Source of the DNA: Paludibacteraceae bacterium
GTDB lineage: Bacteria > Bacteroidota > Bacteroidia > Bacteroidales > Paludibacteraceae
Assembly (NCBI GenBank): GCA_017478725.1
Contig: JAFVDD010000011.1
Span: 1 to 37,144, forward strand
Direction of reading: 5' to 3'
Length of the DNA: 37,144 bases
Shown: piece by piece, positions 1 through 37,144 of the stretch
How positions within the stretch are numbered: position 1 is the first letter of the stretch
Layout: each line of letters starts with the position of its first letter
Program-made: the position numbers and the translations under genes
The notes under the pieces: generated by a model
Databases searched by the model: none
Seen by the model: the letters and a program-made list of their open reading frames with translations, nothing else
Told to the model about the DNA's origin: nothing

Positions 1-87
1 CAACATGCGCACGAAATGCCTCGTACAGCCCTCCGCTATTCAATCGAGAAAATGCCAGCCCCCGAACGCAAAGCGTTGATGATTTAA
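1..87 (+). CDS. DNA alkylation repair enzyme, C-terminal end (partial)
   Basis: Only the last 28 codons are present; the gene enters from the left edge of the window and stops at TAA 85-87. The tail reads HEMPRTALRYSIEKMP followed by a short basic end. This closely resembles the C-terminus of AlkD-type HEAT-repeat DNA glycosylases of Bacteroidota, which usually end in a helix of the form MPRT-x-LRYAIEK. Enzymes of this family remove alkylated purines from DNA. The assignment rests on this short conserved helix alone, so the family is likely but the substrate is not testable here. Confidence 0.6.
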   Translation, partial: QHAHEMPRTALRYSIEKMPAPERKALMI

Positions 88-447
88 TTTTCTTCGCTGC
101 GCTCGAAAAAAAGGAAAGCCCCATATTCTATTTAATTGGGGTCCCCGCAAATTTTAATTTGTGGGGAGAGCGGAGCACATCCAAGTATTTACTACTAAAA
201 CGTGGTTTTAGTACATATACGAGGATAGTGCCCGCGAGAGAGAGCCCATATTTTTTATGCAGTCATGCGGTGAGGTTCCGTGTGGGAGTTGTCAAGACTT
301 GTCTCATAGGAGCGGGCGGTGTGCGCGGCGTGACGGAGAGCCATGCTGGGTGTGGGGTGTGCGCGCTGACGCGCGCGAGAGCCTTGCGGGGCGTGATATG
401 CGCGCCTATGGCGCGGGAGAGGCGGCAGAGCCGCCCACAGCGCAGCA
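88..447. other. Non-coding stretch with several hairpins
   Basis: No convincing gene is visible. Three palindromes stand out. Positions 143-153 pair with 156-166 (CCCCGCAAATT against AATTTGTGGGG, one wobble). TACTAAAAC at 193-201 pairs with GTTTTAGTA at 205-213. GGCGGC at 421-426 pairs with GCCGCC at 430-435. The segment 300-440 is unusually rich in CG steps compared with its surroundings. The first hairpin could end the upstream gene. The small open frames here have no recognisable content. Confidence 0.5.
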
Positions 448-624
448 GACCACTCCAAAGAGCCGCAGTGGGATAAGTTCCAAGACTACCTCAAGGGCGA
501 AGTCCGCTTCGCTTCCGTAGCAAAGCAGTTCCCGAAGGAGGCCGACGAACTCTTCGCCGCCGCCCAAGAAAATGCACAATGGAGATATAAGAGTTACTTA
601 CGTATGTTAGGAACTGCGTGGTAA
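448..624 (+). pseudogene. Pyruvate:ferredoxin (flavodoxin) oxidoreductase, C-terminal fragment (copy A)
   Basis: An in-frame stretch of 58 codons plus TAA reads DHSKEPQWDKFQDYLKGEV and ends QWRYKSYLRMLGTAW. This is the pattern of the extreme C-terminus of NifJ-type pyruvate:ferredoxin oxidoreductase, a protein of about 1180 residues, where DSKxPxWxKFQxFLxGEVRYASL precedes the final helix. Nothing upstream of 448 in the same frame matches the enzyme and there is no start codon, so this is a remnant, not a gene. A second and more broken copy lies at 3594-3875. Both share an almost identical stretch of about 38 bp around FAAAQENAQWRY. A complete gene is presumably elsewhere in the genome. Confidence 0.75.
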
Positions 625-641
625 TTAACACCTCTCCCCAG

Positions 642-660
642 CCCTCTCCTAAGGAGAGGG
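642..660. repeat. REP-like palindrome with purine-rich tail
   Basis: CCCTCTCCT at 642-650 is followed by one base and AGGAGAGGG at 652-660, a perfect 9-bp stem. It is flanked at 631-641 by CCTCTCCCCAG. Read on the minus strand this is a stem followed by CTGGGGAGAGG. A related copy in the opposite orientation lies inside a coding region at 20745-20775. Stem-plus-GGGGAGAGG elements of this kind are dispersed repeats in many bacterial genomes. Confidence 0.6.
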
Positions 661-673
661 AGATATAAAAAGA

Positions 674-703
674 AGAACGCGCGTACATATGTATGCGCGT
701 TCT
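674..703. terminator. Strong hairpin, likely bidirectional terminator
   Basis: AGAACGCGCGTACAT at 674-688 pairs with ATGTATGCGCGTTCT at 689-703, with a single G-T wobble. The 3' arm ends in a T-rich stretch. It sits between the plus-strand oxidoreductase remnant (ends 624) and the minus-strand gene ending at 727, so it can serve convergent transcription from both sides. Confidence 0.65.
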
Positions 704-726
704 TTATGTTTGTTGAGGAGTCTATT

Positions 727-1074
727 TTATTCCTCTACACTTAGATATTCCTGTAATTGTTTAAGGATTCTTGAATGGAGATGATATATTTCGTTATTAT
801 ATGGATTATAACCATCAGGGTATTCTTCATCATCCTCGTCTACATCAGGGAACATATCTTCCTTGTAACCACCATCCAAATAACTCTGCTGCTCACGCAA
901 TTCTTCAAAAATATCTTCTAGCGATGTCCCCTCATCAATTATAGAATCTGTGTTATCCTTAAAATATTCAATAATAGCATCTACAAATTCTTCCTCTGCA
1001 CGATTAAAAGGCTCTAATTGATTTTTATATTCCTCTAACTGTTCAAATACTCTATCGATTTGTTCTTGTGTCAT
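727..1074 (-). CDS. Small acidic protein of unknown function
   Basis: This 115-residue protein has no signal peptide and no membrane segment. It is strongly acidic, with a run of Asp and Glu near residues 75-87 (DVDEDDEEYPDGY), and otherwise looks helical. I do not recognise the family. It starts 14 bp after the stop of the minus-strand BspA-like gene, so the two are probably co-transcribed, and the hairpin at 674-703 would end that transcript. An acidic cytoplasmic protein could be an inhibitor or binding partner, but nothing in the sequence proves it. Confidence 0.6.
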   Translation of the reverse strand: MTQEQIDRVFEQLEEYKNQLEPFNRAEEEFVDAIIEYFKDNTDSIIDEGTSLEDIFEELREQQSYLDGGYKEDMFPDVDEDDEEYPDGYNPYNNEIYHLHSRILKQLQEYLSVEE

Positions 1075-1088
1075 AATTGAGTGAATAG

Positions 1089-2477
1089 TTAGTTTTGTGT
1101 AATATACTTTAAGAATACTTGTTCTTGTGCATCGGCAGTCTTCGCTGCCTTCAATTCCTTTGCCAACGGTTTTACGATTTCCGGATTAGGGATTTCTGCT
1201 AATCGCTTTATCAACGACTGAATGTCGTATGTATTTAAAGCCGTCTTTGTTGTGAATCCTTGCTGCACATATGAATCATAAAGGCTTATATATTTAGTCG
1301 CTATCAATCCCAAGTCACCTTTGGAGTTAGCAAAAGTCGATAGTTTTCTATGACTAATCCCAAGTGTCTCGGAGATATTGGCAGGTAATTCTGGCTCAGC
1401 ATCCATTTCAACAATATTCAAAGAACTCCAGCCTTGTGTAAGTGTTGGCTTGTTTTCATCTGCTTTATACCGTTGCACACACCCTTTAGGAACATATATA
1501 GTTGTTCCTTCCATAATTTGTCCATCACAACTAATGAGACCAGAACAATCGAAAGGATTAATCCCAAGTGCAGGTGGAATAGCAGCATAGCTATATATTG
1601 TTTTTAATTCTGTACATCCCTTGAATGCCTCACGTCCTATACTCACCAAAGACTTTGGCAAAGTAATTTGTTTTAAAGCAGAACAATTTTCAAATGCAAC
1701 AGGTTCAATAGATGCAACATTTTCCGGCAGAACAAGACTTTCCAAACTGGTGCATCCAGCAAAAGTGTGATGTTTGATAGCCTTTATATTAGCAGGAAAC
1801 ACTATTTCTTGTAGCCGTTCGCAGCCAACAAACGCACTTTCTTCAATTTCTTCTATAGAAGAAGGAATCACAATCTTTTGAAGTTTTCTCATTCCGCCAA
1901 ATGCACCAAAAGGAATCTTAGTCATGCTATTAGGCAGAACAAGTTCTTTGATGCTGGTACCCTCAAAGGCGTTACTATAAATATTCTTAACCGAGTTAGG
2001 AATCACTATGGATGTCAAAGCTTTGCAGCCCTTAAAAGCACGCTCACCTATATCTGTCACTCCTTCTGGAATAACAATAGTTTCCAAAGAATGACATTGA
2101 GCGAAAGCACTACCCGGTATGGTCGTTAGATTTGGAGGCAATACAATCTCTTTCACATTTTGGAAATCAAAGAAAGTGGAAGCATCAAACGAAACGATAG
2201 ATGGAGGCACAATAATCTTGGTACTAACTCTGTTTGTGCGACCATTTGTAAGACCTTTTTTCGCGATAGCTGTCACAGTATAATCCTCATCCTCATATCT
2301 AACGGTAGAGGGAAGAGTATATACTTCTTCAGTTATTTTATCAAACATTAAACGTTCAATACTTGCTGTCTTCTTTGAAAAGTTAATCCAATAACGGATA
2401 CCATCTTGCTCTATGCTTTCAGCCGAAGCGGTGAGAGCAGCAATAATAAATGCACAAAAAACTAATGACTTTTTCAT
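1089..2477 (-). CDS. BspA-like leucine-rich repeat surface protein
   Basis: The 462-residue protein starts at the ATG at 2477, chosen because MKKSLVFCAFIIAALTASA is a clean signal peptide; an in-frame start 33 bp upstream would only add MRRWDITATKQ. Residues about 60-310 are a run of roughly 23-residue leucine-rich repeats of the LRR_5/BspA (Treponema) type, with units such as LPENVASIEPVAFENCSAL. The last 90 residues are helical and lack LPXTG or a clear sorting domain. Proteins of this family are exported and often mediate adhesion to host proteins or other bacteria. The gene has the repeated leader motif (2492-2514) shared with two small secreted-protein genes at 5368 and 5797. Confidence 0.85.
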   Translation of the reverse strand: MKKSLVFCAFIIAALTASAESIEQDGIRYWINFSKKTASIERLMFDKITEEVYTLPSTVRYEDEDYTVTAIAKKGLTNGRTNRVSTKIIVPPSIVSFDASTFFDFQNVKEIVLPPNLTTIPGSAFAQCHSLETIVIPEGVTDIGERAFKGCKALTSIVIPNSVKNIYSNAFEGTSIKELVLPNSMTKIPFGAFGGMRKLQKIVIPSSIEEIEESAFVGCERLQEIVFPANIKAIKHHTFAGCTSLESLVLPENVASIEPVAFENCSALKQITLPKSLVSIGREAFKGCTELKTIYSYAAIPPALGINPFDCSGLISCDGQIMEGTTIYVPKGCVQRYKADENKPTLTQGWSSLNIVEMDAEPELPANISETLGISHRKLSTFANSKGDLGLIATKYISLYDSYVQQGFTTKTALNTYDIQSLIKRLAEIPNPEIVKPLAKELKAAKTADAQEQVFLKYITQN

Positions 2478-2491
2478 TTGCTTGGTGGCGG

Positions 2492-2514
2492 TTATATCCC
2501 ATCGCCTCATCGGT
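2492..2514 (-). promoter_or_regulatory. Shared leader motif ACCGATG-N5-ATGGGATATAA (copy C)
   Basis: On the minus strand ACCGATG is followed by a 5-base spacer and ATGGGATATAA, with the motif 25 bases from the chosen start codon of the BspA-like gene. Two further copies, with 4-base spacers, precede the genes at 5368 and 5797 at 26-27 bases from their starts. The role is unknown; a promoter part or a 5' UTR element are both possible. Confidence 0.5.
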
Positions 2515-2565
2515 TTTAATTGTAGATAATTATATGCATATAAAAAGAGCGTGAAACTTTTTCGT

Positions 2566-2697
2566 TTCTTTGGTCATACAGGATCCTGGACTACCTACAA
2601 GTACCAATTATCGAACAAAGCTCACGCTTCCCGTGAGCATCGTGCTGTGTTCTTGTACTTGTGTCAGTTGAAGTGTCCAGTTTCGTATGACCAAGAA
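2566..2697. other. 132-bp palindromic element with five nested helices (candidate structured RNA or MITE)
   Basis: Five helices nest perfectly: 2570-2579/2685-2694 (TTGGTCATAC, extended by TTC/GAA around one bulge), 2586-2591/2675-2680 (CTGGAC), 2597-2604/2655-2662 (ACAAGTAC), 2613-2617/2648-2652 (GAACA) and 2620-2626/2632-2638 (GCTCACG with a 5-base loop). The element fills the gap between the PIN-toxin gene and the BspA-like gene. It carries no open reading frame of note. It could be a non-autonomous mobile element, a structured RNA on either strand, or a large terminator. No target-site duplication is visible at its ends. Confidence 0.6.
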
Positions 2698-2781
2698 TTG
2701 CGCAATGCTAATATTTATGTATGTTGCCTTTTAATCGTTTTTTATCATAGGCGGTTGTTTATTTCAGTATTATTGTTTTAT

Positions 2782-3186
2782 TTAGTTCTCAATCAATTCC
2801 AAGCCTTCTTGACGATAAGGAGGGAACTTGTTGTCATCTGAAATAAGAGGCATCTTCATCGTGATAGCCTGAGCAATGATAACATGGTCGGACGGGTCAT
2901 TGTGATAGAGGTTCATCTTTCCATACGTGTACATCACATCCGGTGTCAAGGGCAAAATCTGGAAACCAAATTCGTCAGTTATTGCTCTTAACATATCTTC
3001 TTTCGTGTGCCAATATTTGCGGAGTAAGGATTTATTGTTGTAGTGCACTATCAATTCACGCAACGACTCATTGCTGACATAAATGAGATTTTCGTAATCA
3101 CCAAGTATAGCAGCAACGTCACGACTGATTTGTTGTGGATCAATCGCGTAATAAATAAAGATGTTTGTATCAATGAGATATCTCAT
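2782..3186 (-). CDS. PIN-domain protein, probable toxin (VapC-like)
   Basis: This is a 134-residue PIN-domain protein. It starts with the typical strand MRYLIDTNIFIYY, giving the first metal-binding Asp at D6. Other acidic residues expected in the active site are E44, D97/D100 (in DPSDHVIIAQA) and D117/D118. PIN toxins are Mg2+-dependent ribonucleases that usually cut tRNA or rRNA. The start codon overlaps the stop of a 46-residue upstream gene in an ATGA arrangement, typical for a toxin translated together with its antitoxin. Function as a toxin is inferred from family and layout. Confidence 0.85.
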   Translation of the reverse strand: MRYLIDTNIFIYYAIDPQQISRDVAAILGDYENLIYVSNESLRELIVHYNNKSLLRKYWHTKEDMLRAITDEFGFQILPLTPDVMYTYGKMNLYHNDPSDHVIIAQAITMKMPLISDDNKFPPYRQEGLELIEN

Positions 3187-3323
3187 ACAGTCTGATGCAA
3201 CGCTGTCTCTGCATATCTTTTAGCAGCATAGAAAGCCGGCGACAACCTCTTGCCTTGGCTTGTCATCTCCTGTTCAATTGAGAGCAGATACTCAAGATTC
3301 TCTTTTCTTCTTTTTTTAGTCAT
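3183..3323 (-). CDS. Probable antitoxin partner of the PIN toxin (46 residues)
   Basis: A short minus-strand frame of 46 codons runs from ATG at 3323 to TGA at 3183. It begins MTKKRRKENLEYLLSIEQEM and contains a basic N-terminus followed by two predicted helices. Its stop codon overlaps the start of the PIN gene by four bases. A promoter-like TAACTTTG lies 41 bases upstream on the same strand. Small proteins in this position normally neutralise the toxin and bind the promoter. It resembles no DNA-binding family I can name, so the role rests on gene order and overlap. Confidence 0.65.
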   Translation of the reverse strand: MTKKRRKENLEYLLSIEQEMTSQGKRLSPAFYAAKRYAETALHQTV

Positions 3324-3342
3324 AGTTGTGTTTGCTTTTTGT

Positions 3343-3371
3343 TATCTTTGCAACTTTCGGCTGCAAAGTTA
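3343..3371. promoter_or_regulatory. Divergent -7 boxes and possible operator of the toxin-antitoxin pair
   Basis: On the minus strand TAACTTTG (3371-3364) matches the Bacteroidota -7 box TAnnTTTG, upstream of the 46-residue gene. TATCTTTG at 3343-3350 is a match on the plus strand. CTTTGCA at 3346-3352 and TGCAAAG at 3362-3368 form an inverted repeat with a 9-base spacer covering both boxes, a plausible autoregulatory site. Confidence 0.45.
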
Positions 3372-3540
3372 CTGCTTTTTTTTGAAATAAGCAAGTTTTG
3401 GGGCAGAAATCGTTCAAATATATGCGTTTTTTCGTCCAAAGTCCGCTTGTGTGGTTGGATTTAGCGCAGGACAAGTGCATAAATAGGGCAGGCATGGCCG
3501 GACGTGGTATAGCGCCGTTCCTCTTGTGAGTAGGAAATAA

Positions 3541-3583
3541 CCTAATAATATCCTAATAATAACCTAATAATAGCCTAATAGTG
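3541..3583. repeat. 11-bp tandem array 1, unit CCTAATAATAA
   Basis: Units start at 3541, 3552, 3563 and 3574, three complete with one variable last base and a fourth degenerate. The unit is the exact reverse complement (after rotation) of array 3 at 23651-23694. The array directly precedes the second oxidoreductase fragment. Confidence 0.85.
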
Positions 3584-3593
3584 TTAGTCACTA

Positions 3594-3875
3594 TGCAGTG
3601 GCTTGACAACCGCAATGACGCCAAGATCACCAACGACCTTTACACGCCGATGGTGGCTGCTATGGAGAAATGCGGCTGCGACACCTGCAAGGAGATTCTC
3701 AAACACAAAGACCATATCGTTAAACGCAGCCAGTGGATTGTCGGCGGTGACGGTGCTTCCCGATAAGCGGGACGACTCTTCTTAGCCACAGGGGCACGAT
3801 TATTTCGCCGCCGCCCAAGAGAATGCACAATGGAGATATAAATCGTATCTCAGAATGCTCGGCACTGCATGGTAA
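3594..3875 (+). pseudogene. Pyruvate:ferredoxin oxidoreductase, internally deleted fragment (copy B)
   Basis: Two pieces of the same enzyme lie close together. Positions 3594-3758 encode QWLDNRNDAKIT through KRSQWIVGGDGAS, matching the region just before and including the start of the thiamine-diphosphate motif GDG of NifJ-type enzymes, with the CDTCKEIL segment that precedes it. A TAA follows at 3764. After about 40 bases of unrelated sequence, 3798-3875 encodes DYFAAAQENAQWRYKSYLRM and the end GTAW, the extreme C-terminus. About 200 residues between the pieces are missing. The end is nearly identical to copy A (448-624) but differs at synonymous positions, so the copies have diverged under, or from, a coding state. 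Confidence 0.75.
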
Positions 3876-3914
3876 TATAATTAATGTTCGCGCTTATGCG
3901 CGTATATGTAAGAG

Positions 3915-3938
3915 AGAGCCGCCAATTCTGGCGGCTCT
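3915..3938. terminator. Hairpin terminator after oxidoreductase copy B
   Basis: AGAGCCGCCA at 3915-3924 and TGGCGGCTCT at 3929-3938 form a perfect 10-bp stem with a 4-base loop, followed by TCTTCTCG. Flanking GTATAT/ATATAC sequences extend the pairing imperfectly. It probably ends what was the oxidoreductase transcript. Confidence 0.65.
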
Positions 3939-4124
3939 TCTCGTATATACTGTCCATCCTCAATCAATGTACATTCCGCCGATTCTTTCCTATTCAACAA
4001 TCTTGACATTCTTCTTTATGTCGCTCCGCTATAAAGTTTCGTCCATTTCCCGAGATATTATCCGGATAGAAATAACATTTTTGCATACAAAATGCAGATA
4101 TTTCGCATTTTCTCTTCCATATTC

Positions 4125-4155
4125 TTGCATATGTCATTTTTTTTGTGTAATTTTG
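4125..4155 (+). promoter_or_regulatory. Promoter, TTGCATATGTC / TAATTTTG
   Basis: The upstream box TTGCATATGTC (4125-4135) and -7 box TAATTTTG (4148-4155) are 23 bases apart, start to start. The same pair at the same distance occurs before the AraC gene (11203/11226) and before the four-helix gene (36467/36490). Transcription would begin at about 4160 and read into the structured leader. Confidence 0.65.
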
Positions 4156-4159
4156 CAGC

Positions 4160-4458
4160 GCAAAACAAAAGTTTTGCCGTATTTAGCCCGCGCTGAGGGA
4201 ATATGTCTTTCGGGCGGGTAATATACAGGACATATTGAAAAAGGCGTCTTAAGCGCTTTGTTTTGGCTAACCAGAATCTAGCAAATTCAAACTAACAACC
4301 AAAACATTGCAGCAAGGATGCCCATTGGTATGTATTTAAAGGTACGCGTATATGCGTGCACGTACATACGGCGTGGGCTTCAGTGTTGTTTGTTCGGAAG
4401 TTAGGGCAATGCTAGAGCCTTGGTTAGCGGAACAGCAATAGTGCAGTCCCGCTTTTTT
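4160..4458 (+). ncRNA. Structured leader or small RNA ending in an intrinsic terminator
   Basis: Directly after the promoter lies a region with many compatible helices: GCAAAAC/GTTTTGC (4160-4166/4171-4177), GCTAACC/GGTTAGC (4266-4272/4422-4428), CATTGC/GCAATG (4305-4310/4406-4411), GCCCA/TGGGC (4320-4324/4374-4378) and GTATGTA/TACATAC (4328-4334/4363-4369). The last four are nested. GCCCG/CGGGC (4186/4211) and AATATGTC/GACATATT (4200/4229) could form a pseudoknot. The end is a terminator: GCGGAACAGC (4427-4436) pairs with GCAGTCCCGC (4443-4452) with two mismatches, followed by six T. The terminator stem shares two bases with the closing helix, so the two may compete. I recognise no known RNA family. 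Confidence 0.55.
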
Positions 4459-4527
4459 GTTGTATCATTACTAACGGCAAAAGTTAGTGTACTAAATGTT
4501 TGGCAAATTGACAAAACAACAATCAAC

Positions 4528-4923
4528 ATGAAAAAGGTTAATCTATCAGCAACAATGGTAGTGATGGCGCTAACAATCGCACTACCAATTAATGCTCAAA
4601 GCCGCAAGGACAAAAAAGAAGCAAAGAAAGCACAATGGGAGATAGAGCAAAAACAACAACGAGAAGAATCTGAATTACGCCACCAATTGAAGATGGATAG
4701 TATTGCTAATGCCCAAAAATCGCATACCATTACATGTTATAAATTGAACCGCCTCAAATCTGGTTGTTCAAAGGTAACAAAGCATGGAAGCTATAACCCC
4801 GAAGATAAAATCTTGTTTGTTGAGAATGAGAGATTCCATGCAGTTGAGAATCCATATTATGGGGAAGATTCCACGCCTGGTCAGTACCAATATAAAGCAG
4901 GACCATATTATTTTAATGATTAA
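4528..4923 (+). CDS. Small secreted protein with charged helix, unknown function
   Basis: The start at 4528 is chosen because it gives a clean signal peptide (MKKVNLSATMVVMALTIALP, cleavage near NAQ-S at residue 24); the open frame extends upstream only through the terminator of the leader RNA. The mature part of about 107 residues opens with a Lys/Glu/Gln-rich helix (about 26-65, RKDKKEAKKAQWEIEQKQQ), then a less charged part with two cysteines and a Tyr-rich end. Charged helices of this sort after the signal sequence are frequent in Bacteroidales export proteins. I do not recognise the family. It is the first gene of a plus-strand series that runs to 8231. Confidence 0.65.
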   Translation: MKKVNLSATMVVMALTIALPINAQSRKDKKEAKKAQWEIEQKQQREESELRHQLKMDSIANAQKSHTITCYKLNRLKSGCSKVTKHGSYNPEDKILFVENERFHAVENPYYGEDSTPGQYQYKAGPYYFND

Positions 4924-4943
4924 ATAACTATTAAATTTTTACA

Positions 4944-5309
4944 ATGATGAAAAAGATTATTTTTCTACTCACTGCTGTTATATGTATGGCAATGAGCGCA
5001 AACGCACAACAAGTTTGCAGAATCTCCGATTCAAACGACAATGTAGAGGTGTTCTCCTGTTATCTGACAGACAACAATTCTACAGTAACTGTAACCGTTG
5101 GTAATGATAGCCAAAACATATCAGCTAATGTTACCATTACTGTTGAAGTAACTTATAATAGTTCTACAAAAAAGACGTATTCTACAAAAGTGATTGCTAA
5201 ACCGAATCAGACAACAGATGCCAAAATTAGCATTCAAGATAAGGTAGGAAACATTACAGCTAAATCTGTAGAGGTTGTGTCAATTACCGGCACAAAATGT
5301 TTGCAGTAA
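4944..5309 (+). CDS. Small secreted beta-rich protein, unknown function
   Basis: 121 residues, or 120 if the second Met is used. The N-terminus MMKKIIFLLTAVICMAMSAN is a signal peptide with likely cleavage after NAQ at residue 22. The mature part is rich in Thr, Val and Ser with alternating hydrophobic residues, suggesting a small beta-sandwich, and has three cysteines, one near the C-terminus (GTKCLQ). It follows the previous gene by 20 bp. No family recognised. Confidence 0.65.
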   Translation: MMKKIIFLLTAVICMAMSANAQQVCRISDSNDNVEVFSCYLTDNNSTVTVTVGNDSQNISANVTITVEVTYNSSTKKTYSTKVIAKPNQTTDAKISIQDKVGNITAKSVEVVSITGTKCLQ

Positions 5310-5329
5310 AAATATATTCAACGATTAAC

Positions 5330-5351
5330 ACCGATGCCTCATGGGATATAA
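5330..5351 (+). promoter_or_regulatory. Shared leader motif ACCGATG-N4-ATGGGATATAA (copy A)
   Basis: ACCGATG at 5330-5336, spacer CCTC, then ATGGGATATAA at 5341-5351, 27 bases before the start at 5368. Related to copies at 5760-5781 and 2492-2514 (minus strand). Confidence 0.5.
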
Positions 5352-5367
5352 GTTGGCAAAGAGAATT

Positions 5368-5700
5368 ATGAAGAAGATCCTGTTATCTTTAGTCGTTGCA
5401 TTCTTTACAATCATTTCAGCACAAGCATTGTGCGTAAGTCGCACTTTCTATGCCTACGATGATGGTGAGTATTTTGGCAAGTTAGAATTAAAAAGTGATT
5501 GTAGCTTTACCATCACAACAGTGGATGGTGAAAGTTTCTCTGGCACGTATCACATTAATGCCAACGAACTTGCTCCTGGTTCACAATACCAAATTGTCTT
5601 TAATATGTCGGATGGTCGTACGATTAGAACCCAATACATGTGGCCGACACAAGGAAAACAATGCGTAGATTTAGATGGTTTCCTTTTTGAAGCACAATAA
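5368..5700 (+). CDS. Small secreted protein, unknown function (paralogue of the next gene)
   Basis: 110 residues from the ATG at 5368. An upstream in-frame ATG at 5341 lies within the shared leader motif and would place nine residues before the signal peptide MKKILLSLVVAFFTIISAQA, so the internal start is preferred. The mature part has three cysteines and a beta pattern, with KLELKSDCSFTITTVDGESF followed by a segment ending GTYHI. The next gene has a comparable arrangement (NLICISGTTFSITNRSGDVI, then RYEIVG), so the two look like diverged copies with the same leader motif. Function unknown. Confidence 0.65.
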   Translation: MKKILLSLVVAFFTIISAQALCVSRTFYAYDDGEYFGKLELKSDCSFTITTVDGESFSGTYHINANELAPGSQYQIVFNMSDGRTIRTQYMWPTQGKQCVDLDGFLFEAQ

Positions 5701-5759
5701 AACGAAAGAATAGGAATATTTATCTTATTCTATTCCTCCATTTTAATAAACACTTTCAA

Positions 5760-5781
5760 ACCGATGCTCGATGGGATATAA
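5760..5781 (+). promoter_or_regulatory. Shared leader motif ACCGATG-N4-ATGGGATATAA (copy B)
   Basis: ACCGATG at 5760-5766, spacer CTCG, ATGGGATATAA at 5771-5781, 26 bases before the start at 5797. An imperfect hairpin at about 5708-5736 lies just upstream and may end the preceding transcript. Confidence 0.5.
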
Positions 5782-5796
5782 GTGAGCAGAAAATTT

Positions 5797-6096
5797 ATGA
5801 AAAAATCATTAATGGTTGTTTTGTTAGCACTCGTGTCCGTAATTGCAATGGCAGTTCCCGGCGGATGTTACACGAATTCCAATTCGAGACGTGGCAATCT
5901 CATTTGTATTTCTGGTACGACATTTAGCATAACAAACCGCAGCGGTGATGTTATTGCGCGATATGAGATTGTAGGTGAAAGCAATGGTGTATTAGATCTT
6001 CGTTCTCCCTACGGAGCTACTGCTACAGCATCATGGTGGCGTGAAGATGGCGAAGTATTGCTTAACTTCAACTACGAAACCTATATTCATGATTAA
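5797..6096 (+). CDS. Small secreted protein, unknown function
   Basis: 99 residues starting at ATG 5797; an in-frame GTG at 5782 would only add MSRKF before the signal peptide MKKSLMVVLLALVSVIAMA. The mature protein of about 80 residues has two cysteines, a predicted beta-rich fold and a tryptophan pair (ASWWRE). It resembles the product of the preceding gene in layout and leader, as noted there. No family recognised. Confidence 0.65.
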   Translation: MKKSLMVVLLALVSVIAMAVPGGCYTNSNSRRGNLICISGTTFSITNRSGDVIARYEIVGESNGVLDLRSPYGATATASWWREDGEVLLNFNYETYIHD

Positions 6097-6130
6097 TATA
6101 CGTGATTATTGACATAACAATATATAACCA

Positions 6131-6553
6131 ATGACAGTCCAAAGGAAGATATATATTTTTTTATTGGCTTTGGTGTTACTTGTTGTCGGCTGTGGAATAT
6201 ACTTTTTTTACCGCACTCCGATAATAGCATTTAACTTATTTCACGTCTCCAATGAATATATGTCATGTAATACACAAAATCTATTTATCTATTTTGTGGT
6301 GTATTGCTTGCCCGATGCCCTTTGGTACATGTCTTTGCTTCTCGTTCAACTATTATTTCTAAAAGAAACGGGATGGTTGAACCGCTTACTCATTGCTATA
6401 GCCTTCAGCCTCCCATTTCTCTTAGAAACAGGTCAATACATTGGACTGATTTCAGGAACCTTTGATTGGTTTGATATTATCTCATATTGTTTAACTCTAA
6501 TCTTATTCTTATGTTTAAGAAAAATATTTTTACACTTGCACTACAAATTGTAG
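6131..6553 (+). CDS. VanZ-like small membrane protein
   Basis: 140 residues with four predicted membrane segments, at about 7-27, 56-76, 85-103 and 115-133. The motif ETGQYIGLISGTFDWFDIIS between segments 3 and 4 resembles VanZ-like proteins, where an ExxQ, a short loop and a DxxD-type segment recur. VanZ proteins are linked to glycopeptide tolerance, but many relatives have other or unknown roles. The 3' end overlaps the start of the cysteine-rich peptide gene by 43 bp, implying linked translation. Its place beside a secreted cysteine-rich peptide could point to immunity or export; this is inference. Confidence 0.6.
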   Translation: MTVQRKIYIFLLALVLLVVGCGIYFFYRTPIIAFNLFHVSNEYMSCNTQNLFIYFVVYCLPDALWYMSLLLVQLLFLKETGWLNRLLIAIAFSLPFLLETGQYIGLISGTFDWFDIISYCLTLILFLCLRKIFLHLHYKL

Positions 6554-6771
6554 TAATTGGAGTATTTGTTTTTATTGCAGCAGGTAGTGGTACAGACGGA
6601 GCGGCTGTCTCAAGTGCAGCAAGAGGCACGGGACAAGGTGTCGCATGCGCATCTGCTGGTTACACATTTGTAGGATACTGTAGTCCTTCAGATTGTCCGG
6701 GGAAGTGCAAGGCTAATGGTTATAGTGCCTACTGTACCGGGGACTCTACCACCGCTTGTTATTGTATGTAA
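6511..6771 (+). CDS. Secreted cysteine-rich peptide with defensin-like spacing
   Basis: An 86-residue precursor from ATG 6511. Residues 5-24 form a hydrophobic export signal (IFTLALQIVVIGVFVFIAA), followed by a Gly/Ala/Ser-rich linker to about residue 43. The C-terminal core has seven cysteines at 46, 57, 62, 66, 75, 83 and 85. The last six follow C-x4-C-x3-C-x8-C-x7-C-x-C, the CxxxC...CxC pattern of cysteine-stabilised alpha-beta (CS-alpha-beta) defensins; the core includes CPGKCKANGYSAYC. The downstream gene encodes a membrane protein with a thioredoxin-like domain, suited to disulfide handling. A hairpin at 6780-6818 separates the two. It could be an antimicrobial or signalling peptide. 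Other disulfide-rich folds are possible, and the odd seventh cysteine is unexplained. Confidence 0.7.
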   Translation: MFKKNIFTLALQIVVIGVFVFIAAGSGTDGAAVSSAARGTGQGVACASAGYTFVGYCSPSDCPGKCKANGYSAYCTGDSTTACYCM

Positions 6772-6779
6772 TTATTAAT

Positions 6780-6818
6780 AATGTCAGTTGGGAGAAAATC
6801 ATAACCCCAACTGACATT
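6780..6818 (+). terminator. Hairpin between peptide gene and its likely maturation gene
   Basis: AATGTCAGTTGGG (6780-6792) pairs perfectly with CCCAACTGACATT (6806-6818), with a 13-base loop. Only a short mixed G/T stretch follows (GTAGTTGATTTGTT). It lies 9 bp after the peptide stop and 14 bp before the next start, so it may act as a partial terminator or as an RNA-stabilising stem that raises peptide output over the downstream gene. Confidence 0.6.
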
Positions 6819-6832
6819 GTAGTTGATTTGTT

Positions 6833-7720
6833 ATGATTAATTGCAAACGTATTCCTGCTATACTTGTGGGCTTGGCATTTGTATTATCCGGTTTAGGGAA
6901 AATCGGAAATATAATTGGTTTTCAGCATTTGATATTTGATTATGGATTAAGTATCTTCCATTTGCTAGCTCCCTTCATTGTTCTCGCTGAGATACTACTC
7001 GGCATCCTATTGATTTTCAACGTTCAAATCAGAGCTGCCAGTGTAGTAGGTATTTGTATGCTGGTAATATTCACCTGTGCTTTTCTATATGGATGGCTAG
7101 AAAATGACATAACAGACTGCGGTTGTTTCGGCTATTACCTACCTATTCCATCTTCTCCCACTCTCACTTTCATACGTAATGTGTTGCTTATTTTACTACT
7201 CATTTGGACTTATTATCATGCAACTGAATATACTCAAACGATAGAACAATGGGAAAAAACGACCATATATACGATAATGTTTTCAGCTACATTTGTAGCA
7301 GGCATGTCATATAAGCCATTTGCATTTACAAAGCATAGACATCCTTATGAAAATCAACTAATAACAGATACACCACTAGGATCTTACACCACAGCGGAAC
7401 AAGGAGATTCAGAACTGATATTCTTTTTTTCATATTCGTGTCCGCATTGTATCAACTCCATGGAAAATTTCAAGGCATGGGGAGCAACTAATGCGGTAGA
7501 TAATCCAGTTGCATATGTTGTCGTTGACTCAACAAACACGCATATTGATTCGTTGAGAAACTTATTCCGTTTTAGGTACCCATCTATACAAGTCCGCGAA
7601 TTAAATATCGACAGCACAAAGTTTATTGACGCATACCCAAGTGCCTTTCTTATTAAGAATGATACTATACAATATGTTATAATAGGAGAACTTCCTTCTC
7701 CATATTTGTTTGAATGGTAA
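6833..7720 (+). CDS. DoxX/MauE-type membrane protein fused to a thioredoxin-like domain
   Basis: 295 residues. Residues 1-130 contain four membrane segments and the motif DCGCFG (C96, C98), typical of the MauE branch of the DoxX superfamily, whose members pass electrons for disulfide formation or repair. A further membrane segment at about 143-158 leads to a C-terminal thioredoxin-like domain (about 180-295) with active-site CPHC (203-206) and the expected cis-proline in YPSAF (P269). The protein probably anchors in the inner membrane with the thioredoxin domain in the periplasm. Its position directly after the cysteine-rich peptide suggests it forms or shuffles that peptide's disulfides. Redox direction cannot be read from sequence. 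Confidence 0.8.
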   Translation: MINCKRIPAILVGLAFVLSGLGKIGNIIGFQHLIFDYGLSIFHLLAPFIVLAEILLGILLIFNVQIRAASVVGICMLVIFTCAFLYGWLENDITDCGCFGYYLPIPSSPTLTFIRNVLLILLLIWTYYHATEYTQTIEQWEKTTIYTIMFSATFVAGMSYKPFAFTKHRHPYENQLITDTPLGSYTTAEQGDSELIFFFSYSCPHCINSMENFKAWGATNAVDNPVAYVVVDSTNTHIDSLRNLFRFRYPSIQVRELNIDSTKFIDAYPSAFLIKNDTIQYVIIGELPSPYLFEW

Positions 7721-7736
7721 ATACTCAAAGTTAATT

Positions 7737-8231
7737 ATGCGAAAATATCTGATTATATTCTTTTTGGCTTGCAGCACAACTGCTATTTCAGAAAATAGGC
7801 GAACTATCTGTGCCATATGCATGCAAAACATGGAAGACACAGAAGAATTTGTATATAGGGCAGGATACGGACATGGTTATACAAGAGAAGAAGCCGATAG
7901 TATTGCTCGAAGAAACGCATACATTGCATTATTACAAGTTGCTCAAAAATCTGCAAAGAAATGCTGTCGCGAAGTAAAAATAGGTAACGAAGAGGGGAAA
8001 TATTTTTTCGCTATCAAATACTTTGATAAAAAAGAAAAACCTGAACGGTATTATTTTGTTCAAGATAGTGTCTTAATCAACACTCCTATATTATGTGAGC
8101 ATAATACACAAGGGAAGGATGGTACATTTTATGTTTGCTGTGTTTTAGGGGCATCCAAGAAGGATATAACTCATGTTTCGAACCATATTTTAAACGGAAT
8201 ACTATGTAAGATGGTATTCGATTATTTGTAA
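7737..8231 (+). CDS. Secreted protein, unknown, with LPP20-like helix
   Basis: 164 residues from ATG 7737, chosen for the signal peptide MRKYLIIFFLACSTTAIS; an upstream in-frame ATG lies inside the previous gene. The mature protein has seven cysteines and a helix TREEADSIARRNAYIALLQV, reminiscent of the start of LPP20/FlgT-N-type domains, where an Ala-rich helix follows a short strand. The similarity is weak and I do not assign a family. It is the last gene of the plus-strand series and is followed by a terminator at 8263. Confidence 0.6.
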   Translation: MRKYLIIFFLACSTTAISENRRTICAICMQNMEDTEEFVYRAGYGHGYTREEADSIARRNAYIALLQVAQKSAKKCCREVKIGNEEGKYFFAIKYFDKKEKPERYYFVQDSVLINTPILCEHNTQGKDGTFYVCCVLGASKKDITHVSNHILNGILCKMVFDYL

Positions 8232-8262
8232 ATAAGAAACTCATGTAAATCCAATATCCACA

Positions 8263-8293
8263 AGCGCGAGACCCGTAATGAGCCTCGCGCTTG
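8263..8293. terminator. Terminator between converging units
   Basis: AAGCGCGAG and CTCGCGCTT form a 9-bp stem around a loop of about 12 bases, followed by GCTTTAGTTTCGTTTG. It separates the plus-strand small-gene series from the minus-strand esterase unit. The remaining gap to 8378 shows nothing else. Confidence 0.6.
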
Positions 8294-8377
8294 CTTTAGT
8301 TTCGTTTGTTTCCCGCAATATAATTTGTGTCCGATGTTTATTTCCTTTTTCTCCCCCTAATAAGGTGCTCGTTACAC

Positions 8378-9118
8378 TCACGTCTTGCGGTCGTATTTTC
8401 GTTCCGACAATTTTTTTGACGGCAGAGAATAGGTGAGAGATTGGATACACCAGACGAAGGCACGTGCGAGGCGGATATGCGGATTGGCAAAATGGCCGCC
8501 TTTTTCCCAAACCAAGGTACAATGATCGGGACCAATTGTGCGTTGCAGGTGCTCATACTCCCATCGGATAGTATCGCCCACCTGCGCCAGCGCTTTGTTT
8601 CTTGTGAACTCTTCGCGGTCGCCAAGACTGAGATAGACGTAACGTGCACATATCTCATGCGCGTCCGAGAAACCTTTCCAACCCGTTATCCACAGAGACG
8701 GAGAAGCCGCTGCCACGGCATCAAAGCACTCCGTTTTACATGCCGCCCATCGTGCGAACAGACCTGCTAACGAGTAGCCACCGAGCACGACAGGCAACGT
8801 TGCGTAATGCGCGAACAAATAAGGCATGAGTCGGGCTATGATATAATCCAAGGTCTCGAAGGAATGACTGCCTATTTCTTCGCTCGTAGATATATTGGGA
8901 TCATGCCACGGCGTCAGTTCTTTCTCCCAATCGCTGATTTCCAATCCGGCGAAGACAAAGGGCGTCTGTACCGCAGCATGGATAGCGTCAATCTCTGCCT
9001 CCAGCGTGGTCTGCTCATGTTCGCCCAAGGGCTGAATGAGTATCACTTGCGGCTGCTCGTCTGCATAGATGATGCATTTCTTGCCGGCTATGTTCAGGAG
9101 TGTTTTCATTCGCTGCAC
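8378..9118 (-). CDS. Alpha/beta-hydrolase, putative esterase
   Basis: 246 residues, no signal peptide, so probably cytoplasmic. The nucleophile elbow is GGYSLAG with S116; GDREE supplies a likely catalytic acid at D167 and GGHFANP a His at H209, completing the triad in the usual order. The general outline resembles the predicted esterases related to enterochelin esterase. The substrate is unknown. It starts 15 bp after the DUF389 gene on the same strand and is the last gene of a three-gene unit. ATG 9109 (MKTLLN) is an alternative start. Confidence 0.75.
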   Translation of the reverse strand: MQRMKTLLNIAGKKCIIYADEQPQVILIQPLGEHEQTTLEAEIDAIHAAVQTPFVFAGLEISDWEKELTPWHDPNISTSEEIGSHSFETLDYIIARLMPYLFAHYATLPVVLGGYSLAGLFARWAACKTECFDAVAAASPSLWITGWKGFSDAHEICARYVYLSLGDREEFTRNKALAQVGDTIRWEYEHLQRTIGPDHCTLVWEKGGHFANPHIRLARAFVWCIQSLTYSLPSKKLSERKYDRKT

Positions 9119-9133
9119 TGAAAAAGCATGACT

Positions 9134-10486
9134 TTATTCTTGTGTCCAGATGACTTGTACGGTTGGGGTTTGCAGGCGGATGGCAAGCCAGTTCTCCATG
9201 CGTTGCAGTTCATCCGCTGTCAGTTGTCCGTCGCCGCGGAGAACGACTACTACGGTCTCTTCCGTCTCTTCGTCCGCCTGAACGGTGTTGCCTCGTGCCA
9301 GCGTGACGGCGTGCACTGACGGCCACTGCGAACGCAGCTCCGCCGCCAGTTGTGCGGAAGGAAGCTCACGCGCCGCATAAGTGTCCACTTGCGATTGCAG
9401 GCTGCGGATGGAATCGTCACGCACCCGCAACTGCTCCTCCGTCGAAGCCAGCCAGTCGCGCATGACCTCCGTCTCGTTGAGCCGCCGCACTTCGATAGTT
9501 GCATCTTCCTGCACAATAATCTGCGCCGCAGAGATGCCGTGCTTGTCCGCCTCGGTGTATAACTTGGCGCGCCAGTCGCTGCTGAGCGATTCGCCTGCCA
9601 GACGCAGCGTCAGCGTATAGGTTTTCTGGTTCGTGTCCGTCGAATAATCATAGATATACGTTCCGCCGAGCGAACGCATGTCCCGCACGAGGTAACGCGC
9701 CTCCTTGCTGAACGAGTTCTCGCGGGCGATATTATACGCGCTGAAACAGCTGGGAACGATGATGCCCACTATCAGCAGGCCGTAAGTGATAACCAGACGG
9801 CGTGAACGGTGGCCGTCCCCCTTGACAACAGGAAAACCGAGGTACTTGACCGCGAGGTACGTAGCCAAGGCGATGAAGACGCAGTTGATGAAGAACAGGT
9901 ACAACGCGCCGCCGGCATACTGCCAGTTCCAGTTGGCTATGCCGTAGCCTACCGTACATAACGGCGGCATAAGCGCCGTGGCGATGGCAACGCCTGACAG
10001 CACCGTTCCTTTCTCTTTGCGCGAGAGTTCAAGGATGCCTGCAATGCCGCCGAAGAACGCCACCAGCACATCATAGACCGAGGGGTTGGTACGCGCCAGC
10101 AGTTCTGTCGGATTGTCGGAATCCAGCGGCGTAAGCAGGAAATAGAGGGTGGACGCCACCAGACTGATGACGAACATGATTCCGAGGTTCTTGAGCGACT
10201 CCAGCAGCAGCTTGGTGTCGTTCGTGCCCAGCCCCAGACCGAAGCCTATAATAGGACTCATCAGCGGCGAAATCAGCATGGCGCCGATGATGACGGGGAT
10301 TGAATTGACGTTCAGTCCCACACTGGCAATGATGATTGCCACAAAAAGAATGTACACGTTCGGTCCGCGGAAACCGATGTTGCTGCGGATGTTCGTATCC
10401 GCAGCAGCCACATCAATGTAATCCGTCAGACTCAATCGTTTGCGCAGCCTTTCCAAAATTCTGCGCCGGCGTTCGTCAGCTTGCAT
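9134..10486 (-). CDS. DUF389 / TIGR00341 family membrane protein
   Basis: 450 residues. Residues about 40-255 carry six to seven membrane segments with the family-typical stretch VNSIPVIIGAMLISPLMSPI and, later, GVAIATALMPPLCTVGYG. The C-terminal third is soluble, with a short coiled-coil-like part at about 340-375 and a beta/alpha end (VVVVLRGDGQLTADELQRME). The biochemical role of this widespread family is not established. It lies 6 bp after the HdeD-like gene and is surely co-transcribed. Confidence 0.85.
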   Translation of the reverse strand: MQADERRRRILERLRKRLSLTDYIDVAAADTNIRSNIGFRGPNVYILFVAIIIASVGLNVNSIPVIIGAMLISPLMSPIIGFGLGLGTNDTKLLLESLKNLGIMFVISLVASTLYFLLTPLDSDNPTELLARTNPSVYDVLVAFFGGIAGILELSRKEKGTVLSGVAIATALMPPLCTVGYGIANWNWQYAGGALYLFFINCVFIALATYLAVKYLGFPVVKGDGHRSRRLVITYGLLIVGIIVPSCFSAYNIARENSFSKEARYLVRDMRSLGGTYIYDYSTDTNQKTYTLTLRLAGESLSSDWRAKLYTEADKHGISAAQIIVQEDATIEVRRLNETEVMRDWLASTEEQLRVRDDSIRSLQSQVDTYAARELPSAQLAAELRSQWPSVHAVTLARGNTVQADEETEETVVVVLRGDGQLTADELQRMENWLAIRLQTPTVQVIWTQE

Positions 10487-10492
10487 AGTTGT

Positions 10493-11083
10493 TTACACCT
10501 CTTCCCAAGTGATATCTTCTACCTCTTTGAGGCGGTCGTGCAGCTTGACAAAGCGTTTCTCCACTTTGTTGACCAGCGCCACCTTGACCCAGTAACCGAT
10601 GCCGTCCACGATGATACCGAGGCCTACCAGCCAGGCAATCGTCTCAATGCTCGTGCCCGGGTTGCACAGACAGTACACGCCGAAGCAAGCCGCCAGTATG
10701 CCGAAGCAGCACTGAATCCACCATTTGCGGAAGCCCACGCGGCGGAAATCAGCCGAACCGATGGCAAGGTTGATACCCTCAAACAGCAGCCAGAAAGCGA
10801 ACAGGAACGGCAGTGCCGCCATCACCGGAGCCGGATGGAACAGCATGACGCAGCCGAGGATAATCTGCAGCAGGGCGGAGAAGAACGACAGACCGCTCAA
10901 AGGCATGAAGCCGCGTGTGGCAGCCCATGCCGCCATCTGCGTGCAACCGCCGAGGAAAAAGAACAAACCGAAAAGCCATGACAGGCTGAGCAGGGTGCTG
11001 CCCGGATAAAGGATACACAGCACGCCGAGTGCCACCAGCGCACATCCGCCGAGGCACATCCAGATTTTAGTACTTGTTTTCAT
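10493..11083 (-). CDS. HdeD/DUF308-like membrane protein
   Basis: The start at 11083 gives a 196-residue protein beginning MKTSTKIWMCLGG. Six membrane segments are arranged as two three-helix halves, with repeated features such as GCALVALGVLCILYPGSTLL and FGILAACFGVYCLCNPGTS; the NPG/YPG turn after the first helix of each half is typical of HdeD (DUF308) proteins. In enterobacteria HdeD contributes to acid resistance at high cell density; here the role is unknown. It heads a minus-strand unit with the DUF389 and esterase genes. A start 36 bp upstream would add 12 unlikely residues. Confidence 0.8.
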   Translation of the reverse strand: MKTSTKIWMCLGGCALVALGVLCILYPGSTLLSLSWLFGLFFFLGGCTQMAAWAATRGFMPLSGLSFFSALLQIILGCVMLFHPAPVMAALPFLFAFWLLFEGINLAIGSADFRRVGFRKWWIQCCFGILAACFGVYCLCNPGTSIETIAWLVGLGIIVDGIGYWVKVALVNKVEKRFVKLHDRLKEVEDITWEEV

Positions 11084-11202
11084 ATATAAACAGTTTTGAA
11101 ATTGTTTCTTGTCTATCAACTCTTACCCTACAAAAACTATGCCTAAACACACCTGTGGCAGATGATATCTATGGCGGCGTCTTATTTTTTTTGCGCAGAC
11201 AC

Positions 11203-11233
11203 TTGCATATGTCAAAAAAATGCAGTAACTTTG
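11203..11233 (+). promoter_or_regulatory. Promoter of the AraC-type regulator
   Basis: TTGCATATGTC at 11203-11213 and TAACTTTG at 11226-11233, 23 bases apart, with TGCAG around the -7 end as in other Bacteroidota promoters. Transcription would begin about 30 bases before the start codon at 11270. Confidence 0.7.
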
Positions 11234-11269
11234 CAGCGGATTACACTTTTCTAACACCTGTAATGAACC

Positions 11270-12166
11270 ATGAACGGCATGCATTCCATAGAAGAAAACG
11301 GCATTTTGCATGAGATTACGCCGCTGGGCGAGCATGATTTCATGTACGTAGCTGACCGCCACAAGACGGAGTTTGATTTTCCGATGCACACGCACGACGC
11401 GTATGAACTTAATTTTATAGAGAACGCGCGCGGGTGCAGGCGTATAGTAGGCGACAGCGAAGAACTGACGGACGACATTGATTTGGTGCTGATTTCGTCG
11501 CCGGAGCTGGAGCACCAGTGGGCACAGGGTGAGTGCAAAAGTGCAGATATTCACGAGATTACGGTGCAGTTCCGGTTGGATTTTCATATAGGCGTTTTCG
11601 ATACCAACTCATTTGTGAGTATCAAGAACATGTTAGAGCGCGCACAGATGGGGTTGGCATTTCCCAAACCGGCCATCATGGCGGTCTATCCGCGGTTGAC
11701 GAGGCTGAGCGGTCTGGAAGGGTTCTGGGCGGTGCATGAGCTGTTTGCCATCCTGCATGAATTGTCTCAGTGCGCGGACGCGCGGACACTTGCCTCGTCG
11801 GCATTTGCGAGGGTGACGGAGAGCAACGAGAGCCGCCGGGTAAGGAAAGTGGATGCCTATATCCGTGCGAACTACGCGGAGGATTTGCGTCTGGAGCAGT
11901 TGAGCGAGATGGTGGCGATGACACCGTCGGCATTCTCGCGATTCTTCAAGCAGCGTACGGGCAAGCCGCTGGCGGAGCATATTGTGGATATCCGCATCGG
12001 TCACGCAGCGCGCATGTTGATTGACACAATCGCGCCGGTGAGCGAGGTGGCGTATGTATGCGGGTTCAACACACTGAGCAATTTCAACCGTCTTTTCCGC
12101 AAGCGCAAGGGCTGCTCGCCGTCCGAGTTCCGCGAGCGGTATGTCAAGAAAAAAGTGATCGTCTGA
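11270..12166 (+). CDS. AraC-family transcriptional regulator of the mannan PUL
   Basis: 298 residues. The N-terminal half (about 10-165) resembles the cupin-type AraC sensing domain, with the HTHDAYELNFI strand around residues 40-50. The C-terminal part (about 190-293) is the double helix-turn-helix of AraC/XylS proteins: the first in LEQLSEMVAMTPSAFSRFFK, the second in ISEVAYVCGFNTLSNFNRLF-like sequence (here PVSEVAYVCGFNTLSNFNRL), followed by the usual G-x-SPSEFR. It sits 106 bp before the first PUL gene in the same direction. Two promoters in the PUL carry the same tandem GTG-half-site operator, so it is the obvious activator. The inducer is probably a mannan oligosaccharide (inference). 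PULs more often use hybrid two-component or SusR-type regulators. Confidence 0.9.
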   Translation: MNGMHSIEENGILHEITPLGEHDFMYVADRHKTEFDFPMHTHDAYELNFIENARGCRRIVGDSEELTDDIDLVLISSPELEHQWAQGECKSADIHEITVQFRLDFHIGVFDTNSFVSIKNMLERAQMGLAFPKPAIMAVYPRLTRLSGLEGFWAVHELFAILHELSQCADARTLASSAFARVTESNESRRVRKVDAYIRANYAEDLRLEQLSEMVAMTPSAFSRFFKQRTGKPLAEHIVDIRIGHAARMLIDTIAPVSEVAYVCGFNTLSNFNRLFRKRKGCSPSEFRERYVKKKVIV

Positions 12167-12195
12167 ATTTCTTTTTGGGGCGGCGAACGCGACAA

Positions 12196-12223
12196 GTGTC
12201 AGTCCGTGCAAAAATTGTGTCAG
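12196..12223 (+). promoter_or_regulatory. Operator of PUL unit 1, tandem GTGTCAG half-sites
   Basis: GTGTCAG at 12196-12202 and 12217-12223 are direct repeats 21 bp apart, two helical turns, as AraC-family dimers prefer. The sequence GCAAAAATTGTGTCAGCC at the second half-site recurs exactly before unit 2 at 20986-21003. The distance from the second half-site to the -7 box is 27 bp in both. Confidence 0.7.
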
Positions 12224-12227
12224 CCGG

Positions 12228-12251
12228 TTTGCGGAAAAAGCAGTACCTTTG
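12228..12251 (+). promoter_or_regulatory. Promoter of PUL unit 1
   Basis: The -7 box TACCTTTG lies at 12244-12251, with a weak upstream TTTGC at 12228. It is 20 bp before the start codon of the GH26 gene at 12272. The operator directly abuts the upstream box, which fits activation by contact with RNA polymerase. Confidence 0.7.
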
Positions 12252-12271
12252 CAACCGAAAACACAAATACT

Positions 12272-13369
12272 ATGAGACACGGGACATTTCTATTGAGTTT
12301 TTTGCTTCTATTCGCAGGTTGTACACAGGCGCAAGAGCCTGATGTTCAGCCGGCTACCTCGTTTGAGTTATGCAACAAGAGTGCCACCGCCGAGACGCGG
12401 CAGTTGTGGTCGCTGCTTTGTGCCCAGTACGGCAGGAATGCCATTTCGGGCGTGGTGGCGAACATCGACTGGAACACGCGCGAGGCGGAGAATGTCTATC
12501 AATGGACGGGGCACTATCCTGCTATCAATGTGTTCGATTTTATCAATATCCAAGCCTCGAAGGATGTCAACCCGTCGGGCTGGCTTGATTACAGCGACAT
12601 GACGCCCGTAACGGAGTGGCACAATGCCGGCGGCATCGTCGGTTGTATGTGGCATTGGCAGGTACTTGCCAATAACGGCACGAACTACACCTGCACTCCC
12701 GGTACGGAAGCCGGACAGACGAGTTTTGATGCCTCGAAGGTCAGTGACCCGTCGTCCGCGGAGTACAAGCAGATGGTGAAGGACATCGACCAAGTGGCGG
12801 GGTATCTGAAGAAGATGCAGAAACTCGGCATCCCTGTTATCTGGCGTCCGCTGCATGAGGCAGCCGGCAACTCCACGGAGTTCAAAGGCGGCAAGGCGTG
12901 GTTCTGGTGGGGCGCACAAGGCGCAGAGGTCTATAAGACCCTGTGGCGTTTCATGTACGACCGGCTGGTCAATTACCACAAGCTGAACAACCTCATCTGG
13001 GTGTGGAACTCGCAAATGGGCGACTGGGACTGGTACCCCGGAGACGATGTGGTGGACGTGGTAGGCCGCGACAACTACTATGCGCTGCAATACCCGCTGG
13101 CGAAGGAGTTCAAGACCCTGCAGGCGCAGTTCCCCAATAAGATCATCACCCTCGCAGAGTGCGGCAACGGCGATGAAGTGGATATGTCGCTGTGGAGTGA
13201 CATCTGGGCGGAAGGCAGCCGCTGGAGCTGGTTCATGACATGGTACGATTACGCGTACAACAACGGCACGAGTGACGAACACCAGTTCGCCGGCGAGGCG
13301 TGGTGGAAAGATGCGTTTAACAGCGGCGTAGTACTTGACCGCGACGAAGTGAAAGGGCTGTTAAAGTGA
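12272..13369 (+). CDS. GH26 endo-beta-1,4-mannanase, lipoprotein
   Basis: 365 residues from ATG 12272; the open frame upstream runs through the promoter and is ignored. The signal ends in a lipobox LFAGC (C17), so the enzyme is a lipoprotein, probably on the outer membrane. The GH26 signature is clear: acid/base Glu in WRPLHEAAG (E196) and nucleophile Glu in ITLAECGN (E296), exactly 100 residues apart, with Trp-rich substrate-binding parts (AWFWWGAQG, MTWYDYAYN). GH26 enzymes of this kind cut the beta-1,4-mannan backbone with retention. It is the first gene of unit 1, followed by a repeat-domain protein and the SusCD pair, consistent with initial attack at the cell surface. Confidence 0.93.
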   Translation: MRHGTFLLSFLLLFAGCTQAQEPDVQPATSFELCNKSATAETRQLWSLLCAQYGRNAISGVVANIDWNTREAENVYQWTGHYPAINVFDFINIQASKDVNPSGWLDYSDMTPVTEWHNAGGIVGCMWHWQVLANNGTNYTCTPGTEAGQTSFDASKVSDPSSAEYKQMVKDIDQVAGYLKKMQKLGIPVIWRPLHEAAGNSTEFKGGKAWFWWGAQGAEVYKTLWRFMYDRLVNYHKLNNLIWVWNSQMGDWDWYPGDDVVDVVGRDNYYALQYPLAKEFKTLQAQFPNKIITLAECGNGDEVDMSLWSDIWAEGSRWSWFMTWYDYAYNNGTSDEHQFAGEAWWKDAFNSGVVLDRDEVKGLLK

Positions 13370-13386
13370 AAATTGAAAGGAAGAAA

Positions 13387-14550
13387 ATGAAAGGGATTCG
13401 ATACATTTTAGTCTTTTGTCTTTTGTCCTTCAGCGCAGCGGTCTTTACTCCGGTGAAAGCCGTCGAGCGAACGATATTGGTTGGTCCGAAGACCATCGGT
13501 AAGGCCTGGAAAGACAATATCGTGCTGGAGCCGCGGCATTTCGCAGACGCCAAGGCAGGCGACATCCTCACCGTCTATCATGACCGCGCCAAAGGCATTG
13601 CGCAAGGCGCTTTCCAAAATCCGACGAACTGGCAGGGCGTGGCGCCCGAGTACGCCTATTTCGGCATCAAAGGGCCGTTCCGCATGACCCTGACGGATGA
13701 TATATTAAGGATTGCGCGCGAGCACGGAATAGCCATCGGCGGACATGACTACCGCATCCTCTATGTCACCCTCTCCGATGCGGCGGACTACCAGGAGACC
13801 ATCGTCTGGAAGGGTACGCCGGTGCAGATGAAAGCCGACTGGAGCGCGAGTGCGGAGATACCGGCGCAGAGCCTCAAGAACCTCCGCGAAGGTGACGCGC
13901 TACGTTTTCATGTCAGCAAAGTACAGGCAGGGGCATCGCTCAAACTGATGGACTTCACATGGAATGCTATCGACCCGACAGTGGACGGTGCGCCGGTGGG
14001 CGGCGAGGCGTTCACATGGTATATCCTCGATAACACACCGCTGCTCAAGATTCAGTTGGCAGGCGGCGGCATGAACACCGCCCTGCGCGTCGGCGGAACG
14101 GGTTACCGTCTGGACAAAATAGGTATCGTGCAGTTCGTCGGTACGGTGAGCGGAGACATCTCCCAAGCGCAGCGTGCGCCCAAGGAGTATGTGCTGCAGC
14201 CGGGCGAACTCTTCCATGGCGAGAAAGCCTTTCCCAACGACTGGAGCGGCAACCTGCGCATCACCGCAGCGCCTTTCCAGAAAAGCACGGAGAACGATGT
14301 GCTGGTCATCAGTTACCGCATTGACCCTGCCGCCAAAGCAGCAGGCGTGACACCCCAGCTTTCCCTGCGCGACGGACGGACATGGGACGAGATAACCGGT
14401 GCGGCAGAGCCCGTATTGTACACGCTGGACGGCAACGATGTGGTGTATCTGTTTGACGCCACGGCGCTGGATGCCGTCAAGACGCGCGGCTTCATCCTCA
14501 CCGGCGTGGGATTTATGCTTACCAAAATAGAACTAATATCTGCTCAATAA
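13387..14550 (+). CDS. Secreted protein of three repeated beta-domains (putative glycan-binding)
   Basis: 387 residues from ATG 13387, chosen for the signal peptide MKGIRYILVFCLLSFSAAVF; a GTG overlapping the GH26 stop would add seven charged residues. After cleavage there are three copies of a domain of 100-120 residues. Each begins near a W/V-x-G strand (ILVGPK, TIVWKG), has a central GD-x-L strand and ends with a G-x-G-[YF]-x-L-[DT]-K-I strand (GTGYRLDKIGIV, GVGFMLTKIELI). The same domain recurs in four other PUL proteins. It lies between the mannanase and SusC, where surface glycan-binding proteins are often found, so mannan binding is proposed. No C-terminal sorting tail is visible. A 7-bp repeat array lies in the signal peptide. 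Confidence 0.75.
   Translation: MKGIRYILVFCLLSFSAAVFTPVKAVERTILVGPKTIGKAWKDNIVLEPRHFADAKAGDILTVYHDRAKGIAQGAFQNPTNWQGVAPEYAYFGIKGPFRMTLTDDILRIAREHGIAIGGHDYRILYVTLSDAADYQETIVWKGTPVQMKADWSASAEIPAQSLKNLREGDALRFHVSKVQAGASLKLMDFTWNAIDPTVDGAPVGGEAFTWYILDNTPLLKIQLAGGGMNTALRVGGTGYRLDKIGIVQFVGTVSGDISQAQRAPKEYVLQPGELFHGEKAFPNDWSGNLRITAAPFQKSTENDVLVISYRIDPAAKAAGVTPQLSLRDGRTWDEITGAAEPVLYTLDGNDVVYLFDATALDAVKTRGFILTGVGFMLTKIELISAQ
13411..13431 (+). repeat. 7-bp array in signal peptide, unit GTCTTTT
   Basis: Three units: GTCTTTT, GTCTTTT, GTCCTTC. They encode the hydrophobic stretch LVFCLLSF of the signal peptide, so the array is maintained in frame. Confidence 0.6.
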
Positions 14551-14551
14551 T

Positions 14552-17500
14552 ATGCGAAAGATTCTCCTTATTATTACCTGTGCGCTCGCGTGCGCGTTGA
14601 ATGCACAGACGACGGTCACAGGAACGGTGATGGACGGAACGAACAACGAATCCGCCATCGGTGCGTCGGTTATTGTAGTAGGCACGCAAGTGGGCACGGT
14701 GACCGATTTTGACGGTCATTTCTCCCTCGAAGTGCCGGAAGGCAAGTTCATTCTCCAGATCTCGATGGTGGGTTACAAGACCCAAGTGCTCAACATCCGC
14801 GGCAAGAACAACGTGGAGGTAACACTGATGGAAGACGCCCAACTAATGGACGAAGTGGTGGTAGTCGGCTACGGTACGATGAAGAAACGCGACCTCTCCG
14901 GTTCGGTCAGTCAGATTAAGTCCGAAGATATCATGCAGGGTGGTCAGATGAATGTGGCGGAAAGTTTGGAAGGCAAGATTGCCGGTGTGGATGTCAAGGC
15001 TTCGGATGGCGCTCCGGGAAGCGGCGTGAGCATCACCGTGCGCGGTGCCAACTCGTTCACCACCAGCTCGCAGCCCCTCTATATAGTGGACGGTATTCCG
15101 TTCGGCACAGACCCCAACGGCGTGCCTTCATCGGGTGCCAACGAAGGGCAGAACCAGAGCCAGAACCCGCTCTCGATGATCAACCCCAACGACATTGAGA
15201 AGATTGAGGTGCTCAAAGATGCGTCCGCAACTGCCATCTACGGTTCGCGCGGCGCCAACGGCGTAGTCATCATCACTACCCGCAAGGGGCAGGAAGGGCG
15301 TCCGCGTGTAGAACTCAATATCAAAGGCGGCATCCAGCAGATAAACAAAAAAGTAGAGATGCTCGATGCGTACCACTACGCGCTTTATCAGAACGAAGCG
15401 GCGGCGAACAGCCGTCTGTACGAAGGGACCACCACGCGCGACCCCTACCGCGGCGAGTGGGATTATCCGTATATCGGCAGCGGCTATGTCTATTCGCAGG
15501 GCGAGTACAACCCCGCGCCGGAAGATTTTCTCAACCCCGGCCTGCGCTATGACAAGTACGGCAACGTGGACGAGGTGGCAGGCACCGACTGGCAGCAGCA
15601 GATTTACCGTCTGGGTTACACGCAGGAGTACAACGCGTCCGTCACGGGCGGCACGGACAAAGGCTATTACGCTTTCTCCGGCTCCTATGCCGATCAGGCA
15701 GGTATCATCAAAAACACCGGCTACAAGCGTTACGGACTGAGTATCAACACCGCGTGGCATATCACCAAATGGCTGGAGATAGGTACATCACAGCATTTCA
15801 CCAACGCCACGACCAATTTCCAGCGCACGAACTCCGAGAACACGGGTATCATCCGTTCCTCGCTCATCTTCCCGCCCACCTACGGTCCGCACAAAGAGAC
15901 GGAGCAACTGGACGAACTGAACTGGCTGGCTGCCAACCCGCTCAATTATGTCAACGGCGCAAAGGATGAACTGCGTCAGATATCGTGGTTCTCGTCCTCG
16001 TTCGTGGAGTTCACGATCCAGCCGTGGCTCAAGCTCCGCCAGAACCTCGGTCTGGGATACAACGACGGTCACCGTTCTACCTATTACGACCGCCACACAC
16101 AGGAAGGCAAAGCACCCTATAACGGCAAGGCGGGCAAGGCGTCGTCTATTTGGAAATCGCTGACCTCGGAGACCTTGCTCACTTTTGATCATAAGTTCAA
16201 CGAGAACCACGCCATCAACGCCGTGCTCGGTGTGACGTTTGAGAAAGGGTGGGGAAGCAACGAGAGCGTGACGGTCACCAATTTCCCGAACGATCTGACC
16301 AAAGACGCCAATATGGCGCTGGCGCTTGACAAAGCAGTGGTGAACAGCAGCACGACCGAGCAGTCGCTGGAGTCGTACCTCGCGCGTGTCAACTATACCC
16401 TCATGGGACGCTACCTTTTTACCGCCTCGGCGCGTGTGGACGGTTCGTCCTCGTTCGCCAAGAACCATAAATGGGCGCCGTTCTTCTCGGGCGCTTTCGC
16501 ATGGCGCATGATTGACGAGAGTTGGATGCAGGAGCAGGATGTGCTCTCCAACTGGAAATGGCGTGTGTCCTTCGGTGAGACCGGAAACCAAGCCATCGGC
16601 GCTTACCGCACGCTCACTGTCTTCGACGCTGCCAAGTACCCTTATGACGGTACGCTTGAAGGCGGTCTGGCGATGATCGACTGGCGCGGACCGGCTAACC
16701 CCGACCTCAAATGGGAGACCACCGACCAAGCCGACGCAGGTATTGACATCGGTTTTCTCAACAACCGCATCAACCTGACCGTTGATTATTACTGGAAAAA
16801 AACGCGCGACCTCTTGCAGAACGTCACCATCCCTTCCTCGTCCGGCTTCAGCCAGATGATGGTCAACTCCGGATGGGTCATCAACCAAGGTGTGGAGGTC
16901 TCCTTCGGCGCAGTCGCCATCGATATGAAAGACTGGAAATGGCAACTCGATGCCAACTTCTCGCTCAACCGCAACCGCATCGGCGGTCTGGAAGGCGACC
17001 AGTATGCTACGGCGCTTTGGAGCAAGGCGGATCAGGTCTTCCTCCAACGCAACGGCTGCCCCATCGGTACGCTCTACGGTTACAAAGAGGATGGCATTGA
17101 CCCCGCAACGGGCGAGATTATATATAGCGATTTGAACGGAGACGGATCTATCACCGAAGCCGACCGTACCATCATCGGAAACACCAACCCCGATTTCACC
17201 TACAGCCTCACCTCGCGCTTGTCGTGGAAAGGGCTCTCCCTCAATTTCATGCTGCAAGGTTCGCACGGCAACGATATCTTCAATTACAACCTGACGGACA
17301 TCACCATGTCCAACCTCGGCAACATCACCCGCGAGGCGTACGACCACCGCTGGACGGCGGAGAACCAGAACGGCGCCCTGTGGCCCAAAGCCACTGCCGG
17401 TTACACCCGCACATGGCTGGTCTCCGACCGCTACGTAGAAGACGGTTCGTTCCTCAAAATCAAGTACATAACCCTCTCGTACGACTGGAACAACCCTGCC

Positions 17501-17680
17501 AAGTGGTTGCAGAAGATCAACTTCAACTTCACTGTCAACAACGTCTATACGTTCACGCGTTACTCGTGGTTTGACCCGGATGTCAATGCCGGCGGTTCGA
17601 ACCCAGCCTGCCCGGGTGTGGACAGCTATTCGTACCCCTCCGCCCGCTCGTATAACTTAGGAATTAACTTCGTATTCTAA
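14552..17680 (+). CDS. SusC/RagA-type TonB-dependent outer membrane transporter
   Basis: 1042 residues. The signal peptide MRKILLIITCALACALNAQ is followed by a carboxypeptidase-regulatory-like domain (about 21-105, TVTGTVMDGTNNESAIGASV), a TonB-box-like stretch EVVVVGYGT near 103-111, the plug domain (about 112-230, ending in LKDASATAIYGSRGANGVV) and a 22-strand barrel. The chain ends in LGINFVF, the terminal aromatic residue expected for BAM-dependent barrels. SusC proteins import oligosaccharides together with the SusD lid, driven by TonB. It starts 1 bp after the preceding gene's stop and is 12 bp before SusD. Substrate by context: mannan oligosaccharides. Confidence 0.97.
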   Translation: MRKILLIITCALACALNAQTTVTGTVMDGTNNESAIGASVIVVGTQVGTVTDFDGHFSLEVPEGKFILQISMVGYKTQVLNIRGKNNVEVTLMEDAQLMDEVVVVGYGTMKKRDLSGSVSQIKSEDIMQGGQMNVAESLEGKIAGVDVKASDGAPGSGVSITVRGANSFTTSSQPLYIVDGIPFGTDPNGVPSSGANEGQNQSQNPLSMINPNDIEKIEVLKDASATAIYGSRGANGVVIITTRKGQEGRPRVELNIKGGIQQINKKVEMLDAYHYALYQNEAAANSRLYEGTTTRDPYRGEWDYPYIGSGYVYSQGEYNPAPEDFLNPGLRYDKYGNVDEVAGTDWQQQIYRLGYTQEYNASVTGGTDKGYYAFSGSYADQAGIIKNTGYKRYGLSINTAWHITKWLEIGTSQHFTNATTNFQRTNSENTGIIRSSLIFPPTYGPHKETEQLDELNWLAANPLNYVNGAKDELRQISWFSSSFVEFTIQPWLKLRQNLGLGYNDGHRSTYYDRHTQEGKAPYNGKAGKASSIWKSLTSETLLTFDHKFNENHAINAVLGVTFEKGWGSNESVTVTNFPNDLTKDANMALALDKAVVNSSTTEQSLESYLARVNYTLMGRYLFTASARVDGSSSFAKNHKWAPFFSGAFAWRMIDESWMQEQDVLSNWKWRVSFGETGNQAIGAYRTLTVFDAAKYPYDGTLEGGLAMIDWRGPANPDLKWETTDQADAGIDIGFLNNRINLTVDYYWKKTRDLLQNVTIPSSSGFSQMMVNSGWVINQGVEVSFGAVAIDMKDWKWQLDANFSLNRNRIGGLEGDQYATALWSKADQVFLQRNGCPIGTLYGYKEDGIDPATGEIIYSDLNGDGSITEADRTIIGNTNPDFTYSLTSRLSWKGLSLNFMLQGSHGNDIFNYNLTDITMSNLGNITREAYDHRWTAENQNGALWPKATAGYTRTWLVSDRYVEDGSFLKIKYITLSYDWNNPAKWLQKINFNFTVNNVYTFTRYSWFDPDVNAGGSNPACPGVDSYSYPSARSYNLGINFVF

Positions 17681-17692
17681 AACATCGCAACT

Positions 17693-19498
17693 ATGAGAAA
17701 AAATAATCTTACAGCAACTGCAAGTTGCGGTCTTACAGTAAAACGGTCTTGCAGGCTGTTCGCAGCCGGTCTTATAGCGTTAGCGGTCAGCGCCACAGCG
17801 CTAACTTCTTGCTCCTGGATCGAGGAAAACCCCGACTCCCTCGTGACTGCCGAACAACTCGGCGACAGCAAGGAAGCCTGCGACCAGCTCGTCACCGGTG
17901 TTTATTCCAAGTGGATTTACGACATGTTCTGCTGGGGCTATTTCCCGCGCATGTTGGAGTTTGACGCCGATTATATCTCCGGTCCCGACTGGCTCTTCGG
18001 TACCTTCGGTGCAGGCAATTTTCAAGGCGAACCGGATCTCACGGACGCACTCTGGAAAGGCTGTTACGGGCTCATCGGACGTGCCAACACCGCCGAGCGG
18101 TATATCACTGCCATGAAGAACCTCACCGACAAGCAGCGCAACAACGCCATCGGTGAACTGCGCTTCCAGAAAGCCTTTGCCTATTTCCTGCTTGTCCGTG
18201 CTTACGGCGAGATACCTGTCCAGCCGGAGACGGAGTCGTTCGACCGCAACCAGCCTCGCAAACCTGTGACCGAGGTCTATAACTACATCATCGCCCAACT
18301 GGAATCCGCGACGCAACTCCTCTATCGGAATACCGACGACGGCTATCAGGCAGGGCATGTGTCTGCCGGTTCGGCTGCCGGCTTGTTAGCCAAGGTCTAT
18401 GCCACCGAAGCCGCTTATGCGATGCCTGCCGGTACGCAGATCACCGTCCGCACCGGCGCGCCTTATACCACCGACGCCTCGGGTAACAAACAATACGCGC
18501 CGCTGGTGGAGCAAACCCTCTCCAAGCAAGCCGTTGCCGGCTACGAATCGCTTGATCCGCAGCAACTCTGGCAGCAGGCGGCGGATTGGGCGCAAACAGT
18601 ACTCGACGGCACGTTCGGCACCTACGAACTGCTCGATTACAGCCTCTTGTGGAAAAAAGCGTCCGCCACCGCCTCGGAGTTCCTCTTCTCCGTCGGAACG
18701 GTCAGCGGCGACGCAACCTACAAAACAGCCGTCCACACTCAGTACGAGGGTTACATGACCGCCACCGGTTCGGATTTCATCAGTTCGGGCGGCTGGACGG
18801 GCTGCACGCGCCACTGGTACGATCTCTTCGACCACGACGACTACCGTATTACACAGGGCGTCAAGCACCGCTGGCGCGTCTATACGCAGGAAGCATCCAA
18901 CAGCGGTTTCTACTATCCCTACGACGACGAATACACCATTATGGCGACCGGCCGTAACCTCAACGGCGACTGGGTAAAAGACCCCGAAGGCATCTTCGCG
19001 GACGGCGTGAACTACTATTATTCCGCCGATGCACAGTGCCTCGCGTTTACCACCAAATACATGGATGTGACGGACGATGCGACCGCCAACGCCGACGCCA
19101 ACTGGCCCTTCCTCCGTCTCGCGGATGTTATCCTCATCTACGCCGAGGCGCTCAACGAACTGGACAAACCCACCGACGCGCTCACGCAATTAAATAGGGT
19201 ACGCACGCGTGCGAACGCTTCCCGTGCTTCGATGGGCGGCAAGCATGCCCTCGCCACCAAAGAGGCGCGCCGTTCGGCTATCCTTGAGGAGCGTGCCAAA
19301 GAGCTGGCGTGCGAAGCCGACCGCCGTTGGGACCTCATCCGCTGGGGTATCTACCTCGACGCCATGAACGCCATCGGCGGCAACGATGACGGCGGTGTCA
19401 ATAAGTCCCGCACCGACCGCAACCTCCTTTTCCCCATCCCCGCACAGGAGATAAACACCAACTCCGCCATCACCACGAACAACCCCGGTTGGAATTAA
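17693..19498 (+). CDS. SusD/RagB-type glycan-binding lipoprotein
   Basis: 601 residues. The N-terminal signal is long and ends in the lipobox ALTSC (C40), so the protein is a surface lipoprotein. The SusD fold is recognisable from the N-terminal helices (ACDQLVTGVYSKW), the conserved AYFLLVRAYGEIPV segment in the TPR-like part, and the C-terminal ILEERAKELACEADRRWDLI, which is highly typical of RagB/SusD. It caps the SusC transporter and delivers glycan. Together with the upstream gene it defines the locus as a PUL. Confidence 0.97.
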   Translation: MRKNNLTATASCGLTVKRSCRLFAAGLIALAVSATALTSCSWIEENPDSLVTAEQLGDSKEACDQLVTGVYSKWIYDMFCWGYFPRMLEFDADYISGPDWLFGTFGAGNFQGEPDLTDALWKGCYGLIGRANTAERYITAMKNLTDKQRNNAIGELRFQKAFAYFLLVRAYGEIPVQPETESFDRNQPRKPVTEVYNYIIAQLESATQLLYRNTDDGYQAGHVSAGSAAGLLAKVYATEAAYAMPAGTQITVRTGAPYTTDASGNKQYAPLVEQTLSKQAVAGYESLDPQQLWQQAADWAQTVLDGTFGTYELLDYSLLWKKASATASEFLFSVGTVSGDATYKTAVHTQYEGYMTATGSDFISSGGWTGCTRHWYDLFDHDDYRITQGVKHRWRVYTQEASNSGFYYPYDDEYTIMATGRNLNGDWVKDPEGIFADGVNYYYSADAQCLAFTTKYMDVTDDATANADANWPFLRLADVILIYAEALNELDKPTDALTQLNRVRTRANASRASMGGKHALATKEARRSAILEERAKELACEADRRWDLIRWGIYLDAMNAIGGNDDGGVNKSRTDRNLLFPIPAQEINTNSAITTNNPGWN

Positions 19499-19515
19499 AA
19501 TACATTGTTAATTAG

Positions 19516-19532
19516 GTCGGATGCTATCCGAC
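19516..19532 (+). promoter_or_regulatory. Small hairpin between SusD and the next gene
   Basis: GTCGGAT (19516-19522) and ATCCGAC (19526-19532) form a perfect 7-bp stem with a 3-base loop. There is no T-run, so it is more likely an RNA-processing or stability element than a terminator. Confidence 0.4.
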
Positions 19533-19549
19533 AAATAAAAAACACCATC

Positions 19550-20860
19550 ATGAAAAAGATTTTTACCCTTGTACTTTGTACTTTGTCACTTTGTCACTTC
19601 TCTTCCCTCTCCGCAGCAGAGAAAGTCGTTTGGACAGGAACCCAAGTGCTCGGCGAAGCCGGCGAAGACGCCCTCACTATTGAGGCGGATCAGTTAACGG
19701 ACTTAGCGCTGCATGACACCCTTGCAGTGACCGTCACCGACATGACCGACACCTACTGCCAGCTCAATATAGCCGGCAAGAACCCGTGGACGGTTATTCC
19801 CGGAACGGAATGGAACTCGCTTACAGAAGTAGGCACCTATAAGTATGAAATCGGCACGGAGGCGCTCTTGGCGTCCATTACTTCCGGCGGACTCATGATC
19901 CAAGGCAAGCTGTGTACGCTCACGCAGATAAGCATTCTTCCTTATGAATCATCCCAAGAACCCGAGCCTGAACCCGAACCGGAGCCCGAGATAGAAGATA
20001 TCAAAGTTGTCTGGAGCGGTGACACCGCTATCTCTTGGGATGAGACCTCCTATGCAGGAGTGCAGCTTGAGACCGCAAAAGCGGGAATCAGCTTCGAGGG
20101 CTTGAAGAAGGATTATTACCTCTTTTTCTACGTGGCTTCTGTAGAGGCGGACGCACAATATGAGTTGTGCAAAGGCGACTGGACTTCGCTTGTCGGAGCG
20201 CCTGTCGCTCAGACCGACACGATGTTCGTCTATCAGGTGACGGATGAGGCATTGGTAGCTGACATCATTGCTAACGGACTCATCATCAAAGGTATACGTT
20301 TCCATTTGACTTCCATCGTCATCTCTGTGAACGGACCGAAGAAAGATGACCCCGAACCCCAACCCGAAGCCAAAGAGTACGACTTCAAGACCGTTTGGAC
20401 AGGCGATGTGGCTATCTCTTGGAATCAGGATGTGTATAAAGGCACCGAACTGGTTACTATTGATGTTCAGGCAGATATGTTCGCCGGTTTGTTGGAAGGT
20501 GATTCAATCAAGTGCTACTATGCAGAAGCCATTGAGGGTGCCCAGTTTGCGCTCAGCTACAGAACCGAGGACTGGGGATATGCCGATTTGACTGTTTCAG
20601 AGCACGAAGGCTTCTTTGCTTACCGCGTGGCTTCGGACGAAATCGCAATGGACATAGCCGACCGAGGACTCGTCATCCGCGGACAGGGCTACCACCTCAC
20701 AAAAATCGAACTGGGCACACCCAAACAAACTGAAGGTATCGAAACTCCTTCCCTTCAGGGGAGGTCGGGAGAGGCGTATAAACTCCTCCGAAACGGTCAA
20801 CTCCTCATTCTCCGTAACGGCATCACCTACACCCTCAACGGGCAGATCCTCGATCGCTAA
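19550..20860 (+). CDS. Secreted three-domain protein with short C-terminal tail (putative surface glycan-binding protein)
   Basis: 436 residues from ATG 19550, chosen for the signal peptide MKKIFTLVLCTLSLCHFSSL. Three repeated domains (about 23-140, 160-265, 285-400) match those of the gene at 13387, with starts VVWTGTQVLG, VVWSGDTAIS and TVWTGDVAIS and ends GLMIQG, GLIIKGIRFHLTSI and GLVIRGQGYHLTKIEL. A linker of alternating Glu-Pro joins domains 1 and 2. The end has a REP-like insertion (PSLQGRSGEA) and a short tail LLRNGQLLILRNG...YTLNGQ seen in related form in the proteins at 25943 and 31399. Its place after SusD is the usual site for a surface glycan-binding protein, so mannan binding is likely but unproven. 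Confidence 0.78.
   Translation: MKKIFTLVLCTLSLCHFSSLSAAEKVVWTGTQVLGEAGEDALTIEADQLTDLALHDTLAVTVTDMTDTYCQLNIAGKNPWTVIPGTEWNSLTEVGTYKYEIGTEALLASITSGGLMIQGKLCTLTQISILPYESSQEPEPEPEPEPEIEDIKVVWSGDTAISWDETSYAGVQLETAKAGISFEGLKKDYYLFFYVASVEADAQYELCKGDWTSLVGAPVAQTDTMFVYQVTDEALVADIIANGLIIKGIRFHLTSIVISVNGPKKDDPEPQPEAKEYDFKTVWTGDVAISWNQDVYKGTELVTIDVQADMFAGLLEGDSIKCYYAEAIEGAQFALSYRTEDWGYADLTVSEHEGFFAYRVASDEIAMDIADRGLVIRGQGYHLTKIELGTPKQTEGIETPSLQGRSGEAYKLLRNGQLLILRNGITYTLNGQILDR
19568..19598 (+). repeat. 7-8-bp array in signal peptide, unit CTTTGTA/CTTTGTCA
   Basis: About four units in succession encode VLCTLSLCHF, the hydrophobic core of the signal peptide. The array is read in frame despite units not divisible by three. 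Confidence 0.65.
20745..20775 (+). repeat. REP-like element inside a coding region
   Basis: CCTTCCC, a 4-base loop and GGGGAGG are followed by TCGGGAGAGG. It resembles the element at 631-660 in opposite orientation. It is translated as PSLQGRSGEA between the last domain and the C-terminal tail of the protein at 19550, so the insertion kept the frame. Confidence 0.6.
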
Positions 20861-20865
20861 AAACG

Positions 20866-20898
20866 CATAACATAAGCATAACATAAGCATAACATAAG
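20866..20898. repeat. 11-bp tandem array 2, unit CATAACATAAG
   Basis: Three perfect copies at 20866, 20877 and 20888, followed by a partial TAAG. The array starts 6 bp after the last gene of PUL unit 1. Confidence 0.9.
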
Positions 20899-20937
20899 TA
20901 AGAGGAAAGGATGAGGACAATATAACGAAACTACTAT

Positions 20938-20969
20938 GTTTGCAGAGGGTTTTTATGCCCTCTGCAAAC
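20938..20969. terminator. Perfect 12-bp hairpin between PUL units 1 and 2
   Basis: GTTTGCAGAGGG (20938-20949) pairs with CCCTCTGCAAAC (20958-20969) around an 8-base loop. No T-run follows, but the position after unit 1 and just before the second operator makes a terminator or a 3'-end stabiliser the best reading. Confidence 0.55.
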
Positions 20970-20973
20970 AAAA

Positions 20974-21001
20974 GTGCTAAAAACAGCAAAAATTGTGTCA
21001 G
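20974..21001 (+). promoter_or_regulatory. Operator of PUL unit 2
   Basis: GTGCTAA at 20974-20980 and GTGTCAG at 20995-21001 are 21 bp apart, as in the operator of unit 1. The second half-site lies in the 18-bp identical block GCAAAAATTGTGTCAGCC. The first half-site is weaker here, which may lower affinity. Confidence 0.7.
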
Positions 21002-21005
21002 CCCG

Positions 21006-21029
21006 TCTGCCCGAAAAACTGTAATTTTG
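21006..21029 (+). promoter_or_regulatory. Promoter of PUL unit 2
   Basis: The -7 box is TAATTTTG at 21022-21029, followed by CA. The upstream box is weak (TCTGC at 21006), fitting dependence on an activator. The -7 box starts exactly 27 bp after the start of the second half-site, the same as in unit 1. Confidence 0.7.
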
Positions 21030-21067
21030 CACTATAAAAATGATTGCTAACTTTAAATACTAAACGA

Positions 21068-23638
21068 ATGAAAAAGATCACAACCCTTTTTGCTGCAATC
21101 CTTTGCGTTTCCACGCTTTTCGCTTCAGTTACGACCAAGACGCTCTCTCAAGAAACGTTTACTTGTACTGACGACTGGAGTGGATATCTGACGATTGACA
21201 AAGCGCTTCTTGCAGATGCTACGGCTAATGACACCCTCAATGTATTCGTAACTGCCATCAGCGAGGGTACACAGTGGCCACAGGTATTCCTGCAGTTTGT
21301 CAACGCCAACTGGGAATGGATTACGTTTGAGGATCCGCACACCTATGCCTTAGCGGGTAAGTCGGCGCCGCATGTGGCCAAGCTGCCTTTGACGCAGACG
21401 ATGCTGGATAGCATCGCTGAGGGAAATTCTCTGGTAGTCAAAGGAGTCGGCTATACCGCCAATAAAGTGACACTAACCCATTACGAAGAAGATACACCCG
21501 AATATGTCACCCTCCGCACTACCATGTGGGAAGGCGAAGAAGAAATAACATGGTCACAACATTGCTCCATGGCTTCCTTTATCGGACAGATTGAGGAAGG
21601 CGATAGTATCTATGTCACCGTTTCGGAGAAAAACCCCGACAAATCATGGCAACAGCTGCGTGTCTCCTGGTCGAAAGGATATGTCTCTTTTGCTTGCTAC
21701 AACGATGAAGATTTTCCGCGTGAGTACGGACTGCTGGTAGCCGACACGATGATTACCCAGATGGCGTCCAGCAAGAAACTCTACCTCTCCGGCACAGGCG
21801 TAACAGCGACGAAAGTGACACTTGTTCATCGCCAAGCGGTCAGTCCCGAACGCGGAAATGCCATAACAACCGTCTGGTCCGGCACACAGTCTATCAACTG
21901 GTCCGGCACCAACGAGTGGCTCAAACTGGAAGCCTCTGCCTTTGCGGCTGCACAAACAGGTATGCGCCTGCGTATATGTTTCGCTAACATGAAAAACGGT
22001 GCGCAGGGACATATAGTAGATGGCAATTGGAAAGTGTTCGCAGATGCTAACACCTACGAGAAACTGCCTACCGCATGGGGCGATTACTACGAATATACCA
22101 TCACCCAAAGCATGCTCGACTCCTTGCAGGCCAAAGGTCTCGTTGTGTCCGGTATCGGCTATACCGCTACTGCGGTACAACTCATTGACCCGATGCGCGA
22201 ATATGTGGTAACGGCTACGTTCGATAAGGATGACATCCGTGCGTGGGAGCCGGCTGAGGGTACACCCAACCTGTCGGTTACGTTCACCAATTACGAGACC
22301 GACAGTGTGCATACATCTATCGACGTTTCGCTCATGACGGATATGTTTGCCGATTATAACACCTATTCGCAGCCGGTTGAACTGGCGGCCGGTGAGACCA
22401 AGACTGTTTCCATCGAATTCCCGGACCTGCTCCCCGGTTTCTACCGCATGTCCGCCAAGGCGAACAATAACGCTATCTGCACCTATGTCATCGGTTACAA
22501 CCCCACGGCTATCGTCAGTCCCGATGATTCGCAAGATGACTTTGGTACTTTCTGGAATGGTTGGTTAACCGAATTGGCTGCTATTCCCGTGGACGCCGAA
22601 CTGACATTGCTTGAAGGCAGCGAATCCGATGCGCGTAATATCTATGAGGTGAAGTATCTGTCCGTTCCTGAGACCGTAGGCGGCGAACCGGTATATATTT
22701 ACGGCTATTACGCAGAGCCGAAAGCGGATGGTACCTATCCCTGTATCATCCATTTCCACGGGACGGACAAGAGCGGCAATCTGACCAAACCCTCCGCTAC
22801 CGAAACCGGATGGTGCGAGTTCCGTTTCTCGGCCCGTGGCCAAACGCTTGACAAAGCCAAAAACGGAAGCGAGAAATACCGCACGGATCCCGCAGACGAG
22901 AGTTCTGTGGATTTCTATGCCTACCGCTTGGGTAGCAACGATGAGCACTACTATCGCTATGTCTATCTGGATACTCGCCGTGCGGTGGATTTCGTTCGCG
23001 CACAAGCCAAAGTGAACAAGAAAAACATCTTTGCCGCCGGTGGCAGCCAAGGCGGATGTTTGACGTATGTATGCGCAGCACTGAGCAACGGCTATATTCG
23101 CGCTATCGCGCCGTCTATCACGGGGCATGCTGACTTCGTGCATACCATGGAGATTGTAGGCTGGCCGACCAACGTGTTCAACAATTGGATCAACGCCAAC
23201 TATCCTTCCGACTACGAAACAGGAAAAGCGGTGCTCCTCGCGCATCAGAGCTATTTTGATACCAAGAACTTCGCCAAGTGGATTACCTGTCCTGTCATCA
23301 CCAATTTCTCGTTGCAGGATAATACCGATGGCCCGCACCTCAATATTGCACCTTACAATCTGCTGGTTAATGTAGCAGAGGAGGACAAAGAGTATTCCAT
23401 CAATCCGTTCAACGGCCATGCCGCCGCATCTGACTGGACTACCACCTACATGGCGTTCTTCAATGCACATCTCGACAACACTCCCGATACTCCGACTGCG
23501 GTGGAGGAAGTCAGTAACAACCAAATGACCAATAACCAATCACAAATGACCAATCACAAATATAATATCCTCGGCCAACGTGTGGACGATAATTATAAGG
23601 GTATCATCATCCTCAATGGTCAAAAATACCTGCAATAG
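21068..23638 (+). CDS. Exported CE7-type acetyl esterase with three N-terminal repeated domains
   Basis: 856 residues from ATG 21068 (signal MKKITTLFAAILCVSTLFAS). Residues about 20-375 hold three copies of the PUL repeat domain, ending SLVVKGVGYTANKVTL, LYLSGTGVTATKVTL and GLVVSGIGYTATAVQL. An Ig-like part (about 380-475) follows. The C-terminal catalytic domain matches CE7 (AXE1, cephalosporin C deacetylase/acetyl xylan esterase): nucleophile in GGSQGG (S660), Asp in SLQDNTDGP (D751) and His in FNGHAA (H784). The family removes acetyl groups from sugars and oligosaccharides; here acetylated mannan is the likely substrate. The C-terminus YNILGQRVDD...IILNGQKY resembles short type IX-like sorting ends. 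It heads unit 2. A 7-bp repeat array lies before the tail. Confidence 0.85.
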   Translation: MKKITTLFAAILCVSTLFASVTTKTLSQETFTCTDDWSGYLTIDKALLADATANDTLNVFVTAISEGTQWPQVFLQFVNANWEWITFEDPHTYALAGKSAPHVAKLPLTQTMLDSIAEGNSLVVKGVGYTANKVTLTHYEEDTPEYVTLRTTMWEGEEEITWSQHCSMASFIGQIEEGDSIYVTVSEKNPDKSWQQLRVSWSKGYVSFACYNDEDFPREYGLLVADTMITQMASSKKLYLSGTGVTATKVTLVHRQAVSPERGNAITTVWSGTQSINWSGTNEWLKLEASAFAAAQTGMRLRICFANMKNGAQGHIVDGNWKVFADANTYEKLPTAWGDYYEYTITQSMLDSLQAKGLVVSGIGYTATAVQLIDPMREYVVTATFDKDDIRAWEPAEGTPNLSVTFTNYETDSVHTSIDVSLMTDMFADYNTYSQPVELAAGETKTVSIEFPDLLPGFYRMSAKANNNAICTYVIGYNPTAIVSPDDSQDDFGTFWNGWLTELAAIPVDAELTLLEGSESDARNIYEVKYLSVPETVGGEPVYIYGYYAEPKADGTYPCIIHFHGTDKSGNLTKPSATETGWCEFRFSARGQTLDKAKNGSEKYRTDPADESSVDFYAYRLGSNDEHYYRYVYLDTRRAVDFVRAQAKVNKKNIFAAGGSQGGCLTYVCAALSNGYIRAIAPSITGHADFVHTMEIVGWPTNVFNNWINANYPSDYETGKAVLLAHQSYFDTKNFAKWITCPVITNFSLQDNTDGPHLNIAPYNLLVNVAEEDKEYSINPFNGHAAASDWTTTYMAFFNAHLDNTPDTPTAVEEVSNNQMTNNQSQMTNHKYNILGQRVDDNYKGIIILNGQKYLQ
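23520..23562 (+). repeat. 7-bp array near the 3' end of the esterase gene, units ACCAATC/ACAAATG
   Basis: About six units from 23520, one of 8 bp and the rest 7 bp, encode the linker NQMTNNQSQMTNHK just before the C-terminal tail. It stays in frame. Confidence 0.7.
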
Positions 23639-23650
23639 ACTCCTGTATCT

Positions 23651-23694
23651 ATTAGGTTATTATTAGGCGATTATTAGGTTATTATTAGGTTATT
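23651..23694. repeat. 11-bp tandem array 3, unit ATTAGGTTATT
   Basis: Four units start at 23651, 23662, 23673 and 23684; the second is ATTAGGCGATT. Rotated, the unit is the exact reverse complement of array 1 (3541-3583), 20 kb away. It lies between the esterase stop (23638) and the GH36 start (23709). Confidence 0.9.
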
Positions 23695-23708
23695 CAATAT
23701 ATGCTGCT

Positions 23709-25922
23709 ATGAGACAAATTATCTTTTCCGTCATGCTCTTGGGCTTATGGCTAAGCGCTATACCCATTCAGGCAGAAACGTTTACTCTCCGCACACCCGG
23801 CACTCAACTTGTGTTGGAGGCCACACAAGGACAAGACTTGCAACTGCTCTATTACGGCGACAAGTCTGCCACGGCATCGGACATTGCCAATGCTAACGCC
23901 CATGCCTTTGCTGCGCTGCCTGCCTTTGGTTCGGTGGATATGATTTATCTGCCGGCCCTGCAAGTACAGCATGCCGACGGAGACCTCAATCTGGAATTGG
24001 TAGTTGACAAAGTAGAACAATTGTCAACTGTCAACTATCAATTGTCAACTATCACACTCGCTGACAAACTGCAGCCGTTCACGCTGCGCGTGTACTACAA
24101 AGCTTGGCACAGCGTGGATATCATTGAGACATGGACGGAGATAGAGCACCGCGAGAAGAAGCCTGTCACCCTCAAGCGTTTCGACAGCGGAGCACTGCAT
24201 TTCTACGGTGACAACCCACACTTGCTCCACCTGCACGGCGACTGGGCGGCGGAGGCGATGCCGACCGTCGAACCGCTCACGCGAGGCATGAAAACGATCC
24301 GCAACACCGACGGCGCGCGAAACGCGCATCTGGATGCACCGGAAGTGATGATCGCTCTGGACGGCGCACCCAAGGAGAACTACGGCAGCGTCATAGGAGC
24401 CGCTCTCTGCTGGTCTGGCAACTATGAGATACGTCTCAATGCCGCCAACAACGACGGTTACACGCTCTACGCCGGTATTGATCCGCAAAGCAGCGAGTAT
24501 GTGCTGGCGCCGAGGACTGTGTTCGTTACGCCGCATCTGGCGCTGACCTATAGTAACGAAGGTATGGGAGGCGTGAGCCGTGCGTTCCATCGCTGGGCAC
24601 GCACCTGCGGAATGATGCACAACGGCAATGCCGTACGGGACATCCTGCTCAATAGTTGGGAAGGCATCTATTTTGATATCACCGAGGAACGCATCATCGC
24701 TATGATGAATGACATAGCCGCTTTCGGCGGAGAACTCTTCGTTATGGACGACGGCTGGTTCGGCAATAAGTATCCACGCAACAACGACTCCTCGTCTCTC
24801 GGTGACTGGGTTGTCGATACCCGCAAACTGCCGAACGGACTGAAAGCCCTTACCGACGCAGCCCGCGAGCGGCATATCAAGTTCGGTATCTGGATTGAAC
24901 CCGAAGCAGTCAACACCGCTTCCGAACTCTTTGAGAAACATCCTGACTGGGCATTGCAAGCCCGTGGACGTGAACTTAAACTCGGACGTGGAGGCACCCA
25001 ACTGGTGCTGGATATGAGCAACCCCCAAGTGCAGGACTTCGTCTTCAATCTGGTGGATACGCTGCTCACCAACAACCCCGAAATCAGTTACATCAAATGG
25101 GACGCCAATGCCTCAATCCAGAACTACGGCTCCACCTACTTGCCCAAAGACAAACAGAATAACCTGTATGTGGACTACCATCTGGGCTTGGTCAAGACGC
25201 TTGAGCGTATCCGCGCCAAGTATCCGAACGTAGTCATCCAGAACTGCGCCTCGGGCGGCGGACGCGCCAACTACGGGCTGATGCCTTATTTCGACGAGTT
25301 CTGGGTATCCGACAACAACGATGCGCTGCAACGCGTCTTTATCCAATGGGGTACATCCTATTTCTTCCCGTCCAACGCCATGGCGCAGCATATAGGCGGT
25401 TCGCCTTACCTCATGACCGGACGCGTAGCGCCTGTCAAGTTCCGCTGCGATGTAGCCATGTCCGGACGGCTGGGCATGGAACTGCAACCTGCCCATATGA
25501 CGGACGAAGAACGTGCGCAATGCACCACCGCCATTACCGATTACAAGGAGTTACGCCCGATTATCCAACTCGGCAATCTCTACCGGCTGGTATCGCCCTA
25601 TGAGACGGTAGTCGGGCCGGAGAAACAACAGGTGGCATCGTTGATGTATGTGACGGACGACCAAGCGCAAGCTGTCCTCTTTGCCTACGGACTGACATCC
25701 TTTATGAAGCAGCAGAGCCGCCGTATTCGTTTGGCAGGCTTGGATCCAGACCGCACCTACACCCTCACGGAGAAGAACATCCGTCATGGCGAACAACCCT
25801 GTGCGCTGCATGGCAAATCCTTTACAGGTGCCTACCTCATGTCCGTCGGACTGGACATCCCTCTCTCCACGGAATATTCTCATGACTACCCGTCACGTAT
25901 ATTTCTACTAACTGACAAATAA
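23709..25922 (+). CDS. GH36 alpha-galactosidase
   Basis: 737 residues with signal peptide MRQIIFSVMLLGLWLSAIPI (cleavage near IQA-E). It is a full-length GH36: N-terminal beta-supersandwich (to about 320), then the TIM barrel with MDDGWFG, the nucleophile in YIKWDANAS (D465), the CASGGGR motif near 515 and acid/base in VSDNNDALQR (D535), and a C-terminal beta domain. GH36 enzymes remove alpha-1,6-galactose side groups with retention. No lipobox is present, so it probably acts in the periplasm on imported galactomannan fragments. A 7-bp repeat array inserts QLSTVNYQLST in the N-terminal domain. Confidence 0.93.
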   Translation: MRQIIFSVMLLGLWLSAIPIQAETFTLRTPGTQLVLEATQGQDLQLLYYGDKSATASDIANANAHAFAALPAFGSVDMIYLPALQVQHADGDLNLELVVDKVEQLSTVNYQLSTITLADKLQPFTLRVYYKAWHSVDIIETWTEIEHREKKPVTLKRFDSGALHFYGDNPHLLHLHGDWAAEAMPTVEPLTRGMKTIRNTDGARNAHLDAPEVMIALDGAPKENYGSVIGAALCWSGNYEIRLNAANNDGYTLYAGIDPQSSEYVLAPRTVFVTPHLALTYSNEGMGGVSRAFHRWARTCGMMHNGNAVRDILLNSWEGIYFDITEERIIAMMNDIAAFGGELFVMDDGWFGNKYPRNNDSSSLGDWVVDTRKLPNGLKALTDAARERHIKFGIWIEPEAVNTASELFEKHPDWALQARGRELKLGRGGTQLVLDMSNPQVQDFVFNLVDTLLTNNPEISYIKWDANASIQNYGSTYLPKDKQNNLYVDYHLGLVKTLERIRAKYPNVVIQNCASGGGRANYGLMPYFDEFWVSDNNDALQRVFIQWGTSYFFPSNAMAQHIGGSPYLMTGRVAPVKFRCDVAMSGRLGMELQPAHMTDEERAQCTTAITDYKELRPIIQLGNLYRLVSPYETVVGPEKQQVASLMYVTDDQAQAVLFAYGLTSFMKQQSRRIRLAGLDPDRTYTLTEKNIRHGEQPCALHGKSFTGAYLMSVGLDIPLSTEYSHDYPSRIFLLTDK
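24021..24055 (+). repeat. 7-bp array inside GH36, unit YTRTCAA
   Basis: Five 7-bp units from 24021 (TTGTCAA, CTGTCAA, CTATCAA, TTGTCAA, CTATCAC) encode about residues 105-116 of the alpha-galactosidase. The array is AT-richer than its surroundings and sits in a likely loop of the N-terminal domain. Confidence 0.8.
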
Positions 25923-25942
25923 CCATTCAAACTATCAACACA

Positions 25943-26809
25943 ATGAAAAAATTTACTCTTTTTTGCGGCGCACTCCTTGCGTCTGTCATGACCCTCAATG
26001 CCACCGTTCTTTTTGAAGGCGAAAAAACGATTGCTAATTGGGATGAAAACCTGCAGTTGTCAACCGAGAACCTTCCGAATTTGGAAGAAGGATGTGTCAT
26101 CGCAATTACCGTAAGCGCTGTGGCGAAAAACGAAACGGAAAATCAAATCCCTGCTATCTCCATCCAGAATGGTGCTTGGCGTGATATGACCGGGTGCGGC
26201 AAGTATGATATTACCACGGGTGTGCACACGTTTGTGCTGACCAAAGCCAATGTGGATACGATTATCAATACCAACGGTATTATTATCCGCGGCAGTTATT
26301 ACACCTATACCAAAGTGGAACTGCTTTACAAGAAAACACTCTGGACCGGTACCGTAAGCGACAACACCGGTTGGCAACAGAGTGATGAACTGGATAAATC
26401 CCTCTTCGCTTCTATGGCAGAAGGCACTTTGCTGGGTGTAACCGTTTCCGCTATCAATGATGGTGAAACATGGCACCAGTTTGCAGTCCGTGGCCGTGAA
26501 GACGACGATACCTCGTGGGCTAATCTGGAGACCCTTTTCCAGGCATCTGTATCTGCAACAGGAACGTATGTGACAGTCCTTACCGCAGAGCAAGCTACTT
26601 CGTATAAAACCAAAAATATTGACATCGCTGCCCAATATCTGGATGTTACCGAACTGACTACTTATGTCGCTACGAAAGGAACAACTCCTACCGCCATGGA
26701 GCAAACGGAAAACGCTTCAGCACGTAGTTCCAAAATCTTCCGTAACGGCCAACTTATCATCCGCCAGGGTGAAAAAGAATACACGGTTCTGGGACAGGAA
26801 GTTAAATAA
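25943..26809 (+). CDS. Secreted two-domain protein with C-terminal tail (putative glycan-binding)
   Basis: 288 residues with signal peptide MKKFTLFCGALLASVMTLNA. Two PUL repeat domains follow: domain 1 (about 21-132) starts VLFEGEKTIANW and ends GIIIRGSYYTYTKVEL; domain 2 (about 133-255) starts TLWTGTVSDN and is more diverged at its end. The C-terminus KIFRNGQLIIRQGEKEYTVL plus GQEVK is the same kind of tail as in the proteins at 19550 and 31399. It lies 20 bp after GH36 and 8 bp before the GH26-GH5 gene. It has no catalytic domain, so a substrate-binding role is the simplest idea. Confidence 0.7.
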   Translation: MKKFTLFCGALLASVMTLNATVLFEGEKTIANWDENLQLSTENLPNLEEGCVIAITVSAVAKNETENQIPAISIQNGAWRDMTGCGKYDITTGVHTFVLTKANVDTIINTNGIIIRGSYYTYTKVELLYKKTLWTGTVSDNTGWQQSDELDKSLFASMAEGTLLGVTVSAINDGETWHQFAVRGREDDDTSWANLETLFQASVSATGTYVTVLTAEQATSYKTKNIDIAAQYLDVTELTTYVATKGTTPTAMEQTENASARSSKIFRNGQLIIRQGEKEYTVLGQEVK

Positions 26810-26817
26810 ATCTCTCT

Positions 26818-29118
26818 ATGCGTTGTAAACTCCCGATTATACTTTGTGCCATGATGGCGTTGGTAGCATGCTCACACCATCCTGACGCCAACCAAATGCT
26901 GTTGGAGCGCTTGACCACGCTCCAACAGCAAGGCACTATGTTCGGTCACCAGGATGACCCGTTCTACGGCATCGGCTGGGCGTACGAAGACGGACGAAGC
27001 GATGTGTTGGAGACTTGCGGCGATTATCCTGCCGTCATGGGCTTTGACCTCGGCGGCATAGAGATGGGCGACGCCAAGAACCTGGACAGCGTTCCTTTTG
27101 ACCTGATCCGCAAGGAGATTATTCGTCATCATCGGCGCGGCGGAATTGTCACTATTAGTTGGCACCCGCGTAATCCTGTTACCGGCGGTACCGCATGGGA
27201 TGCTACGGACGGCGTGGTAACCGCCATCCTCGCCGACGGCGAGACGCATGACCTCTTTATGACCTGGCTTGAACGCGTAGGTACGTTCCTTGGTTCACTG
27301 CGCACAGAGAACGGAGAGCCCATCCCCTTCATTTTCCGCCCGTGGCATGAGAACAACGGCTCGTGGTTCTGGTGGGGCAACACCCATTGTACGCCCGACG
27401 AGTACCGCGCACTCTGGAACCTCACACAGGATTACCTTAAATTAGGGCTTTGCCCGTCAAATCGTCAATCGTCAAATCGTCAAATCGTTTGGTCCTATTC
27501 GCCAAATCTGCAAGGCGGTTTTACGGACGAGACCTTCATACCCCGCTATCCGGGTGATGACCGCGTGGATATGCTTGGCTTGGATGCCTACCAGTGGGGA
27601 AGCGAAGAGGATTATCTGATGCAGGCAGGCGCGGATCTGGATTATCTCTGTAATTATGGCGCGCAGCACCACAAACTCGTTGCGCTCACCGAGTGCGGAC
27701 GCCAGTCGATGCCCGATCCCACTTGGTGGCATCGCGTCCTGCTGCCGCTTATCAAGGATCGCGGTCTCAGTTATGCCCTTGTATGGCGCAACGCCGATGC
27801 CAAAGAGCATTTCGGTCCGGTACCGAATACCGAAAACGGACGCGAGTTCATGCTGCTCTACAATGACCCGCATGTCCTTTTCCTCAACGACATCGCTCCG
27901 TCGCCTTTTGTGCGTCAGCAAGGCGGTCGGTTCCTCCTCAACGGCAAGCCCTACACTTTCATTGGTACCAACATGTGGTATGGTGCCATTTTAGGCTCTG
28001 TCGGGCAAGGCGGCAACCGTCAACGGCTGATTGCTGAACTGGACTCGCTGCATGCCCTGGGGCTGGACAATCTCCGCATTTTGGTAGGTAGCGACGGCGA
28101 ACGGGGTGTGCTGACCAAGGTCGAACCAACCCTGCAAACAGCGCCGGGCGTGTATAACGATACCATTCTGGACGGCTTGGACTTTCTGTTGGCAGAGATA
28201 GGCAAACGGCAGATGAAAGCCGTGCTCTATCTCAATAACTCCTGGGAATGGTCAGGCGGCTACGGTTTCTATCTGGAGCATGCCGGCTACGGTCCCGCAC
28301 CGCGACCCGAAGAAGCAGGTTACGAAGCCTTCATGCGTCATGTGGCGCAGTTTGCCGACAGTCCTGAGGCGCAGCAGCTCTTCTATGACTACGTGCGGTT
28401 CATCGTCTCGCGCACCAACCGCTATACCCATCTCCTTTATACCGATGACCCGGCTGTCATGGCATGGCAGATAGGCAACGAACCCCGCGCGTTCGGCGAG
28501 GCGCAGAAAGACGGCTTTGCCCGTTGGCTTAGCCATACCTCCGCACTCATCCGTTCGCTCGATCCCAACCATCTCATCTCCGTCGGTTCGGAAGGCATAT
28601 GGGGCTGCGAGATGGATTCCGCGCTCTATCATCGTATCTCTGCGGATCCGAATATCGACTACCTCACTATCCATATATGGCCCTACAACTGGGGCTGGGC
28701 GCACGCGGAGCGTTTGACCGACGACCTACCGTCAGCCGTCCGTAATACAGCCGCCTATCTCAAACCTCACATCGCTATCGCGCAGAACCTCCGCAAACCT
28801 ATCGTCATTGAGGAGTTCGGTTTTCCGCGGGATAACATGTCCATTGTGCCCGGTACGCCGACTACGGCGCGCGATGATTATTACCGCTACATCTTCTCGC
28901 TCGTTCAGAACCAGCCCGAGATTGCCGGCTGTAACTTCTGGGCATGGGGCGGCACCGCCCAACCCGCCCATCATCAGTGGCAGGCGGGCGATGACTACAC
29001 CGGCGATCCTGCACAGGAACCCCAAGGTCTCAACTCCGTTTTCCTGTCTGATACTACTACCATCCAACTGATACATCAATGCGCAAAATCATTACAATCC
29101 TCATCTGTTGCTCTGTAA
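26818..29118 (+). CDS. Bifunctional GH26-GH5 beta-mannanase, lipoprotein
   Basis: 766 residues with lipobox LVACS (C19). Residues about 25-360 are GH26: acid/base in FRPWHENNG (E178) and nucleophile in ALTECGRQ (E292). Residues about 365-745 are a GH5 mannanase (subfamily 7-like): it begins FLLNGKPYTFIGTNMWYG, has acid/base in WQIGNEPRA (E555) and nucleophile in IVIEEFGFP (E666). Two mannanase modules of different families in one chain could combine different cleavage modes, such as GH26 exo/mannobiohydrolase-like with GH5 endo action; the modes are not readable here. The 3' end overlaps the GH3 gene by 40 bp. A 7-8-bp array inserts CPSNRQSSNRQ before a core strand of the GH26 barrel. Confidence 0.92.
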   Translation: MRCKLPIILCAMMALVACSHHPDANQMLLERLTTLQQQGTMFGHQDDPFYGIGWAYEDGRSDVLETCGDYPAVMGFDLGGIEMGDAKNLDSVPFDLIRKEIIRHHRRGGIVTISWHPRNPVTGGTAWDATDGVVTAILADGETHDLFMTWLERVGTFLGSLRTENGEPIPFIFRPWHENNGSWFWWGNTHCTPDEYRALWNLTQDYLKLGLCPSNRQSSNRQIVWSYSPNLQGGFTDETFIPRYPGDDRVDMLGLDAYQWGSEEDYLMQAGADLDYLCNYGAQHHKLVALTECGRQSMPDPTWWHRVLLPLIKDRGLSYALVWRNADAKEHFGPVPNTENGREFMLLYNDPHVLFLNDIAPSPFVRQQGGRFLLNGKPYTFIGTNMWYGAILGSVGQGGNRQRLIAELDSLHALGLDNLRILVGSDGERGVLTKVEPTLQTAPGVYNDTILDGLDFLLAEIGKRQMKAVLYLNNSWEWSGGYGFYLEHAGYGPAPRPEEAGYEAFMRHVAQFADSPEAQQLFYDYVRFIVSRTNRYTHLLYTDDPAVMAWQIGNEPRAFGEAQKDGFARWLSHTSALIRSLDPNHLISVGSEGIWGCEMDSALYHRISADPNIDYLTIHIWPYNWGWAHAERLTDDLPSAVRNTAAYLKPHIAIAQNLRKPIVIEEFGFPRDNMSIVPGTPTTARDDYYRYIFSLVQNQPEIAGCNFWAWGGTAQPAHHQWQAGDDYTGDPAQEPQGLNSVFLSDTTTIQLIHQCAKSLQSSSVAL
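27455..27488 (+). repeat. 7-8-bp array inside the GH26 module, unit CGTCAAAT
   Basis: Units of 8, 7, 8 and 8 bp from 27455 encode PSNRQSSNRQIV, directly before the strand WSYSPN that normally follows a short turn in GH26 enzymes. The frame is intact. Confidence 0.75.
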
Positions 29119-31373
29119 TCCCTATGCGTGCACAATTGCTTCACCCTGATAATATCGATGCTGTTCTCGCCTCTATGACGCTGGAGCAGAAAGCACAACT
29201 GCTGGTAGGCGGCGGCAACGACGGCTTTGCCGGCAGCGGCGCCATGCTGGGGCATCAGAAACGGCTCGTGGCAGGTGCGGCGGGTATAACCGTCGAGATG
29301 GCAGGACTCGGCATCCCTTCCATCGTCATGGCGGACGGTCCTGCCGGCGTACATATCGACTCCGTGCGCGAAGGGACGGACAAGACCTATTTTGCTACCG
29401 GTTTCCCCATCGGCACCGCATTGGCTTCGACATGGAACACCGAACTGGTGGAGCAGGTAGGTCAGGCTATCGGCAATGAGACACGCGAGTACGGATGTGA
29501 TATCATCCTCGGTCCGGGCATGAACCTGCACCGCAATCCGCTGTGCGGACGCAATTTCGAGTACTATTCCGAAGACCCTATTCTCACCGGCAAGATAGGT
29601 GCAGCCATGGTTCGCGGCATCCAGTCGCAGGGCGTAGGCGCGTGCCCCAAGCACTATGCCGTCAATTCGCAGGAGAGCGACCGTACCAAAGTGGACGAAC
29701 GGCTGTCCGCCAAGGCGCTGCGCGAACTCTATCTGCGCGGCTTTGAGATCATGGTGCGCGAGGCCAAGCCGTGGACTATTATGTCGTCCTACAACCAGAT
29801 CAACGGCGAGTTTGTGCAGCAGAGTTATGATGCCCTCACCACCATTCTGCGCCGCGAATGGGGCTTTGACGGCGTGGTGCTCACCGACTGGACGGGCGTA
29901 CGCAACACCGCTGCGCAAGTGCATGCCGGCAACGATCTGATGATGCCCGGTTATCCGCAGCAGGTGCAAGACATCATCGCCGCTGTCGGCAACGGTACTC
30001 TCGCTATCGCGGATGTAGATACATGCGTACGCGGAATGCTGGAGCTGATTGTCCGCACGCCGCGGTACAAGGCTTACCCCTATAGCGACCGGCCTGACCT
30101 GGCGGCACACGCTGCCATCACACGCCAGTCGGCTACCGAAGGCATGGTGCTGCTCAAGAACGACGGTGACACACTGCCGCTGCGCCCTGAGATACGCACC
30201 GTGGCGCTCTTCGGCGTCAATAGTTACGATTTCGCTTCCGGCGGCCTCGGTTCGGGCTGCGTGAACACGCCTTATGTAGTGGATATGGTAGCCGGACTGC
30301 GCAATGCCGGTATATCCACCACACCCCTTATCACCGATATTTATCAGTCCTATATACCTTTTGCCACCAAGAAACTGCGTGCGGACAAAGACCCGCTGAT
30401 GTGGTTTCTTGACCAAGGGCAGCCCAAACTGCCGGAGATGGAGGTATCGGACCGGCTGATTGAGACCGAGGTGACGCAAGCAGACGCGGCCATCATCACC
30501 CTCGGAAGGCAGGCCGGCGAAGGCATGGACCGTACGATTGAGGATGATTTCAACCTCACCGCCGGCGAGCACCGGCTCATCCGTCGCGTCAGTGAGATCT
30601 TCCGGCGCGAGGGCAAACCCGTCATCGTCATCATCAACTCCGGTTCGGTCATTGAGACTGCTTCATGGCAGGCCTACGCCGATGCTATCCTTGTGGCATG
30701 GCAACCCGGCGAAGAGGGCGGCAACAGCGTGGCGGATGTGCTGACAGGCAAGGTGAGCCCCTCCGGCAAACTGACCATGACATGGCCTGTGGCCTGCTCC
30801 GACCATCCCTCTACGCGCAATTTCCCGCAGCCCATGTCGCTCTATGATTATAAGGAACGCGCGAACTGGGGCTGCCCGATTGAGTTCGTCCACTATACCA
30901 ACCATGCGGAGGGCGTCTATGTCGGCTACCGGCATTTTGATACCTTCGACCGCCCGGTGGCTTATCCCTTCGGCTTCGGACTGAGCTATACCTCGTTCGA
31001 GTACAGCCGTGCTACAGCCAAACTGCAGGGCGATGAAGTGGTGCTGTCCGTCACTGTGCGCAACGCCGGTGAACGGAGCGGCAAGGAGATTGTGCAGGTG
31101 TATATGACCATCCCCGGCGGTGCTGTAGCCCATGAGCTCAAAGCGTTCGCCAAGACGCGCGAGTTGCAGCCCGGCGAGAGCGAGACGCTCACCATGCGGG
31201 TGCCGGTACGTCTGCTGGCCAGTTTCGATGAAACGGACAGCCGATGGCTGCTGCCGAAAGGCGAATATAGTTTCGCGTTTGCGGCTTCCTCGCGTGACAT
31301 CCGTCTGACGCAGAAAGTGCGCCTGAACCAATATACAGAACCCGTACATCCGGTGCTGCTGCCTGAAGAATAA
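29079..31373 (+). CDS. GH3 beta-glucosidase (or related beta-glycosidase)
   Basis: 764 residues with signal peptide MRKIITILICCSVIPMRAQ. It has the usual GH3 layout: barrel domain with KHYAVNSQESDR and nucleophile in VVLTDWTG (D270; most relatives have SDW), the alpha/beta sandwich with GSGCVNTPYVV and GEGMDRTIEDDF, and a C-terminal fibronectin-III-like domain (SGKEIVQVYM). Such enzymes release terminal glucose from beta-linked oligosaccharides, here expected from the glucose units of glucomannan. A mannosidase activity cannot be excluded. The start overlaps the preceding gene by 40 bp in another frame; the signal peptide supports this start. Confidence 0.9.
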   Translation: MRKIITILICCSVIPMRAQLLHPDNIDAVLASMTLEQKAQLLVGGGNDGFAGSGAMLGHQKRLVAGAAGITVEMAGLGIPSIVMADGPAGVHIDSVREGTDKTYFATGFPIGTALASTWNTELVEQVGQAIGNETREYGCDIILGPGMNLHRNPLCGRNFEYYSEDPILTGKIGAAMVRGIQSQGVGACPKHYAVNSQESDRTKVDERLSAKALRELYLRGFEIMVREAKPWTIMSSYNQINGEFVQQSYDALTTILRREWGFDGVVLTDWTGVRNTAAQVHAGNDLMMPGYPQQVQDIIAAVGNGTLAIADVDTCVRGMLELIVRTPRYKAYPYSDRPDLAAHAAITRQSATEGMVLLKNDGDTLPLRPEIRTVALFGVNSYDFASGGLGSGCVNTPYVVDMVAGLRNAGISTTPLITDIYQSYIPFATKKLRADKDPLMWFLDQGQPKLPEMEVSDRLIETEVTQADAAIITLGRQAGEGMDRTIEDDFNLTAGEHRLIRRVSEIFRREGKPVIVIINSGSVIETASWQAYADAILVAWQPGEEGGNSVADVLTGKVSPSGKLTMTWPVACSDHPSTRNFPQPMSLYDYKERANWGCPIEFVHYTNHAEGVYVGYRHFDTFDRPVAYPFGFGLSYTSFEYSRATAKLQGDEVVLSVTVRNAGERSGKEIVQVYMTIPGGAVAHELKAFAKTRELQPGESETLTMRVPVRLLASFDETDSRWLLPKGEYSFAFAASSRDIRLTQKVRLNQYTEPVHPVLLPEE

Positions 31374-31398
31374 TCACAACAAATAAATCATATCTAAC

Positions 31399-33543
31399 AT
31401 GAAAAAACTATTTTCTTTTATCGTTGCCCTTGTAGCCGCCGCTACACTCTCGGCAACGGAAATCATCCTTTCTACGGAAGAGTTCGTCTGCGCTGACGAC
31501 TGGTCCACGTACGTCACCATTCCTAAGGCCGACTTGGCTTCCGCGGTTGCAGGCGATGAAATCAACGTCTATGTCTCCGCAATCAGCACCGGCATCGAGT
31601 GGCCGCAAGTGGCACTGCAGTATGTGGATGCCGCATGGGAGTGGAAGAATTTTACGGACAATAGTTCGGTGAGCCTCTGGGACAAAACGGCGCCGTGCGT
31701 AGCGTCTATCGAACTGACCCAGAACATGCTTGACAGTATAGCAGCCGGACAACAACTGGTAGTCAAAGGTGCCGGTTATACCGCCAACAAAATATCGCTT
31801 ACCCATACGGCAGCCCCTGCCGGTACGACTCAGTCTATCTGGACGGGCGAGAAAGATTTTGGTACGAACTGGGGCGAATGGGAACAGTTGCCTGCGGCTA
31901 AGTTCGCGAGTGCTGTAGAAGGTCAGATCTTGCGCGTGCGATTCAATAATCTCCGCGCAGGTGCTCAGCTGCAAGTTAGTTCCTCTACGTGGCACACGAT
32001 GGTGGATACTGAGATTAAGGTTATCAGCGGACGCTACCAAGACTTCACTATCACAGCCGACATGCTCGACACGCTCAAAGCAGGCGGTGCCATCATCAAC
32101 GGTTTCGGCTATACGATGACAGAAGTGCTCCTCATTAACCCTGCCGACCTCAAGCCGCTGACGCTCTCCGTGCCGGTGACTGACAACTGGGTGTTTGCTG
32201 CCCGTCCGTCCATTACTATCCATGTGGAGAACCCCTATAGCGAAGCGGTAACAGCGACGGTCGAAGTGGAAATAGCTACCGACAAAGCGGTTGCTCTCGA
32301 CACCCTCTTGGCGTCGCGCGAGATAGCTGCCGGTGCATCGGAGAATATTGTTATGACGACGGAGGAAGACCTGGCGGCAGGTTTCTATAAGGCTACCTGC
32401 ATCGTCAATGATGACCTTGCCCGCGCGTTCGTTTTCGGCGTCAATCCCACCGCCATCGTTTCCGCGCCGGACAAGCAGGCGGACTTTGATACCTACTGGG
32501 CTGCCGCCAAGGCCCAACTGGCTGCGATTGATATGAACGCCACGCTCACCGAGATCCCGTCCAAGAGCACAGCGGCGCGCAAGGTGTATCTCGTAGAGAT
32601 GAACTCCGTGCCCGACGGTCTGACAGGTGAACCCGTCATCATCCGCGGCTATTATGCCGAGCCTACCGACGGTCAGAAGCACCCGGTTATCATGCACTAT
32701 GCCGGCTATGACAGCGGTTACCGCCCCGGCGGACAGGACGTCAAACCATACTGCCCGTCCGGCGATGCCGAACCTGACTACGCCGAGTTCATGCTCTCCA
32801 CTCGCGGACAGAACATCAACAACCGTCAGGCCTCGGAGCGTGAGGCGGACGGCAAGGGTGATTTCACCAACACCTACGGTGACTGGTTTGCCTTCGAATT
32901 CGGCAACAAAGACAGCTACTACTACCGCGGTGCATTCATGGACTGCGTACAGGCTGTACGATTCATGGCGTCACGCGAAACCAGTGACATGAGCAACCTC
33001 TTCGCCGAAGGACAGAGCCAAGGCGGCGCGTTCACTTATGCGGCTGCCGCGTTGAGCGACTACCCGTTCTCGGCTATCGCACCGGGCATCGCCTTCCTGG
33101 GTGACTACCCCGACTATTTCGACATCGTCAACTGGCCGGCTTACGTGGCACGCGAGAACCAAGGCGCGATGACCGACGAGGAGATGTTCGCTTTCCTCAG
33201 TTATTATGACACCAAGAACCTGGCAACCTCTATCAGCGCACCGACGATTGCTTGCATCGGTTTGCAGGACCAAGTATGTCCGCCGCATACCAATATCGCG
33301 CCGTACAACAACCTGCTTTCGACGGACAAGCAACTGCTCTTCAACCCCGAGAACGGACATCAGGTAGCCGGTGACTGGTACAGCACCTACATGGCCTTTT
33401 TTCGCAACTATATTGACAAATCAACAGCTGTCGGACAAGTCAACAGCCGGCCCTCTGCAGCACAAAAAATGCTCCAAGAAGGACAACTAATCATCATTCG
33501 TAACAACGTAAAATACAATGCAAATGGAACTCTGGTCAGATAA
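31399..33543 (+). CDS. Second exported CE7-type acetyl esterase with two N-terminal repeated domains
   Basis: 714 residues, signal peptide MKKLFSFIVALVAAATLSA. Two PUL repeat domains (about 20-135, ending QLVVKGAGYTANKISL, and 138-250, ending AIINGFGYTMTEVLL), an Ig-like part (about 255-345), then a CE7 domain with nucleophile in EGQSQGG (S540), Asp in GLQDQVCPP (D624) and His in ENGHQV (H654). The domain order matches the esterase at 21068 except for one missing repeat domain, and the first repeat domain is close to that of its partner (DDWSTYVTI against DDWSGYLTI), so they are paralogues. The tail MLQEGQLIIIRNNVKYNANG belongs to the same type as in 19550 and 25943. It overlaps the GH130 gene by 26 bp. 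Confidence 0.85.
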   Translation: MKKLFSFIVALVAAATLSATEIILSTEEFVCADDWSTYVTIPKADLASAVAGDEINVYVSAISTGIEWPQVALQYVDAAWEWKNFTDNSSVSLWDKTAPCVASIELTQNMLDSIAAGQQLVVKGAGYTANKISLTHTAAPAGTTQSIWTGEKDFGTNWGEWEQLPAAKFASAVEGQILRVRFNNLRAGAQLQVSSSTWHTMVDTEIKVISGRYQDFTITADMLDTLKAGGAIINGFGYTMTEVLLINPADLKPLTLSVPVTDNWVFAARPSITIHVENPYSEAVTATVEVEIATDKAVALDTLLASREIAAGASENIVMTTEEDLAAGFYKATCIVNDDLARAFVFGVNPTAIVSAPDKQADFDTYWAAAKAQLAAIDMNATLTEIPSKSTAARKVYLVEMNSVPDGLTGEPVIIRGYYAEPTDGQKHPVIMHYAGYDSGYRPGGQDVKPYCPSGDAEPDYAEFMLSTRGQNINNRQASEREADGKGDFTNTYGDWFAFEFGNKDSYYYRGAFMDCVQAVRFMASRETSDMSNLFAEGQSQGGAFTYAAAALSDYPFSAIAPGIAFLGDYPDYFDIVNWPAYVARENQGAMTDEEMFAFLSYYDTKNLATSISAPTIACIGLQDQVCPPHTNIAPYNNLLSTDKQLLFNPENGHQVAGDWYSTYMAFFRNYIDKSTAVGQVNSRPSAAQKMLQEGQLIIIRNNVKYNANGTLVR

Positions 33544-34756
33544 ATTGGCTGCCCTGCGCGCCGCGCACGAAGCCTTGTTAACCCGCAAGAACGTACCTCT
33601 AAATGGCCAAATAGTAAATGGTCAAATGGTAAATGGGAATGGTATTTATACCAAGTACCAATACCCCATTCTCACCGCCGAGCACACGCCTTTGGAGTGG
33701 CGTTATGATTTCAACGAGCAGCGTAATCCGCACCTCATGCAGCGGATTATGATGAACGCTGTGCTCAACGCCGGTGCCATCCTGTTTGAGGGCAAATATA
33801 CCGTGGTAGCGCGCGTGGAAGGCGCCGACCGCAAGTCCTTCTTCGCCGTGGCGCAGAGCGAGAACGGTATTGACAACTGGCGTTTCTGGCCCCGCCCGAT
33901 TACCATGCCAGACGGCGTCAATGCGCCTGCGACGAATGTCTATGACATGCGCCTCACGCGTCATGAGGACGGTTGGATCTACGGCGTGTTCTGCGTCGAG
34001 CGGCACGATGACACCAAGCCCTTTGACACCTCCGCTGCCACGGCTGCGGCAGGTATCGCACGCACCAAAGACCTCGTCAACTGGGAGCGTCTGCCCGACC
34101 TCAAATCGCTCTGCCAGCAACGCAACGTAGTGCTCTTCCCGGAGTTCGTTGATGGCAAATACGCGCTCTTCACCCGTCCGCAGGACGGCTTTATCGAGAC
34201 AGGCAAAGGCGGCGGCATAGGCTGGACGCTCGTGCCGGACATCACCCGTGCCGAGGTGCGCGACGAACGCATCATCTACGGCCGCAACTACCATACCATC
34301 TATGAGGTGAAGAACGGCGAAGGACCTGCGCCTATCAAGACCGACAAGGGCTGGCTCCACCTTGCTCACGGCGTACGCAACACCGCCGACGGACTGCGTT
34401 ACGTGCTCTATATGTACATGACCGCGCTGGACGACCCCACGCGTATCATCGCACGTCCGGGTGGCTGGTTCATGATCCCCGAACGCGACGAGTATATCGG
34501 CGATGTGGGCAATGTCGTCTTCTCCAACGGCTGGATTGTAGATGAACCCGTAACCGGTAACCCGTCACCCGTAACCGATACACGCCGCGTCCTCATCTAC
34601 TATGCTTCGTCGGACACCCGTCTGCATGTGGCGGTGAGCTCCGTGGAGCAGCTGTTGGACTACTGCCTCAACACCCCCGAGGACGGTCTCACCACCGGCG
34701 CCTCTGTAGCTACCATCAACGCCCTCATTGATAAAAATGCAAAAATAAATAAATGA
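33518..34756 (+). CDS. GH130 phosphorylase, probably 4-O-beta-D-mannosyl-D-glucose phosphorylase
   Basis: 412 residues, no signal peptide, so cytoplasmic. It matches GH130 subfamily 1: LAALRAAHEALLTRKN at the start, YPILTAEHTPLEWRYDFN, and the catalytic Asp in NVYDMRLTRHEDG (D143, or D141 from the second Met at 33524). The family splits mannosyl-glucose (subfamily 1) or mannobiose (subfamily 2) with phosphate to mannose-1-phosphate. The subfamily is judged from the overall pattern. It overlaps the esterase stop and is followed 4 bp later by the sugar symporter, so import and phosphorolysis are paired. No mannobiose 2-epimerase is in the window. Two 7-8-bp arrays lie near the N- and C-terminal parts. 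Confidence 0.9.
   Translation: MQMELWSDKLAALRAAHEALLTRKNVPLNGQIVNGQMVNGNGIYTKYQYPILTAEHTPLEWRYDFNEQRNPHLMQRIMMNAVLNAGAILFEGKYTVVARVEGADRKSFFAVAQSENGIDNWRFWPRPITMPDGVNAPATNVYDMRLTRHEDGWIYGVFCVERHDDTKPFDTSAATAAAGIARTKDLVNWERLPDLKSLCQQRNVVLFPEFVDGKYALFTRPQDGFIETGKGGGIGWTLVPDITRAEVRDERIIYGRNYHTIYEVKNGEGPAPIKTDKGWLHLAHGVRNTADGLRYVLYMYMTALDDPTRIIARPGGWFMIPERDEYIGDVGNVVFSNGWIVDEPVTGNPSPVTDTRRVLIYYASSDTRLHVAVSSVEQLLDYCLNTPEDGLTTGASVATINALIDKNAKINK
33601..33642 (+). repeat. 7-8-bp array near the start of GH130, unit AAATGGTC
   Basis: Six units of 5-8 bp encode NGQIVNGQMVNGNG (about residues 29-42), at a point where relatives have a short acidic linker before NGIY. It is in frame. Confidence 0.75.
34547..34578 (+). 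repeat. 7-bp array near the end of GH130, unit CCCGTAA
   Basis: Units CCCGTAA, CCGGTAA, CCCGTCA and CCCGTAA plus a partial one encode PVTGNPSPVTD in a loop between two strands of the propeller. In frame. Confidence 0.7.
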
Positions 34757-34760
34757 GAAA

Positions 34761-36164
34761 ATGAGTAAATTATCCCGCCACATCGGCTACGGCTTCGGCG
34801 ATATGTCTTCGTCGATGTTCTGGAAAGTTTTTTCCTACTACCTGCCGTTCTTCTACAGTAATATCTTCGGCTTGAGCCTCAAGGACGCCGGCATCATTCT
34901 GCTCGTCACACGTATCTGGGACGCAGTCTCCGACCCGATGATGGGTATTCTTGCCGACCGTACGCAGACGCGCTGGGGCAAGTACCGCCCGTACCTGCTC
35001 TTCGTGGCGCCGCTGTTCTCTATCGCCGGCATCTTGCTCTTCACCACGCCCGACTGGAGCTACTCCGCCAAACTCATCTGGGCGTACGTCACTTACATCC
35101 TGATGATGACCGTCTATACGGGTATCAACGTCCCGTACGGCGCCATGCTGGGTGTGATGACCGATGACAGCCAGGAGAAAACGGTCTATTCGTCCTTCCG
35201 TATGTTCTTTGCTTACGGCGGTTCGTTCCTCGCGCTCTTCCTTTGGGAACCGCTCTGCAACGCCCTCGGCGGCTACAACGCTCCGCAGGGATGGTTCTGG
35301 GCGATGGTGGTCATTGCCGTCTGCTGCTTTGTGCTTTTCATCTGCTGTTTCCTGCTCACGAAAGAGGAACTGAAAACGGTCTCCACCGTCTCAATCGGTT
35401 CGGACTTCAAAGCCCTGCTGCAGAACAAACCGTGGTGGCTGCTCATCGGCGCAGCTCTGTGCTTTAATCTCTTCTGTACTGTCCGTGGCGCAACGGTGGC
35501 GTACTATTTCGCTGACATCATCCCACAAGGGTCCACGTTGAACTTTCAACTTTCAACTTTCAATTTTCAATTTCTCTTCTATGCCGGACTCTTCCTCGCC
35601 GTAGGCGAAGTAAGCAACATGATCGGTGTTGCGCTCTGCGTACCTCTGGCAGGTCGGTTTGGCAAGAAGACTACCTTCATCGCCGTCAATGCAGGTCTGT
35701 GCGTCCTGTCCGTTCTGTTCTTCTTTATTCCTGTTTCGGCTACGGGCTTCTGGCTCATGCTCATTGCCCAAGTGCTCATCTCCATGCTTACCGGCGTCAT
35801 GTCGCCGCTCGTTTGGTCGATGTACGCCGATGTGAGTGACTACGCCGAGCAGCGGTTCAAGACGGCGTCCACGGGACTCATCTTCTCGTCCTCATCCATG
35901 GCGCAGAAGTTCGGCGGTGCCATCGGCGGTTCAGCAGCGCTCTGGCTCCTCGCCGCCTGCGGATATATCACCGACCCTGCACTGACCTCTGCAACGGACT
36001 TTGCCGGGCAGCCCGAGGCGGCTCTGACCTGCCTGCGCTGCCTCATGTCCTTCATACCTGCTGCCGTGAGCCTCATCGCCATCCTCGTCGTCTCGTTCTA
36101 TCCGCTGACTACGGCGCGCATGAAAGAAATCGACGCCCAACTCAAAGTCCAGCGCGCCCAATAA
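34761..36164 (+). CDS. GPH/MFS-type sugar:cation symporter
   Basis: 467 residues with about 12 membrane segments. The N-terminal part LSRHIGYGFGDMSSSMFWK and the motif DAVSDPMMGILADRTQTRWG followed by KYRPY are hallmarks of glycoside-pentoside-hexuronide (GPH) symporters. Its gene follows GH130 by 4 bp and ends unit 2, before a terminator at 36241. It should carry mannobiose or mannosyl-glucose across the inner membrane. A 7-bp array inserts STLNFQLSTFNFQF in a loop near residues 259-271, between two halves of the transporter. Confidence 0.9.
   Translation: MSKLSRHIGYGFGDMSSSMFWKVFSYYLPFFYSNIFGLSLKDAGIILLVTRIWDAVSDPMMGILADRTQTRWGKYRPYLLFVAPLFSIAGILLFTTPDWSYSAKLIWAYVTYILMMTVYTGINVPYGAMLGVMTDDSQEKTVYSSFRMFFAYGGSFLALFLWEPLCNALGGYNAPQGWFWAMVVIAVCCFVLFICCFLLTKEELKTVSTVSIGSDFKALLQNKPWWLLIGAALCFNLFCTVRGATVAYYFADIIPQGSTLNFQLSTFNFQFLFYAGLFLAVGEVSNMIGVALCVPLAGRFGKKTTFIAVNAGLCVLSVLFFFIPVSATGFWLMLIAQVLISMLTGVMSPLVWSMYADVSDYAEQRFKTASTGLIFSSSSMAQKFGGAIGGSAALWLLAACGYITDPALTSATDFAGQPEAALTCLRCLMSFIPAAVSLIAILVVSFYPLTTARMKEIDAQLKVQRAQ
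35537..35571 (+). repeat. 7-bp array inside the symporter gene, unit TTTCAAC
   Basis: GTTGAAC is followed by TTTCAAC twice and TTTCAAT twice. It encodes LNFQLSTFNFQ in the region between membrane segments and is in frame. Confidence 0.8.
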
Positions 36165-36196
36165 CCTCGTTCGCCTCACGCTAATCGTATAGGGCT

Positions 36197-36240
36197 GCTA
36201 TACCCTTGCTATACCTTTGCTATACCTTTGCTATACTCTT
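36197..36240. repeat. 11-bp tandem array 4, unit GCTATACCTTT
   Basis: Four units at 36197, 36208, 36219 and 36230; the first and last differ by one or two bases. It lies between the symporter stop and the terminator. Confidence 0.9.
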
Positions 36241-36280
36241 GGGCTATCCTTGCAACACAACAGGATAGCCCTTTCTTTTA
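36241..36280 (+). terminator. Intrinsic terminator of PUL unit 2
   Basis: GGGCTATCCT (36241-36250) pairs perfectly with AGGATAGCCC (36262-36271) around an 11-base loop and is followed by TTTCTTTTA. Confidence 0.85.
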
Positions 36281-36323
36281 GTGTCCGTAACGACTGCCCT
36301 TACACTTGCTGTCTCCAACACAG

Positions 36324-36367
36324 CATTAACACAGGATTAACACAAGATTAACACAAGATTAACACAG
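36324..36367. repeat. 11-bp tandem array 5, unit GATTAACACAA
   Basis: Four units at 36324, 36335, 36346 and 36357; the first begins CATT and the first and last end in G instead of A. It lies in the gap between the PUL terminator and the next promoter. Confidence 0.9.
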
Positions 36368-36466
36368 CATTGCAGTGAGACCGCCCTGTGGCCGTCATGA
36401 GACAGCCACATGGCGTGCCCTATTCACGTCCAAAATGCCTAAATTTCACTTTTCCCCCACAAAAAC

Positions 36467-36497
36467 TTGCACATATCATTTATTTTTACTACCTTTG
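36467..36497 (+). promoter_or_regulatory. Promoter of the four-helix-bundle gene
   Basis: TTGCACATATC (36467-36477) and TACCTTTG (36490-36497), 23 bases apart, the same layout as at 4125 and 11203. CACC follows the -7 box. Confidence 0.7.
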
Positions 36498-36517
36498 CAC
36501 CCGAAAATGCAAATTAA

Positions 36518-36571
36518 GTCCTTAAAGACCCTAAAGTCCTTAATGACCTTAAAGACTTTAAACCCCTTAAA
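36518..36571 (+). repeat. 9-bp tandem array in the leader, consensus GWCCTTAAA
   Basis: Six 9-bp units start at 36518 and end 15 bp before the start codon at 36587 (GTCCTTAAA, GACCCTAAA, GTCCTTAAT and so on). Translated from an out-of-frame ATG at 36507 it would read as leucine/lysine repeats, but it more likely is untranslated leader. Confidence 0.75.
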
Positions 36572-36586
36572 AACCCTGTTACGCGT

Positions 36587-37138
36587 ATGGAGCAGCTTAT
36601 CCCGCACAACGGCAACTACAAGAAATTGCTCAGTTACCAGAAGACGAATGTGATTTTCTGCCTGACCTATTTCTTTGTGGAGCATTTTCTGCCAAAGGGT
36701 GACAGGACATACGACCAGATGTTGCAGGCGGCTCGTTCCGGCAAACAGAATATCATTGAGGGAAGTGCTGCAAGTACCACTTCCGCCAAGACGGAAATCA
36801 AATTGGTCAATGTGGCGAAAGCAAGTCTGCAGGAACTGCTGGAAGATTACGAAGACTACCTCAAGACGCGCGGACATCGTCAGTGGGAAGAAGGTTCAGC
36901 GGAGTTAGAGGCGATGCGTGAGTTGGGCAAGAAACATAATGATGCGGAGTTCTTTATGGAACTGGCTCAGACGCGCCCTGCGGAGACGATAGCTAACATG
37001 TGTATTGTGCTCATCAAACAGGCTGATTATCTGCTGTTTCGTCAGCTCCAACGGTTGGGCGATGATTTTATGCAGAATGGCGGTTTCTCAGAGCGCATGT
37101 ACCGCCTCCGCAGCGAGAAAAGAGAAGAAAGAAAATAA
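36587..37138 (+). CDS. Four-helix-bundle protein (S23-like, suffix-domain type)
   Basis: 183 residues, no signal peptide. The core from about 10 to 175 fits the S23-type four-helix bundle: LTYFFVEHFLPKGDRTYDQM, the conserved helix AARSGKQNIIEGSAASTTSA, then EIKLVNVAKASLQELLEDYE, with a longer C-terminal extension (about 90-183) as in the four-helix-bundle suffix-domain proteins of Bacteroidota. Some relatives are encoded in rRNA intervening sequences; chromosomal copies have no proven role. It has its own promoter and a repeat-rich leader. Confidence 0.8.
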   Translation: MEQLIPHNGNYKKLLSYQKTNVIFCLTYFFVEHFLPKGDRTYDQMLQAARSGKQNIIEGSAASTTSAKTEIKLVNVAKASLQELLEDYEDYLKTRGHRQWEEGSAELEAMRELGKKHNDAEFFMELAQTRPAETIANMCIVLIKQADYLLFRQLQRLGDDFMQNGGFSERMYRLRSEKREERK

Positions 37139-37144
37139 GATAGG

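Follow-up and report, generated by a model that had tools for sequence, protein, structure and literature searches.

A putative CS-alpha-beta-like exported domain and its adjoining MauE–thioredoxin enzyme in Bacteroidales from the gut of plant-eating animals

What kind of domain is the small cysteine-rich peptide encoded at this locus, and what does the membrane thiol protein encoded after it do? The window, by which we mean the whole 37,144-nucleotide stretch of DNA analysed, belongs to a 2.16 Mb assembly that is 84% complete, and the named relatives bearing the locus are Bacteroidales, several of them labelled Paludibacteraceae, with deer, water buffalo, horse or goat as the host where one is given. 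The source is a gut bacterium of plant-eating animals with a small defensin-core-like exported protein. The three central ORFs (Table 1) lie where the first-pass annotation had placed them (6131-6553, 6511-6771 and 6833-7720), the overlap that it saw between the peptide gene and the upstream membrane gene amounts to 43 nt, and 61 nt separate the peptide gene from the enzyme gene. We consider it probable that the peptide is an exported domain of CS-alpha-beta-like type served by a thiol enzyme of its own, which most likely acts as its oxidase. The annotation's observation holds up, on stronger evidence than it could offer, and the locus is modular.

Table 1. Features of the window in and around the peptide locus (nucleotide positions in the window).
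Feature	Position	Strand	Basis or remark
Three small exported proteins upstream	4944-5309; ATG ~5368 to 5700; ATG ~5797 to 6096	+	blastp
140-aa multi-pass membrane protein	6131..6553	+	ORF call; usual upstream companion of the leader peptide
86-aa exported peptide, from ATG: hydrophobic leader and disulfide-rich core	6511..6771	+	ORF call, alignment
CS-alpha-beta-like core, residues 46-86	6646..6768	+	Alignment, profile search, shuffled controls
Strong hairpin between peptide and enzyme genes	6778..6820	+	Folding energy versus shuffles
295-aa MauE/DoxX membrane domain fused to thioredoxin-like domain; proposed cognate oxidase	6833..7720	+	Pfam, alignments, co-occurrence
DCGCFG motif of the enzyme	7115-7132	+	MauE/DoxX part
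CPHC motif of the enzyme	7439-7450	+	Thioredoxin-like part
164-aa exported protein with several cysteines	7737..8231	+	ORF after the enzyme gene

The window peptide is one of 13 six-cysteine peptides from 11 loci in Bacteroidales, a family gathered by peptide searches (101 relatives; 358 genomes of the family) together with an enzyme scan of named genomes. The other members are 30-59% identical to the window peptide, and every one of the 13 carries the framework C1-x13..17-C2-x3-C3-x8/9-C4-x5..9-C5-x-C6, a recurrence across 11 loci that is not due to chance. In the window peptide this framework reads C46-x15-C62-x3-C66-x8-C75-x7-C83-x-C85. The spacing proposed from the single sequence, C57-x4-C62-x3-C66-x8-C75-x7-C83-x-C85, is literally present but overlooked C46, which is the conserved first core cysteine (C1) and invariant across the 13 members; C57 is an extra, seventh cysteine that makes the count odd, and the other 12 members have no cysteine between C1 and C2. 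Conservation of the cysteine spacing among homologues had been set beforehand as a test, and it is kept in 13 of 13; G70, between C3 and C4, is likewise invariant. The leader has a hydrophobic stretch at about residues 5-24, with a possible cleavage site, judged by eye, at AAG/S, and a lipobox stands at the presumed cut point in two of the 13 members (L112 and the second copy in L083). Tandem peptide copies occur in G148 and G347. The distribution is patchy: among 178 genomes of the genus the core occurs in eight and a leader-only version in three, while among 395 genomes of the class, with up to 13 candidates per genome scored, only the window scored well and three others reached 0.003-0.009. 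Apart from the homologues named below, peptide matches in the weak range (E about 1e-4 to 1) were left out of the counts, as was L122 (0.0026); L119 and L120 share just the leader type and the upstream gene.

Does this core resemble CS-alpha-beta domains in more than the spacing of its cysteines? The window peptide alone, searched against the PDB, has heliomicin as its top hit without reaching significance (E 0.28), whereas a full-length family profile finds a plant defensin best (E 0.0006); at E<=10 that profile lists 40 hits, of which 22 are defensin-like and 18 are antibody chains, with nothing but defensin-like chains among the top 14. A profile of the core again finds a plant defensin best (E 3.2e-5, 42 of 46 positions), and at E<=1 all but one of its 16 hits are defensins or defensin-like, the exception being an antibody. 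As a control, the alignment behind this profile was permuted over its 32 gap-free non-cysteine columns, with the cysteines fixed (chance left the conserved glycine that lies between C3 and C4 where it was in shuffle A9), and three such shuffled core profiles gave at E<=10 one hit (scorpine, 0.15), none and none. Since the shuffled controls lose the PDB matches, the likeness exceeds cysteine spacing, and the CS-alpha-beta-like core suggested earlier is supported both by these matches and by the framework in 13 of 13 members. No member reaches the curated Pfam cut-off of any defensin family; below threshold, Defensin_2 (best 0.0057) and Gamma-thionin (best 0.013) each match three of the 13, and the lowest Pfam E among them belongs to the non-defensin Chorion_2 (0.00026, one member). 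The GxC of the gamma-core precedes C4 in one of the 13, and core net charge runs from -1 to +5, with ten members between -1 and +1, the others at +2, +3 and +5, and the window peptide at 0. In heliomicin, C1 lies nearer the helix than the x13-17 of these peptides. Because GxC is rare and charge near neutral, we name the core CS-alpha-beta-like, a putative exported domain of that fold, and refrain from classing it among the defensins.

Four homologues carry fewer core cysteines: L116 keeps C2, C3, C5 and C6, L118 has C2, C5 and one extra, L073 has C1, C4 and C5, and L117 has none. Without their leaders they match the core profile at 3.8e-10 (L116), 2.5e-6 (L117), 9.6e-6 (L118) and 6.3e-5 (L073), against a best value of 0.0091 in 10,000 shuffles of the four cores. 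In a larger pre-selected ORF set L073 stands at 3.9e-4 and two spurious ORFs unlike exported peptides, L062 and L059, reach 3-4e-4 (L062 lies in another frame of a long ORF), and L073 is accepted on account of the leader it carries and the genes around it. Searched by itself, the L117 core, which has no cysteines, finds no PDB match. The textbook pairing C1-C4, C2-C5, C3-C6, which was not derived from these homologues, is the best of 15 pairings when tested against cysteine states entered by hand from the alignment, with one mismatch in 12 (C5 retained in L073) versus three for the next best, a comparison that draws on the four homologues only.

The MauE/DoxX label given to the downstream protein is borne out by Pfam (MauE 2.3e-20, 73.6 bits versus a cut-off of 27; DoxX 5.8e-7). 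Its assignment to thioredoxin holds in part: the CxxC is present, but the matches are sub-threshold (Redoxin 0.15, TrbB 0.00075, DsbA 0.011). Against NCBIfam BT_3928 the enzyme scores 81 bits, below the cut-off of 250. Full-length MauE–thioredoxin proteins (E 7.3e-126 or better) were found at nine loci in eight of the 15 genomes searched. In a co-occurrence test restricted to loci discovered through the peptide alone, the full-length enzyme adjoins the peptide at nine of nine six-cysteine loci, which upholds the dedicated partner proposed by the first-pass annotation and goes against the outcome named there as refuting it, DoxX homologues that never neighbour such peptides. The enzyme was found in none of seven genomes with cysteine-poor cores (G159, G426, G465 and G549) or no core (G040, G050 and G112), its absence being less sure in the four of these that are just 68-83% complete; each of the seven gave one match (E 7e-16 to 2.3e-12), to a longer DoxX-type gene presumably of the BT_3928 type. 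Fisher tests, which ignore kinship, give p = 8.7e-5 for 9/9 versus 0/7 and p = 0.0014 for 9/9 versus 0/4. This co-loss of enzyme and cysteines shows a thiol role for the enzyme, not the direction of that role. At L116 the adjoining gene is thioredoxin-like and without MauE. A separate membrane-anchored thioredoxin-like gene was also observed at L149 (G195:C47:19286-19738); its likeness to the enzyme is confined to the thioredoxin half (E 2.5e-19).

Beyond the family of the window peptide, an exported cysteine-rich mini-protein adjoins MauE–thioredoxin at 29 of 36 loci of the named genomes, a scripted count whose filter asks for a neighbouring exported ORF, 40-130 aa long, that has at least four cysteines after residue 24; one client visible by eye (L099) was missed by the filter. 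The same filter picked out 0 of 14 longer DoxX-type genes of related genomes, 1 of 59 other long ORFs (drawn from 25 of the 36 MauE–thioredoxin loci) and, within the window, 0 of 25, together 1 of 98 (Fisher 1.1e-21 versus 29/36, kinship ignored). Ten of the 36 loci are of the class of the window peptide. By eye, the other 19 filter-positive loci fall into two further classes, with CTCT...C...C upstream or with 8-10 cysteines downstream (L089-L113), the downstream class showing the motif HGxCY...YC...C; a lipobox, by a simple pattern, occurs in 14 of these 19 clients. DCGCFG is present in 37 of 37 ORFs by construction, since the scan was seeded on [GD][IV]TDCGCF, and the 36 ORFs with a later CxxC vary in that motif (CPHC in 16, CPYC in five, others in the rest). 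Active site and client class go together: CxHC in ten of 11 enzymes of the window-peptide class (window included) and CPYC in the other, CPHC, CPYC or CQHC in the second class, and CxSC, CxGC or CPAC in the third, a match behind which common descent may lie.

The upstream membrane gene had been called VanZ-like, a label that we drop: none of the six members of A1 and none of six further relatives matches Pfam VanZ. A distant relative scores 17.1 bits, below the cut-off of 30.1. Apart from one weak DUF hit in one of the six members, the protein matches no Pfam family. All 11 six-cysteine loci have the gene upstream, as do three leader-only loci and G159 and G465; it is absent from 3.2 kb around the L118 homologue, and it is not visible at L116, where the peptide starts near a contig end. 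It is likewise found ahead of a zinc-finger-like payload, of 143-aa lipoproteins and of the L117 peptide, whose core has no cysteines. The leader-only loci (L024, L025 and L069, in G040, G050 and G112) encode peptides of 49-52 residues from ATG that consist of leader and linker, contain no cysteines and end in NN or DN, and there an FGE-like gene occupies the place of the enzyme (Pfam FGE-sulfatase 4.6e-41 for one). In a tree of which 12 of 19 inner branches are poorly supported, their membrane genes group with those of the window, G019, G195 and two G148 loci in a supported clade (100/99, 8 rows), which places the change inside that clade. As the membrane gene persists where the core is gone, its behaviour is not that of core-specific immunity, which tells against the antimicrobial-with-immunity system that had been envisaged. 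Its distribution, which follows the leader and not the cysteines, suggests that the protein may be a leader-handling companion. Small membrane proteins of a similar kind are encoded at L075-L079, L119 and L120, where their genes overlap or lie next to the starts of unrelated exported proteins, several of which have leaders ending ALGC or alike.

Other neighbours appear less tightly bound to the peptide. The 164-aa protein encoded after the enzyme has counterparts of 53-55% identity in the leader-only loci L024 and L025, no match in the remaining 15 of 17 loci searched and no Pfam family above cut-off, and it probably lies outside the core system. The three small exported proteins encoded upstream (4944..6096) occur in varying order in some related loci. 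Pfam scans of eight neighbouring proteins revealed no exporter. Carriage by phages or plasmids was considered and rejected: the peptide has no match in phages or plasmids, and the viral contigs are without a MauE–thioredoxin relative. One Parabacteroides plasmid match covers 52% of the enzyme at 31% identity and is annotated BT_3928.

The hairpin between the peptide and enzyme genes folds at -23.3, versus a mean of -9.6 (sd 2.6) for 200 base shuffles, and hairpins of unrelated sequence, well below shuffled energy, occupy the same place in eight of 11 loci, followed by a U run in L070, L071 and L082; the three loci with short peptide–enzyme gaps have none. The hairpin may cause partial termination, which would keep the catalyst below its client. 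A different, repeated RNA hairpin was observed in the window at about 5330-5360 and 5760-5790 on the + strand and 2513-2480 on the - strand, and also in L024, L025, L068-L072, L087 and L090. It consists of ACCGA(T/C)G, variable arms and a constant ATGGGATATAA, and most copies precede, by about 5-20 nt, the start codon of a gene for a small exported protein. In 16 of its 18 distinct strings (one was cut by a locus end, and one was identical after trimming) the arms pair in 47 of 48 cells at three stem positions, and both arms vary; 5000 shuffles gave a mean of 29.8 and a maximum of 41. Window positions 1-9000 gave no Rfam match at E<=0.1.

Family, cysteine framework, co-occurrence and gene order are observed directly, and on them we build the following scheme. 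The leader would direct the peptide into the Sec route and be cut near AAG/S; the C-terminal ~40 residues would fold as strand, helix, strand, strand, held by bonds C46-C75, C62-C83 and C66-C85. Once outside the cytoplasm, the peptide would be oxidized by the thioredoxin domain (CPHC); this domain would in turn be re-oxidized by the MauE/DoxX part (DCGCFG), from which electrons would pass to membrane quinones. CPHC is the active site of E. coli DsbA, and DsbB and VKOR re-oxidize thioredoxin-type partners with electrons going to quinones; by analogy, the fusion of a membrane thiol domain to a thioredoxin fits a quinone-drawing oxidase. The intergenic hairpin might allow the peptide to be made in excess over the enzyme, and the mature domain would most likely remain periplasmic or at the cell surface, serving there in binding or as a structural element.

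How firmly the oxidase reading holds depends on what else the same data would allow. The enzyme might instead reduce or isomerize the peptide or sense its redox state, since its motifs leave the direction unfixed, the co-loss fits equally, and the active sites across the 36 ORFs are varied; we regard this as rather unlikely, as the MauE/DoxX–thioredoxin fusion recalls the DsbB or VKOR partners and CxHC is so regular in the window-peptide class. Nor need enzyme and cysteines be functionally bound at all, if linked genes of shared descent were simply lost together. The loci are few and related, and the Fisher tests ignore kinship; however, G159 keeps leader, membrane gene and cysteine-poor core without the enzyme, and three client classes adjoin the same enzyme family, so that we hold mere shared descent to be distinctly improbable.

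Two further alternatives concern the peptide itself. The core could have a fold of its own that merely converged on a CxxxC...CxC resembling CS-alpha-beta, as the lack of any Pfam defensin family at cut-off and the scarcity of GxC would allow, but the vanishing of the PDB matches in shuffled controls and a cysteine co-loss that favours the CS-alpha-beta pairing make this an unlikely account. A secreted defensin-like bacteriocin, folded by the enzyme and with the upstream membrane gene as immunity, would suit the CS-alpha-beta-like core, the tandem copies in G148 and G347 and the patchy presence in the genus. Against it stand the near-neutral charge of ten of the 13 cores, GxC in one member and a lipobox in two, the membrane gene found before leader-only peptides and unrelated exported proteins, and the lack of an exporter among the eight neighbours scanned; we find it quite improbable. 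With GxC so rare, charge near zero and no covarying immunity gene, antimicrobial action is unsupported, and to propose it is a guess.

The preferred reading, an exported domain with its own oxidase, can be set beside several known systems. DsbB and VKOR–thioredoxin fusions are kindred redox membrane systems. With the BT_3928 family and other MauE/DoxX redox proteins the window enzyme shares MauE above cut-off and DCGCFG, but it has 295 aa, its own CxxC thioredoxin part and 81 bits versus the 250 required, and enzymes of its type adjoin cysteine-rich clients, whereas the 14 longer DoxX-type genes do not. The CS-alpha-beta (cis-) defensins of plants, insects and fungi (Gamma-thionin, Defensin_2; PDB 6dmz, 7c2p, 1i2u) have in common with the window family the C...CxxxC...C...CxC framework, a profile likeness beyond spacing and a hydrophobic leader; in contrast, the window family mostly lacks GxC, is mostly near neutral, and has an adjoining thiol enzyme and homologues with few or no cysteines. 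Bacterial defensins (classes I-V) and actifensins are, like the window family, bacterial and short, with three disulfides expected. A survey lists 74 bacterial defensins from Proteobacteria, Acidobacteria and Actinobacteria, none from Bacteroidota, all carrying GxC, and describes a screen that discarded proteins with predicted transmembrane segments; 'bacteroid' does not occur in its text (PMC11561630). The actifensin operon has predicted ABC transporter genes (PMC6989792), whereas at the window locus a MauE–thioredoxin gene follows the peptide. The cysteine-stabilized helix peptides that Zhu proposed as defensin ancestors, as retold in the survey (PMC11561630), resemble L116, which keeps exactly C2, C3, C5 and C6, as expected of a two-bond motif; unlike those peptides as retold there, the zero- to three-bond forms here are homologous within one bacterial order. 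Literature searches of partial coverage (defensin-like in Bacteroidetes, MauE with DoxX and thioredoxin, NVEALA, BT_3928) found no paper, leaving novelty unproven; a looser Bacteroidota search held no title on such a peptide among the matches listed, and a single narrow search on how disulfides form in Bacteroides yielded no paper.

How the defensin fold arose is an open question, which this locus ties to disulfide formation in Bacteroides: it brings together a client peptide that exists in nature with and without its cysteines, a candidate oxidase dedicated to it, and an enzyme family with three classes of client. Both questions can be tested in laboratory strains with a few small genes. It is possible, and we put it forward tentatively, that homologues of one strand-helix-strand-strand domain with zero, one, two and three expected disulfides coexist in a single bacterial order, the full set tracking a private MauE–thioredoxin enzyme, so that living relatives would show the CS-alpha-beta fold at successive stages of being built up or taken apart. 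If the cysteine-free form is ancestral, a defensin-like architecture would have arisen by adding cysteines to an ordinary small domain once an oxidase was at hand, an origin separate from that of eukaryotic defensins. Were the series reading true, the MauE–thioredoxin family would be a general Bacteroidales system for putting disulfides on private exported mini-proteins.
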